DNA from: an uncultured Bacteroidota bacterium
GTDB lineage: Bacteria; Bacteroidota; Bacteroidia; Flavobacteriales; Flavobacteriaceae
Length of the DNA: 64,000 nucleotides
Assembly: GCA_902613595.1 (NCBI GenBank)
Contig: CACMHY010000001.1
Coordinates: forward strand, 124,001 to 188,000
Direction: 5' to 3'
Below are positions 1 through 64,000 of the stretch, one piece after another. Every line of letters begins with the position of its first letter. Position 1 is the first letter of the stretch. Made by a program: the position numbers and the translations under genes. A model generated the notes under the pieces. It was not told the origin of the DNA, ran no database searches, and saw only the letters and a list, made by a program, of their open reading frames with translations.

Positions 1-546
1 TTTTTCAAATGTTTTATCCAAATTGATGTTTTCAATCACATAATCGGCATATTTTTCTTTTTTTTTATCTTCCCATTGGTTATTTATTCTTTCAATTACA
101 TCAGGTTCATTAACGGCATCCCTAGCTACAATTCTTTTAATTCTTTCATTTCTAGGTGCTTTAACCAAAACAATGAAATCACATGATTTATAGCTTCCAC
201 TTTCGATTAAAATAGCAGCTTCCTTTATTATTATGGGAAAGTTTTCATATTTGTTCTTGAATTTAACGAAAGCTTTATGAACTGCTGGATGCACTGTATC
301 ATTTAAGTTTTTAAGTAATTTAGAGTCAGAAAAAACTTTTTTTGATAACACCCTACTATTTAAGATTCCTTTTGGATTATATATTTCTTTCCCAAATAAC
401 TTTATTATTGAATCTTTTAATTCGCCCTCCAAAAGTTTTTTGGCAACTTTATCGGATTCAAAGCAAGGATATCCATTATTTTTTAAATAATTTAAAATTG
501 TAGATTTTCCACTACCTATTCCCCCTGTAAGACCAATAATAATCAT
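1..546 (-). CDS. coaE: Dephospho-CoA kinase, 3' end truncated by window edge
   Basis: Minus-strand translation MIIIGLTGGIGSGKSTILNYLKNNGYPCFESDKVAKKLL... with P-loop GGIGSGKST; frame open to window edge; ATG overlaps the TGA of the upstream gene. Confidence 0.93.
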   Translation of the reverse strand, partial: MIIIGLTGGIGSGKSTILNYLKNNGYPCFESDKVAKKLLEGELKDSIIKLFGKEIYNPKGILNSRVLSKKVFSDSKLLKNLNDTVHPAVHKAFVKFKNKYENFPIIIKEAAILIESGSYKSCDFIVLVKAPRNERIKRIVARDAVNEPDVIERINNQWEDKKKEKYADYVIENINLDKTFEK

Positions 547-1505
547 TTTCTTATTAGATAATTTACTTCGTTTGGTTCTAAAATTATTTGTTTTACACCA
601 CTAGGTTTTTTTTGGATGAATAATTCTAATTTTTGAGTTTGCCCATTTAATATTTGATTGTAATCAGCAATTAACCTGAAATCTGAAACTCTAATATTTC
701 CTATAACTGACATAGGTATTGTGGCCCTTACTTTTGTATTAGGTGGAAAAAGCTTTACTTTGACTCCTTCTGGTTGATTAATTAATTCAATAGGTATATT
801 AAATTCTTTTTCTGAATAACGAGAAACCGAAAGTTCAATATCTACAAAATCTTTAGAAAACTTTGCACCTTCAATAGGACTAAGATTTATTTTTTTTGAG
901 ATAGATTTATAAACATCTTCTTGGTTATATGCAATTGTTTCAGCATAATAAATAGAATCTAAAAGAATTTTTGGACCACGGACAATGATACAATCCGGTT
1001 TGCTAATAACATTAGAATCGGTCAAATATCCAGCTCTTAAATTTATTCTTGTTTTAGGAATAATTGGGATTTTCTTTTCACTTAGACGACTAAATTTTAT
1101 TTTGACTAAAGATGGAGTAAATTGGTTGAGCAAGGTGTTACTATACAATTGTTGTTGTATCAAAAATTTTTGATTTTCTAGATTTAAACTGAGATAATCT
1201 ATTTCAAAATTTGCTTGAATTAGGTCAATTTTTAAATTATTATTGAATAGCCTGTAAAGAATAATTTCAACACCACTAGCTGTTATAGAAGTGTTTAATT
1301 TTTTATTATTTTCAGAAATAACTATACTCTCAGGAATATTTATCCATTCAATATTAAAGATTTGTTCAATTGTATATGAATTTGAAAGTTTTGTGCTAAT
1401 CCAAAAAGAAAATGAAATAAAAACAAAAAATAAAAAAAAGTGCAGACGATTCTTAGAAGGGAATCTTTTTTTTAATCTTTTATTTCCTTCAATTTTTTTT
1501 AACAT
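543..1505 (-). CDS. YbbR-like (CdaR-type) domain protein
   Basis: N-terminal TM segment followed by beta-rich repeats; position next to coaE is typical in Flavobacteriia. Confidence 0.7.
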   Translation of the reverse strand: MLKKIEGNKRLKKRFPSKNRLHFFLFFVFISFSFWISTKLSNSYTIEQIFNIEWINIPESIVISENNKKLNTSITASGVEIILYRLFNNNLKIDLIQANFEIDYLSLNLENQKFLIQQQLYSNTLLNQFTPSLVKIKFSRLSEKKIPIIPKTRINLRAGYLTDSNVISKPDCIIVRGPKILLDSIYYAETIAYNQEDVYKSISKKINLSPIEGAKFSKDFVDIELSVSRYSEKEFNIPIELINQPEGVKVKLFPPNTKVRATIPMSVIGNIRVSDFRLIADYNQILNGQTQKLELFIQKKPSGVKQIILEPNEVNYLIRK

Positions 1506-1522
1506 TTTCTAAAAATTAGATT

Positions 1523-2341
1523 CTAATCAGAAGGGTTTATAGAATCAATAATTTCTTGGCTAACACCTACACTCGAAAATCCACCATCATGAAATAAATT
1601 TTGAAGTGTAACTTTTCGTGTCATATCAGAAAATAAAGAAACTGTATAATCTGCACATTCCTTTGCTGTAGCATTTCCTAAAGGAGACATTTTTTCGGCA
1701 TATTTAAGGAATCCATCAAGACCTGCAACTCCTTTTCCTGCAGTTGTTAAAGTTGGTGACTGAGATATTGTATTAACTCTAACTTTTTTGTCTTTCCCAA
1801 AGAAATACCCAAAACTTCTCGCAATTGATTCTAAATATGCTTTATTATCTGCCATATCATTGTAATTAGGAAAAGTTCTTTGCGCAGCAATATATGTTAA
1901 AGCGACAATACTACCCCACTTGTTCATGGCGTCCTTTTGGTATAAACACTGCATCAGTTTATGAAATGATAAAGCAGAAATATCCCAACCTTTAGTCATC
2001 CAGCTATAATCTAAATTAGTGTAGTGTCTACCTTTTCTTACATTTAAAGACATTCCAATTGAGTGTAACACAAAGTCTAATTTTGATCCAAGAATTTCTT
2101 GTGATTTAACAATTAATTGCTCTAAGTCTTCAGTATTTGTAGCATCAGCAGCAATTACTTCAGATCCGGTATTTTCTGCAAGAATATTTATGTTTCCCAT
2201 TCTTAATGCAACAGGTGCATTTGTAAGTACATAACTCCCCCCAGCTTCAGTTACCGATTCGGCTGTTTTCCATGCAATAGAGTTCTCATCTAAGGCACCA
2301 AAAATTATTCCCTTTTTACCCTCCAAGATTTTGTACGACAT
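1523..2341 (-). CDS. fabI: Enoyl-[acyl-carrier-protein] reductase (NADH)
   Basis: SDR fold; GALDENSIAW near N-terminus, LHSIGMS, Y...K active-site region. Confidence 0.93.
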   Translation of the reverse strand: MSYKILEGKKGIIFGALDENSIAWKTAESVTEAGGSYVLTNAPVALRMGNINILAENTGSEVIAADATNTEDLEQLIVKSQEILGSKLDFVLHSIGMSLNVRKGRHYTNLDYSWMTKGWDISALSFHKLMQCLYQKDAMNKWGSIVALTYIAAQRTFPNYNDMADNKAYLESIARSFGYFFGKDKKVRVNTISQSPTLTTAGKGVAGLDGFLKYAEKMSPLGNATAKECADYTVSLFSDMTRKVTLQNLFHDGGFSSVGVSQEIIDSINPSD

Positions 2342-2375
2342 TTTTTTGTTGTTAAATATTAAATATACATTTTAA

Positions 2376-4028
2376 TTAATTCATTAATTGTTTTGCATGC
2401 TGAATTGCTGTTTTTGTTACTCTATTTCCAGATAACATTTTAGCGATTTCTTCAATTCGTGAATTTTGATTTAAAACTTCTAGAAAAGTTATTGTTTTAT
2501 CATTTTCCACCTTTTTCTTAACTCTAAAATGATGATTTCCTTTTGCAGCAACCTGAGGTAGATGCGTAATCGTAAATACCTGTAATTTTGTTGATATAGT
2601 TCCCATAACTTCAGCAATACTATTTGAAATTTTTCCAGACACCCCCGAATCAATTTCATCAAATACTAGTGTTGGTAATTTTTTGTATTGTGATAATATA
2701 GCCTTAATAGCAAGCATGATACGTGATAATTCACCACCCGAGACAACTTTTTTTAGTGTTTTAAAACTACTTCCTCTGTTCGCACTAAACATAAATGAAA
2801 TTTGATCGGTACCATTGTCATAGAACTCATTCCCTTTATTCAATTCAACTTTGAATTCAGCTTGTCGCATTCCCATCTTATTTACTAAAGTTTTAAGTTC
2901 TTTTTCTAAAATCAATATGGTTTTTTTTCGATTAAGTGATAGTTCACCGCTATATTTTTTTAATTTATTTTCTAATTCTTTCTGTTTTTTTTCAAGGTAT
3001 AGTAACTTTTCATCAAATTTTGAACTTTTATCAATATTCTTTTCAAGTTTTTGCTTAATGAATATTAAATCATCTACATTTTTTACTTTATGCTTTAGAT
3101 ATAGAGATGTCAAATGATCTATTTGTGAATTCAATTCAGCTAACTTTTCTGGATTTATTTCTAACAAATCAAATTGAGATTTTAGATCCTCTAAAATATC
3201 CTCTAATTCAATATATATTTGGCGAATACGGTCATTTAAGCTTTCATACCTATTGGACTTTTCATACATTCCTAAAATGTTTTGACTTAACTCGTTGAAT
3301 TTATCTAAAATTCCATAAGAATCTAATTCAATTATTTGTATCGAATTTGCGATCTTATTTTGAAAATATTCAATACTATTAAGTTCATTTACTTTTCCCA
3401 CCAATTCCTCATGCATCCCAATCTTTAAATTCGATGACCTTAACTCTTCTAGTAAAAAGTTATCAAGTTCAAATGTATTACGAGATTCAGATTGAAAAAA
3501 AAGAGCTTCTTTATATTCTTTTGTAGTATTTTTTAATGATTTTAATGTTTTTTTATATAGAATTAATAACTCATCATTACCCGCTAAGGCATCTAAAACC
3601 TGAAATTGATATTCATTTTCTAAAAAACTTTGAGTGTCATTCTGCGAATGGATATCAATTAAATTAGAACTAATTTTTTCTAATAAATTTAAATTTACAG
3701 GTGTATCATTTACAAAAGCTCTAGATTTTCCTTTAGGTAAAATTTCACGTCTTAAGATTGTTTCGTCAGAATAATCAAGGTCGTATGCCTCAAAAAATTT
3801 TTTAAGAGAATATTTACTAATTTGAAATGTTGCTTCAACTATACATTTTCTAGATGAATCAAACATACAAGATAAATCTGCGCGTTTCCCTAAAACAAGC
3901 GATAGGCCACCTAACAAAATTGACTTTCCAGCACCTGTCTCACCAGTAATACATGTCATACCATCAGAAAAATCAACCTCTAAGTCTTCAATTATGGCAA
4001 AATTTTTTATTTTTAATTTAGTAAGCAA
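2376..4028 (-). CDS. recN: DNA repair protein RecN
   Basis: MLTKLKIKNFAIIEDLEVDFSDGMTCITGETGAGKSIL; C-terminal VSGGELSRIMLAIK and FDEIDSGVSG. Confidence 0.97.
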   Translation of the reverse strand: MLTKLKIKNFAIIEDLEVDFSDGMTCITGETGAGKSILLGGLSLVLGKRADLSCMFDSSRKCIVEATFQISKYSLKKFFEAYDLDYSDETILRREILPKGKSRAFVNDTPVNLNLLEKISSNLIDIHSQNDTQSFLENEYQFQVLDALAGNDELLILYKKTLKSLKNTTKEYKEALFFQSESRNTFELDNFLLEELRSSNLKIGMHEELVGKVNELNSIEYFQNKIANSIQIIELDSYGILDKFNELSQNILGMYEKSNRYESLNDRIRQIYIELEDILEDLKSQFDLLEINPEKLAELNSQIDHLTSLYLKHKVKNVDDLIFIKQKLEKNIDKSSKFDEKLLYLEKKQKELENKLKKYSGELSLNRKKTILILEKELKTLVNKMGMRQAEFKVELNKGNEFYDNGTDQISFMFSANRGSSFKTLKKVVSGGELSRIMLAIKAILSQYKKLPTLVFDEIDSGVSGKISNSIAEVMGTISTKLQVFTITHLPQVAAKGNHHFRVKKKVENDKTITFLEVLNQNSRIEEIAKMLSGNRVTKTAIQHAKQLMN

Positions 4029-4060
4029 ATTTGATTTAATTTAGATAAAAATATACAAAA

Positions 4061-4951
4061 TTATGCTTTGATTTGTTTCCACCTTCCCGCAAAAAAAGGA
4101 GCAATTTTTTTTAAGATATCCTCAGTTTTCTTAAAATCTATCTTAGGCCCCTCTTTGAATAGATTGACTATCTCCTCTACTTTAGCATCAAAAAACAATT
4201 GTATTAAAAATGCATTAGGTCTTCTTTGAAATAGCGGCTCCAAACCTTGAATCGCCGACATCAAAGCTGTTTTTCCAATAACTGGGTCTGTCGTCATTTG
4301 ATCTAATCCTAAACGATGATAATCATATAGTGTTTGACGGTACTCCTTGAATGTATTTGATCTTAGGGAATCAATCAGCCAAAATCTGTTTCTAAGACCA
4401 TCTCCTGGTTTCCAGCCTTTTCTACTTGTAGTTTGAGCGAGATTTACAACTTGTCTTGCCATTTCAAAATATTTATTACCTCCATTTTGAATAAAAGTAT
4501 CAGCATCTAGTCCAATGATTATATAAGCATAAAAACTTACCAATGAAATTAAATTTGATTCAAAACTGGATTCATTATAAAAAAGTGGTTGAAACTCTTG
4601 GTAAGAGAAAATTATATCCTTATCTAAAAAATTTAAAACAGGAGTGTCATAATTTGTCTGGAAAACTGGTCTTTCAGATTGTACTTGGAGAGTTGCCTCA
4701 AATTGATCATTATTATAAGCTGATAGATTAAATACAAAAGAACAAGAGATTTTTTCTTGATTTAAAAGGTCTTGATCTGTCCATACTTGAGTATTAATAA
4801 ATTCATTGAGAGAACGTTCTAAGGTTTTAAATATTTGCTGATTTGTTTGATTTACCAAGTCAGAGTTTACAACCACTTGGGCACTTAATTCTTGAGAATT
4901 GGCTTGAAAGCAATACAAGTATATTATTAAAATGTAAATAAAAAATTTCAT
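4061..4951 (-). CDS. porD: DUF4835 family protein (PorD-like, type IX secretion associated)
   Basis: Signal peptide, QELSAQVVVNSDLV N-terminus, adjacency to coaBC as in other Flavobacteriia. Confidence 0.8.
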   Translation of the reverse strand: MKFFIYILIIYLYCFQANSQELSAQVVVNSDLVNQTNQQIFKTLERSLNEFINTQVWTDQDLLNQEKISCSFVFNLSAYNNDQFEATLQVQSERPVFQTNYDTPVLNFLDKDIIFSYQEFQPLFYNESSFESNLISLVSFYAYIIIGLDADTFIQNGGNKYFEMARQVVNLAQTTSRKGWKPGDGLRNRFWLIDSLRSNTFKEYRQTLYDYHRLGLDQMTTDPVIGKTALMSAIQGLEPLFQRRPNAFLIQLFFDAKVEEIVNLFKEGPKIDFKKTEDILKKIAPFFAGRWKQIKA

Positions 4952-6153
4952 GGAGATAAAATTTGTTCAAATATACTTTTTGCACAATCTAATTTTGATT
5001 GGAGTGGAAATTTTTTAGTAGAATGATCTGGTTTTATAAATGAAATTTTATTTGTATCTGTTGAAAACCCAGCACCCTTGTCATTTAAAGAATTCAAAAT
5101 AATAGCATTCAAGTTTTTTTCCTTTATTTTAATCTTTGCATTTTCATATTCATTATCTGTTTCTAAAGCAAAACCCAAAAGGAATTGATTTTTTTTCTTT
5201 GAACCCATGTAAGCCAATATGTCTTTAGTAGGAACAAGATTAAGTGTGGTTTTAGTATTGGTTTTTTTTATTTTACTTTTAGATGGAGATTCAATTTTAA
5301 AGTCACAAACTGCTGCTGATGCTATAGCAATATCTGACTGAGCATAATATTTCTTTACAACTTCATACATTTGGTCAGCCGTAGTAACTGAATGAAGTTC
5401 AACTGAAGAAAGATGGTTAATTTTTTCATTGGTAGGACCTGAGATAAGAATAACCTTGGCTCCCAATTTTGCTGCTACTTCAGCTAAAGCAAAACCCATT
5501 TTACTAGACGAATGATTTCCAATGAATCGAACAGGGTCAATGTGCTCATAAGTAGGACCAGATGTTATCAATACTTTTTTACCAACTAAGGGTTGTTTTG
5601 ATTGAAAGTGATTTATTAAGAATGACACTATCTTAGTCGGTTCAAGCATTCTTCCCTTTCCATCTAAACCACTAGCAAGAGGTCCTTTGCCAACAGGTAG
5701 AACAATATTACCATAAGATCTTAGTTTTTTTAAATTATCTTGATTCGAAGGGTGATGATACATATCCAGATCCATTGATGGTGCAACAAAAGTTTTACAC
5801 TTAGCAGAAAGATAAACAGCTAGTACCAAATTATTACAACGCCCATTCGCCATTGAAGAGATAGTATTGGATGTTGCTGGGGCAATTATTAAAAAATCTG
5901 CCCACATTCCAATTTCTACATGGTTATTCCAAACGGGATTATCTTGATCTATTGATTCAAAAGAAGATTTCACCGGATTTCCAGATACGGTAGACAGTGT
6001 TAATGGTGTAACGAATTCCTTAGAAGCTGGAGTCATTACAACTCTTATGTCAACTCCTTGCTTTTTTAGTTCTCTTACTAATATTGGTGTTTTGTAAGCA
6101 GCTATTCCTCCAGAAATTCCTAAAACAATTTTCTTGCCTTCTAAAAGACCCAT
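4948..6153 (-). CDS. coaBC: Bifunctional phosphopantothenoylcysteine decarboxylase/phosphopantothenate-cysteine ligase
   Basis: GKKIVLGISGGIAAYKTP; VLITSGPTYEHIDPVRFIGNHSSSKMG. Confidence 0.97.
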   Translation of the reverse strand: MGLLEGKKIVLGISGGIAAYKTPILVRELKKQGVDIRVVMTPASKEFVTPLTLSTVSGNPVKSSFESIDQDNPVWNNHVEIGMWADFLIIAPATSNTISSMANGRCNNLVLAVYLSAKCKTFVAPSMDLDMYHHPSNQDNLKKLRSYGNIVLPVGKGPLASGLDGKGRMLEPTKIVSFLINHFQSKQPLVGKKVLITSGPTYEHIDPVRFIGNHSSSKMGFALAEVAAKLGAKVILISGPTNEKINHLSSVELHSVTTADQMYEVVKKYYAQSDIAIASAAVCDFKIESPSKSKIKKTNTKTTLNLVPTKDILAYMGSKKKNQFLLGFALETDNEYENAKIKIKEKNLNAIILNSLNDKGAGFSTDTNKISFIKPDHSTKKFPLQSKLDCAKSIFEQILSP

Positions 6154-6159
6154 GATTGA

Positions 6160-6486
6160 TTATTTTGGATCTTCAGTCTGGCGGGAATAAATTTTATCAT
6201 TTAACCACTCTTCAATGGCCATAGCGTGTGGCTTGGGTAATCTTTCATAAAATCTTGAAACCTCTATTTGTTCTTTATTTTCAAAAATCTCTTCTAAGCT
6301 ATCATTATGTGTTGCAAACTCATCGAGCTTCTCATGTAACTCTTTTTTTATCTCTAAATTTATTTGCTGTGATCTTTTAGCTATGATTGATAAAGCTTCG
6401 TAAATATTTTCAGTATTTGATTCTAATTCATTACGATTGTATGTTTTGGTTGTTTGTGCTGCTTTGGATTCTCTATATTTTGTCAT
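6160..6486 (-). CDS. rpoZ: DNA-directed RNA polymerase omega subunit (Bacteroidota RPB6-like)
   Basis: Small protein, NIYEALSIIAKRSQQI motif, located between coaBC and bamD. Confidence 0.8.
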   Translation of the reverse strand: MTKYRESKAAQTTKTYNRNELESNTENIYEALSIIAKRSQQINLEIKKELHEKLDEFATHNDSLEEIFENKEQIEVSRFYERLPKPHAMAIEEWLNDKIYSRQTEDPK

Positions 6487-6500
6487 AATTTCTTAATATA

Positions 6501-7310
6501 TCATGTTACGTTTAAATTTTGAAGTTCAATATTGACTTTTTCCATTTTCTTGTTTAAATCTTCGAGGAACAAAGTCTCTGGATAATAGCGTAAAATTAAT
6601 TCGTATTGTTGCTTTAATTGTTTCAATCTCTCTTCTTTTTTTGTAAATATACTGTTTATAGCTATTTCATAGAGTGATAGAAACTTAATATACATGGATT
6701 CTTCTCTAAACTTTGTGCCTGGAAAACCGGCAACAAAATTTTCATTTGCTTTTATAGCTGCCCTGTAATCACGGATTGTAAAATATTGTTTTGCAATTTC
6801 AAAATCTTTTTTTTCTAGTTTTTCCTGTAATTCGGATATCATCTGATTAGCGTCAGCAGAAAATTTTGAATTTGGATATAGATTTATAAAAATTTGTAGT
6901 TTTTCTATTGCATTATAGGTCTCTTCTTGGTCAAGACTAAATGTAGGGGACTGAAGGTAGTAGCATTTTGCTGCTTTAAATGTTGCTTCCTGGATGCGCT
7001 CGCTCTTCGGATAACTTTTAATAAAATTTTCATATTGATATGCAGCGAGACTATAACTCTTTGTTTGAAAATAGGTTTCAGCGAAAAAAAAGATTATTCT
7101 TTGAGATTGAGGTCTTCCCCGATATTTAGGGATAATTTGTTCAAAAAGACGGTTAGCCTGACGATATTCCCCATTGTTGTAATATATTTCAGCTTGTTTA
7201 TATTTTTCTGATGCATCATCGCTATTTAATAACTTCTGATATTCGCTACATGAAGAAAAAATATTTGAAAAAAAAACTAAAAACATTAGAAAAATTAACT
7301 TCTTTTCCAT
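6501..7310 (-). CDS. bamD: Outer membrane protein assembly factor BamD (lipoprotein)
   Basis: Lipoprotein signal (FSNIFSSCSEYQKLL), TPR-type repeats. Confidence 0.88.
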   Translation of the reverse strand: MEKKLIFLMFLVFFSNIFSSCSEYQKLLNSDDASEKYKQAEIYYNNGEYRQANRLFEQIIPKYRGRPQSQRIIFFFAETYFQTKSYSLAAYQYENFIKSYPKSERIQEATFKAAKCYYLQSPTFSLDQEETYNAIEKLQIFINLYPNSKFSADANQMISELQEKLEKKDFEIAKQYFTIRDYRAAIKANENFVAGFPGTKFREESMYIKFLSLYEIAINSIFTKKEERLKQLKQQYELILRYYPETLFLEDLNKKMEKVNIELQNLNVT

Positions 7311-7362
7311 GTTATAAAATTAATAAATATCCACAATAATTGAAATATTATTATTTACTACC

Positions 7363-8247
7363 CTAAACATCAAAAAAAGAATTATTAAAAACCTTTTCTA
7401 TTTTATCGACTAAATGTGACGAAGCACTAACCAAAGGAAGGCGAACTTTTTTTGAACAGATTCCCATAAGTTCCATGAGCCCTTTAATTCCCACAGGATT
7501 ACCTTCTTCAAATAGCAATCTAATCATATCCATTAAACGATGATTTAATTCATAGGCTTCATTTAAATTTCCATTTTTAATGTGGTGGAATAGATTTACA
7601 ATGTTTTTAGGTAAAGCATTCGCCAATACAGATATAGTTCCGACTCCTCCAGCTAGAAGTATAGGTAAAGTCATTGAATCATCTCCTGATATAACTTGAA
7701 CTTGTGGGGATGATTTATTAATTATTTCTCTTGCTTGTGACAAATCACCACTGGATTCTTTTATGGCGTAAATATTTTCACAATCGTTACACAAACGAAT
7801 AAAGGTTGATGGATTAACTGAACTTCCTGTTCTTGATGGCACATTGTAAACAATAATCGGGAGGTCACTAGAATTTGCAATTTCTGAAAAATGTTGGTAA
7901 ATACCTTCCTGAGATGGTTTATTATAGTACGGAGAAACTGACAATATTGCTCCAAATGATGATAAATCCGTTTGACAAATCTCATCAATAACATTGTATG
8001 TACTATTACCACCAATTCCTATTACCATAGGCAACCTATTTTGATTAGCTTCTTTAACTATTTTAATAATATCCTTTTTTTCTTGGGTTGAAAGACACGG
8101 GACTTCAGCTGTCGTTCCCATTAGAACTAAATAATCAGCACCACCAGAAATTATATTTTCAACAATTGTAGGAATAGAATCATAATCTACTTTACCATAA
8201 ACATCAAAGGGTGTAATCATTGCTACACCTAATCCTTCTAAATTCAT
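7363..8247 (-). CDS. dapA: 4-hydroxy-tetrahydrodipicolinate synthase
   Basis: GVAMITPF, GTTAEVPCLS, YNVPSRTG, catalytic Lys region YAIKESSGD. Confidence 0.96.
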   Translation of the reverse strand: MNLEGLGVAMITPFDVYGKVDYDSIPTIVENIISGGADYLVLMGTTAEVPCLSTQEKKDIIKIVKEANQNRLPMVIGIGGNSTYNVIDEICQTDLSSFGAILSVSPYYNKPSQEGIYQHFSEIANSSDLPIIVYNVPSRTGSSVNPSTFIRLCNDCENIYAIKESSGDLSQAREIINKSSPQVQVISGDDSMTLPILLAGGVGTISVLANALPKNIVNLFHHIKNGNLNEAYELNHRLMDMIRLLFEEGNPVGIKGLMELMGICSKKVRLPLVSASSHLVDKIEKVFNNSFFDV

Positions 8248-8768
8248 TATTTTAAAAGAGCTTTTAAATAATTTTTTGATTCATCTAAAAAGGTTTGTTT
8301 ATCATCTAGGTTAATATTCAGTATTATATCATTAATTTTATGATTTACTTGGTAAAAACCAAGCCTTAATTTAGACGAGCAGCAAGCACTTACAAGCTCT
8401 GGAAATATTGTGCTGTTGGAAAAATAATTTATCAATAAATCAAACTTTTGATCAAAAAAAGACAACATTTCACTGTCAAATTTTCCCAACAATCCAACTT
8501 TTTCTCTTGAACAGTAAATAATTTTTCTAAATCTTGCTTTGGATTTTGAAAATTTCTTATCACTAATTACAACCAAAGTTATTTTTTTAGAGGATATTTT
8601 CAATGACTCCGCGAGCGAGAAAAAAACTTTTTCATCAATCTCATTATTTGAGGTTAAAATCAGCATTGAACTAAAAGACTTAATTTTTTCTTTAGATTGT
8701 GACTCAAGGATCTTTAATCTTTTATTTAATCTGTAGCGCAAAAAAATATTTTTAAAAAGATCTGTCAT
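8247..8768 (-). CDS. DUF6913-like flavobacterial protein
   Basis: Conserved-looking small protein overlapping the dapA start; family recognised from memory only. Confidence 0.5.
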   Translation of the reverse strand: MTDLFKNIFLRYRLNKRLKILESQSKEKIKSFSSMLILTSNNEIDEKVFFSLAESLKISSKKITLVVISDKKFSKSKARFRKIIYCSREKVGLLGKFDSEMLSFFDQKFDLLINYFSNSTIFPELVSACCSSKLRLGFYQVNHKINDIILNINLDDKQTFLDESKNYLKALLK

Positions 8769-8863
8769 TTTAAATAAATATAACCTACCTATTAGAGAGT
8801 AAAATAAAGATCAATCTTTTAGCTAAGGATATTTTTCGTCATAAATATAACAATTTTAAGTGC

Positions 8864-11718
<2,855 letters not shown>

Positions 11719-11918
11719 TCTTATTTATATTTTATGCGGATTATTAATTTTTTTCTCTGTTATTTTGAAAATATTTATGTCGATTTTAGTAAAAACATTT
11801 TGGTTTTCAAAATATTGAACGGCAAAACTCAATTATTAAAATATTACCTAAACATCCGTGAATTTTATTACTATTAAATTTTCAGAAATTAGATGATTTT
11901 ACAACAAACAAGGCAATT

Positions 11919-12974
11919 TTGATTATGGTTTCAAAAAAAATTACCGATGAATATTTCATGAAGTGCTGTTTGGATTTAGCTGAAAATGGTCTTGGAAAAA
12001 CCTATCCTAACCCAATTGTTGGTGCATTAATTGTCCATAAAAATAAAATTATAGGTAGGGGCTGGCATGAAAAGGCAGGCGAAAATCATGCTGAAATTAA
12101 TGCTATTTTAGATGTAAGAGATAAATCGCTTCTTTCAAAAAGCACGATGTATATTAATTTAGAACCATGCTCCCATCATGGTAAAACACCGCCTTGTGTT
12201 GACACTATCAAAAAATTCTCAATTCCAAAAGTTGTTGTTGGTTCAATTGATCCAAATCCAAAAGTGGGTGGTAATGGAATAAAAATACTTCAGAAATCAG
12301 GATGTATTATTAAGTATGGTATATTAAAAAAAGAAACTGACTTTGCCAATAGACGTTTTATTACTTATCATCAAAAAAAACGACCATATATTATTTTAAA
12401 ATGGGCAAGAACATCAGATAATTTTATAGCTCCTTTAGATGAAGAAAAAAAATCAAGGAAAGTATTTTGGATAACTAATGATTTGTCTCGGAAAATTGTT
12501 CACAAATGGCGCAGTCAAGAAGCAGCTTTACTCGTTGGTGTTCAAACAATTGTTAATGACAATCCTAGATTAACAAACAGACTTTCTAAGGGAAATAATC
12601 CCTTAAGATTAGTTTTTGATCCAAACAATAGAACACCCCCAAATTCATTCATAATTGAAGATAAAGAACCAACTATTTTTTTTAATAAAGAAAAAAAAAT
12701 GGACATAGTTAATGGTAAAAAGTATGTAATTATGAACCCATTTAGCCTTGAAAAATTTTTTGAATTTTGCTATCTAAACGAAATACAATCCGTAATAATT
12801 GAGGGAGGAAAAAAAACATTACAAAAATTTATTGACTCAGGCTATTGGGATGAGGCAAGAGTTTTTACAAGTACAAAAAAATTAAAAAATGGAATTGGCT
12901 CTCCAAATATTTATAAAAGCAAATCCTATTCAAAAAATATTGACGGAGATACATTAGATTTTTACTTCAACTAA
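11919..12974 (+). CDS. ribD: Bifunctional riboflavin deaminase/reductase
   Basis: Deaminase motifs HAEINAI, EPCSHHGKTPPC and C-terminal RibD reductase domain; 3' end overlaps the convergent thioesterase gene. Confidence 0.95.
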   Translation: MIMVSKKITDEYFMKCCLDLAENGLGKTYPNPIVGALIVHKNKIIGRGWHEKAGENHAEINAILDVRDKSLLSKSTMYINLEPCSHHGKTPPCVDTIKKFSIPKVVVGSIDPNPKVGGNGIKILQKSGCIIKYGILKKETDFANRRFITYHQKKRPYIILKWARTSDNFIAPLDEEKKSRKVFWITNDLSRKIVHKWRSQEAALLVGVQTIVNDNPRLTNRLSKGNNPLRLVFDPNNRTPPNSFIIEDKEPTIFFNKEKKMDIVNGKKYVIMNPFSLEKFFEFCYLNEIQSVIIEGGKKTLQKFIDSGYWDEARVFTSTKKLKNGIGSPNIYKSKSYSKNIDGDTLDFYFN

Positions 12975-13362
12975 ACTTCTCATTCAAGATTTTTGGACAT
13001 CTTGTAGGGCGCATTGTTTTTTTTGATAAAAAAGCCAAAACAGTTTCTCCTTTACATACGGTTATATTTTTACTATTAACAACAACGTATTGGAATTTCA
13101 AAGTTGCTTTTGGAGGATCTATTAAAGAAACAGTAATTTTAAAACTTTCATCAAAAAAAAGTGGTTTTATATATTCAGCTGAGGCTCTAACTACAGGCAT
13201 TAATACTCCACTTTCCTCAAGTTGTGAGTATGAGATACCCAAAAAGTTTAACCACTCTAACCTAGCTAGTTCAAAATATTTTAAATAATTGCTATGATGC
13301 ACAAAACTCATTTGATCAGTTTCCACATACCGAACACGAACTTCAACTGTAGTATAATTCAT
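12967..13362 (-). CDS. Acyl-CoA thioesterase, YbgC/4HBT hotdog family
   Basis: VRYVETDQMSFVHHSNYLKYFELARLEWL. Confidence 0.9.
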   Translation of the reverse strand: MNYTTVEVRVRYVETDQMSFVHHSNYLKYFELARLEWLNFLGISYSQLEESGVLMPVVRASAEYIKPLFFDESFKITVSLIDPPKATLKFQYVVVNSKNITVCKGETVLAFLSKKTMRPTRCPKILNEKFS

Positions 13363-13556
13363 AAAATTTGGAATTCATATTTTTTGTAAGAAAATATTTA
13401 TAAGTAACACAAAATTACTCCTGAAGAATATCTAAAAAAAAAACTTAAAATTCAATAGCTATTTAATTTTTTTTTATGTTTTTTTAATGAATATTTGTGA
13501 AGAACGAAACGAGTTCACTTTAACCATAATTCTAACAAAAAAAGAATAGAAAATAA

Positions 13557-14984
13557 ATGAACATTAGTGCCTCATCTGTTTGGGATAAATGCCTTTCTTT
13601 TATAAAAGATAACATACAGCCCCAAGCATACAAAACATGGTTTTTACCGATTAAACCTGTCAGGCTTAGTGATAATGTTCTTAGTATAGAAGTTCCGAGT
13701 AAATTTTTTTATGAATGGCTTGAGGAGCACTATATAAAATTACTAAAAACTGCATTGCAAAAGGAGTTGGGAGATGAAGCCCGTCTAATTTATTCAATCC
13801 GGATGGAAAATACATTTGGTGGCAAGGTTGCATTCACTGAAAACATTCCAAGCAATAACAAAGCTGGATTGTCTCCTCAAAACGTTGAAGCACCTCTTAA
13901 TTCTCACTCACCTGAATTGAAAAATCCTTTTGTAATTCCAGGGATTAAAAACCTTCAAATTGAATCTCAGTTAAATCCAAGTTATAATTTTGAAAATTTT
14001 TTAGAAGGAGATTCAAATAGACTCGCTCGTTCTGCCGCACTTGCTGTTGCATCGAAACCTGGCGGAACATCCTTCAATCCACTTTTGATATTTGGTGGGG
14101 TTGGATTAGGAAAAACTCACCTAGCCCATGCCATCGGTGTGGATATAAAAGAAAAATATCAAGATAAAACAGTTCTTTACATTGCGGCAGAGAAGTTTAC
14201 TCAACAATATATTGAAGCTGTTAAAAAAAATACTCGAAACGACTTTATTCATTTTTATCAATTGTTAGATGTACTTATTATAGATGATGTTCAATTTCTC
14301 TCAGGTAAAACAGGAACCCAAGATGTGTTCTTTCATATATTCAACCATTTACACCAAAATGGTAAGCAAGTAGTCCTTACATCTGATAAAGCTCCTGTTG
14401 ATATGCAAGACATTGAGCAGCGGCTTCTTTCCAGATTCAAGTGGGGTTTGTCTGCAGAACTCCAATTGCCAAACTTCGAAACACGTATTTCAATATTAAA
14501 AAATAAGTTATACAGAGACGGTGTATCAATCAACAATGATGTTATTGAGTATGTTGCAAAAAATATAAAAACTAATGTACGCGAGTTAGAGGGAGCCATA
14601 ATTTCCTTAATAGCACAATCTTCATTTAATAAAGTTGAGATCACACAAGAGTTAGCACAAGACATTGTAATGAAGTTTGTAAAAAATACAAAAAGAGAAG
14701 TCTCTATTGATTATATACAAAAAGTGGTTTCAGATTATTTTCAGATGGACATAGAGACTCTACAATCCAAAACTCGCAGGAGACATATTGTTCAAGCCAG
14801 ACAATTAGCCATGTATTTTGCAAAAAAATTTACAAAGGCATCCTTAGCAAGTATTGGAAGTCAAATCGGTAAACGAGATCACGCAACGGTTCTTCATGCA
14901 TGCAAAACTGTCGATAATTTGACTTTTACTGATAAGCAGTTTCGTAAATACGTGGAAGATTTAAGCCAAAAACTAACTCCATAG
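13557..14984 (+). CDS. dnaA: Chromosomal replication initiator protein DnaA
   Basis: GGVGLGKTHLAHAIG, VLIIDDVQFL, C-terminal GKRDHATVLHACK. Confidence 0.99.
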   Translation: MNISASSVWDKCLSFIKDNIQPQAYKTWFLPIKPVRLSDNVLSIEVPSKFFYEWLEEHYIKLLKTALQKELGDEARLIYSIRMENTFGGKVAFTENIPSNNKAGLSPQNVEAPLNSHSPELKNPFVIPGIKNLQIESQLNPSYNFENFLEGDSNRLARSAALAVASKPGGTSFNPLLIFGGVGLGKTHLAHAIGVDIKEKYQDKTVLYIAAEKFTQQYIEAVKKNTRNDFIHFYQLLDVLIIDDVQFLSGKTGTQDVFFHIFNHLHQNGKQVVLTSDKAPVDMQDIEQRLLSRFKWGLSAELQLPNFETRISILKNKLYRDGVSINNDVIEYVAKNIKTNVRELEGAIISLIAQSSFNKVEITQELAQDIVMKFVKNTKREVSIDYIQKVVSDYFQMDIETLQSKTRRRHIVQARQLAMYFAKKFTKASLASIGSQIGKRDHATVLHACKTVDNLTFTDKQFRKYVEDLSQKLTP

Positions 14985-15093
14985 TTATTTATTCCATGGG
15001 ATTGCTTTAAGTTCTCATGTATGATTAATAATTTTTTCCATTTATTCATTTATTTCTAACAGATCAATTTCTTAATTAGATGAAAATTACACT

Positions 15094-15828
15094 TTGATTA
15101 TGGAAGGAAAAAAACTTAGAAAAGGTATATTACATTTAATTCCAACTCCAATTGGAAACAGCTCTCCATTTCAAGTAATTCCAATTTCAGTAAAAAAAGA
15201 AGTCACAAGCTTAACCAATTTTATAGTTGAAAGTGAACGAAGTGCTCGTCGTTTTATAAAGAAAATAATTCCAAATAAAAATCAAGATGAGTTAAATATT
15301 TTTCTATTAAATAAATTTACAACTAAAAGTGAACTGGGAAGTTATTTAGATCCCTGTTTGAATGGACTCTCAATGGGTCTTCTTTCCGATGCGGGATGCC
15401 CTGGAATTGCTGATCCAGGAGCCTTAATTGTTTCAAAAGCTCATGAATCTGAAATAATAGTTAAACCTCATGTTGGTCCGTCCTCTATAATTTTGGCCTT
15501 GATGAGTTCGGGAATGAATGGACAGAACTTTTCTTTTAATGGATACCTCTCAATAGAAAGAAAACAAAGATTAAAAGATTTTAAAAAATTTGAACAAATC
15601 GCGATCAATAGAAACCAAACCCAAATTTTCATAGAAACACCTTACAGGAATGATTCCTTTTTTTTTGATGCACTTAAAGCTTTAAAAAATAATACGAGAT
15701 TTTGTATTGCATGTGATCTCAACCTTGATTCAGAATATATTAAAACACAAACTATTTGGGAATGGAAGAAAGTTAAAACTAACCTTAATAAACGCCCTTG
15801 TATTTTTATTATTGAAGGGGGGAGCTAG
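15094..15828 (+). CDS. SAM-dependent methyltransferase, RsmI-like (tetrapyrrole methylase fold)
   Basis: LHLIPTPIGN, GLLSDAGCPGIADPGALIV, GPSSIILALMSSGMNGQNFSFNGYL, FIETPYRN. Confidence 0.85.
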   Translation: MIMEGKKLRKGILHLIPTPIGNSSPFQVIPISVKKEVTSLTNFIVESERSARRFIKKIIPNKNQDELNIFLLNKFTTKSELGSYLDPCLNGLSMGLLSDAGCPGIADPGALIVSKAHESEIIVKPHVGPSSIILALMSSGMNGQNFSFNGYLSIERKQRLKDFKKFEQIAINRNQTQIFIETPYRNDSFFFDALKALKNNTRFCIACDLNLDSEYIKTQTIWEWKKVKTNLNKRPCIFIIEGGS

Positions 15829-16868
15829 CGAAATAATTTATTTCTATTTAACCACTCAGTGTAAAGCTTTTTATTTCTTATGTGTTCTGAATAATTTTTC
15901 GAAAAAAGATGAAAACCTGGATCGGTTGGAGACGCAACAAAATAAAGATAATTATGTATTCCTGGATTTAGGACTGCTTCAATCGTAGATAGGTTTGGCA
16001 TACATATAGGGCCTGGAGTTAAGCCCTTATAGCGATAAGTGTTATATGGAGAATTCAGTTTAAGGTCTCTATATAAAACTCTTCTAATAATTTTTTTAAA
16101 GTTTTTTTCTTTCTTTTTGATGGCATAAATAACAGTTGGATCAGCTTGAAGTTTCATATTTTTTCTTAAACGATTATGATAAACTCCAGAAATTATATTT
16201 TGTTCTTCAGAACGTAATGACTCCTTCTGGACTATTGACGCTAAAATATAAACTTCAATTGGACTTAAATTCAAGGCATTTGCCTTTCGAACTCTTTCCT
16301 CATTCCAAAATAAATTGTAGTATTCCAGCATCCGGTTTCTAAAATCTTCGGGTGTAACATCCCAAAAAAAATCGTAAGTATTTGGTAAGTACATCGCAAG
16401 AGCCGTTTCCGAAGTAAAACCTAAAGATTTTAAAAACTTTTCATTTTTAAATGCATTTAATAATTCAACACTATCAGCCTCAATTTGTTTTGAAATACGC
16501 GCAGCCAAATCCTCTAAACGCTCTAAATTATTAAAAACAACCTTAGTGGTGAGGCGCTCTGTACGAAGAAGATTAACAATATCGTTATTACCCATGCCTC
16601 TTTTAATTCTATACTTTCCAGGACGAACTTTTGAAAAAAATCCTTTTTTTTCAGCTGCAATTGTAAAATATTTTAAAGATTTTAATATTGGTTTTAAATT
16701 TATTAAAAGTGAGTCTACGTTGTCATCTTTGTCGATATACACGTATGAATAGTTATTGCTAAAATTTGTGTTTGACCAAAAAAAAATCTTATAAAAATGT
16801 ATCACAAAATAAATTCCTAAAATTGAAAGTAGTAGACTAAATAAAACTAAAACTCTTTGTTTATTCAT
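15825..16868 (-). CDS. mltG: Endolytic murein transglycosylase MltG (YceG-like)
   Basis: SIVQKES, QADPTVIYA, YNTYRYKGLTPGPICMPNLSTIEAVLNP. Start placed at MNKQRV (16868), not the ORF-track 16919, which overlaps the upstream gene. Confidence 0.93.
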   Translation of the reverse strand: MNKQRVLVLFSLLLSILGIYFVIHFYKIFFWSNTNFSNNYSYVYIDKDDNVDSLLINLKPILKSLKYFTIAAEKKGFFSKVRPGKYRIKRGMGNNDIVNLLRTERLTTKVVFNNLERLEDLAARISKQIEADSVELLNAFKNEKFLKSLGFTSETALAMYLPNTYDFFWDVTPEDFRNRMLEYYNLFWNEERVRKANALNLSPIEVYILASIVQKESLRSEEQNIISGVYHNRLRKNMKLQADPTVIYAIKKKEKNFKKIIRRVLYRDLKLNSPYNTYRYKGLTPGPICMPNLSTIEAVLNPGIHNYLYFVASPTDPGFHLFSKNYSEHIRNKKLYTEWLNRNKLFR

Positions 16869-16869
16869 C

Positions 16870-17382
16870 TTAAGACAATAATTTTTGATAAAGATATTCA
16901 TCGTGAAAGCTATTTTCATAAAAGTTCCATGATTTTTTCAAACCAACTTTAACAAATCCCGATGACTCAAACAAACCTATACTAGCTATATTTTCAAAAG
17001 CTATATTCGCGTAAAGACAATTTATATTTAAATTTTTTTTTGAGTGAGTCATTAATAAATCAAGTGCTATTTTACCAAGTCCTTTATCTCTAAATTTATC
17101 AATAATCACTATTCCAACACCCGCTCTTCTGTGCAAAGGCTCAAAATCAAAAAGGTCCACAAACCCCAAGGTTGAGATTTTTGGGCTAGAAACAATAAAC
17201 CTTTTTTGTTTTACTTCAAAGATGTCATGTTTTTGTTCTGAAATAAAATTATAAAGTGTTTCCTTTGAAAATGGTTCCGTAGTATTTGAATATTTCCAAT
17301 AATTTTCGTCATTTTCAATTTGCATGAGAATGCCAATATCATCTGGTTCAAGTGCTCTTAAAAAAAGATTTTTGGAGTTCAT
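16870..17382 (-). CDS. GNAT family N-acetyltransferase
   Basis: LFLRALEPDDIGILMQIEND; GVGIVIIDKFRDKGLGKIAL. Confidence 0.85.
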   Translation of the reverse strand: MNSKNLFLRALEPDDIGILMQIENDENYWKYSNTTEPFSKETLYNFISEQKHDIFEVKQKRFIVSSPKISTLGFVDLFDFEPLHRRAGVGIVIIDKFRDKGLGKIALDLLMTHSKKNLNINCLYANIAFENIASIGLFESSGFVKVGLKKSWNFYENSFHDEYLYQKLLS

Positions 17383-18173
17383 ATTTTGTATATACCAGAA
17401 AAAACATAGCTAGCAGGGCCCTCTAAAAAAATATTTTTATACGTATCATTATGAAAATTAAAATCAACTTTTAGGCTACCTCCAAGAGTGCCTATATCTA
17501 ATTCGGTATTCCCAGATGTCTCACCAATATGATGTAAAATAATTGCAGCTGCTACTGCTCCAGTACCACAAGCTAAGGTTTCATCTTCAACACCTCGCTC
17601 ATATGTTCTAATTAAAAAATTAGAATTATTTTTTTTCTGCAGAAAATTTACATTTATTCCTTCAGAAGCAAAATCTTTTGAATAACGAATCGCAGAACCT
17701 TGTTTCTTTACATCTATTTCATAAATATTATCAACAATTTTTATATAATGTGGTGATCCAGTATTTGTTACAAATGAGTCATTGTACTTTATAAAATTTT
17801 TCACGTCATTAAACCCTAATCTAACAATATCCTTCGATAATAAGGAAGCTTCGTGGATACCGTCAATTGCATCAAATTTTGTTTTTTTACCGATCATTTT
17901 ATTATTATGAGCATAAGACACAGCACATCTTGCACCATTACCACATAGAGAGCTTAGTTTTCCATCGCAATTATAATATTTCATCTCAAAGTCTGTGCTT
18001 TGTGAAGCTGCTAAAATGATAACACCATCTGCCCCGATTCCTGTTTTACGGTCACACATTTTACTCAGCTGCTGAATGCTTAACTTAGAATACTTATTAT
18101 TAAAGTCATCAAGAATTATAAAGTCGTTGCCAGCTCCTTGGTATTTATCAAAACGTATATCCATACTTGACAA
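17379..18173 (-). CDS. dapF: Diaminopimelate epimerase
   Basis: KYQGAGNDFIILDD; CGNGARC; ERGVEDETLACGTGAVA. Confidence 0.96.
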   Translation of the reverse strand: MSSMDIRFDKYQGAGNDFIILDDFNNKYSKLSIQQLSKMCDRKTGIGADGVIILAASQSTDFEMKYYNCDGKLSSLCGNGARCAVSYAHNNKMIGKKTKFDAIDGIHEASLLSKDIVRLGFNDVKNFIKYNDSFVTNTGSPHYIKIVDNIYEIDVKKQGSAIRYSKDFASEGINVNFLQKKNNSNFLIRTYERGVEDETLACGTGAVAAAIILHHIGETSGNTELDIGTLGGSLKVDFNFHNDTYKNIFLEGPASYVFSGIYKI

Positions 18174-18262
18174 ATGTAGTCATTTTAAAAGGTGTTAAAG
18201 AGGAGTTAAAGCAAAATCATTTTTACTTAATTTCATTAAATTTGTCCAAAAAATTTAGAAAA

Positions 18263-19651
18263 ATGAAATTATTTATAAAAACTTTTGCGATAGCTATTTT
18301 AAGTGCTATTTTTTCTGTCTTTATATATGACAATTACTATTTGAAATCGGAGATGGAAATAAATGACAGTTCCAAGCAAACTTTAATTCCAACTACTTAT
18401 AAAATAAATACATCTAATATTCCGGCTGAAAGTACTGACTTTACAGTTGCTGCTTCAAAAACTATAAACGCCGTTGTACATGTTAAAAATACAAGTTCAT
18501 CCAATTCAAACTTACCCACATTTTATAAATATTTTTACGATGAAGACGAATTACCGGAAAGAATTGGAACTGGTTCAGGAGTAATTGTATCTCCTGATGG
18601 TTATATAATCACAAATAACCATGTTATAGAAAATAGTAATGAAATAGAAATAACCACAAATGATAATAAATCCTTTAAAGCCAAAATAATTGGAACTGAT
18701 ACTGATACTGACATAGCAGTTCTTAAAATTGATGCTGGCAAAAAACTTCCTTATATTTATTTTGGAAATTCTGATGCAACTAGAATTGGAGAATGGGTTT
18801 TGGCTGTTGGAAACCCGTTTAATTTAAATTCAACTGTAACTGCTGGAATAATAAGCGCAAAATCAAGAGATCTAAACAAAAGAGATGGTGTAAATGAATC
18901 ATACATTCAGACTGATGCAGCTGTAAACAGAGGAAATAGTGGAGGTGCATTAGTAAATACACAAGGAGAACTAATTGGCATAAATACAGCTATAACTTCT
19001 GTTTCTGGGGGTTTTGTTGGTTATTCTTTTGCTGTGCCAAGTAATGTAGCTCGAAAAGTTTTTGAAGATCTCATTGAATTTGGGGATGTGCAGAAAGGTC
19101 TTCTGGGTGTTGTAGGTCAGGCATTAGATTCAGAAACTGCAGAACGTTTTAACGTAATAGAAACAGAAGGTTTTTATATTACAGATTTAGAAAAAGGCCT
19201 GGGTGCAGACTTAGCTGGATTAAAGCCTGGAGATATAATTAAAAGTGTAGATGGTATTATGATAAACAAATTTGCTGATTTATCTGGGTATTTATCCACA
19301 AAGAGGCCAGGAGAAAAAGTTGGGGTTATATACATACGTGAGGGAAAAGAAAATAAAGTTAATGTCCAATTAGAAAAAATTAATCGTGCTATATTTTTTT
19401 ACATGGAAGTCAGAGAATTAACCTCAGAACAGAAAAAAGAATATAACACTGACTATGGTCTTTACATATCCAACATGAACAACCGAAGGCTTTATCAAAA
19501 TGGAATTGATAGTGGATATCTTATATTAGAAGTGAATGGAAATAAAGTTGATGTTCTTTCAGATGTAAAAGGTTACAAAATCAATGATTTAGAAAGTATC
19601 TTATTTTTGAATCCAGATGGTGAAAAGGAAAAAATAATATTACAATTTTAA
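18263..19651 (+). CDS. DegQ/HtrA-type periplasmic serine protease with PDZ domain
   Basis: TGSGVIVSPDGYIITNNHVI, D-I-A-V-L-K, GNSGGALVN. Start moved to MKLFIKTFAIAIL (18263), which gives a normal signal peptide. Confidence 0.94.
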   Translation: MKLFIKTFAIAILSAIFSVFIYDNYYLKSEMEINDSSKQTLIPTTYKINTSNIPAESTDFTVAASKTINAVVHVKNTSSSNSNLPTFYKYFYDEDELPERIGTGSGVIVSPDGYIITNNHVIENSNEIEITTNDNKSFKAKIIGTDTDTDIAVLKIDAGKKLPYIYFGNSDATRIGEWVLAVGNPFNLNSTVTAGIISAKSRDLNKRDGVNESYIQTDAAVNRGNSGGALVNTQGELIGINTAITSVSGGFVGYSFAVPSNVARKVFEDLIEFGDVQKGLLGVVGQALDSETAERFNVIETEGFYITDLEKGLGADLAGLKPGDIIKSVDGIMINKFADLSGYLSTKRPGEKVGVIYIREGKENKVNVQLEKINRAIFFYMEVRELTSEQKKEYNTDYGLYISNMNNRRLYQNGIDSGYLILEVNGNKVDVLSDVKGYKINDLESILFLNPDGEKEKIILQF

Positions 19652-19705
19652 AAATAAAATTATAATTTATCGTGGCCTCGAGTATTTTTAATATCAAAAC
19701 AAAAT

Positions 19706-20383
19706 GTGATGCGGATCGATATTATTACATTATTTCCTAATTTAATTAAAAGTCCTTTTGAATCTTCTATACTCAAAAGAGCAATAGCTATGGGGAAGGC
19801 TGAGGTGCATTTTCATGACCTAAGGAATTATGCCACAAACAAAAATAAACAAGTAGATGATTACCCTTTTGGAGGGGGTGCTGGTATGGTTATGATGATT
19901 GAACCCATTGATCGTTGTATTATGATGCTAAAAAAAAATAGAAATTATGATTCAATCATTTATCTGACACCTGATGGAGATCAACTAAATCAAATGAAAA
20001 TTAATACTTTTTCAACACTAAAAAATATTATCATGTTGTGTGGACATTACAAAGGAGTTGACCAACGTGTCCGCGATCACTTAATTACAGACGAAATATC
20101 AATTGGTGATTTTGTTTTATCTGGAGGAGAATTAGCAGCTACAATTTTATGTGATTCAATAATTCGCCTAATTCCTGGAGTAATTGGTGACGAATCATCT
20201 GCTCTTTCAGACAGTTTTCAAGATGACCTTTTAGCGCCTCCAATATATACTCGACCATCAAATTATAAAGGTTGGAAGGTGCCTGATGTTCTATTGTCTG
20301 GGAATGCCTCCATGATAAGTAATTGGAGAGAGGAGGAGTCTTTCAAACATACACAAGAACGCAGACCTGATCTTTTGAAATAA
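19706..20383 (+). CDS. trmD: tRNA (guanine-N1)-methyltransferase
   Basis: [51 protein letters not shown]. Confidence 0.98.
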
Positions 20384-20425
20384 TATTTGAAATCTCATAA
20401 ATCAATAAATATTGTTTTAGGGGTG

Positions 20426-20453
20426 TTGTTTACATCAAAAAAGTTTAATTTTG
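20426..20453 (+). promoter_or_regulatory. Candidate Bacteroidota-type promoter for rplS (TTG-N17-TAATTTTG)
   Basis: TTG at 20426-20428 and TAATTTTG at 20446-20453 fit the -33/-7 (TTTG / TAnnTTTG) consensus. Confidence 0.5.
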
Positions 20454-20524
20454 CAAATTGACTTTTAAAAGTAAAAATAATTAGATAATAAAATTCCTTA
20501 TTCATAAACTTACAACTTCACCCC

Positions 20525-20869
20525 ATGGAATCCTTAATTAATTTTGTTCAAAATGAGTTTATAACAAAAAAAAATCTTCCAGACTTTAAAACAGGTGACA
20601 CACTAACAGTCTATTATCAAATCAGAGAAGGAGAGAAAGTTCGTACTCAGTTTTTTAAAGGAACTGTAATCCAAATAAAAGGGCAAGGTCTCTCTAAAAC
20701 ATTTACAATCCGTAAAATGTCGGGTACGGTAGGAGTTGAAAGAATATTTCCTATAAACTTGCCTACGATAGAAAAAATTGAAGTTAACAAAAAGGGTAAA
20801 GTTCGCCAATCACGAATTTATTATTTTAAAAACCTTCGTGGTAAAAAAGCAAGAATAAAAGAGTTATAA
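20525..20869 (+). CDS. rplS: 50S ribosomal protein L19
   Basis: GDTLTVYYQIREGEKVRTQFFKGTVIQIKG; VERIFPINLPTIEKIEV. Confidence 0.98.
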   Translation: MESLINFVQNEFITKKNLPDFKTGDTLTVYYQIREGEKVRTQFFKGTVIQIKGQGLSKTFTIRKMSGTVGVERIFPINLPTIEKIEVNKKGKVRQSRIYYFKNLRGKKARIKEL

Positions 20870-20961
20870 TAATCTAAAAATATTTCCGTTTTATTTTAGG
20901 GAAGACCCTACCATGGTTTATTAAATTTACTAAGGGCTTTTAAACAAAAAAAAATAATCTA

Positions 20962-22188
20962 ATGTCAAAAATTAAAGTTGTTAACCCAGTGGTAGAGATG
21001 GATGGAGATGAGATGACCAGAATAATCTGGAAGTTTATAAAAGAACAACTTATACTCCCCTACCTAGATATTAAAATTGAATATTATGATCTTTCAGTTA
21101 CATCACGTGATGCTACTGAAGATAAGATTACGGTACAAGCAGCTCATGCTGTAAAAAAACACAATGTTGGAATAAAGTGTGCTACAATTACTCCCGATGA
21201 AGATCGAGTAAAAGAGTTTAATTTATCAAATATGTGGAGATCACCAAATGGGACAATTAGGAATATTGTTGGTGGAACGGTATTCCGTGAGCCAATTATT
21301 ATGAAAAACGTGCCACGTTATGTTCAAGGATGGACAAAACCAATCTGTATAGGAAGGCATGCATTTGGAGACCAATACAAAGCTGCTGATACTGTAACAA
21401 ACGGAAGGGGGAAATTAACAATGACTTTTACGCCAGATGATGGGGGTACACCTAAAACATGGGAAGTTTACCATTTCAAAGAAAATGGTGTGGCAATGAG
21501 TATGTACAATATTGATTCATCTATATATGGATTTGCCAGGTCTTGCATGAACAGGGCATTAGATAAAAAGTGGCCTTTATACTTATCGACTAAAAATACA
21601 ATACTTAAGGCATATGATGGTCGCTTCAAAGATATTTTTCAAGAAGTATACGAAAATGAATTTCATGATCTTTTTAAAAATGCTGGCATAAAATATGAAC
21701 ACCGACTAATAGACGATATGGTTGCTGCTGCAATGAAAATGAATGGGGGATTTGTATGGGCCTGCAAAAATTATGATGGAGACGTACAATCCGATACGGT
21801 CGCACAAGGTTTTGGTTCATTGGGGCTAATGACATCAACCTTAGTAACTCCAGACGGCAAGACAATGGAAGCTGAAGCAGCACATGGAACAGTAACTCGA
21901 CACTACAGACAATATCAGCAAGGAAATGAAACATCAACTAATCCTATTGCCTCTATATTCGCATGGACTCGTGGACTAGCCCACAGAGGTAAACTTGACG
22001 AGAATAAAAACTTAATTGACTTTTGTTTGACACTTGAAAATGTATGTATTGAAACTGTGGAAAGTGGAAAAATGACAAAGGATCTTGCAGTTTTAATTCA
22101 TGGGAAAAAAACCAATAGCACACATTATCTTACTACACAACAATTTCTTTCAGAGTTGAAAAAAAATCTAGAGTCTAAAATTGGATGA
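20962..22188 (+). CDS. icd: NADP-dependent isocitrate dehydrogenase (eukaryote-like homodimeric type)
   Basis: [56 protein letters not shown]. Confidence 0.95.
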
Positions 22189-22221
22189 AACCCCATATAT
22201 TGATAAAATATTGTTTTTTAA

Positions 22222-23037
22222 ATGACTTTTAAAAAAATCACCGAATCTGAATCTCATCATAAAGGTTTAGAGAAAAAAACTGTTAGTCAATTGCTAGATG
22301 GAATGCATGAAGAGGATATTAAAGCTGTTAAAGCTGTTGGACTAGTCAAAAATAAAACTGCTAAACTAATTTCTGTAATTGTTGAACACTTAAAAAAAGG
22401 TGGTCGCCTTTTTTATATTGGTGCAGGAACAAGCGGTAGACTTGGAGTTTTGGATGCATCTGAATGTCCTCCTACTTTTGGAACTTCACCAGACAGAGTA
22501 ATTGGAATCATCGCTGGAGGCGATGATGCATTAAGAAAATCTATAGAAAAAGCAGAAGATGATACGAAACAAGCATGGAATGATTTAATTACATTCCAAG
22601 TTAATGATAAAGATATAGTAGTTGGTATTGCGGCATCTGGAACTACGCCTTATGTTGTTGGTGGTCTAAAAGAAGCTCAAAAAAATGGAATTACAACAGG
22701 CTGTATTGTATGCAATATGAATAGCCCACTTGCAAAAGTTAGTGATTATCCAATTGAAGTTATTGTCGGGCCAGAGTATTTAACAGGTAGTTCAAGGATG
22801 AAAGCAGGAACTGCACAAAAACTTATTCTTAACAGTATTACAACAGCAACTATGATACAATTGGGCCATGTCAAAGGAAATAAAATGATAGACATGCAGC
22901 TCTCAAATGATAAGCTTCAAAGTAGAGCTGAAAAAATTGTAATAGATATAACTGGAGCAGACATCAATTTAGTTAGAACACAGTTAAAAATTCACAGCAG
23001 TGTCAGAAAAGCCATTGATGAGATTAATAAAAATTAA
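22222..23037 (+). CDS. murQ: N-acetylmuramic acid 6-phosphate etherase
   Basis: LFYIGAGTSGRLGVLDASECPPTFG; GPEYLTGSSRMKAGTAQKL. Confidence 0.96.
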   Translation: MTFKKITESESHHKGLEKKTVSQLLDGMHEEDIKAVKAVGLVKNKTAKLISVIVEHLKKGGRLFYIGAGTSGRLGVLDASECPPTFGTSPDRVIGIIAGGDDALRKSIEKAEDDTKQAWNDLITFQVNDKDIVVGIAASGTTPYVVGGLKEAQKNGITTGCIVCNMNSPLAKVSDYPIEVIVGPEYLTGSSRMKAGTAQKLILNSITTATMIQLGHVKGNKMIDMQLSNDKLQSRAEKIVIDITGADINLVRTQLKIHSSVRKAIDEINKN

Positions 23038-23081
23038 TTTTTTTACTCAAAAAATCATATTTATCAAATACAACATCTAAG

Positions 23082-23315
23082 TTGGACAAAAAGTTATTAA
23101 AAAAAGGAATTAGATTTATTGCAATTTCAATTTTGTGCTGCTTTATTGGTCCAATAATTCTTTATCAGTCATTTAAAAACCAGGAACATCCCTTATATTT
23201 TTTTGTCCTGAGTATTGGATTATTGTTTTTATTCTTAGCTATTCATAATGGTTTTAAAGGTATTATGGGTATTGTTAGTGCTTTTATAGGTGAGAGAAAA
23301 AAGCGGAATATTTGA
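23082..23315 (+). CDS. Small membrane protein, DUF6095-like
   Basis: Two TM segments; probable TTG start; location between murQ and thrS. Confidence 0.55.
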   Translation: MDKKLLKKGIRFIAISILCCFIGPIILYQSFKNQEHPLYFFVLSIGLLFLFLAIHNGFKGIMGIVSAFIGERKKRNI

Positions 23316-23323
23316 TCCATCAT

Positions 23324-23353
23324 TGTAACACTCGATAAGACCAACTATCTTTG
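23324..23353 (+). promoter_or_regulatory. Candidate promoter for thrS-infC-rpmI-rplT (TTG-N19-TATCTTTG)
   Basis: TTG 23324-23326 and TATCTTTG 23346-23353; spacing and motif match Bacteroidota primary-sigma promoters; 20 bp before thrS ATG. Confidence 0.6.
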
Positions 23354-23372
23354 TCAAGTTTTACTAAATAAA

Positions 23373-25319
23373 ATGATAGAAATTTGTTTTCCTGATAAGT
23401 CAAAACGTCCTTTCAAAAAAGGTGTAACTCCACTGGAAATTGCACAAAGTATTAGTGAAGGTCTTGCAAGGAATGTTTTGTCATCTTCATTTAATGGAAA
23501 AATTATTGAAGTATCTACACCTCTAAAAAAAAATGGAGATCTCAAACTGTTCACATGGAAAGACTTTGAGGGTAAAGCTGCATTTTGGCACTCGTCTGCT
23601 CATATTTTGGCACAAAGCATTTTATCACTTTATCCAAAAGCTAAACTCACAATAGGACCCTCAATTGAAAATGGGTTTTACTACGATGTTGACTTTGGGA
23701 ATTTTTCATTTACTGAGAGTGATTTGGTTCCTTTGGAAAAGAAATTTTTAAACTTTGCCCGTGAAAAATTCAAATTCAAAATGCGAATGTCTTCAAAAGC
23801 GGAAGCTCTCAAATATTACAAAAAAGAAAATAATCCCTATAAGTTAGAATTAATTGAAAATTTGAAGGATGGTGAAATTAGCTTTTGTGACCATGCTGAC
23901 TTCACAGATTTATGTAGAGGAGGGCACATACCAAATACAGGTTATATAAAAGCAGTTAAGTTATTAAGTATCGCAGGGGCATATTGGAGAGGGGATGAAT
24001 CAAGACCACAGCTCACCAGAATTTATGGTATTTCTTTTCCAAAACAAAAAGAGCTAAATGAATATTTAAAATTATTAGAGGAGGCAAAAAAACGTGATCA
24101 TAGAAAACTCGGGAAAGAACTTGAACTTTTCACATTTTCAAAAAAAGTAGGCCAAGGGTTACCACTCTGGCTTCCGAAAGGGGCTGAACTTCGTGAGCGT
24201 CTGGAAAATTTTCTAAAAAATGCACAGAAATTAGCGGGTTACGAACAAGTAATTTCTCCTCATATAGGAAATAAAGAATTATATGTAACATCAGGACATT
24301 ATGAAAAGTATGGCGCTGATAGTTTTCAGCCAATACAGACTCCAGCTGATGGAGAGGAATTTCTTCTCAAACCCATGAATTGTCCCCACCACTGTGAAAT
24401 ATTCAAATCAAAACCTTGGAGTTATCGTGATTTACCAAAACGTTATGCTGAATTTGGAACTGTATATCGTTATGAGCAGAGTGGGGAATTACATGGATTG
24501 ACAAGAGTTAGAGGGTTTACACAAGATGATGCGCATATTTTTTGTGCCCCTGAACAACTTGATGATGAGTTTAAAAAGGTTATTGACTTAGTATTATATG
24601 TTTTTAAATCCTTAGGTTTTAAAAACTTTTCCACACAAGTTTCTTTGCGCGATCCAGATAAACCTGAAAAATACATCGGTAACTTAAAAAACTGGGAAAT
24701 GGCAGAAAATGCTATCATTAACGCAGCTATTGAAAAAGATTTAAATTATAGTTTAGAAAAGGGTGAAGCTGCTTTTTATGGACCTAAACTTGATTTTATG
24801 GTTAAAGATGCGTTAGGGCGAAGATGGCAGCTTGGCACAATTCAAGTTGATTATAACTTGCCAGAACGATTTGATTTATCATACAAGGGTAGTGATAATA
24901 ATCTTTACAGACCAATCATGATCCATAGGGCACCTTTTGGAAGTATGGAACGTTTTGTTGCTATCCTTCTAGAGCATACAGGAGGAAATTTTCCAATTTG
25001 GCTTACACCTACACAAGCTAATATACTTTGTGTGAGTGAAAAACATAAAAATTACGCGCAAAAAGTTTTAAAATTCTTTGAAAATCACGAAATTCGCGCC
25101 CTCATAGATGATCGTAATGAAACAATAGGGAAAAAAATTCGTGAATCAGAAATTTCGAAAATCCCTTATATGATTATTCTAGGAGAAAAAGAAGCTCAAA
25201 GTCAATCAGTTTCTCTGCGTAAACATCAGAAAGGAGACGTAGGCAACTTTGATTTAGATTCGGTTGTAAAACTGATCAAAAATGAAATAAAGGATAGCCA
25301 TGTTGGCTTGAACGTTTAA
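23373..25319 (+). CDS. thrS: Threonyl-tRNA synthetase
   Basis: FWHSSAHILAQ; MNCPHHCEIF; GLTRVRGFTQDDAHIFC; LGTIQVDYNLPERF. Confidence 0.99.
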   Translation: MIEICFPDKSKRPFKKGVTPLEIAQSISEGLARNVLSSSFNGKIIEVSTPLKKNGDLKLFTWKDFEGKAAFWHSSAHILAQSILSLYPKAKLTIGPSIENGFYYDVDFGNFSFTESDLVPLEKKFLNFAREKFKFKMRMSSKAEALKYYKKENNPYKLELIENLKDGEISFCDHADFTDLCRGGHIPNTGYIKAVKLLSIAGAYWRGDESRPQLTRIYGISFPKQKELNEYLKLLEEAKKRDHRKLGKELELFTFSKKVGQGLPLWLPKGAELRERLENFLKNAQKLAGYEQVISPHIGNKELYVTSGHYEKYGADSFQPIQTPADGEEFLLKPMNCPHHCEIFKSKPWSYRDLPKRYAEFGTVYRYEQSGELHGLTRVRGFTQDDAHIFCAPEQLDDEFKKVIDLVLYVFKSLGFKNFSTQVSLRDPDKPEKYIGNLKNWEMAENAIINAAIEKDLNYSLEKGEAAFYGPKLDFMVKDALGRRWQLGTIQVDYNLPERFDLSYKGSDNNLYRPIMIHRAPFGSMERFVAILLEHTGGNFPIWLTPTQANILCVSEKHKNYAQKVLKFFENHEIRALIDDRNETIGKKIRESEISKIPYMIILGEKEAQSQSVSLRKHQKGDVGNFDLDSVVKLIKNEIKDSHVGLNV

Positions 25320-25334
25320 TTTAAAAAAAAAGAT

Positions 25335-25889
25335 ATAGCAATACGACGAAGAAGATCTAGTAGTCCAGGGAGAGTGTTCAAAGAAGACCCCCACAGGATT
25401 AATGAAAAGATCACAGCACACGAAATACGTCTTGTAGGAGATAATGTAGAGGTTGGAGTTTATACTCTTAATAATGCCTTACAAATAGCTCGAAACCTTC
25501 AGCTAGATCTTGTTGAGATTTCACCTAAAGCGTCACCGCCAGTATGCAAGATACTTGAATATAAGAAATTCTTATATGAACAAAAGAAGCGAGAGAAAGC
25601 ACTAAAAGCAAAATCAAGTAAAATTGTAGTAAAAGAAATTCGATTTGGTCCAAATACAGATGAGCATGATTATGAATTCAAAAAAAAACATGCAGAAAAG
25701 TTCCTTAGAGACGGTGCAAAGCTTAAAGCTTTTGTTTTTTTCAAAGGTCGCTCAATTATTTTCAAAGAAAAAGGCCAAATATTGCTCTTACGCTTAGCAC
25801 AAGATCTTGAGGAAATTGGAAAGGTAGAGCAAATGCCTGAATTAGAAGGCAAAAAAATGATAATGTTTATAACCCCCAAAAAAAAATAA
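25335..25889 (+). CDS. infC: Translation initiation factor IF-3, probable AUA start
   Basis: ORF-track GTG start (25374) is extended in frame by ATA GCA ATA CGA CGA AGA AGA TCT AGT AGT CCA GGG AGA = (M)[12 protein letters not shown], a basic N-terminus expected for flavobacterial IF-3; no ATG available upstream before the thrS stop. Confidence 0.85.
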
Positions 25890-25900
25890 AATAGGAAATT

Positions 25901-26098
25901 ATGCCAAAAATGAAAACAAAGTCAAGTGCAAAAAAACGCTTTAAATTGACTGGCAGTGGTAAAATCAAAAGAAAGCATGCATTTAAAAACCACATATTGA
26001 CAAAGAAATCAAAAAAACGCAAATTAAAACTAACTCATTCAGGACTAGTAGATGATAGCGACACCAAAAACATAAAAGAACAATTACGCCTTGTATAA
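25901..26098 (+). CDS. rpmI: 50S ribosomal protein L35
   Basis: [33 protein letters not shown]. Confidence 0.98.
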
Positions 26099-26131
26099 TT
26101 TAAAAGGTATTAAAAACAATTAAAGTAACCT

Positions 26132-26170
26132 GAAGTAAGGCTCTTTAAAGAGTATTTTACCGCCTGCTTC
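26132..26170 (+). ncRNA. Candidate structured cis-element between rpmI and rplT
   Basis: GAAGTA(A)GG pairs with CCTGCTTC, enclosing the hairpin CTCT-TTAA-AGAG. Confidence 0.35.
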
Positions 26171-26184
26171 AAAAAACAATTAAA

Positions 26185-26529
26185 ATGCCAAGATCACTAA
26201 ATTCAGTAGCTTCAAGAGCTCGCAGAAAAAAAATTATTAAACAAGCAAAAGGCTATTTCGGACGTAGAAAAAACGTTTGGACAATTGCAAAAAATGCTGT
26301 TGAGAAAGCAATGCTTTATTCCTACAGAGATAGGAGAGTAAAAAAACGAAGTTTCAGATCCCTCTGGATTGCACGTATTAATGCTGGTGCTCGAGCAAAT
26401 GGAATGTCATATAGCCAATTTATAGGAAAAGTGAAAGCCAAAAATATTGAGCTAAATAGAAAAGTGTTGGCCGATTTGGCCATGAATAACCCCGAAGCTT
26501 TCAAAGCTATTGTGGATAAAATTAAATAA
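26185..26529 (+). CDS. rplT: 50S ribosomal protein L20
   Basis: [43 protein letters not shown]. Confidence 0.98.
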
Positions 26530-26591
26530 GTCAAACCTTACCACACTCACTTAAAAAAATCTGACACATATTGGTTTTTTTATTTTTCGCC

Positions 26592-26936
26592 ATGATCAAG
26601 ATTTACCATAACAATCGGTGTCGCAAGTCTAGAGAGGTTTTACAGTACTTGGTAAATAAAGCATTAAACGTACAAATCATCGAATACATGAAGAATCCGT
26701 TGACTGCAATAGAATGGAAAGATCTATTTTTACAGATCGGCAAATCACCTCAGGAAATGATACGTACTCAAGAAGCTTTATGGAAGAATGATTATAAAGA
26801 CCAGGCAATCGATGATGCAAAATTGCTTGACATCTTTTCAAAACATCCTAAACTCATAAAAAGGCCCATCGTATTAAAAGGAAAAAAAGGAGTTTTGGTC
26901 CAGCCTATAGAGGTTTTGAAAGTATTTATATCTTAA
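26592..26936 (+). CDS. ArsC/Spx-like thioredoxin-fold reductase family
   Basis: MIKIYHNNRCRKSREVLQYL ... KLIKRPIVLKGKKGVLVQP. Confidence 0.85.
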   Translation: MIKIYHNNRCRKSREVLQYLVNKALNVQIIEYMKNPLTAIEWKDLFLQIGKSPQEMIRTQEALWKNDYKDQAIDDAKLLDIFSKHPKLIKRPIVLKGKKGVLVQPIEVLKVFIS

Positions 26937-26989
26937 CATTAACCTTCATCTACATATATCTAGGCTGACAGTAAAATAAACAACAAGTA

Positions 26990-29470
26990 ATGAAAAAAAG
27001 ACACTTTGGAATCTTGTTACTTATTGGAATGTTCTATACTTATGGACAAAAGTCTGAAGATTCGCCGAAATTCACTATTACTGGAAAGGTAATTGATAAA
27101 GAAAATAACCAACCACTAGAGTACGCAACAATTACCTTAAAAAGTAATAATCGTCCCGACTTTATTCAGGGTGGAATCACAGATTCTGAAGGAAATTTTC
27201 AAATTGAATCTGTCCCAGGAAAATACGATATAAATATTGAATTCATCAGTTTTGTAACTTACACTATGAACGGCGTATCCCTGAAGTCGAATTTGAATTT
27301 GGGAACCATTGCTATGGAAATCGATCCCAGTGAACTTGAGGAAGTAGAGCTGGTAGGTGAGCAAACTCAAGTTGAAATAAGATTAGACAAGCGCATCTAC
27401 AATGTAGGTAAAGATATTACGGTTCGTGGAGGCAGCGTGGCCGACGTTTTGGGAAACATCCCTTCCATCACTGTGGATGTTGAGGGAAATATTGCCCTGA
27501 GAGGTAATAATAATGTTCGAATTCTTATTAACGGGAAACCCTCAGGCCTTGTTGGCATTTCTGGACCTGATGGACTTCGCCAACTTCCCTCTGAATCTAT
27601 CGAGAAAGTAGAAGTTATCACATCACCTTCCGCCCGTTACGATGCCGAAGGCACTGGTGGTATTCTCAATATAATTTTAAAAAAACAAGAACGTTCGGGT
27701 TTCAATGGTAATTTTAATATAAATGGGGGTATCCCTGAGACCTTTCGGGGAACGGCCACTGTTAATTGGAAAACAAAAAAACTAAACCTGTTTTCTACCA
27801 ATACTATTGGCCGAAGAACCAGTATTAGCAATGGATTATCTGAAAATGAGTATTTCAATGAAGAGGAAGCCAATTCCTATCTCTTTGAAACAGGAAAAAT
27901 CAATCGAGAACGCGATCAATTATTTATTTCTCTAGGAGCGGAATATTTTATTGACAAGTCCAGTAGCTTTACCTTAAATGGATTTTATCGAGACAATGAA
28001 GGAATAAATGATGGTGTTGTTACCATTGATGAACTAAATTCACTAGATGGAAGCACTATTTCTACTGTTGAGCGCAAGCAATATGAACCAGAACTTGATG
28101 AATCTTTTCAACTCTCAGGACTTTATGAAAAGAAATTTAATGACAAAGGACATGAAATCAGTGCCACCTACCAGTACGAACAAAGTACTGAAGATGAACT
28201 CGCACAAATCACAAGTCTTCAAACATTTCCTTCTATAAGAATCAACGATAACGAAGAAGTGACCACACTAGAATCACAAAAAAGGATCTTGGCTCAAGTA
28301 GATTATATCTATCCCCTAGATGAGAATACCCAAATAGAACTGGGATATCGTGGTACTTTTAATACGATTGAAACCGATTATGAAGTTGCTTTTATAGAAA
28401 ACAACAATCGTAGCATCGATGCCGATCTAACTAACGTATTGGTGTATAAAGAATATGTAAATGCTGCCTATTCTCAGTTCGGAAAGAAAATTAATAAATT
28501 CTCTCTTTTACTTGGATTGCGAATGGAGGATTCCAATATTGTGATTGACCAAAGAACAACCAATGACTACACAAATAAACGATATACCAATTGGTTTCCT
28601 ACAGTCAACCTCTCCTTTGAAATCGATCAAAAAGAAAGCATTACATTAGGTTATGCCAAAAGGATTCGACGTCCCCGTGGATTTTTTTTAAATCCCTTTC
28701 CTTCACGAAACAGTATCACGAACTTTTTTCAAGGAAACCCTGATTTGGATCCTGCTAGCACTGGGAGTTTTGATTTAGGTTACCTTAATCGCTTCAAAAA
28801 ATTCACTATAAATGGATCCATTTATTATCAACGCACTACGAATAATTTTCAATTTGTTAATGAAGATACGGGGGAAACGGTTATCTTGAGCGGTGACCCT
28901 AACGATCCTATTTCTGATCTTGTAATTGTACCCGTATTAAGAAGAGGTCCTATCAATCTTTCCAAAAATAAACGCTATGGAGGAGAGGCTAATTTGACTT
29001 TTACTCCCAATCGAAAAATTCGTTTAAATGCGAATTTCAACGTTTACAGCAATGAAGTTATTGGAACTTACAATGGGTTTGTTTTTGACGCCAAAAATGT
29101 AAGCTGGTCTTCACGATTTATTTCAAGTATTAATTTTGGTAAAGGTCTTAGCTGGCAAAATCAACTTTTTTTTCGTGGGCCACGCGTAACCGCACAATCC
29201 AAGAGCAAACCGTTGGGCGGATTGTCTACCGCAATCAACAAAGACATCTTAAAGGAGAAAGGGACATTATCCTTTCGGATTAGTGATGTATTCAATTCTC
29301 AAAAGTATCGCTCAAATACCTTCACCGATACGTTTAACAGTTATACTGAGTTCCAATGGCGGCAACCTACCTACATTGTAACTTTAACTTATCGATTGAA
29401 TCAAAAGAAAAACCAACGAAACCGTCGAAGCGGATATCGAGGTGATGACGATGGTGGGTATGGTTATTAA
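26990..29470 (+). CDS. TonB-dependent-receptor-type outer membrane beta-barrel protein with N-terminal carboxypeptidase-regulatory-like domain
   Basis: Signal peptide; FTITGKVIDKENNQPLEYATITL; plug NVRILINGKPSG, SARYDAEGTGGILNIILKK. Confidence 0.92.
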   Translation: MKKRHFGILLLIGMFYTYGQKSEDSPKFTITGKVIDKENNQPLEYATITLKSNNRPDFIQGGITDSEGNFQIESVPGKYDINIEFISFVTYTMNGVSLKSNLNLGTIAMEIDPSELEEVELVGEQTQVEIRLDKRIYNVGKDITVRGGSVADVLGNIPSITVDVEGNIALRGNNNVRILINGKPSGLVGISGPDGLRQLPSESIEKVEVITSPSARYDAEGTGGILNIILKKQERSGFNGNFNINGGIPETFRGTATVNWKTKKLNLFSTNTIGRRTSISNGLSENEYFNEEEANSYLFETGKINRERDQLFISLGAEYFIDKSSSFTLNGFYRDNEGINDGVVTIDELNSLDGSTISTVERKQYEPELDESFQLSGLYEKKFNDKGHEISATYQYEQSTEDELAQITSLQTFPSIRINDNEEVTTLESQKRILAQVDYIYPLDENTQIELGYRGTFNTIETDYEVAFIENNNRSIDADLTNVLVYKEYVNAAYSQFGKKINKFSLLLGLRMEDSNIVIDQRTTNDYTNKRYTNWFPTVNLSFEIDQKESITLGYAKRIRRPRGFFLNPFPSRNSITNFFQGNPDLDPASTGSFDLGYLNRFKKFTINGSIYYQRTTNNFQFVNEDTGETVILSGDPNDPISDLVIVPVLRRGPINLSKNKRYGGEANLTFTPNRKIRLNANFNVYSNEVIGTYNGFVFDAKNVSWSSRFISSINFGKGLSWQNQLFFRGPRVTAQSKSKPLGGLSTAINKDILKEKGTLSFRISDVFNSQKYRSNTFTDTFNSYTEFQWRQPTYIVTLTYRLNQKKNQRNRRSGYRGDDDGGYGY

Positions 29471-29503
29471 AAAAGCATCTAAATACAGACGTTTTTTATA
29501 AGT

Positions 29504-29662
29504 TTATTTTTTTTTAGCTCGCCATTCGTCAAAGCGTTCCTTAGCAGCACCTAATAGCCAATAAGGTATTGCAAAAGTAAGAAGGAAAATCATCAACCAG
29601 AAACCGATAGTAAGTATACTCAAAAAAGCGAGGAAGCCTAAATATTGGTCAAATTCAAACAT
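29504..29662 (-). CDS. Small membrane protein (52 aa), absent from ORF track
   Basis: MFEFDQYLGFLAFLSILTIGFWLMIFLLTFAIPYWLLGAAKERFDEWRAKKK*; one or two TM segments and charged C-terminus. Confidence 0.6.
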   Translation of the reverse strand: MFEFDQYLGFLAFLSILTIGFWLMIFLLTFAIPYWLLGAAKERFDEWRAKKK

Positions 29663-29801
29663 TTATCAAGATTATATTACAAAGGTAATTTTTTTTATTT
29701 ATTTGTTAGAATTGAATAATTAAAATCTCCTAAAAGAAAATATTCTACGTTATATTAATGTTTATTGTTAAACCTAGTATTTTTATATAAAATTATTAAA
29801 T

Positions 29802-31202
29802 ATGAAGTACCGTATTGAAAAAGATACAATTGGAGAAATTAAAGTGGCAAAAGACGTTTATTGGGGTCCACAAACAGAGCGCTCACTAAAAAACTTTAAA
29901 ATAGGTTCTTCTGGTTCCATGCCAATGGAAATCATATATGGATTTGCACAATTAAAAAAAGCTGCTGCTAACACAAATTTTGATCTGGGTGTATTATCAA
30001 AAGTAAAAAGAGATCTAATAGTTAAAGTTTGTGATGAAATTTTGGAAAGGAAATTAGACGATCATTTTCCATTAGTGATTTGGCAAACTGGATCAGGGAC
30101 TCAAAGTAACATGAATGTAAATGAAGTAATTTCAAACAGAGCTCACGTCTTAGAAGGGAAAATGTTAGGTGAAGGAGAAAAAACCCTTGCACCAAACGAT
30201 GATGTAAATCGATCTCAATCATCAAATGACACTTTTCCCACAGCAATGCATATTGCTTGTTACAAAAAAATAATAGAAATAACAATCCCGGGTTTAACAG
30301 ATTTAAAAAACGCCTTAAATGATAAAGCAACTGCATTTAAGGACATTGTAAAAATCGGAAGAACCCATTTGATGGATGCCACTCCCCTAACCCTAGGTCA
30401 GGAATTCTCCGGTTATTCTAGTCAATTAGAAAATGGTATAAAGTCTTTACAATTTAGCCTCAACCATCTTGCTGAAATCGCTCTAGGTGGCACTGCAGTC
30501 GGAACAGGGATCAATGCACCCAATGGATATTCAGAAAAAGTAGCTTCATATATTTCTGAGTTTACAGGTTTCCCTTTTAAAACAGCGCCTAACAAATTTG
30601 AAGCATTAGCTGCTCATGATGCTATAGTTGGATCTCATTCAGCTTTAAAGCAAATTGCCGTTTCATTAAATAAGATTGCTAATGACATACGATTAATGGC
30701 ATCAGGACCTCGCTCTGGTATTGGAGAGTTAATATTACCAGCAAACGAACCTGGGAGCTCTATTATGCCTGGAAAAGTTAATCCAACACAATGTGAAGCT
30801 CTGACTATGGTGTGTGCTCAAGTCATGGGTAATGATGTAGCTGTTACTATTGGCGGTGCACAAGGTCATTATGAGTTAAACGTTTTTAAGCCGCTTATGG
30901 CTGCTAACACAATTGAATCAGCTCAACTTATTGGAGACGCATGTTCTAGTTTCACTCAAAATTGTATAAAAGGTATCAAACCAAATTACAAACGAATTAA
31001 AAATCTAGTTCAGAATTCATTAATGTTAGTTACCGCGCTAAACACAAAGATAGGATACTACAAAGCTGCTGAAATTGCTAAAAAAGCATATGATGATGGA
31101 ACAAGTTTAAAAGAAGCTAGTTTAAAACTTGGCTATTTGACGGAAGAACAATTTGACAATTGGGTTCGTCCGGAAGATATGATAGGAAATGAAAAAAATT
31201 AA
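29802..31202 (+). CDS. fumC: Class II fumarate hydratase
   Basis: [48 protein letters not shown]. Confidence 0.98.
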
Positions 31203-31656
31203 TTTTAGAAAATATTCCAATAAGGATGCTTCTATTTTTAAGTCTTTAAACTTGCAGTGGCTAGAAAGCTATTTTTTTGTAGAACCTATAGATGAAGTAA
31301 TTCTCAACAATCCTACATCAAAAATATTAGATCCTGGGGGGCATATAATTATGGTAGAATTAAATGGTAAAGTTATAGGAACATTCACATTTATCAAGAT
31401 AGAAGAAAGTATTTTTGAATTTAGTAAAATGGCTATTAATCCAATTTACAGAGGGCAAGGGCATGGAAACTCTATTATGAAGTACGCAATTTCGTTTGCA
31501 AAAAAAAATGAATGGAAAAAAATTATTCTCTACTCTAATACTAAATTAGAGAATGCAATTCATTTGTATTATAAATATGGTTTTTTGGAGGTAGAAATGG
31601 AATCTAATATTATTTATTCTAGAGGGAATATAAAAATGGAGTTAAGCTTAAACTGA
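31189..31656 (+). CDS. GNAT family N-acetyltransferase
   Basis: [26 protein letters not shown]; overlaps the fumC 3' end. Confidence 0.85.
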
Positions 31657-31691
31657 TCATTTTAAAATTTAGATTTTTATATTTTGCTAAC

Positions 31692-31883
31692 TTAAATCCG
31701 GCCTCTCAAAGCATTAAAAGCCCAAGATATAGCATAAAATCCAATCCCAGCAATTGAAAATCCTATTGCATATTCTCGATACTTAAAGATGCCTACCAAA
31801 ATTAGAGCGGTACCAATTATAGCCATTATCAATGCAGTAATACCTGCTATTTTATTTTTATTTAAATTCATTATTCTTTGCAC
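31692..31883 (-). CDS. Small membrane protein, CAL67264-like
   Basis: Two TM segments, ending GIGFYAISWAFNALRGRI; family recognised from memory. Confidence 0.5.
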   Translation of the reverse strand: MQRIMNLNKNKIAGITALIMAIIGTALILVGIFKYREYAIGFSIAGIGFYAISWAFNALRGRI

Positions 31884-31955
31884 CTCAAATATCGAACAAT
31901 TATTTAAAATGACACATATATAAATTATTACTTTAGTAGTATCATTTATTTAACA

Positions 31956-33584
31956 ATGGAACTTGAAAAAGAAAAAAACAAGGACTCAATGAAAATGGCT
32001 TGGGCTAACATTGAGTCTAAATTTAGAAAAATTAAGTTAGGAGGTGGCAAAAGCCGCCTTGAAAAAATTAAAAGCCAGGGTAAATTAACAGCCAGAGAAA
32101 GAGTAAAAAATCTTGTTGACGATACAAGTAAAATTTATGAAATTGGAATTTTGGCAGGTGAAAAGATGTACAATGAATATGGTGGATGTCCGTCAGCGGG
32201 AGTTATAGTTGCAATTGCTAAGGTATCAGGGAGATATTGTGTAATTGTAGCAAATGATCCAAGTGTAAAAGCTGGTGCTTGGTTTCCAATGACAACTAAA
32301 AAAAATTTAAGAGCACAGGAAATAGCTATTGACAACAGAATTCCAATAATTTATTTAGTAGATAGTGCAGGTATTTTCCTTCCCCTTCAAGAAGAACTTT
32401 TCGCTGATAAAGAAAACTTCGGTAGGATATTTAGAAATAATGCTAAAATGAGCAGTATGGGTATTGTCCAAATTGCAGCTGTGATGGGAAGCTGTGTTGC
32501 AGGAGGTGCTTACCTACCAATTATGTCTGATGAGGCAATTATAGTTGAAAAAACTGGAAGTATTTTTTTGGCAGGGAGCTATCTTGTTAAAGCAGCTATT
32601 GGGGAAAATATTGATAATGAATATTTAGGAGGAGCTGACACTCACAGTGGTATTAGTGGGGTTACCGATTATAAATTAAAAGATGATAAAGCAGCTTTGG
32701 ATAAAATAAGAAGTATTATCGATAAAATTGGTTCTTACCCCAAGGCTGGCTTTAAGCGCTCTGAAACTAAAATTCCTGAAATTGAAAAAGACAAAATTTA
32801 TTCAATTTTACCAAAGAAAAACACACAACCTTATAACTCATATGAATTGATTGACTCGCTTGTTGATGATAATTCGATTGATGAATATAAAAAAGAATAT
32901 GGTCAAACTATAATCACTTGCTATGCTAAAATTGATGGATGGTCGATTGGAATTGTAGCTAATCAAAGAAATATAGTAAAAAGTAAAAATGGTGAAATGC
33001 AATTTGGTGGAGTAATTTATGGCGATGCAGCTGACAAAGCAACAAGATTTATAGCGAATTGTAATCAAAAAAACATACCACTGGTTTTTCTACAAGACGT
33101 TACTGGATTTATGGTTGGAAGTAAAGCAGAGCATTCTGGAATTATTAAAGATGGTGCCAAGATGGTAAATGCAGTTGCTAATTCAGTTGTTCCAAAGTTT
33201 ACTATAATTATTGGAAACTCTTTTGGAGCTGGAAACTACGCGATGTGTGGAAAAGCTTTTGATCCAAGGCTAATAGTCGCTTGGCCTACAGCAAAAATTG
33301 CTGTAATGGGTGGAAGTCAAGCAGCAGAAGTGTTGCTACAAATTGAGAAATCATCTGCTTTAAAAAATGGGGAGCAACTAGATGAAAAAAAAGAATCTTT
33401 AATGAAAGAAAAAATAAAAAGTAAATATGATGAGAAAACTGATGTAGTATTTGCAGCTTCTCAATTGTGGGTTGATGCTGTAATAGATCCTGCAGAGACT
33501 CGATCATGGATTAGTATGGGGATTGAAATAGCAAATCAATCTCCAATAGATAGGAAATTCAATATGGGAATTTTACAAGTCTAA
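31956..33584 (+). CDS. Acyl-CoA carboxylase beta (carboxyltransferase) subunit
   Basis: GKLTARERVKNLVDDTS; VMGSCVAGGAYLPIMSDE; FGAGNYAMCGKAFDPRLIVAWPTAKIAVMGG. Confidence 0.92.
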   Translation: MELEKEKNKDSMKMAWANIESKFRKIKLGGGKSRLEKIKSQGKLTARERVKNLVDDTSKIYEIGILAGEKMYNEYGGCPSAGVIVAIAKVSGRYCVIVANDPSVKAGAWFPMTTKKNLRAQEIAIDNRIPIIYLVDSAGIFLPLQEELFADKENFGRIFRNNAKMSSMGIVQIAAVMGSCVAGGAYLPIMSDEAIIVEKTGSIFLAGSYLVKAAIGENIDNEYLGGADTHSGISGVTDYKLKDDKAALDKIRSIIDKIGSYPKAGFKRSETKIPEIEKDKIYSILPKKNTQPYNSYELIDSLVDDNSIDEYKKEYGQTIITCYAKIDGWSIGIVANQRNIVKSKNGEMQFGGVIYGDAADKATRFIANCNQKNIPLVFLQDVTGFMVGSKAEHSGIIKDGAKMVNAVANSVVPKFTIIIGNSFGAGNYAMCGKAFDPRLIVAWPTAKIAVMGGSQAAEVLLQIEKSSALKNGEQLDEKKESLMKEKIKSKYDEKTDVVFAASQLWVDAVIDPAETRSWISMGIEIANQSPIDRKFNMGILQV

Positions 33585-34658
33585 TACTTTAAATGGATTT
33601 TGATCCATTGTTTCCTTACGCTTTATCTTACCACCGTATGTTTGTATGAATTTTTTGTGTAGGGTAATGTATTTTGGAATTTCATATTTCTCAAGCTTTT
33701 TAAAACTCTTTATTTGATAACAAAGTTTCTTAATATTGATCTTAGCATTGTCTTCAATAACTATAGTTAATTTTTCCTTTTTTGATTTAAAGGCTATTTT
33801 ATCAATGAAAAAATGAAAGGATATTTTTTCGGATAGCTTACGTTCAACTTGCTCAGGGTGTATATTAAAATCATCCAACTTAATTATGTTATCTATACTT
33901 CCAATCAATCGAAATTTAGTTGGACTATATAATTCTACCTGGTCATTTGTAATAAGTTTTTTAATATCTAATCTAGGTGCATCGACAGTTAGACATTTGC
34001 GATTATCTTGCCCAACATAAATCCCTGGCAAACACTTGAATTCAGATATAGGATCAGTCATCTTACGAACAGCAATATGAGAAAGTGTCTCCATCATTCC
34101 ATATGTTTCATAGGCATTTATTTTAGCTTTTATCAAAGCTTTCTGAAGAGCGTTGGAAAGATAAGCACCTCCTATTATCAACTTTTTTATTCTACCTAAC
34201 TCAGGTATAGAGTGAAATGCCTGAATTGGGGTCATCGCTGCAAAATCATAAAATTTTTCATTTTTGTAGAAGGGTTTTTTAGATGGAGAAATGAGATCAA
34301 TTTCAAGACCTAAAATTAATGCTCTTATTAACATCATTTTACCCGCTATATAATTTGTTGGAAGACAATGAAGAGCTTTATCCCCAACACTTACCTTAAA
34401 AAAATCTCCAGTTGAAATTGCACTACTTACAAGTGACTGTTTTTTAACCAATATCTTATTTTTCTTTGATATTGATGTACTGAGATAAATTGAGTCTGAG
34501 TTATCAAGCCAATCTAAAATAAAGTCTCCCATAAAGGTTTCATAGAGATCTCCCTCCTTTATAAAATTATAGGCTACTTCTTTCAGGGTATTTCTATCAT
34601 AAAAATAACCATTGAGGCGAAAACGATTGTGGATTTTTGAGAATTTAGGTGTTTCCAT
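33573..34658 (-). CDS. menE: AMP-binding enzyme, probable o-succinylbenzoate-CoA ligase
   Basis: CLPTNYIAGKMMLIRALILG; ETYGMMETLSHIA; IDNIIKLDDFNIHPEQVERKL; neighbours a MenA homolog. Confidence 0.8.
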   Translation of the reverse strand: METPKFSKIHNRFRLNGYFYDRNTLKEVAYNFIKEGDLYETFMGDFILDWLDNSDSIYLSTSISKKNKILVKKQSLVSSAISTGDFFKVSVGDKALHCLPTNYIAGKMMLIRALILGLEIDLISPSKKPFYKNEKFYDFAAMTPIQAFHSIPELGRIKKLIIGGAYLSNALQKALIKAKINAYETYGMMETLSHIAVRKMTDPISEFKCLPGIYVGQDNRKCLTVDAPRLDIKKLITNDQVELYSPTKFRLIGSIDNIIKLDDFNIHPEQVERKLSEKISFHFFIDKIAFKSKKEKLTIVIEDNAKINIKKLCYQIKSFKKLEKYEIPKYITLHKKFIQTYGGKIKRKETMDQNPFKVLDL

Positions 34659-34662
34659 TTAT

Positions 34663-35562
34663 CTAACTAATTAATAATTTATTTTTCCAATTTGACAATT
34701 TATATTTTTTTGAAACAATAAATAAAAATACAGGATACACGACTAAAAGAGGGAAAATGACTTCAAATCCGACTGAGGGTTCGGAAATATCCAAAAAGAT
34801 TGATTCAGTCTGAAATGCAGTCCATGAAGAGGTTAATAATAAAGATATCAATAAGTTATTTGATATATGAAAGCCCAAAGCTAACTCTATACCCCTGTCA
34901 ACAATTGTTAAAATTCCTAAAAAAAAGCCGGTACCGATGTAATATATCAAAATACTATAGCCAATTTTTTCAACTTCTGGATTAGATGCATGTAAAAATC
35001 CAAAAATGACTGATGTCATAATTAATGACAACCATGGCTTTTTAAAAAATGAAGTAAAGCCATGTAAAAGATAGCCTCTAAAAATATATTCTTCAAAGCC
35101 TGCTTGAATCGGTATCATAGTAATAGTAATAATAAAAAGAATTATGAAAGGTAATAATTTGAAATTCCATTGATAATCGGTAGGATTAAAAAGGTAATCC
35201 ACAATCAAAAGTAAAACTGTAATAAGACCCCATAAAAAAAAAGCAAAAAACATTCTCTGCCAATCGAAATTCTTCCTTGAGGTCGAAATAGTTTTTAATG
35301 ACTTTTCATGTAATTTGTATACAACCAAAATCAGTCCAGAGAAGCCGACCAATGAAGGAATTAAGAGTAAAAAAAGTTGGAGATTTTTGTCCAGGCTTCT
35401 TAAAGCTAAAATTGGATCACCACCAGCGGATAGTAACTTTTCCCCTGAAATGAAAAATGTCAATGGTAATTGACCAAGTATAGAAAAAAATGTTATAATG
35501 AATGAACCCAAAAGGTACATCCAAAAAGGGTTTTTGGTGGATTCAGCCTCATTTAGAAACAT
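34663..35562 (-). CDS. CPBP family intramembrane metalloprotease
   Basis: Polytopic; AGFEEYIFRGYLLHGF motif, SVIFGFLHA. Confidence 0.9.
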   Translation of the reverse strand: MFLNEAESTKNPFWMYLLGSFIITFFSILGQLPLTFFISGEKLLSAGGDPILALRSLDKNLQLFLLLIPSLVGFSGLILVVYKLHEKSLKTISTSRKNFDWQRMFFAFFLWGLITVLLLIVDYLFNPTDYQWNFKLLPFIILFIITITMIPIQAGFEEYIFRGYLLHGFTSFFKKPWLSLIMTSVIFGFLHASNPEVEKIGYSILIYYIGTGFFLGILTIVDRGIELALGFHISNNLLISLLLTSSWTAFQTESIFLDISEPSVGFEVIFPLLVVYPVFLFIVSKKYKLSNWKNKLLIS

Positions 35563-35573
35563 AGATTATTTTT

Positions 35574-36914
35574 CTAAAGATAAAAAGTTGAAATAATTCC
35601 CAAACAAAAAATAATTTGATAATAAATAGTATGGATATTGTAGTAAACTAATTTTCTAGAATCATAAAATTTATAAAGACCTACAAAAATGTACATACCA
35701 TATATAATCAATAATAAGAAAATTAATAGCATAATATACTGATAATCACTAGTTTGGAAGGAATCTTTAAAAAAATAAATTGTTGTAATATAGATCACAG
35801 AAAGGTTGGCTAAATATATCCATCTAGAATATTTTTTTCCAAAGAAAACAACCAAATTTATTTTATTAGATTTTTTATCTGACTTTAAATCTGGAAACTG
35901 ATTAATTAAAAGGATATTTGTTGTTAGCAAGCCTAGTGGAACACCAATCAAAGAAAAATTTTGCAAAAGTTGAAAAGAAATTTCAATTGAAGTATTTGAC
36001 ATTGCGAAAAAGCTTCCTAATGTTAGAAGTGGTCCAAAGGTTAAAAAAATGGTTAATTCACCGAGTCCCTTTCTAGAAGAAAATTTTAATGGCTCAGCTG
36101 TGTAAAAAAATGCCAAAAATAAACCTAAAAAACCAATTATACCAACACCATATATGTTATCAAATGATCCTGTTTGATAGTATATATTGATTGAGAGAAT
36201 TATAAGACAGGATAAAGCAAATATAATCATTAAATTCCCTAATATTTTTGTTTTCTTTAATGTAATTAGTCCTAATTCTACTGCTCTACTACCTCCCGAA
36301 ATCTGTGCTCCTCTTAGCATTAATGATTTGTCACCAACATTAAAGTATTCACTGTTATTTTCATCAGTTCCCGATTTTACGTCGAAATAGTCATTGTATA
36401 GATTCCCGAAAATATGAGCACAAATTATTCCAATTATAGACAGAATAGCATTTGTTAATGATAATGAATTTGTTTGACTTAAAATCAACGAAACAATTAC
36501 CATAGGCAATATAGATGCCAATGTAAAACCACCCCTTGTGATTGCAATTCCTTTAATAATTTTAGTAGTTAAGCTAATTGGAATATTTACATTCTCCTCA
36601 ATCTCTTTTGTAATCCCACAGTAGCCAGTTTGAGGTTCGTCCTTACCATTAGCAAAATTAGGTGTGATTATAATTTCAGCATTGAAATATGATCCGTCTT
36701 TCCTTACAAAATTTGTTTTAACGATAGATTTTCCATGTTTATTTGCTTCTTCGAGCCAGCCCAAAACATTTTGAATTACGATTTCTCCAGGAGAAAAAAT
36801 TGAAACCCTTTTTATACCAACTAATTCATCCTTTGAGTAACCAAACATTTCAAGAGCTCCATTATTCATCTCCTGTATTACTCCTTCCATATCACAAATA
36901 ATTACACTTTTCAT
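35574..36914 (-). CDS. PAS domain-UbiA prenyltransferase fusion (MenA-like)
   Basis: About 110 aa PAS (MEGVIQEMNNGALEMFGYSKDELVG...FVRKDGSYFNAEI...GYCGITKEIEE) fused to a UbiA domain with NLYNDYFDVKSGTDENN and DLKSDKKSNK motifs. Confidence 0.88.
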   Translation of the reverse strand: MKSVIICDMEGVIQEMNNGALEMFGYSKDELVGIKRVSIFSPGEIVIQNVLGWLEEANKHGKSIVKTNFVRKDGSYFNAEIIITPNFANGKDEPQTGYCGITKEIEENVNIPISLTTKIIKGIAITRGGFTLASILPMVIVSLILSQTNSLSLTNAILSIIGIICAHIFGNLYNDYFDVKSGTDENNSEYFNVGDKSLMLRGAQISGGSRAVELGLITLKKTKILGNLMIIFALSCLIILSINIYYQTGSFDNIYGVGIIGFLGLFLAFFYTAEPLKFSSRKGLGELTIFLTFGPLLTLGSFFAMSNTSIEISFQLLQNFSLIGVPLGLLTTNILLINQFPDLKSDKKSNKINLVVFFGKKYSRWIYLANLSVIYITTIYFFKDSFQTSDYQYIMLLIFLLLIIYGMYIFVGLYKFYDSRKLVYYNIHTIYYQIIFCLGIISTFYL

Positions 36915-36968
36915 CTTTTTTGTTTAAAATTTGAAACAAATATATTCTAAAAAATAATTTAAATTTTG

Positions 36969-37379
36969 TTATCGCTTCGTAAAAGTGGTTAGCTTACATA
37001 ATGATATTAATTCATCTTTTTGATCAACGACTTTTATTTCCCAGTATTGTATGGTTTTACCCCTATGAATTGGTCTAGCAGTAGCATAAATAAAACCATC
37101 TGAGATACTCTTTATATGATTAGCAGTAATCTCAATACCACGAACTTTGGTATTAGGATCTTTATTAAAAATATATACTGCTGCACTACCTACACTTTCG
37201 GCCAATGCGGCTGTAGCACCACCATGTAGTATTCCATCTGGTTGATGAACCTTTTTTGAAACAGGCATTCTTGCTTTTAAAAAATCATCTCCAACATCAG
37301 TATAATATATTTCTAATGTTTCCATTAGTGTGTTTTTGGATATACTATTTGCAATTTCCAGAACTTGTTTTTTGTTCAT
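36969..37379 (-). CDS. PaaI-type hotdog thioesterase (possible DHNA-CoA thioesterase)
   Basis: MPVSKKVHQPDGILHGGATAALAESVGSAA; adjacent to the menA-like gene. Confidence 0.8.
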   Translation of the reverse strand: MNKKQVLEIANSISKNTLMETLEIYYTDVGDDFLKARMPVSKKVHQPDGILHGGATAALAESVGSAAVYIFNKDPNTKVRGIEITANHIKSISDGFIYATARPIHRGKTIQYWEIKVVDQKDELISLCKLTTFTKR

Positions 37380-37403
37380 TAATAAATATAATTTTTAAAT
37401 AAG

Positions 37404-37429
37404 AAAACCTGCTTTTTATGCAGGCTTTC
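37404..37429 (-). terminator. Rho-independent-like terminator downstream of dnaK
   Basis: Minus strand AAGCCTGC-ATAAAAA-GCAGGTTTTCTT just 3' of the dnaK stop. Confidence 0.55.
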
Positions 37430-37466
37430 AAAAGTTTATTTATCAGAAGATGGTATATTTAGTTTA

Positions 37467-39377
37467 CTAATCCTTCACTTCTTCAAAATCAACATCTTGG
37501 ACATCATCACCAGATTTTTCTGTCTTTTGATCCTCTTGAGAATTTGTATTTTTCGCATCAGCTGATCCTTTTTCAGATTGTGCTTTATACATTTCCTCTG
37601 AAGCATTTTTCCAAGCTTCGTTAATTGATACTAAAGCTTTATCAATCGCCTGCAGGTCTTTTGACTCATGTGCTTTTTTTAACTCATCAAGTGCTACTTC
37701 AATTGGCTTTTTCTTTTCTTCAGATAACTTGTTACCAAATTCACTAAGCTGTTTCTCAGTTTGGAAAATCATTTGGTCTGCTGAATTGAGCTTCTCCGCT
37801 TCTTCTTTAACCTTTTTGTCAGCATCAGCATTGGCTTCAGCTTCTTTTTTCATTTTTTCAATCTCCTCTTCTGTTAAACCCGAAGAAGCCTCGATACGAA
37901 TATCTTGAGATTTATTGGTAGCTTTATCTAGAGCACTAACTTTGATTATTCCATTGGCATCAATATCAAAAGTAACCTCAATTTGTGGTGTTCCTCTCTG
38001 TGCTGGAGGTATTCCATCTAAGTGGAATCTTCCTATTGTCTTATTATCACTTGCCATGGATCTTTCTCCTTGTAAAACGTGAATTTCGACTGAAGGTTGA
38101 TTATCAGCCGCAGTAGAAAATATTTGGGATTTTTTTGTTGGAATGGTTGTATTAGATTCTATCAATTTAGTCATTACTCCACCCATAGTTTCAATACCTA
38201 AGGACAAAGGTGTAACATCTAGTAATAAAACGTCTTTTACATCACCTGTTAAAACTCCACCTTGAATGGCTGCACCAATAGCAACAACTTCATCAGGATT
38301 TACGCCTTTGGATGGCTTTTTACCAAAAAACTTTTCTACTTCTTCTTGGATTATAGGAATTCTGGTTGATCCTCCGACTAAAATTATCTCATCTATATCA
38401 CCAGTCGTTAATCCAGCATCATCTAATGCTTTTTTTACAGGATCCATAGATCGTTTTACTAAAGAGTCGGCTAGTTTTTCAAAATTTGCTCTGGTAAGTG
38501 TCGTAACAAGATGTTTCGGCCCTGAGTCTGTAGCCGTAACATACGGAAGGTTTATTTCAGTTTGGGTTGAAGAGGAGAGCTCAATTTTCGATTTTTCAGC
38601 AGCTTCTTTAAGTCTTTGTAAAGCCATGGGATCCTTCCGAAGATCAATCGATTCTTGCTTTTGGAATGTTTCGGCAAGAAAATCAATAATTACTTGATCA
38701 AAATCGTCACCACCAAGGTGAGTATCTCCATTTGTTGATAATACCTCGAATACGCCGTCGCCTAATTCTAAAATTGATATATCAAATGTACCACCTCCCA
38801 AATCATATACTGCAATTTTTTTATCAGAACCACCTTTATCGAGTCCATATGCAAGAGCCGCGGCTGTTGGTTCATTAATTATTCTTTGTACTTTTAAGCC
38901 TGATATTTCTCCTGCCTCTTTAGTTGCCTGTCTTTGCGAGTCACTGAAATAAGCTGGAACTGTTATCACAGCTTCGGTAACCTCGTGTCCTAGGTAATCT
39001 TCAGCGGTTTTTTTCATTTTTTGGAGAGTCATGGCAGAAAGTTCTTGAGGACTATACATTCGACCATCTATGTCTACTCTTGGTGTATCATTATCACCTT
39101 TAACTACCTTATAAGCAACTGATTTGACATCATTTTTTGATTCTGAAAATTTGTTACCCATGAAACGTTTGATAGATGCAATTGTCTTGGTAGGGTTAGT
39201 TACTGCCTGTCTTTTCGCTGGATCACCTACTTTAATTTCACCGCCTTCTACAAAAGCAATTACAGATGGTGTTGTCCTTTTACCTTCAGCATTTGGTATT
39301 ACAACTGGTTCGTTTCCTTCCATCACAGAAACGCAAGAATTTGTCGTACCCAAATCAATTCCTATAATTTTACTCAT
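37467..39377 (-). CDS. dnaK: Molecular chaperone DnaK
   Basis: [40 protein letters not shown]-like C-terminus. Confidence 0.99.
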
Positions 39378-39400
39378 TATAATTTTTTTTTCTCACAAAG

Positions 39401-39442
39401 TTCAAGCACTATGCCACTAAAGATAAAACTGACAGTATGGCA
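39401..39442 (-). promoter_or_regulatory. Candidate chaperone promoter/operator upstream of dnaK
   Basis: Minus strand TGCCATACTGTCA...TGGCATAGTGCTTGAA; same layout found upstream of grpE. Confidence 0.5.
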
Positions 39443-39523
39443 GAGTAAATAAAATATTATATTTGTACAACCTGTAGAAGTAAAGGAATTAAAAACAAAT
39501 AATTTTTATTTAGATAAATAATT

Positions 39524-40336
39524 ATGTCAAGTAATAAATATAGTCGGATTACAACCAAAACACTCTTAGAAATGAAATCTAAAGGTGAAAAGATTGCAAT
39601 GCTAACAGCATATGACTATAGTTTTGCTGGCTTAGTTGATAACTCCGAAATAGATGTCATTTTAGTAGGTGATTCTGCTTCTAACGTTGTCGCTGGACAT
39701 GAAACAACTTTACCAATTACGCTTGACCAAATGATATATCACGCAACAAGTGTTGTTAAAGCTGCCAAAAGAGCGTTAGTAATAGTTGACTTACCTTTTG
39801 GATCATACCAATCCGACCCTAAAGAGGCGCTTAGATCCGCAATAAGAATAATGAAAGAATCTGGAGCACATGGTGTAAAATTAGAAGGAGGAAATCAAGT
39901 TAAGGATTCAATTGAAAGAATAATCCAAGCAGGAATACCTGTTATGGGTCACTTGGGCCTTACCCCACAATCAATATACAGATTTGGGTCTTATAATGTT
40001 AGAGCTAAGGAAAATATTGAAGCTAAAATGTTACTAAGTGAAATAATTATGTTGGAAAAAATTGGCTGTTTTGGAGTGGTTCTTGAAAAAATCCCAGCTA
40101 TACTTGCTAAAAAAGCTTCAAAATCAATTAAGATTCCTACGATTGGTATTGGGGCAGGTGTAGACGTTGATGGTCAAGTTCTTGTTTTACATGACATGTT
40201 GGGCATGAATAAAGAGTTTAGTCCGCGTTTTTTAAGACGATATTGTGATTTGGATGAAATTATTTGTAAAGCTATAAAACAATACAGTAAAGACGTAAAG
40301 TCTGAAAAATTTCCTAACAAAAAAGAACAATATTAA
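39524..40336 (+). CDS. panB: 3-methyl-2-oxobutanoate hydroxymethyltransferase
   Basis: KIAMLTAYDYSFAGLVD; VGDSASNVVAGHETTLPIT; GIGAGVDVDGQVLVLHDMLG. Confidence 0.96.
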   Translation: MSSNKYSRITTKTLLEMKSKGEKIAMLTAYDYSFAGLVDNSEIDVILVGDSASNVVAGHETTLPITLDQMIYHATSVVKAAKRALVIVDLPFGSYQSDPKEALRSAIRIMKESGAHGVKLEGGNQVKDSIERIIQAGIPVMGHLGLTPQSIYRFGSYNVRAKENIEAKMLLSEIIMLEKIGCFGVVLEKIPAILAKKASKSIKIPTIGIGAGVDVDGQVLVLHDMLGMNKEFSPRFLRRYCDLDEIICKAIKQYSKDVKSEKFPNKKEQY

Positions 40337-40339
40337 TTT

Positions 40340-41023
40340 TTGGATTTAATTAAGCGTGTCATATTTGAAGATAATCATATTATCATCATAAATAAAATTC
40401 CTGGTGAATTGGTACAATCAGATAAAACTGGTGATACTTCGTTATCAGATTCAATAAAAAATTATTTGAAAATTAAGAACAACAAACCTGGTTCTGCCTA
40501 TTTAGGATTAGTACACCGTCTAGACAGGCCAACAAGTGGTGTTTTAGTTTTTGCAAAAACATCAAAAGCACTCGCTAGATTAAATAATCAATTTAAACTT
40601 AGGTTAACAAAAAAAATTTATTGGGCCCTTGTAGATAAAAAAATTCCAAAAAATTACACAAGCTTATCGAATTGGATGACAAGAAATAGAAAGAAAAATA
40701 AATCTAAAGCCCATATAAACAAAGTGCCTGAGAGTAAATTTGCACAATTAAATTTGAAGCGAATAAAAGAATTTAAAAAATATTGTTTATTAGAAATAGA
40801 ACCTTTAAGTGGTCGGCATCATCAAATTAGAGCACAATTAAGCAGCATTGGTTTTCCTATTCAGGGAGATATAAAATATGGATCAGCTAGGGCAAACAAA
40901 GATAAAAGTATAAGTCTTCACTCAAAGTCCTTATCATTTACACATCCTGTCTCGAAAAAAAAACTTTTTTTTGAAATACTTCCTATGAATACGGGGATAT
41001 GGAAGATCGTTCTTTACGATTAA
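40340..41023 (+). CDS. RluA-family RNA pseudouridine synthase
   Basis: LGLVHRLDRPTSGVLVFAKT; LSGRHHQIRAQLSSIGFPIQGD; likely TTG start. Confidence 0.93.
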   Translation: MDLIKRVIFEDNHIIIINKIPGELVQSDKTGDTSLSDSIKNYLKIKNNKPGSAYLGLVHRLDRPTSGVLVFAKTSKALARLNNQFKLRLTKKIYWALVDKKIPKNYTSLSNWMTRNRKKNKSKAHINKVPESKFAQLNLKRIKEFKKYCLLEIEPLSGRHHQIRAQLSSIGFPIQGDIKYGSARANKDKSISLHSKSLSFTHPVSKKKLFFEILPMNTGIWKIVLYD

Positions 41024-42557
41024 TCGTAGACGCTTTTTCACGAATAATATTTGCAATAGGTACATTTTTGATTTTACTTTCTAGCCATGAAAGGATGTCT
41101 AAATACAAAAATGATCTCCTTTCGTAGGGATCGTTTTCATACTCCTTTAATTCATTATATAATGATTTAAATGCAGTTTTTAATTCGTGAGGATAGATCT
41201 CACCCAAACCTTTAACAAATCTAATCATAGCTTTTTGCACCTCATGTAAGTCGTTCATCTTTATTAGAAATTTATATGTTTCCCTTAAATGAGTTTCAAG
41301 GTGATAATCAAATCCAGCTTCATAATGGGCGAAAATATTTAAAACTCTGGAGAAACACAATAAGTCCTCTCTCATTTTTAAGCTTTTATTGCTAATGATT
41401 TTATCCAAAAATAAAATACAATTTTCATAATCCTCAGATCCAAAGTAAATACAAGCAATTTTATAATAGAGCATCATTATGTGATGAGGATCAATTTGAT
41501 TGCTGTAGTGTTTAATACCTTTTTTGATTTCAGGAATTAGTATTAAACCCTTTTCAAAACTACCTTCTAAAAAATGAAAATTCAACTTATTACTATAATA
41601 GAATTGAAAAGTGAGAGCCTTTAAGTTATCATTTTTTGGAAAATTATTATGTTTGGTCCAATAAACCATTTGCTCAATGGTTTCGTTGAACTTAGAGGGA
41701 TATTTTATTAAAACAAGACTTTCCATTAAATAATTATTCCCTTTCAAATAAAAAACTGGATGAATATTAATCATGGCTGGTTCCTTATCAAACATTTTTA
41801 CCCATTTCGAAGCATAGCGATAAGTTGATAAAAAATCTTGGGTCAGGAAGCTATACCAAACATGAGCTTTATAGTACCAAAGTTTTTCTCTAAATCCCAA
41901 TTTATCGTAATCAAACTTTGGTAGATTTTCATAAAAAAATTGGGTTATTTCTCTATATTCTTGATCACTTTTTGCATAACCTGCTTTTATCAAACGTTCA
42001 TAAAGTTTTAGAGAAAGATTAGAAAGTTTGGTAGTCAAATTATTTTGTAAACGAAGCCTTTCCGATTCAGCCACCAACGTTTCTGTTCGATTACTTAAGC
42101 TTCTTGTAATGTACTGTGATTCGATAATTTTTTCTAGTTCGACAATATCGTAGGCAACATACTTTTCCTGATGTTTGTTTGCAAGTATTTTTGATTTTTC
42201 AAGAATTTTTAGACTTTGCTTATATAAACCTTTTTGATACAATATGGTAGCAAAATCTAGTTGTTCTCTTATCTGGATTCGTATATTCTTATGTATAGGA
42301 TTCATACGCAAGCTAACCAGGATTTGTTTATATAAATGGGCTTTTAAATTTGATAATTGTTGTTTTGTAACTATTCCTTTACCTAAGATTACTTTTTCAT
42401 CATACCTATTCATTTTATCTAAAAGTTGAAACAAATTGAGAAATTTTGAATTTTCATTAGAATCCATTCTTCCTACATACAGAGTAAATTGTCTTTTTTC
42501 GGATTTTGTCAAAGACTTTATAAGAATGAACAAATTATCTTTCAGGTCATTTGTCAT
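40983..42557 (-). CDS. Conserved hypothetical, all-helical/TPR-like (524 aa)
   Basis: Long intact ORF with helical repeat character and no recognised catalytic motif; 3' end overlaps the pseudouridine synthase gene. Confidence 0.75.
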   Translation of the reverse strand: MTNDLKDNLFILIKSLTKSEKRQFTLYVGRMDSNENSKFLNLFQLLDKMNRYDEKVILGKGIVTKQQLSNLKAHLYKQILVSLRMNPIHKNIRIQIREQLDFATILYQKGLYKQSLKILEKSKILANKHQEKYVAYDIVELEKIIESQYITRSLSNRTETLVAESERLRLQNNLTTKLSNLSLKLYERLIKAGYAKSDQEYREITQFFYENLPKFDYDKLGFREKLWYYKAHVWYSFLTQDFLSTYRYASKWVKMFDKEPAMINIHPVFYLKGNNYLMESLVLIKYPSKFNETIEQMVYWTKHNNFPKNDNLKALTFQFYYSNKLNFHFLEGSFEKGLILIPEIKKGIKHYSNQIDPHHIMMLYYKIACIYFGSEDYENCILFLDKIISNKSLKMREDLLCFSRVLNIFAHYEAGFDYHLETHLRETYKFLIKMNDLHEVQKAMIRFVKGLGEIYPHELKTAFKSLYNELKEYENDPYERRSFLYLDILSWLESKIKNVPIANIIREKASTINRKERSSISPYS

Positions 42558-42632
42558 TGTAAATTATTAAAATACAAATTACTAATAATTAGCATGTTAG
42601 GTGTTTGTTTCACACAACGGATATTGTAATAC

Positions 42633-42648
42633 AAAAATAGCTATTTTT
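42633..42648. repeat. Perfect 16-bp palindrome AAAAATAGCTATTTTT upstream of the leu operon
   Basis: Direct reading. Confidence 0.6.
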
Positions 42649-42709
42649 ATTATTAGAAAACATAAATTATATTTTAGTTTGATTGTAAATTTCCCTTTGG
42701 ATTAATAAT

Positions 42710-43858
42710 ATGGAATTTGTAGAAATATTTGACACTACTTTACGCGATGGTGAACAAGTTCCTGGTTGTAAATTAGATTCCTCAACAAAACTTTCAATTG
42801 CAAAACAATTAGACGAATTAGGAGTTGATATTATAGAGGCTGGGTTCCCCATATCAAGTCCTGGGGATTTTAAATCTGTGGAAAATATTTCTAAACTGGT
42901 AAAAAATTCAAAAGTATGTGGTTTAACTAGGGCAGTAAAAAGGGACATTGATGTAGCAGCTGAAGCATTAAGATTTGCAAAAAGAGCAAGAATTCATACC
43001 GGAATAGGTACATCAGATAGTCATATAAGATTTAAATTTAATTCAAGTCCTGAAAAAATTATCGAACGTGCAACAGCTGCAGTTACTCATGCTAAAAGTT
43101 ATGTAGAGGATATTGAGTTTTATGCGGAAGATGCAGGAAGAACAAACAATGAATTTTTAGCTAAAATATGCCAAGCAGTAATAAAAGCTGGAGCAACCGT
43201 TTTGAACATACCTGATACAACTGGATATTGTTTACCTGAAGAATATGGAGCTAAAATTAAATACCTTAAAGAAAATGTAAAAGGTATTCACAATGCCATT
43301 ATTTCATGCCATTGTCATAACGATTTAGGACTTGCTACCGCAAATTCGATTGCAGGTGTACAAAATGGAGCTAGACAAATTGAATGTACAATAAACGGTA
43401 TTGGTGAACGTGCTGGAAACACTTCTCTAGAGGAGGTTGTTATGATACTCCGTCAACACCCAAAATTAAATCTTGATACAAGAATTAAATCAAAACAACT
43501 CTTGTATACTAGCCAACTTGTTTCTGAAAGTATGGCAATGCCTGTCCAGCCAAATAAAGCAATTGTAGGTGCAAATGCTTTTGCTCACTCTTCTGGTATA
43601 CATCAAGATGGTGTTATAAAAAAACGTGAAACCTATGAGATAATTAACCCAAAGGATGTAGGTGTAAATGAATCATCCATAATTTTAACTGCTAGATCTG
43701 GAAGAGCGGCTCTAGCTTACCGAGCAAAAAAAATTGGTTATGAACTAGATAAGCTTCAACTTGACCGTGTCTATGAACAATTTTTGGTAGTTGCAGATAA
43801 AATTAAAGAAATAGGTGATAAAGATCTCCCAGACATAATTAAAGCAAGTAATCTATAG
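42710..43858 (+). CDS. leuA: 2-isopropylmalate synthase-family enzyme, short form without C-terminal regulatory domain
   Basis: [47 protein letters not shown]; 382 aa, ends after the catalytic and accessory region. Confidence 0.85.
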
Positions 43859-43875
43859 AATTAAAATCTTAATAT

Positions 43876-45270
43876 ATGGCAAAAACTCTATTTGATAAAG
43901 TATGGGACGCACATGTTGTGAGAAGAATTAAAAACGGACCTGACGTATTATTCATTGACCGTCACATGATTCATGAAGTCACGAGTCCTGTAGCTTTTCT
44001 TGGCCTAAAAAAAAGAAAAGTTTCTGTACTTTATCCTAAAAGAACTTTTGCAACAGCTGATCATAATACACCCACAAAAAATCAACATTTACCTGTAACT
44101 GATCCTGAATCAAAAAATCAGCTTGAAGCACTCGAAAAAAATGCGAATGAGCATGGTATTTCCTATTGGGGGCTTGGGCACAAAAAAAATGGCATTGTCC
44201 ACGTTGTTGGTCCTGAATATGGAATAACCCAGCCTGGAGCTACAATCGTTTGTGGTGACTCACATACTTCCACTCACGGTGCTTTTGGTGCAATAGCTTT
44301 TGGAATTGGAACTTCCGAAGTAGAAATGGTACTTGCAACCCAGTGCATTATGCAACCAAAACCAAAAAAAATGAGAATAACTATTGATGGAAAATTAAAT
44401 AATGGAGTTACTCCCAAAGACGTAGCATTATTTATAATTTCAAAACTAACTACATCAGGAGCAACAGGTTATTTTGTCGAATATCACGGAGAAGTATTCC
44501 GTGAGTTGAGTATGGAAGGCAGAATGACAGTCTGTAATCTCAGTATTGAAATGGGTGCTCGAGGTGGAATGATTGCGCCAGACAGTAAAACTTTTGAATA
44601 TATAAAGGACAGAGAATTCACTCCAAAAGGAGAAGATTTGTTAAAAACAAAAGAGTATTGGAGTACACTCTTCACAGATAAAGGAGCAAAATTTGATAAA
44701 GAGTTTTTTTTTAAAGGCTCAGAAATTGATCCAATGATAACATTCGGAACAAATCCTGGAATGGGAATTAGTATCACAAAATCAATTCCAAAAGCGAGAG
44801 ATGTTGATAATGGTAAATTAACATATATAAAGTCATTAGATTACATGGGTTATAAAGAAGGTGAAAGCATGCTTGGAAAACCTATTGACTATGTCTTTAT
44901 AGGAAGCTGTACGAATGGACGTATTGAGGATTTCAGAGCTTTTGCAAGCATCGTAAGTGGTCATAAGCGTTCTAAAAATGTGACTGCATGGCTTGTTCCA
45001 GGTTCACATAAAGTTATGGAAGCTATTAAAAATGAGGGATTATTAGAAATCTTTAAAGATGCTGAATTTGAATTAAGAGAACCGGGTTGTTCAGCTTGCT
45101 TGGCAATGAATGATGATAAAATACCTGCTGGTAAATATGCAGTAAGTACTTCTAATAGAAATTTTGAAGGTAGGCAAGGTCCTGGAGCAAGAACACTTCT
45201 TGCAAGTCCACTTGTTGCTGCTGCTGCTGCAATCACAGGCAAGATAACAGATCCAAGATCTCTAATTTGA
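43876..45270 (+). CDS. leuC: 3-isopropylmalate dehydratase large subunit
   Basis: [49 protein letters not shown]. Confidence 0.97.
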
Positions 45271-45275
45271 TTAAT

Positions 45276-45872
45276 ATGTCATACGAATCATTCAAAGTAT
45301 TAAAAAGTTCAGCTGTTCCATTACCAATAGAAAATGTAGATACAGATCAAATAATTCCTGCAAGATTTCTTAAAGCAACAGAGAGAAAAGGATTTGGTGA
45401 AAACTTATTTAGGGACTGGAGGTTTACTCAAGATAACAGAATTAAAAATGATTTTGTTTTAAATAATCCAATATATTCCGGAAAAATATTAGTCGGTGGA
45501 AATAACTTTGGCTCAGGTTCATCAAGGGAGCATGCAGCATGGGCAATATATGACTACGGATTTAGGTGTGTTGTGTCAAGTTTCTTTGCTGATATTTTTA
45601 AAAATAACTGCTTAAATATTGGTGTACTTCCTGTTGAAGTATCACGATCATTTTTAAATCATATTTTTGAGGCTATTTATAATGACACAAAAACTGAATT
45701 AAAAATTGACCTACCAAACCAATTAATTAGCATGTGTGATTCAAAACTTTCAGAAAATTTCGAAATAAATTCATACAAAAAAGAAAATATGATTAACGGT
45801 TATGATGATATTGATTATTTATATAATATGAAATTGGATATAGAACAATTTGAATCTAAATCTCCTCTATAG
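45276..45872 (+). CDS. leuD: 3-isopropylmalate dehydratase small subunit
   Basis: [34 protein letters not shown]. Start taken at MSYESF. Confidence 0.95.
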
Positions 45873-45889
45873 AAATATCCTATTTTAAA

Positions 45890-47407
45890 ATGAACAAGCA
45901 TTTAGAAATAATGGATACCACCCTTAGAGATGGAGAGCAAACTTCAGGAGTTTCTTTTTCTATTTCTGAAAAACTTACTCTTGCACAACTTTTACTACAA
46001 GAATTAAACATAGATAGGATAGAAATAGCATCAGCTCATGTTTCCGAGGGTGAATTAAAAGCTGTAAAAGGCATAACTGATTGGGCTAAATCTAACGGAT
46101 ATATAAATCGAATCGAGATTCTAACTTTTGTTGATAATGGAAGTTCAATAAAATGGATGAAAAAAGCGGGAGCAAAAGTTCAAAATTTACTTACGAAAGG
46201 GTCATTAAATCATCTAAAATATCAGCTAAAACAAACTCCCAAAATACATTTTAAAAATATTTTAAAATGCATTGAAATTTCAGAAAATGAAGGTTTTAAT
46301 ACGAATATTTATTTAGAAGACTGGAGTAATGGTATGGCAAATTCTAGAGATTACGTATACAATTTCCTTGATTTTTTATCTAAACAGAATATTGCGAGGG
46401 TTTTGCTTCCAGATACATTAGGAGTTCTAACACCTGAAATGACATCTGAATATTTATCTGAGCTTGTAAGCCGTTATCCTAATATACATTTCGACTTTCA
46501 CGGTCATAATGATTATGATCTCAGTGTTGCAAATGTTCTAGAGGCAGTAAAATCAGGGGTTAAAGGAGTTCACTTAACTGTAAATGGTATGGGTGAACGT
46601 GCCGGTAATGCTCCGTTGGCAAGTGTTGTTGCAGTAATAAATGATTTTCTTCCAGAAGTAAAAATAAATATTGAAGAGAGCGCTTTACACAAGGTTAGCC
46701 AACTTGTCGCTACTATTACTGGATTCAGGATTCCTGCGAATAAACCGATTGTAGGTGAAAATGTTTTCACGCAAACAGCAGGGATACATGCTGATGGTGA
46801 TCACAAAAGAAATCTATATTTTAATGATCTTCTTCCAGAGCGTTTCGATAGAAAAAGAAAATATGCATTAGGGAAAACATCTGGAAAAGCCAATATTCAA
46901 AAAAATCTTCAAGAATTAGGTTTAACACTTGATAATAAAGATCTTAAGAAAGTAACTCAACGCATTATCGAACTTGGTGATAGAAAAGAACGAGTAACAG
47001 CAGAGGATCTCCCCTTTATAATTTCAGATGTTTTAGGGGGGGAAATTCCTGATAAAGTAAAAATTGACTCTTATGTATTAACACATTCAAAAGGTTTAAA
47101 ACCAACTACAAGTATTTCTTTAAAAATTGAGGATAAAATATTTGAGGAAAATGCTTCAGGCGATGGTCAATACGATGCTTTTTGGAATGCTTTAAACAAA
47201 GTATATCAAAAACAAAAAAAGAGTTTACCAATTTTAATAGATTATGCAGTAAGGATACCCCCAGGCAGTAATTCAGATGCTTTATGTGAGACCACAATCA
47301 CTTGGCATGACGGATCTAATGATTTTAAAACTAGGGGATTAGACTCTGATCAAACTGTTTCAGCAATTAAAGCTACAGAAAAGATGTTAAACATAATACA
47401 ACATTAG
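45890..47407 (+). CDS. Second 2-isopropylmalate/citramalate synthase-family enzyme with C-terminal LeuA regulatory domain
   Basis: [46 protein letters not shown]-terminal extension resembling the LeuA allosteric domain. Confidence 0.85.
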   Translation: MNKHLEIMDTTLRDGEQTSGVSFSISEKLTLAQLLLQELNIDRIEIASAHVSEGELKAVKGITDWAKSNGYINRIEILTFVDNGSSIKWMKKAGAKVQNLLTKGSLNHLKYQLKQTPKIHFKNILKCIEISENEGFNTNIYLEDWSNGMANSRDYVYNFLDFLSKQNIARVLLPDTLGVLTPEMTSEYLSELVSRYPNIHFDFHGHNDYDLSVANVLEAVKSGVKGVHLTVNGMGERAGNAPLASVVAVINDFLPEVKINIEESALHKVSQLVATITGFRIPANKPIVGENVFTQTAGIHADGDHKRNLYFNDLLPERFDRKRKYALGKTSGKANIQKNLQELGLTLDNKDLKKVTQRIIELGDRKERVTAEDLPFIISDVLGGEIPDKVKIDSYVLTHSKGLKPTTSISLKIEDKIFEENASGDGQYDAFWNALNKVYQKQKKSLPILIDYAVRIPPGSNSDALCETTITWHDGSNDFKTRGLDSDQTVSAIKATEKMLNIIQH

Positions 47408-47415
47408 CTCCACTT

Positions 47416-48480
47416 ATGAATTTAAAAATAGCCCTTCTTTCAGGAGACGGAATTGGACCTGAAGTAATAAATGAAGCTGTTAAGGTTTCAGATGCTATTG
47501 CCAAAAAATTTAATCATGATATTGAATGGAAATCTGCTTTAACAGGTGCCACAGCAATTGAGGCTCTAGGGGATCCTTATCCAAATGAGACACATGATAT
47601 TTGTCTAGCTTCAGATGCAGTTCTTTTTGGAGCTATTGGACATCCCCGATTTGATAACGATCCATTAGCAAAAGTAAGACCAGAGGAAGGGCTCTTGAGA
47701 ATGAGAAAAAAGCTTGGCTTATTTGCTAATGTCCGTCCAACTTTTACATTTCCCTCTCTTCTAGATAAGTCACCCTTAAAAAAAGAGCGTATTGAAGGAA
47801 CAGATTTAGTGTTTCTGAGAGAGTTAACGGGAGGAATTTATTTTGGAGAGAGAGGAAGAAAAGATAATGGAAACTCAGCTTTTGATACTTGTACATACAA
47901 TCGAGATGAAATAAAAAGAATAGCTGTCAAAGGTTTTGAATTGGCCATGAAAAGAAATAAAAAACTATGCTGTGTTGATAAAGCGAATGTTTTGGAGAGT
48001 TCTCGATTATGGAGAGAAACATTTCAAGAAATGGAAAAAGATTACCCGGATGTAAAAGTTTCTTATGAATTCGTTGATGCCGTTGCAATGCGACTTATTC
48101 AATGGCCAAACTCTTATGACGTTTTAGTAACTGAGAATCTTTTTGGTGACATTTTAACCGATGAAGCGTCTGTTATTTCTGGATCAATGGGTCTTATGCC
48201 TTCAGCATCTGTTGGTACAGAAAACGCTTTATATGAACCCATACACGGATCATTTCCCGAAGCTGCAGGACTCGGAATTGCAAATCCTTTAGCTACAATT
48301 CTTTCTGCAGCAATGATGTTTGAAATGAGTTTTGGTTTAAATGAGGAGGGTGCTCTCATTCGCGAAGCCGTAAATAAATCATTAACTGTAGGAATGGTTA
48401 CTAAAGATTTAGCTGAAAAAGGCGAAGATTTTTTGTCTACCTCCGAAGTTGGAGATTATTTAATAAAACTGATCAAGTAA
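47416..48480 (+). CDS. leuB: 3-isopropylmalate dehydrogenase
   Basis: IALLSGDGIGPEV; ELTGGIYFGERGR; TENLFGDILTDEASVISGSMGLMPSAS. Confidence 0.97.
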   Translation: MNLKIALLSGDGIGPEVINEAVKVSDAIAKKFNHDIEWKSALTGATAIEALGDPYPNETHDICLASDAVLFGAIGHPRFDNDPLAKVRPEEGLLRMRKKLGLFANVRPTFTFPSLLDKSPLKKERIEGTDLVFLRELTGGIYFGERGRKDNGNSAFDTCTYNRDEIKRIAVKGFELAMKRNKKLCCVDKANVLESSRLWRETFQEMEKDYPDVKVSYEFVDAVAMRLIQWPNSYDVLVTENLFGDILTDEASVISGSMGLMPSASVGTENALYEPIHGSFPEAAGLGIANPLATILSAAMMFEMSFGLNEEGALIREAVNKSLTVGMVTKDLAEKGEDFLSTSEVGDYLIKLIK

Positions 48481-48509
48481 TATATATATTTGTACAAAAT
48501 AATACTTAA

Positions 48510-49163
48510 ATGAAATCCGTTTTTGCTATAATTTTTTCAATTTCTTTACAAACATGTATTTCAAAAACTGCTCCTGTAAATAATTCCAAAGCAATTTGGA
48601 CTCCACCAAAAATTAATCAAGAAGGTTTAAAAAAAGCATATTTTGCTTCAGGCTGTTTTTGGTGCGTAGAAGCTATTTTTGAAAGTGTAAAAGGAGTTAA
48701 AGAAGTTTACTCTGGTTACGCTGGGGGTTTTACAAAAAATCCCAATTACAATCAAATTGGAACTGGAAGAACGGGACATGCAGAATCAGTTGAGGTCATT
48801 TATGATCCTAATCAAGTAAATTATGCTACCCTTTTAAGAGTATTTTTTGGCTCTCATGACCCCACTACTCCAAATAGACAAGGCCCAGACTATGGTACTC
48901 AATACCGTTCGATTGCATTTTATACTGATGAATTCGAGAGAGAATCTATTGTTAACTATATAAAAATTTTAAATGACGGTAATTATTTTTCAAATGAGAT
49001 AATTACAGAGATTAAGCTTTTAGAGAAATTTTATTACGCTGAAGATTATCATCAAGATTATGAAAAAAATAATCCCAATAATCCCTATGTGGAAAACGTT
49101 TCTATTCCTAGATTAAAAAAATTTCAAAAACAATATCCAGAGCTTTTAAAAGAAATACATTGA
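48510..49163 (+). CDS. msrA: Peptide-methionine (S)-S-oxide reductase with N-terminal export signal
   Basis: AYFASGCFWCVEAIFESVKGV; QPDYGTQYRS-like GPDYGTQYRSIAFY; hydrophobic N-terminus MKSVFAIIFSISLQTC. Confidence 0.93.
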   Translation: MKSVFAIIFSISLQTCISKTAPVNNSKAIWTPPKINQEGLKKAYFASGCFWCVEAIFESVKGVKEVYSGYAGGFTKNPNYNQIGTGRTGHAESVEVIYDPNQVNYATLLRVFFGSHDPTTPNRQGPDYGTQYRSIAFYTDEFERESIVNYIKILNDGNYFSNEIITEIKLLEKFYYAEDYHQDYEKNNPNNPYVENVSIPRLKKFQKQYPELLKEIH

Positions 49164-50065
49164 AAACATACACATTAGATAATGGAAATATTAAAGCTGT
49201 ATTCTTATCATTTGGTGCCATTCTTCACGAATTATGGGTTAAAAATAGAAATGGAAATTTCATAAATATAATTCAAGGACTTAAAAATATTAATGATTAC
49301 ATTTCAGATTCGTGGTCAAGGGGTGCAATTATAGGACGATATGCTGGAAGACTTTTAAACCCTATAAAAGTAAAAGGAAAATTGTATGAAATTGAAAATG
49401 AAAAAGGTGTCATGCTGCATAGCGGTTCTGAAGGTTGGGGTAAAAAAAATTGGGATTTAGTAGATTTGTTTGAAAAGAAAAGAGTTGAATTAAAATATGA
49501 GTGTCCTGCAGGAACAACTGGATTTCCAGGAAAAGTTCAAGCTAACGTTTCTTATTCTATAGAAAATAATAAATTAAATATTGACTATTCTGCTATTACT
49601 GAATCCCCAACTCATATAAACTTAACAAACCATGCATATTTTAATCTCAATAATAATGAACTAATCGGTAACAGTTTCTTGAAGATAAATGCAGAAAAAT
49701 ATTTAGAACTAGACAAAAGCTTAGTTCCTACTGGAAAAAAACTATTAGTTAAAAATACAAGTCTCGATTTTAGAAATTCTAAGAAACTCGGTAAAATTCG
49801 ATTGGATGACTATTTTGTGGTTAATCAAACAAATAGTCCGGTGGTAGAATTTTTTGAGCCAAAAAGTGGAATAAATATGAGTGTTTTCACAAATCAACCT
49901 GGCTTAGTCGTTTTTACACCTCCCCATTTTCAAGCGATTTGCTTTGAAACACAAAAGTTTTCCAATACCCCAAATATTCTCTCGTTTCCCTCAACCTTAA
50001 TAAATCCCCGTGAGGTTTATCGTCATAAGACTTCATTTGTTTTTAATATCCAGAAGAATATTTAG
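49160..50065 (+). CDS. Aldose 1-epimerase (galactose mutarotase family)
   Basis: GRYAGRLLNP; INLTNHAYFNLN; probable TTG start overlapping the msrA TGA. Confidence 0.88.
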   Translation: MKTYTLDNGNIKAVFLSFGAILHELWVKNRNGNFINIIQGLKNINDYISDSWSRGAIIGRYAGRLLNPIKVKGKLYEIENEKGVMLHSGSEGWGKKNWDLVDLFEKKRVELKYECPAGTTGFPGKVQANVSYSIENNKLNIDYSAITESPTHINLTNHAYFNLNNNELIGNSFLKINAEKYLELDKSLVPTGKKLLVKNTSLDFRNSKKLGKIRLDDYFVVNQTNSPVVEFFEPKSGINMSVFTNQPGLVVFTPPHFQAICFETQKFSNTPNILSFPSTLINPREVYRHKTSFVFNIQKNI

Positions 50066-50609
50066 TTTTCTCCCATATCCTGTAAAATACAATTCCTATT
50101 ACACTTCCCACAATCATCCCGCAGAAAATATCAAGTGGATAATGTACCCCAATGTATATTCTACTGTATGAAATTAGTCCTGCTATAAAAATTAGAATAA
50201 TATTTACCATTTTAAAATGTCTTTTGACGACTCTTCCAAAGAAAAAAGCCAAGGCAAATGAATTAGATGCGTGTCCAGAAAAAAAACTAAATTTACCACC
50301 ACAAGATGATTTAACTAACCTAACCATATCTTTTAATTGAAAATCAAAGCATGGTCTTAGTCGACCTACTTGAACTTTACAAAGGTTAGTCAATTGGTCA
50401 GTAACCAAAATTAGAATCAAACCAAAAATTACTAAGCAGATTATCTGTTTTCTTTTAATTTTTAAACTCAGTAATAATATTATTGACACATAAACCAATA
50501 CATTAGATCCCCGATGAGTAATTAACATCCAGAATTGATCGAATCTATTACTTCCTAAGCCATTGAGAAATAAAAATAATTCTTGATCGAAAGTAATTAT
50601 TGACTCCAT
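50043..50609 (-). CDS. PAP2 family phosphatase
   Basis: KVQVGRLRPCF; FSGHASNSFALAFFFG; YSRIYIGVHYPLDIFCG. Confidence 0.93.
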   Translation of the reverse strand: MESIITFDQELFLFLNGLGSNRFDQFWMLITHRGSNVLVYVSIILLLSLKIKRKQIICLVIFGLILILVTDQLTNLCKVQVGRLRPCFDFQLKDMVRLVKSSCGGKFSFFSGHASNSFALAFFFGRVVKRHFKMVNIILIFIAGLISYSRIYIGVHYPLDIFCGMIVGSVIGIVFYRIWEKTKYSSGY

Positions 50610-50617
50610 TTTACAAA

Positions 50618-50839
50618 TTATATAAGGCCAATCTCCTTATCATAAAAACTTAAAGCGACATTAATTAGCAATTCTGACTCAAAATTTAAAATTTCCTCAT
50701 CTTTTTTATCAAAATCTTCTAACCAATGAACTTCGTCATTTGTAATATTCATTATAAATCTTGGATATTCAGTATGTATAACGAAAATAACATTTTGTAA
50801 TGAGGAGTTGTCTGCTAGGAGGAATTTAGGTAGTTCCAT
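50618..50839 (-). CDS. Small conserved hypothetical (73 aa)
   Basis: ORF tightly packed between PAP2 and MATE genes on the same strand. Confidence 0.55.
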   Translation of the reverse strand: MELPKFLLADNSSLQNVIFVIHTEYPRFIMNITNDEVHWLEDFDKKDEEILNFESELLINVALSFYDKEIGLI

Positions 50840-52210
50840 TCAAGATATAAGTAAAAGTTGTTTTGTCAAATATCGAAATCTCAAAAAAAGTAGTAATGCA
50901 GAAGATGAAAGTCCAGAAAGTAAACCAATCCATATTCCTACTGCACCTAATTGAGTATGAATTCCTAAAAAATATGAGATTGGTATCCCAAAAATACCAT
51001 AAGAAAAAAATGTTATTAGTGCAGGAATATTTACATCTTGAAGACCACGTAAAGCTCCTAAAACAACTGCTTGTATACCATCTGAAATTTGAAAAAATGC
51101 TGAAACAATTAATAGGGTAGATGCAATTTTAACAACTTGATCAACATCGGAAAATTGTAAAGGATTACTTCGATTTAAATATAGCCATGGTAAATTATCA
51201 CTTCCTAAAAGGAATAACATACAAAAAACTACGTCTAAAATAAATACTAGGAGAAATATAGAATATGCGATCCGTTTTAATGATATGTAGTCTTTTTTCC
51301 CTTTTTGATTTCCAACTCTTATCATAGCAGTAACTCCAAGCCCCATGGCGAACATAAAAGTCATTGATGAAAGGTTTAAGGCGATTTGGTTAGCTGCTTG
51401 TGGGTTTTTCCCTAGAAATCCCGAAAGCCAGATAGCGACCGTAAAAAAAAGTACTTCAAAAAACATTTGAATTGCAGATGGAAATCCTATACTAAAAATT
51501 TTTCTAAATAATTTAAAATTTAGTGAGATATATCTCAAGTTAGTTAGATAAACAGTAAAACTCCTATTAAATTTGACATAAAAAATAATAAAGAATAACA
51601 TAAAAAACCGAGAAAATAGTGTACCCAAAGCTGCTCCCTCTACACCCATTTTTGGAAAAATCCAGAATCCAAAAATTAAAAAATAGTTTATTATAACGTT
51701 GGTAATATTTCCTAAAAGTGTAGCATACATGGCGGGCCTTGTAAAAGATAAACCCTCTGTAAATTGTTTTAGCCCTTGGAAGCTAATCAAGGGAATCAAT
51801 GAAAATCCAATCCATTTTAGATATGGAAAGGCCAAAAAAGTTACTTCTTTTGGTTGTCCCATTCTAAATAAAAGTGGTTTGCAGAAAATGACAACACAAC
51901 TTAATAATATTCCTAAGGATACGCATAGTATCAAACCATGAATAAAAATATTTTTTCCTAAAGTCACATTTTTCATGCCATCTGTTTCAGCAATTAAAGG
52001 TGTAATAGCTGTCGAAAAACCAATACCAAGTGACATAGCAATGAAAAAGAAACTATTTCCCAGTGAAACTGCAGCCAATTCAGCTGTCCCTAACTGTCCA
52101 ACCATTATATTATCCACAAATTGTACGAGTGTGTGCCCTAAAAGACCAATTATAACTGGATATGAAAGGTTTATATTATAGTAAAATTCTTTTGTGTATT
52201 TTTTAATCAT
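50840..52210 (-). CDS. MATE family efflux transporter
   Basis: Polytopic; VDNIMVGQLGTAELAAVSLGNSFFF N-terminal signature. Confidence 0.95.
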   Translation of the reverse strand: MIKKYTKEFYYNINLSYPVIIGLLGHTLVQFVDNIMVGQLGTAELAAVSLGNSFFFIAMSLGIGFSTAITPLIAETDGMKNVTLGKNIFIHGLILCVSLGILLSCVVIFCKPLLFRMGQPKEVTFLAFPYLKWIGFSLIPLISFQGLKQFTEGLSFTRPAMYATLLGNITNVIINYFLIFGFWIFPKMGVEGAALGTLFSRFFMLFFIIFYVKFNRSFTVYLTNLRYISLNFKLFRKIFSIGFPSAIQMFFEVLFFTVAIWLSGFLGKNPQAANQIALNLSSMTFMFAMGLGVTAMIRVGNQKGKKDYISLKRIAYSIFLLVFILDVVFCMLFLLGSDNLPWLYLNRSNPLQFSDVDQVVKIASTLLIVSAFFQISDGIQAVVLGALRGLQDVNIPALITFFSYGIFGIPISYFLGIHTQLGAVGIWIGLLSGLSSSALLLFLRFRYLTKQLLLIS

Positions 52211-52228
52211 TAAAATTGAAATAGTCTC

Positions 52229-53608
52229 TTATAAGCCATTTTGATCTACTAAATATATTAGGCTTGCGATGGATGCAGCACCAAGCTCAAGTTCTCTTTT
52301 ATTTACCGCTTGAAATACATCAGTCGCAGCATTATGATAATCAAAGTATCTTTGAGAGTCAGTCCTCAAATAAGAAAGAACAGTCTTGTTTCCCCTTAGA
52401 GGACTAATAATAGATTTTTTGTTCACTTGTGAAAATGCGTCTGATTGATATGGTTTAAAATAATTTTGCCAGCTATTAATTTTTTTAAGTTGATCATTAT
52501 TTGCTTCAAAAGAAAACCCGCGTGGGGAAAAACCTCCAACATCTGATTCAAGTGCAAACAGATGTTTTTCATTATTTTGTTTTGCTATTTCAGCATATTT
52601 TTCAGCTCCTTTACTTCCATTGTTTTGACCCACGAACATTACTATTCGAATGGTTCTTTTTGGATTATAATTAAGTTGCCTAAAAATATTTAAAACTTCC
52701 ATTGACTGCACTATCCCAGCACCATCGTTGTGCGCTCCGTCTCCTAAATCCCATGAATCTAAATGCCCTCCTAAGATAATTATATCTTCTGGAAATTTAC
52801 TGCCTTTTATTTCGCCAATAACGTTATAGGATGGTACTTCAGGATAATTTTGACAATCTTGTTTCAAATAAAAATATAAGTCATCGTTTAAAGATAACAT
52901 AGAACTTAATAATTGAGCACCATTAGTACTGATTGCTGCAGCAGGAATCCTCATTTTATTTGGTAAATCACCATAACTCATATTTCCTGTATGAGGATAG
53001 TCATCTAATCTTAAATTCATTGAACGTACAATAACTCCTACAGCTCCAAGTTTTGCTGCCCGACTAGCCCCATGAAGCATTATATCAACTATTTTTTCAT
53101 AGGCTGAAAAGGTATCAATAAAATTTTTACGCATCGCATTATTGAAGAATACAAACTTTCCTTGAATTTTTTCTTTTCCAAGAGATTCTAGCTCATCAAA
53201 ACTTTTAACTTCGATAACTTGTGCTCTTAGTCCATAAGAAGGAGTTGCTATTGAACCACCAAGGGCACAAATTGGAACATTAATGCTCATTCCCGGCGCT
53301 GTAATAATACTAGCATACTCAAAACTTCCCCTAATCCATTTTGGGATCATAACCTTCTGCAAGTAAACTCTATCTAAACCAAGTTTGTTTAGCTCATTTT
53401 TCCCCCATTGGACAGCACGTTCTGCATTATGTGTTCCTGGTAGTCTACCACCGATTTGATTACACAAAAAATCTAACCAATCGTATGATTTACCATTATT
53501 AAGAGCATAATCGTAGATCTTACTTATTTGTTCTTCATAAATTTGGTCCTGTGATATAGATGTATTGAGGAATAAGACAAAAAATAAAATTAGAATTTTA
53601 TATATCAT
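52229..53608 (-). CDS. Secreted M28-type zinc aminopeptidase with PA-like insert
   Basis: ILGGHLDSWDLGDGAHNDGAGIVQSMEVL. Start taken at MIYKIL (53608), removing overlap with the upstream gene. Confidence 0.9.
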   Translation of the reverse strand: MIYKILILFFVLFLNTSISQDQIYEEQISKIYDYALNNGKSYDWLDFLCNQIGGRLPGTHNAERAVQWGKNELNKLGLDRVYLQKVMIPKWIRGSFEYASIITAPGMSINVPICALGGSIATPSYGLRAQVIEVKSFDELESLGKEKIQGKFVFFNNAMRKNFIDTFSAYEKIVDIMLHGASRAAKLGAVGVIVRSMNLRLDDYPHTGNMSYGDLPNKMRIPAAAISTNGAQLLSSMLSLNDDLYFYLKQDCQNYPEVPSYNVIGEIKGSKFPEDIIILGGHLDSWDLGDGAHNDGAGIVQSMEVLNIFRQLNYNPKRTIRIVMFVGQNNGSKGAEKYAEIAKQNNEKHLFALESDVGGFSPRGFSFEANNDQLKKINSWQNYFKPYQSDAFSQVNKKSIISPLRGNKTVLSYLRTDSQRYFDYHNAATDVFQAVNKRELELGAASIASLIYLVDQNGL

Positions 53609-53609
53609 T

Positions 53610-54773
53610 TTATTTTGATGCAAACTGTTCAATATTTCTAACTGTAATGGGATTTTCTCCCAAAATCATTAATCTTTCTACAACGTTTCTGAGTTCCCTG
53701 ACATTTCCAGTCCAAGGATACTTCTTTAGCTTTGAAATTGCATTCTTGGAAAATTCTTTTTTCTCTAAACCTTGTTCTTTACAGATCGACTCCACAAAGT
53801 ATTGAGTTAAAATAGGAATATCATCTAATCTTTTTACAAGAGAGGGGACTTTAATCATTATTACAGCCAGTCGGTGATAAAGGTCTTCTCTAAAGTTCCC
53901 ATTTCTTATCTCTTCTTTTAAGTCTTTGTTTGTCGCTGCTATAACACGCACATCAACAGAAATATCTTTATCATTACCCACTCTTTGTATTTTTTTTTCT
54001 TGAAGTGCTCGAAGAACTTTAGCTTGAGCTGCTAGGCTCATATCTGCAATTTCATCCAAAAAAATTGTTCCATTATTGGCTGCCTCAAACTTACCTGAGC
54101 GATCTTTAAAAGCCGATGTAAAAGCTCCTTTTACATGACCGAAAAGTTCACTCTCAATTAATTCAGATGGTATTGCAGCACAATTTACTTCAATAAAATT
54201 TTCAGATTTTCTATTACTTTGTTGATGTATTTGATGAGCAACTAACTCCTTGCCAGTCCCATTTTCGCCTATTATTAGTATGCGAGCTTCTGAAGTTGCA
54301 ACTTTCGCAATCATATCTGTAACTTGTCTGATTGCTATACTTTCGCCAATTATTTGATACTTTTTAGCTACTTTGCGTTTTAACTTTTTATTTTCGATTC
54401 GCAGCGATTTATTCTCCAAAGCATGTCTTACAGCTGTTAGTAGTCTATTTAGATCTGGAGGTTTAGAAATAAAATCATATGCACCTAATTTCATCGCCTC
54501 AACAGCAGTGTCAATATTACCATGGCCTGTCAACATGATAAACGGGGAAGAAAATTTAATTTTTTTTGTTTCCTGCAACACTTCAATACCATCCATTTTT
54601 GGCATCTTTATATCACAAAGAACTAAATCAAATTTTTCTTTTTTAATGAGAGACAAACCTTCTTTACCATTGGTTGCTTGCTTAATATCAAAATTTTTAT
54701 CTTCATCAGATAATACACGGATCAAAACTCTTCTAATTTGTTCTTCATCCTCTATTATTAAAATTTTTTTCAT
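53610..54773 (-). CDS. NtrC-type sigma-54-interacting response regulator, receiver plus AAA+ only
   Basis: Receiver LVLCDIKMPKMDG; AAA+ GENGTGKELVAHQIH, GAFTSA, FLDEIADM; ends at ...NVVERLMILGENPITVRNIEQFASK with no Fis-type HTH. Confidence 0.92.
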   Translation of the reverse strand: MKKILIIEDEEQIRRVLIRVLSDEDKNFDIKQATNGKEGLSLIKKEKFDLVLCDIKMPKMDGIEVLQETKKIKFSSPFIMLTGHGNIDTAVEAMKLGAYDFISKPPDLNRLLTAVRHALENKSLRIENKKLKRKVAKKYQIIGESIAIRQVTDMIAKVATSEARILIIGENGTGKELVAHQIHQQSNRKSENFIEVNCAAIPSELIESELFGHVKGAFTSAFKDRSGKFEAANNGTIFLDEIADMSLAAQAKVLRALQEKKIQRVGNDKDISVDVRVIAATNKDLKEEIRNGNFREDLYHRLAVIMIKVPSLVKRLDDIPILTQYFVESICKEQGLEKKEFSKNAISKLKKYPWTGNVRELRNVVERLMILGENPITVRNIEQFASK

Positions 54774-54947
54774 TAAATAGTTTTTTTGAAAAAGTAATTT
54801 CGTTTCATAAAAAAAGAAATTTTAATCCCACACGTTAAGTTTTAAATACTAAGTGTCTTTTTAATTATTTCGTTTAACCTCATTACTAAAAAATAAGAAT
54901 TAAATTAAAAAACTTCAACATGGTTAAAGTTAGTATAAAAAACAAAA

Positions 54948-54969
54948 CCCATCCTCTAACGAGGATGGG
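54948..54969 (-). terminator. Perfect hairpin, probable terminator for grpE-dnaJ
   Basis: CCCATCCTC-TAAC-GAGGATGGG; on the minus strand followed by TTTTGTTTTTT. Confidence 0.6.
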
Positions 54970-54994
54970 AAAAAATTGCTATGAAAAAGAAAAT

Positions 54995-55017
54995 GAATAC
55001 TAAAAGAATTAGTATTC
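54995..55017. terminator. Second perfect hairpin between dnaJ and the response regulator gene
   Basis: GAATACTAA-AAGAA-TTAGTATTC. Confidence 0.45.
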
Positions 55018-55053
55018 GATCAAATATATTATTTTTTTTTTAATCCTAGCTTT

Positions 55054-56163
55054 TTAAGCAAACATATCTTTTACTTTCTCAAAGAATGATTTATCGGATT
55101 TCTCTGGATGGGGAGTAAAATTGGTATCTCCCTGCATTTTCTCAAAAAATTGCCTTTGTTCTTTGTTTAATGTTTTGGGTGTCCAAACATTTACATGAAC
55201 CAATAAATCTCCATTCCCATAGCTATTGAGACTTGGGAGACCTTTACCTCTGAGCCTAAGGGTCTTTCCAGATTGAATACCTGAATCTAACTTAATTCTA
55301 GCTTTTCCATCAATTAGATGTAACTCCTTGGAAATTCCAAGTACAGCTTCTGAAATACTTATATACATGTCAAAATGTAAATGTTGGCCTTCTCTAACAA
55401 ACTTATCATGTCTAAGTTCTTCTATTAAAACCAATAAATCACCTGAAACACCATTAGAGGGGGCATCATTTCCTTTGCCATTGAGTTTAAGTTGCATTCC
55501 CTCTTCAACGCCTGCAGGTATTTTAATTGAGACCATTTCTTCTTTTTTAATCATTCCATTACTATCCGAACCAGTGGGACGGTTTAGTAAAACTTTACCG
55601 CTACCTCCACAATTTGGACATGTAGATGAGGTCTGCATGCGTCCGAGTATGGTATTGGCAATTTTAACAATCTGACCAGTGCCATTACAATTTGAGCAAG
55701 TACCATATTTCACACCTGGAGCCTGTACTTTTCGAAGTACTTTAATTTTCTTTTCAATCCCACTAGCGATTTCTTCTAAAGTTAATTTAACTCTAATTCG
55801 CATATCAGAGCCCTTTGATCTTCCCTGAGCACCACTGCCAAAGCCCCCCCCAAAACTCCCTCCAAATGCACTTCCGAATATATCTCCAAACTGGCTAAAT
55901 ATATCCTCCATATTCATTCCTTGACCAAAACCTTGTCCACCTTCAAAAGCTGCATGACCATATTGATCGTATTTACTACGCTTTTGTTGATCACCTAAAA
56001 CCTCATAAGCTTCAGCTGCTTTTTTGAAGTTTGATTCAGCTTGTTTATCTCCTGGGTTTTTATCTGGGTGAAATTCAATCGCCTTTTTTCTGTAGGCCTT
56101 CTTAATTTCTGATTCTGATGCATTTTTAGGAATGCCTAATATGTCGTAATAGTCTTCTTTCAT
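55054..56163 (-). CDS. dnaJ: Molecular chaperone DnaJ
   Basis: DYYDILGIPKNASESEIKKAYRKKAIEFHPDKNPGD; G/F region; CSNCNGTG, CPNCGGSG motifs. Confidence 0.98.
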   Translation of the reverse strand: MKEDYYDILGIPKNASESEIKKAYRKKAIEFHPDKNPGDKQAESNFKKAAEAYEVLGDQQKRSKYDQYGHAAFEGGQGFGQGMNMEDIFSQFGDIFGSAFGGSFGGGFGSGAQGRSKGSDMRIRVKLTLEEIASGIEKKIKVLRKVQAPGVKYGTCSNCNGTGQIVKIANTILGRMQTSSTCPNCGGSGKVLLNRPTGSDSNGMIKKEEMVSIKIPAGVEEGMQLKLNGKGNDAPSNGVSGDLLVLIEELRHDKFVREGQHLHFDMYISISEAVLGISKELHLIDGKARIKLDSGIQSGKTLRLRGKGLPSLNSYGNGDLLVHVNVWTPKTLNKEQRQFFEKMQGDTNFTPHPEKSDKSFFEKVKDMFA

Positions 56164-56165
56164 TT

Positions 56166-56696
56166 TTATTGTCCAACAACAACTTTTGGATATCGAATTG
56201 TTTTTTCTCCAAGCTTATAACCAAGTTCAATAACATCAATTATTTTACCCTTTTGGTTTTCATTTGTGGCTTTTATTTGACTGATTGCTTCATGAAGATC
56301 GGGATTAAAAACATCACCTACTTCAACTTTTACCTCCTCTAATCCATTTGATCTTAGAGAGTCATTGAATTTATTATAGATAAGTTCTACACCTTTTTTA
56401 TCGAAACCATTTATATCCTTATCAATTTGTAACACTGCCCTTTTGAAATCATCTAAAACAGGTATAAGAGATGTTAAAACCTCCTGATTAGCTGTTTTAA
56501 ATAAATCGAGTCTTTCTTTTGCAGTCCTTTTTTTAAAGTTTTCAAACTCAGCAAATAGTCTTAAATATTTTTCTTTTTCAAGAGCAAGGTCTTGCTTTAG
56601 ATCCTTTAGCTGAGAGTCGGACTTGGAAACTCTTGCTTTTTTTGTGTTCTGTTTTCTAGATTTAGCTGTTTTACTAATCCCTACTTTTTTTGTCAT
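56166..56696 (-). CDS. grpE: Nucleotide exchange factor GrpE
   Basis: LRLFAEFENFKKRTAKER; VFNPDLHEAI; C-terminal YKLGEKTIRYPKVVVGQ. Confidence 0.96.
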   Translation of the reverse strand: MTKKVGISKTAKSRKQNTKKARVSKSDSQLKDLKQDLALEKEKYLRLFAEFENFKKRTAKERLDLFKTANQEVLTSLIPVLDDFKRAVLQIDKDINGFDKKGVELIYNKFNDSLRSNGLEEVKVEVGDVFNPDLHEAISQIKATNENQKGKIIDVIELGYKLGEKTIRYPKVVVGQ

Positions 56697-56719
56697 AAGA
56701 CAAGATTTATTATTCCGTA

Positions 56720-56760
56720 TTACAAAATTTCTGCCACATTAAAAAAATGCCAAAATGTCA
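56720..56760 (-). promoter_or_regulatory. Candidate chaperone promoter/operator upstream of grpE
   Basis: Minus strand TGACATTTTGGCA...TGGCAGAAATTTTGTA. Confidence 0.5.
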
Positions 56761-57681
56761 TGGATTACTTTTTTTAACTAGGTCTTTCATTGCCAATTCT
56801 ATATTTTCATATTTGAAATTAAAACCTTTATCCTTTACTTTTTGTGAACTAATCCAGTGACTGTCTAAGACCAAGTGGCTCATTTCGCCAATTAAAATTT
56901 TCAGAAGGTATTTCGGAAATGATGGAAGGAAAAAAGGACTTTTTAGCGCTTTTGCTAAAGTCTTAACCAGTTTTTCTTGAGAAACAGGATTTGGCGCAAC
57001 AGCGTTAAAAATTCCATCCCAATTATCATTACAAGCTTTAAAGAATATTTCAACTAAATCCTTTATATGAATCCAAGGCTGGCCTTGAGAACCATCTCCA
57101 AAGAATGTTCCCATTCCAAGAGAAGTTGGGATTTTTAGAGTTTTTAGTACTCCTCCTGAAAAGGATAAGACTAATCCGATTCTTATTTTTGCCACAGGAA
57201 TATTCAAAGAACTGAAATTTTCTATTTCTTTTTCCCAAGCAACCACCACTCTTTCCATAAAGGAATTTGAAGTTGAATTAGTTTTTTCTGTTTGAACCTT
57301 GTCAAATTCTGAGGGGTAAATTCCGATTGCAGATGCTGATACAATATTTTTTATGTTGTATGATTCCATATTATTTTTTAAACTCGAGAATAACAAATGT
57401 GTTGAGTCAATTCTGCTGGATAAAATATCTTTTTTATTAGATTTTGTCCATGGTTTTGAAATTCTTGACCCTGCTAAATGAATAATTGAATCAATACCAT
57501 CAAAACATTTTAAGTCCAAAATTTTTCTAGCTGGGCTCCAATAAAAACCACTTGCTCCTTTTATAGAATGAATTTTAGATTTTTTAGTTGTTAGAAAATT
57601 TACTTTTACCCCTGCAGAAAAAAATTTTTCTACTAATGCTTTACCAATCAGCCCAGTAGCACCTGTAATAAGTACTCTCAT
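56758..57681 (-). CDS. TIGR01777/YfcH-like NAD-dependent epimerase
   Basis: MRVLITGATGLIGKALVEKF; GSQGQPWIHIKDLVEIFFKA; C-terminal DUF1731-like tail. Confidence 0.92.
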   Translation of the reverse strand: MRVLITGATGLIGKALVEKFFSAGVKVNFLTTKKSKIHSIKGASGFYWSPARKILDLKCFDGIDSIIHLAGSRISKPWTKSNKKDILSSRIDSTHLLFSSLKNNMESYNIKNIVSASAIGIYPSEFDKVQTEKTNSTSNSFMERVVVAWEKEIENFSSLNIPVAKIRIGLVLSFSGGVLKTLKIPTSLGMGTFFGDGSQGQPWIHIKDLVEIFFKACNDNWDGIFNAVAPNPVSQEKLVKTLAKALKSPFFLPSFPKYLLKILIGEMSHLVLDSHWISSQKVKDKGFNFKYENIELAMKDLVKKSNP

Positions 57682-57748
57682 AATTTTCTGTTATTAATTA
57701 TCTTAAATAATTTGAATTTAAGATATGCTATAAATTTAGTTCTAAAAA

Positions 57749-58432
57749 TTAAGTTTTTATACCTCTTAACATTTCTCTTTTTCCTGGTGGACCAGGAAGC
57801 CGTTGAACCTCAAATCCTGAGATTTTCAGACCACGTCTAACGCTTCCTTTTGCACAGTAACTAACCCAAACCCCTCCTGGATTTAAAATATCAAAACATT
57901 TTTTCAAAAGATCAGGAGCCCATATTTCGGGTTGCGCGTGTGCTCCAAATGCATCATAAAAAATGATGTCATACAAATCACTCGCTATAAATTTTTCAAA
58001 TAAGATTTCCTTTTTAGTTATGCTGAAATTTGGAGCTATTTGATGATTGAGTTCCCATTTTAATTTTGAAAATTCTTCAAAACTTTGAGTGGAATCTTTC
58101 TCTTTAAATAATTGATTATAATTTAATTCTTCGAGATTTCTTGTCGAGACAGGATATGCTTCCAATGAAGTGTAATCTATTTTTTTTTTGATTTTAGAAG
58201 AATTTAAATATGTTAGAAATGCAACCAATCCAGTGCCATATCCTATTTCCAAAACTCTGCACTTAGCAACAGAACTTGCTTTGGACCAATATTTAAGTCC
58301 TTTATTAATGTATACGAACTCAGATTCAGTTAATGCACCATTTCTTGAGTGATATAACTCTTTTAATTCCTCAATATATAAAGTTGAGGTTCCATCCTCA
58401 GTAGTTATAGCTATTTTATTAAATCTCTGCAT
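57749..58432 (-). CDS. mnmD: MnmD-type tRNA wobble-uridine methyltransferase
   Basis: LEIGYGTGLVAFLTYLNS; DIIFYDAFGAHAQPEIW; RLPGPPGKREMLRG. Confidence 0.88.
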   Translation of the reverse strand: MQRFNKIAITTEDGTSTLYIEELKELYHSRNGALTESEFVYINKGLKYWSKASSVAKCRVLEIGYGTGLVAFLTYLNSSKIKKKIDYTSLEAYPVSTRNLEELNYNQLFKEKDSTQSFEEFSKLKWELNHQIAPNFSITKKEILFEKFIASDLYDIIFYDAFGAHAQPEIWAPDLLKKCFDILNPGGVWVSYCAKGSVRRGLKISGFEVQRLPGPPGKREMLRGIKT

Positions 58433-58570
58433 ACTTCAAATTTCAATGTTTTTTGTTTACCTAGTTCAATTACATTAAAAATAACATTTGAATCAATAAA
58501 TAAATTATTTAAAATAGGTTACTTAGTTAAATCAAAAAAACTAATTTTGATTTAAGGATTATTATAAGTT

Positions 58571-59647
58571 ATGATTGAGGTTGATAAAACATCAAAACTT
58601 TTAAAAATAGAGACTGCAACAAAATCCAAATTGACAGGTGTCAATTTCGATGATATTGTTTTTGGTAAGACATTTACTGATCATATGTTTATGTGCAAGT
58701 ATACTGATGGTAAATGGCAAAATCCCGTCATCCAACCCTTTCAACAAATAACTTTAGATCCTTCGGCAAGTGTGCTCCATTATGGGCAAGCAGTATTTGA
58801 AGGTATGAAAGCCTTTAAAGATGATAATGGAACTGTTTGGCTTTTTAGACCAGATGAAAATTTTAAAAGATTAAATCGTTCAGCTCACCGTTTACAAATA
58901 CCAGAGTTCCCTGAAAATTATTTTTTTGAAGGGCTGCAAAAACTTATAAGCTTGGACAGTGAATGGATAAAACAAGGTGTAGGTAATTCGCTTTATGTAA
59001 GACCATTTGTTTTTGCTAGTCAAGCAACTGTACAAGCAATTGCTTCATTGGAATACACTTTTCTAATCATCTGTTCTCCTGCAAAATCATATTATGATGG
59101 TGGAAAGATAAATGTCTTAGTAGCTGAAAAATACAGTAGAGCTGCTAACGGAGGAGTTGGATTTGCAAAAGCTGCTGGAAATTATGCAGCACAATTTTAT
59201 CCGACTTCAGAAGCAACGAAAAAAGGTTTCCAACAAATTATTTGGACAGATTCCGAAAAACACAAATATCTTGAGGAAGCTGGTACAATGAACATCTTCT
59301 TTAAAATTGATGGAAAGTTAATCACCTCTCCTGTAAATGACCGTATCCTCGATGGGGTAACTCGAAAAAGCATAATTACTATTGCAAAAGATCAAGGAAT
59401 AGATGTTGAAGAAAGACCCTTGAGTATTGATGAAGTGGTTGATGCTCATAAAACTGGTAAACTTGAAGAAATTTTCGGAACTGGAACCGCTGTTGTTGTT
59501 TTACCCATTAGTAGTTTCTCCTACAAAGATGTGTCATACAACTTATCACAAAAAGCTGATTTGGCTGAAAATCTAAAAAAGGAATTAGTAGCAATACAAT
59601 ATAACCAGATCCAAGACCGCTACGATTGGACAGTTAAAGTTGATTAG
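58571..59647 (+). CDS. ilvE: Branched-chain amino acid aminotransferase
   Basis: LHYGQAVFEGMKAFK; YVRPFVFASQ; EEAGTMNIFF; FGTGTAVVVLPI. Confidence 0.96.
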   Translation: MIEVDKTSKLLKIETATKSKLTGVNFDDIVFGKTFTDHMFMCKYTDGKWQNPVIQPFQQITLDPSASVLHYGQAVFEGMKAFKDDNGTVWLFRPDENFKRLNRSAHRLQIPEFPENYFFEGLQKLISLDSEWIKQGVGNSLYVRPFVFASQATVQAIASLEYTFLIICSPAKSYYDGGKINVLVAEKYSRAANGGVGFAKAAGNYAAQFYPTSEATKKGFQQIIWTDSEKHKYLEEAGTMNIFFKIDGKLITSPVNDRILDGVTRKSIITIAKDQGIDVEERPLSIDEVVDAHKTGKLEEIFGTGTAVVVLPISSFSYKDVSYNLSQKADLAENLKKELVAIQYNQIQDRYDWTVKVD

Positions 59648-60036
59648 CTTTTGTTCAGGATTTTTTTAATATCTGGTTTAAAGTAGTTAGGACCCTTTAA
59701 AACTTTTCCATCCTCTCTATAAATTGGTTTTCCATCAATCCCTAACTTACTCATATTACTTCTTTGTATTTCATCAAAAATTGCCTCTATTTTGTCCTGA
59801 AATCCATGAGAAATTATCGTCCCACATAAAATATATAACATATCTCCCAAAGCATCACCAATTTCAATTAAATCATTCGATTTAACAGCCTGTAAATATT
59901 CTTCATTCTCTTCTTTCATTAAATTGTATCTTAATTCGGTAATATCAGAAGATAAATCTGCTTTGGGTTTGTACTCCACACTAAGTCCAAATGCTTTATG
60001 AAATTCTGTAACTGCCTTTATTGGTTTATTAATCAT
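59644..60036 (-). CDS. MazG-superfamily / PRA-PH-like nucleotide pyrophosphohydrolase
   Basis: MKEENEEYLQAVKSNDLIEIGDALGDMLYILCGT. Confidence 0.85.
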   Translation of the reverse strand: MINKPIKAVTEFHKAFGLSVEYKPKADLSSDITELRYNLMKEENEEYLQAVKSNDLIEIGDALGDMLYILCGTIISHGFQDKIEAIFDEIQRSNMSKLGIDGKPIYREDGKVLKGPNYFKPDIKKILNKS

Positions 60037-60091
60037 TTTGTTTGTTTATAAATGGTATTATTATTTCTAAATTAGTTAAAAAAAAAGGGAG

Positions 60092-60280
60092 ATGTTTTCT
60101 TATGGCCAGATGATCTTTGGGATTTTATTTTTTTTAGCTTTCCTAGGAATAATAATACTTCAATATAGAGTAGATAAAAAATCTCAACCCAATTACTTTA
60201 GGGGAAGCTATAAAGTACTATTAGGATTTATAATTGCATTTACGATTCTACTAACAATCAAAATTCTTACTCAAAAATGA
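60092..60280 (+). CDS. Small membrane protein (62 aa)
   Basis: Two TM segments; stop overlaps crcB start. Confidence 0.6.
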   Translation: MFSYGQMIFGILFFLAFLGIIILQYRVDKKSQPNYFRGSYKVLLGFIIAFTILLTIKILTQK

Positions 60281-60657
60281 AAGGCTTCCTATTAATTTTT
60301 TTAGGAGGTGGGTTAGGAAGTTTAACAAGATTTCTAATATCAAAATTGATCCCTGCTTCAAAAAATGACTTCCCCCTTAATACACTTATTGCGAATTTTA
60401 TTGGCTGTTTTTTGATAGGTTATTTAGTTGGATGGATTTTAAATAAATATGGATACCAGAATGAATTATATCTGTTTTTGGTTATTGGTTTCTGCGGTGG
60501 GCTCACCACTTTTTCAACTTTTAGCAATGAAAGCCTCCTACTGCTGAGATCTGGCAATTTTGTAACTTTTTTAAGCTATACTTTGATTAGTATAATAGGA
60601 GGAATACTTTTAGTGTCTCTAGGTTATTATTTATTTAAATTATCAACTTCGTATTGA
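60277..60657 (+). CDS. crcB: Fluoride efflux channel CrcB/Fluc
   Basis: GGGLGSLTRFLISKL; NTLIANFIGCFLIGYL; GFCGGLTTFSTFSNE. Confidence 0.96.
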   Translation: MKGFLLIFLGGGLGSLTRFLISKLIPASKNDFPLNTLIANFIGCFLIGYLVGWILNKYGYQNELYLFLVIGFCGGLTTFSTFSNESLLLLRSGNFVTFLSYTLISIIGGILLVSLGYYLFKLSTSY

Positions 60658-60663
60658 TTATAT

Positions 60664-60689
60664 CTTTTTTTAAGGATATCTTAAAAAAG
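60664..60689. terminator. Inverted repeat downstream of crcB
   Basis: CTTTTTTTAAG-GATAT-CTTAAAAAAG. Confidence 0.4.
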
Positions 60690-60771
60690 TCTTAAATAAT
60701 TTTGCAGCTTGTAATAATTTATGGCTTAAAATTTCGATTATATAAAAATGTAAAACATCGAGGTTTTTTCT

Positions 60772-60802
60772 TTGGGGTAATATTTTTACTTAGTTATGTT
60801 TG
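60772..60802 (+). promoter_or_regulatory. Candidate promoter for porin-amtB-glnK (TTG-N20-TATGTTTG)
   Basis: TTG 60772-60774, TATGTTTG 60795-60802. Confidence 0.55.
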
Positions 60803-60834
60803 AACACTAAATTTTAAACAAAACTTTATTTATT

Positions 60835-61857
60835 ATGAAAAACAAACAAAACTTTTTAATCTTTTGCCTTGTTGCGTTGTTAAGTTTTACAACAACTTCA
60901 GTTGTGGCTCAAGATGACGATACTGCTGACGAGCCAACATTTAGTTTCAGCGGTAGTGTGGACACATATTTCAGAGCAAGTTTCTCAGAAGATCCTGCAG
61001 CTCCTGGCACTTCTTTTGCAAATCTTAATGGATTTGCCTTAGGTATGGCAAATTTTATTGTTTCTTATGAAGGTGAAAAATCAGGATTTGTAGCTGATGT
61101 AGTTTTCGGACCGAGAGGTTCTGATGCTGTTTTCGGTTCTGTTGGTAATTCTTCAGAATTAGTTAACCAGCTTTATGCTTACTATAATCTATCTGATAAT
61201 GTGACTTTTACGCTCGGTAACTTTAACACATTTTTGGGTTATGAAGTAATTTCACCAGTAGCAAACTTTAACTACTCAACATCTTACATGTTCTCGTATG
61301 GTCCTTTTTCACATACTGGTGCAAAACTAGATTTTAGTGTTTCTGATGATGTTTCTATAATGTTAGGTGTGTTTAATCAGACTGATCAAACTGAGGCTAA
61401 TTATGACCGTTATACTGCATTTGGTGCTCAACTAGGTCTTTACGGACAATACATAAACTATTTAGGTGGTGATGGATATTCACAATTTGACTTTACAGGT
61501 GGTATCGACTTATCAGACAGTTTCTTTTTAGGGATAAATGCTACAACAGCATCCTTAGAAGGGGATACTGGTTTCGCAGGGGTAGCTCTTTATCCTCAGC
61601 TATCAGCTAGTGATAGTTTTGCAATAGGATTAAGAGGTGAATTCTTTTCTGAAACAGATGGTTTTGGAGCCCTTGTTGGTGATGGCGACGCAGATAACTT
61701 TTCAGTGACATTAACTGGAAGTTTTACTTCGGGGAATTTCATATTCAAGCCTGAATTTAGAATAGATTCATGTTCATCTGAAATCTTTGCGATTTCGCCA
61801 ACAGAAACTGCTGACAGTTTATCTTCTTTCGTATTTGCTATGATATATAGCTTCTAA
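60835..61857 (+). CDS. Outer membrane beta-barrel porin-like protein associated with amtB
   Basis: Signal peptide; DEPTFSFSGSVDTYFRASF; alternating beta pattern; C-terminal aromatic residue (YSF). Confidence 0.85.
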   Translation: MKNKQNFLIFCLVALLSFTTTSVVAQDDDTADEPTFSFSGSVDTYFRASFSEDPAAPGTSFANLNGFALGMANFIVSYEGEKSGFVADVVFGPRGSDAVFGSVGNSSELVNQLYAYYNLSDNVTFTLGNFNTFLGYEVISPVANFNYSTSYMFSYGPFSHTGAKLDFSVSDDVSIMLGVFNQTDQTEANYDRYTAFGAQLGLYGQYINYLGGDGYSQFDFTGGIDLSDSFFLGINATTASLEGDTGFAGVALYPQLSASDSFAIGLRGEFFSETDGFGALVGDGDADNFSVTLTGSFTSGNFIFKPEFRIDSCSSEIFAISPTETADSLSSFVFAMIYSF

Positions 61858-61873
61858 CTTTAAATTTTAAAAT

Positions 61874-63139
61874 ATGTTAAACACTTTACTTATAAATTTA
61901 CCGCTCTTAATTCAAGATACAGCTGCTGTTGAAGGAGACATGGGTATGCTATGGATGCTATTATCCGGAATACTAGTTTTCTTCATGCAAGCCGGATTTA
62001 CTCTAGTTGAAGCGGGTATGACAAGACCTAAAAATGCAATTAATATAGCAATGAAAAATTTGCTTGATATCAGTGTAGGGTCAATTACTTACTGGTTAGT
62101 TGGTTACTCATTAATGTATGGTGATACTTCTAACGGATATTTTTTCTGGGGTGGATTATTCCAAGGAGAAGGAGCAGATTTGTTTTTCCAAACTATGTTT
62201 GCTGCCACAGCAGCAACAATTGTTTCTGGTGCTATAGCAGGTAGAACAAAGTTTGAAACTTATGCAATTTTTACCCTTGTAATGACTGCAATTATCTATC
62301 CAATTTCAGGCGGATGGCAATGGCAAGGCTCAGGATGGTTAACTGAATTAGGTTTTATCGATTTTGCAGGTTCTTCAATTGTTCACGGTGTTGGTGGTTT
62401 TGCTGCACTTGTTGGTGCCTATATGGTTGGTCCGAGAATTGGAAAATATGTCGATGGAAAAGTTATGCCTATCCCTGGTCACAATATGGTATCTGCCACT
62501 CTAGGTGTATTTATACTTTGGCTTGGTTGGTACGGCTTTAATGGTGGTTCTCAATTAGCCTGGGGGGGTGACGATGCTACTGGTGCATCAACTGTTGTAC
62601 TAGTTACAAATTTAGCTGCAGCTGCTGGAGCTATGGGTGGATTAATAACCACTTGGATTTATTTAGGTAAGCCTAATATCGCTCATACTCTTAATGGTGC
62701 GCTTGCTGGATTAGTTAGTATTACAGCAGGTTGTGGTAACATGACCGCCGGTGGTGCTGTTATGGCAGGTCTTATTGGTGGTATTATAGTTGTTTTTTCT
62801 ATTGAACTTATAGAGAAGAAACTAAAAGTTGATGATGCTATCGGTGCTGTGTCAGTACATGGTGTATGTGGTTTTTGGGGTACCATAGTAATTGGACTTT
62901 GGGGTGTTGATGGAGCAGATGGCATTGGTTTATTCAATGGTGGCGGTGGAGCCCAGTTTGTTGCTCAACTCATCGGAGCTATAGCCTACATGGTATGGGC
63001 AATGGTAATGTCATTTATCGTATTTGCTGCACTTAAATACACGATAGGTCTTAGGGTTAGTGAAGAAGAAGAAGTCGGAGGACTTGATATGTCTGAGCAC
63101 GGTCAAATTGCTTATCCAGGTAAAAGAGTTCGAGAATAA
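61874..63139 (+). CDS. amtB: Ammonium transporter
   Basis: FFMQAGFTLVEAGMTRPKN; DFAGSSIVHGVGGFAALVGA; VHGVCGFWGTI. Confidence 0.98.
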   Translation: MLNTLLINLPLLIQDTAAVEGDMGMLWMLLSGILVFFMQAGFTLVEAGMTRPKNAINIAMKNLLDISVGSITYWLVGYSLMYGDTSNGYFFWGGLFQGEGADLFFQTMFAATAATIVSGAIAGRTKFETYAIFTLVMTAIIYPISGGWQWQGSGWLTELGFIDFAGSSIVHGVGGFAALVGAYMVGPRIGKYVDGKVMPIPGHNMVSATLGVFILWLGWYGFNGGSQLAWGGDDATGASTVVLVTNLAAAAGAMGGLITTWIYLGKPNIAHTLNGALAGLVSITAGCGNMTAGGAVMAGLIGGIIVVFSIELIEKKLKVDDAIGAVSVHGVCGFWGTIVIGLWGVDGADGIGLFNGGGGAQFVAQLIGAIAYMVWAMVMSFIVFAALKYTIGLRVSEEEEVGGLDMSEHGQIAYPGKRVRE

Positions 63140-63162
63140 AGTTTAGTTTAAATTTTATAATT

Positions 63163-63198
63163 AAAAACCTCTTAAACATTTGTTTAAGAGGTTTTTTT
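63163..63198. terminator. Strong bidirectional-looking terminator between amtB and glnK
   Basis: AAAAACCTCTTAAAC-ATTT-GTTTAAGAGGTTTTT, perfect inverted repeat with flanking A/T tracts. Confidence 0.8.
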
Positions 63199-63243
63199 AT
63201 ATCATCTAGTTAAATTTTGTTTATTTGCTTTTAAATTAAACAA

Positions 63244-63582
63244 ATGAAAAAAATAGAGGCAATTATTAGAAAATCAAAATTCAATGATGTAAAGGAAGCT
63301 TTACATAGTGTTGAGGTGAATTTCTTCAGTTATTGGGATGTAACAGGAGTTGGAAATGAAAAAGAGGGACACGTATACAGAGGAATTAATTATAGTACAT
63401 CTGAGATTCAAAGGAGGTATTTATCTATTGTTGTGAATGACGAGTTTGTACAAACAACAATTGACGCAATTTTAAAATCAGCTGCAACAGAAAAAGTAGG
63501 TGACGGTAAAATTTTTATTACACCGGTTGAAGAGGCTTACCGGATAAGGACTGGTGAAAAAGGTAAGGCATCACTTGTATAG
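63244..63582 (+). CDS. glnK: P-II family nitrogen regulatory protein
   Basis: MKKIEAIIRKSKFNDVKEAL; T-loop HVYRGINY; VGDGKIFITPVEEAYRIRTGE. Confidence 0.95.
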   Translation: MKKIEAIIRKSKFNDVKEALHSVEVNFFSYWDVTGVGNEKEGHVYRGINYSTSEIQRRYLSIVVNDEFVQTTIDAILKSAATEKVGDGKIFITPVEEAYRIRTGEKGKASLV

Positions 63583-63608
63583 ATCTATTTATGTTTAAAA
63601 TTTAATTC

Positions 63609-64000
63609 ATGCGTTATCTTAAAATATTATTAATATTTTCTTTTTTTAACCTTATAGCACAATCTGAAAATAGCTTAGCTGAGGGCCCATTCAGTCAATT
63701 AATTATAAGAGGTGCAACACTAATTAATGGAAATGGGGCACCACCTATCGGACCAGTTGACATAGTTATTGAAAATGATAAAATTACCGATATAGAGGTA
63801 GTTGGATCTCCAGGCGTTGAAATAGACGAATCAAAAAGACCCAAGTTAAATCAAGGGGGAAAAGAAATAAATGCATTAGGGATGTACGTTCTTCCTGGAT
63901 TTATTGATATGCATGGTCATATTGGGGGTGAAGATCAAGGAGCAGACTGGGACTATGTATTTAAATTGTGGCTTGCCCATGGAATAACAACAATCAGAGA
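63609..64000 (+). CDS. Secreted amidohydrolase-family protein, truncated by window edge
   Basis: Translation from 63609: MRYLKILLIFSFFNLIAQ...LIIRGATLINGNGAPPIGPVDIVIENDKITDIEV...MYVLPGFIDMHGHIGG. Confidence 0.9.
   Translation, partial: MRYLKILLIFSFFNLIAQSENSLAEGPFSQLIIRGATLINGNGAPPIGPVDIVIENDKITDIEVVGSPGVEIDESKRPKLNQGGKEINALGMYVLPGFIDMHGHIGGEDQGADWDYVFKLWLAHGITTIR

Follow-up and report, generated by a model that had tools for sequence, protein, structure and literature searches.

A PAS-fused, MenA-class prenyltransferase in place of five menaquinone genes in marine Bacteroidota

A single gene coding for a PAS domain joined to a MenA-class UbiA prenyltransferase domain (PAS-UbiA; 35574..36914, minus strand, 446 aa) stands in place of the menF-menD-menB-menA-menC genes of relatives in a stretch of 64,000 nucleotides (the window) from an uncultured bacterium of the Flavobacteriaceae. 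Because PAS-UbiA sits where relatives keep five menaquinone genes, the bacteria that bear the fusion appear, from their gene content, to lack every known route to the quinone ring. Many marine Bacteroidota with small genomes probably acquire the ring from their surroundings or through a route not yet known. The explanation proposed here, held with about even confidence, is that PAS-UbiA is a MenA-class enzyme which prenylates an acquired head group, with UbiE finishing the quinone, the PAS domain perhaps gating the enzyme, and the gene spreading as a recombining cassette.

The Fusion Gene and Its Two Domains

The PAS-UbiA reading frame starts with ATG, holds no internal stop, and extends only 3 codons 5' of the ATG; the start methionine (MKSV...) is aligned in nearly all relatives. 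The preliminary description of this DNA had proposed one ORF joining a PAS module and a MenA-class UbiA domain, and this is borne out by profile matches above the curated cut-offs, namely Pfam PAS_9 (residues 3-93, 38.4 bits against 27, E 1.6e-9), NCBIfam sensory_box TIGR00229 (39 bits against 22.9), and Pfam UbiA (residues 136-414, 82.2 bits against 34.2, E 4.8e-23). The AlphaFold2 model, built with 38 homologues (pLDDT 82.8, pTM 0.80), likewise has a single PAS fold followed by the UbiA helical bundle. Foldseek matched the model to the UbiA homologues 4tq4, 4od5 (ApUbiA), and UBIAD1 (8djk), and to PAS structures including 3lyx, 2gj3 (NifL), LOV, and EcDOS. The PDB hits 7rdr and 8e1e were disregarded, as they appear to be designed-protein entries with chance matches of a repeat-like kind. 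No stop or frameshift lies between the domains, and fusions of full length, about 445-460 aa, also occur in 18 same-family sequences and in nearly all of the 73 relatives extracted from GTDB genomes, including single-cell genomes such as SCGC AAA795-G10. Hence, a frameshift or an assembly artefact is ruled out as its source. One sequence (L115) begins within the PAS domain, at a contig end.

The UbiA domain (35673..36509, minus strand), assigned by Pfam and by the Foldseek matches 4od5 and 8djk, carries both Asp-rich motifs that had been reported for it. The first, DYFDVKSGTD (36363..36392, minus strand, residues 175-184), follows the MenA-type DxxDxxxxxD rule (PMC9235831), and the second is DLKSD (35877..35891, minus strand, residues 342-346). 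Both patterns are conserved in 73/73 relatives, and D175, D178, D184, D342, and D346 are invariant in 38 sequences. MenA models are the best profile matches of the UbiA part in all 38 members, among whose matches the 4-hydroxybenzoate UbiA model does not occur; the scores of PAS-UbiA fall below the curated MenA cut-offs (TIGR00751, 64.6 against 102.15 bits; NF004751, 79.8 against 264). The catalytic core of MenA type is intact. The genome holds no second, stand-alone menA, leaving PAS-UbiA as its only MenA-like gene. The other UbiA above the cut-off was rejected as a menA candidate, as it adjoins cytochrome oxidase genes and by these neighbours looks like the heme O synthase CyoE.

The PAS domain (36600..36908, minus strand, about residues 3-105), delimited by PAS_9, TIGR00229, and the model, has predicted strands at residues 3-8, 12-16, 63-70, 76-87, and 95-105 and a helix at 43-60. 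TIGR00229 matches it in 38/38 members, and the PAS block TGYCG is present in all 73 extracted relatives (the PAS of L115 being partial). Mean column identity is 79% in the PAS half against 67% in the UbiA half, and dN/dS is 0-0.07 in the PAS against 0.10-0.18 in the UbiA domain. As the PAS half is the better conserved and has the lower dN/dS, it is very likely needed for function rather than carried as a passenger.

The closest solved PAS folds include 3lyx (TMt 0.80) and the FAD-binding PAS of NifL, 2gj3 (0.75), although resemblance to 2gj3 is general among PAS domains. Across 23 aligned PAS sequences there is no invariant histidine, and cysteine is absent from the segment after 'ELVG', where LOV proteins carry their photoreactive cysteine. 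A LOV or heme PAS sensor was therefore rejected, and textbook sensing of light or of oxygen through heme is unlikely, whereas FAD or a small aromatic ligand is possible. UbiA active sites face the cytosol, so that the PAS domain should adjoin the active-site loops. It probably binds a precursor or a redox ligand and controls the prenylation step. Gating of the enzyme, as the preliminary description had suggested, is plausible; ligand-dependent gating or precursor capture would be the most likely role, and pure dimerisation is less likely.

Distribution of the Fusion

The fusion is present in 9/201 sampled genomes of the family, in 11 of the 38 genomes of the genus of the window, and in one genome from another family of the same class (G585). 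At least 175 stretches in GTDB genomes code for relatives of the UbiA part; of the stretches recovered with two peptide patterns, the 80 best were retained, all of which belong to Bacteroidota, with titles that point to marine MAGs and single cells. Most of the genomes compared are incomplete MAGs or SAGs. Among plasmids, the search for close homologues of PAS-UbiA returned only one match, of 27% and annotated as MenA.

Contexts vary with the lineage. In G585 (locus L149, 8058-9350), PAS-UbiA does not have the insertion that precedes the SGGSR motif, and it adjoins an acyl-CoA carboxylase gene that resembles the one flanking the men locus in the window. In three loci with Marinoscillum or Flammeovirgaceae titles (L113, L127, and L135), the context differs from that in Flavobacteriia, and the genes before PAS-UbiA are presumably the pantothenate kinase gene coaX and two topoisomerase subunits.

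One Gene Where Relatives Keep Five

The canonical locus, in which the men genes were identified with NCBIfam on L039, reads dnaK-menI-menF-menD-menB-menA-menC-CPBP-menE followed by an acyl-CoA carboxylase gene, and occurs in this form in G140 and 19 genus-mates. The window instead reads dnaK-menI-[PAS-UbiA]-CPBP-menE, followed by the same carboxylase gene. The upstream anchor, dnaK (37467..39377, minus strand), is conserved and was used for the tree; the downstream anchor is the acyl-CoA carboxylase carboxyltransferase-like gene (31956..33584, plus strand). Between them lie the menI-like hotdog thioesterase gene (36969..37379, minus strand), the CPBP/Rce1-like intramembrane protease homologue (34663..35562, minus strand), which stands between menC and menE in canonical loci and is retained in fusion loci of the dnaK type, and the menE-like acyl-CoA ligase gene (33573..34658, minus strand, 361 aa), which is kept mainly in the genus of the window.

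The two neighbours had been named correctly as a menE-like ligase and a hotdog thioesterase, as profile matches confirm. However, they had also been taken as a sign of menaquinone synthesis, and this does not hold, for the men core menF-menD-menB-menA-menC is absent at the locus. Outside the genus of the window, most fusion loci lack menE and several also lack menI. Hence, the two genes are best read as leftovers of a men locus in which one gene has taken the place of the central five. In the G066 clade (L031 and L080-L082), both are gone and PAS-UbiA and CPBP are all that remains of the locus; a 320-aa ORF occupies the menE position in L031. Within the genus of the window, menI (dN/dS 0.04-0.11) and menE are intact and under selection, which makes a side function possible. 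The menE-like ligase has a dN/dS of 0.10-0.15 in fusion genomes of the genus against 0.04-0.09 in canonical ones, and with menC, menD, and menB gone it may serve another acid or be slowly decaying.

In four loci of non-dnaK context (L100, L101, L126, and L132), a UbiE homologue lies directly upstream of PAS-UbiA, 52-121 bp apart; three of these homologues were scanned, with scores of 228-234 bits against a subfamily cut-off of 158. This adjacency ties PAS-UbiA, independently of the men locus, to the step just before quinone C-methylation.

Quinone Genes Across the Genomes

Nineteen fusion genomes were compared with canonical genomes by profile search. None of the 19 has menD (TIGR00173) above the cut-off; they yield only weak matches of about 25-66 bits in long frames, which are interpreted as acetolactate synthase and enzymes like it, since canonical genomes, too, show them in addition to menD. 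In the genus, 11 genomes are fused without menD, 23 are unfused with menD, 4 incomplete ones have neither, and none has both (Fisher p 1.1e-6). The four with neither (G202, G221, G224, and G230) are probably missing contigs. Likewise, menB (TIGR01929) is found in 0/19 fused against 20/20 canonical genomes. Isochorismate synthase (TIGR00543) gives 209-237 bits in a 350-aa frame in canonical genomes, together with a TrpE-like match near 160 bits, while in the fusion genomes the search for the menF-type enzyme gives TrpE/PabB-like matches only, and in three of them none.

Other sources of the head group were considered. The futalosine pathway was rejected, as mqnA is absent in all 34 genomes scanned, the 19 fusion genomes included, and a homogentisate or plastoquinone-like route was rejected as a general answer, as 4-HPPD occurs in only one of the 19, plus G585. 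Relocation of the men genes elsewhere was rejected as well, since menD, menB, and menF are absent genome-wide. Late genes are retained: ubiE is found in 17 of the 19 fusion genomes, one copy being truncated by a contig end, and nqrA is also found in 17, with the gaps falling in genomes that are 54-68% complete. Incompleteness was rejected as the cause of the men absence. The product of the 19 incompleteness values, for one gene absent in all 19 and with the genomes treated as independent, is ~2e-15, and the 4-contig G236 has the same loss. The pattern met in fusion genomes is hence that of a late-only pathway, in which early genes are absent and the prenyltransferase and UbiE are present. The proposal that PAS-UbiA is the MenA of a menaquinone pathway stands as regards the fusion, the MenA class, and the quinone context, but not as regards an ordinary pathway.

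Exchange of the Cassette

The exchange of one gene for five is best seen in a pair of closely related MAGs, L076 (fusion-bearing, MED818) and L155 (canonical, G218). Flanks of 6.7 kb and 5.3 kb align at 94% identity; the alignment ends at the menI stop codon and restarts 24 nt inside CPBP. Between these points lie 1.44 kb with PAS-UbiA in L076 against 5.98 kb with menFDBAC in L155. Identity in the flanks is mostly 92-98%, but the 3' part of menI dips to 67% and the 5' part of CPBP to 68-79%, with recovery near 11.6 kb. Such a dip is what the import of a tract of ~2.2 kb would be expected to leave, and would indicate homologous recombination in the flanking genes. The candidate import, L076:9300-11550, comprises the divergent 3' part of menI, PAS-UbiA, and the 5' part of CPBP. 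As both genomes are MAGs, a chimeric contig could be invoked, but it would need two joins inside the expected genes. On the dnaK tree, six changes of state are needed, of which at least two are forced by well-supported branches.

In G218, the canonical genome closest to the fusion-bearing L076, menB is only a 178-aa ORF (L155:7263-8394), possibly frameshifted or broken.

Discussion

In the proposed mechanism, PAS-UbiA would be an active MenA-class polyprenyltransferase standing in for the products of menF-menD-menB-menA-menC. The cell would import an aromatic head group that other organisms release and that carries no methyl group, either 1,4-dihydroxy-2-naphthoate (DHNA) or a related compound, and PAS-UbiA would join the polyprenyl tail to it at the cytosolic face of the membrane, after which UbiE would methylate the prenylated product to give a working quinone. 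The N-terminal PAS domain, on the cytosolic side of the active site, may bind the precursor or a redox ligand and gate or feed the enzyme, which is the weaker part of the proposal. Homologous recombination in the flanking DNA would carry the cassette from one lineage to another, as a one-step switch between making and acquiring the head group.

The identity of that head group bears on the proposal. DHNA decays quickly in medium, and none was detected in the spent supernatant of Shewanella cultures (PMC6687433); both points speak against free DHNA in oxic seawater. Moreover, simple auxotrophy for DHNA would allow the original MenA to be retained, so that the swap of the enzyme hints at another substrate. 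The instability of DHNA and the lack of need for a new prenyltransferase together make another scavenged ring, or an unknown ring-making route, a serious alternative. A tentative reading that accommodates both, possible but short of an even case, is that PAS-UbiA, a recombining one-gene-for-five cassette distributed among ocean Bacteroidota, marks a third way to the respiratory quinone ring. This would be a new biosynthetic route or else capture and prenylation under ligand control; in the latter variant, equally tentative as part of the same joint reading, the PAS domain would bind a scavenged aromatic and hand it to the membrane enzyme.

An undiscovered de novo route, in which genes elsewhere build the ring, a naphthoate or a benzoate, independently of the MenFDBC and Mqn enzymes, and PAS-UbiA and UbiE finish it, is rather unlikely when taken by itself. 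It would account for the retention of UbiE, in some lineages adjoining PAS-UbiA, and for the replacement rather than retention of the canonical MenA, which suggests a different ring. The trait also occurs in several lineages and persists in small genomes of 1.2-2.1 Mb, and the 99% complete G585 has PAS-UbiA with no menB above the cut-off and no isochorismate synthase match. However, the difference between L076 and L155 is a single gene, so that any extra pathway genes must have pre-existed in the recipient. The rarity of 4-HPPD speaks against such a route via homogentisate, and the UbiE neighbours score 174-183 bits against a cut-off of 335 for the methyl-plastoquinone enzyme MpqE; the literature search found no paper on the term methyl-plastoquinone. 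A remodelling enzyme like UBIAD1, which would remove or replace the side chain of imported prenylquinones (phylloquinone of phytoplankton or foreign menaquinones), has a smaller probability and is considered unlikely. Human UBIAD1 (8djk) is the best match of the UbiA sequence among solved structures and also among the top fold matches, although its fold match is no better than those of archaeal UbiA proteins, and the surface-ocean hosts presumably have phylloquinone-rich phytoplankton in their surroundings. Phylloquinone or menaquinone taken up from outside carries its C-methyl group already, and a cell using it should be able to do without UbiE. Even the 1.2 Mb genome G189 nevertheless retains ubiE, and in the four loci described above ubiE adjoins PAS-UbiA. 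Retention of UbiE thus argues against tail exchange on methylated quinones.

The model of the preliminary description, a conventional MenA that serves a full menaquinone pathway and is under allosteric control by the PAS domain, draws on the two domains being real and under purifying selection, and on menE and menI adjoining the gene. Its pathway part is contradicted by the absence of menF, menD, and menB from the genome of the window and from every fusion genome tested, and menE and menI are themselves gone from many fusion loci; the model as a whole is very improbable. Scarcely any weight is given to PAS-UbiA being no quinone enzyme but one that prenylates another aromatic, with complete quinones coming from outside. 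A precedent exists in Ubi-297, a UbiA protein of marine flavobacteria that can act on 8-hydroxyquinoline-2-carboxylate (PMC9235831), but PAS-UbiA occupies the menA slot, never occurs with menD in the genus, has ubiE as its neighbour in four loci, and finds its best matches in MenA models.

Among known systems, PAS-UbiA is most like MenA (TIGR00751 and NF004751 of the UbiA superfamily), with which it shares the UbiA fold, the DxxDxxxxxD and DxxxD motifs, the best profile matches, and the menA slot. It differs in its N-terminal PAS, in an identity of about 25-35% to canonical flavobacterial MenA, in scores below the curated cut-offs, and in a host genome without the genes that make DHNA. The gene content recalls DHNA auxotrophs. 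For example, five men genes are missing from Porphyromonas pasteri, which retains the two final ones and requires DHNA (PMC9704088), and gut genomes that lack the early steps have MenA and MenG (PMC4746308). As far as they have been described, these auxotrophs retain a normal MenA, whereas the marine plankton swap the entire menF-D-B-A-C block for a different, sensor-fused prenyltransferase. UBIAD1, the human MK-4 synthase, shares the UbiA-family fold and is the best PDB sequence match for the UbiA domain, but it has no PAS and acts on methylated naphthoquinones, whereas fusion genomes keep UbiE. The PAS domains of NifL (FAD), LOV proteins, EcDOS and FixL (heme), and CPS_1291 (3lyx) share the fold, with best target-normalised TM-scores of about 0.7-0.8; that of PAS-UbiA lacks the LOV cysteine and the conserved histidine, and sits on a membrane enzyme rather than on a kinase or cyclase. 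Ubi-297, although UbiA-like and from marine Flavobacteria, was rejected as a relative, having 299 aa, a UbiA-like DxxDxxxD motif, another substrate, and no PAS mentioned (PMC9235831).

The literature searched held nothing on point about a PAS-UbiA or PAS-MenA fusion or about quinone auxotrophy in marine flavobacteria. To our knowledge, within that literature, PAS-UbiA would be the first case of a sensor domain joined covalently to a quinone prenyltransferase.

Respiratory quinones are essential to cells that run a respiratory chain based on Na+-NQR. The allelic swap offers a natural comparison of near-identical genomes with and without ring synthesis. If the ring-making half of the pathway has indeed been abandoned and the precursor is scavenged, the plankton would harbour a hidden dependency resembling that on vitamin K, and the need for a scavenged precursor would be a concrete hint for the cultivation of uncultured surface-ocean Bacteroidota.
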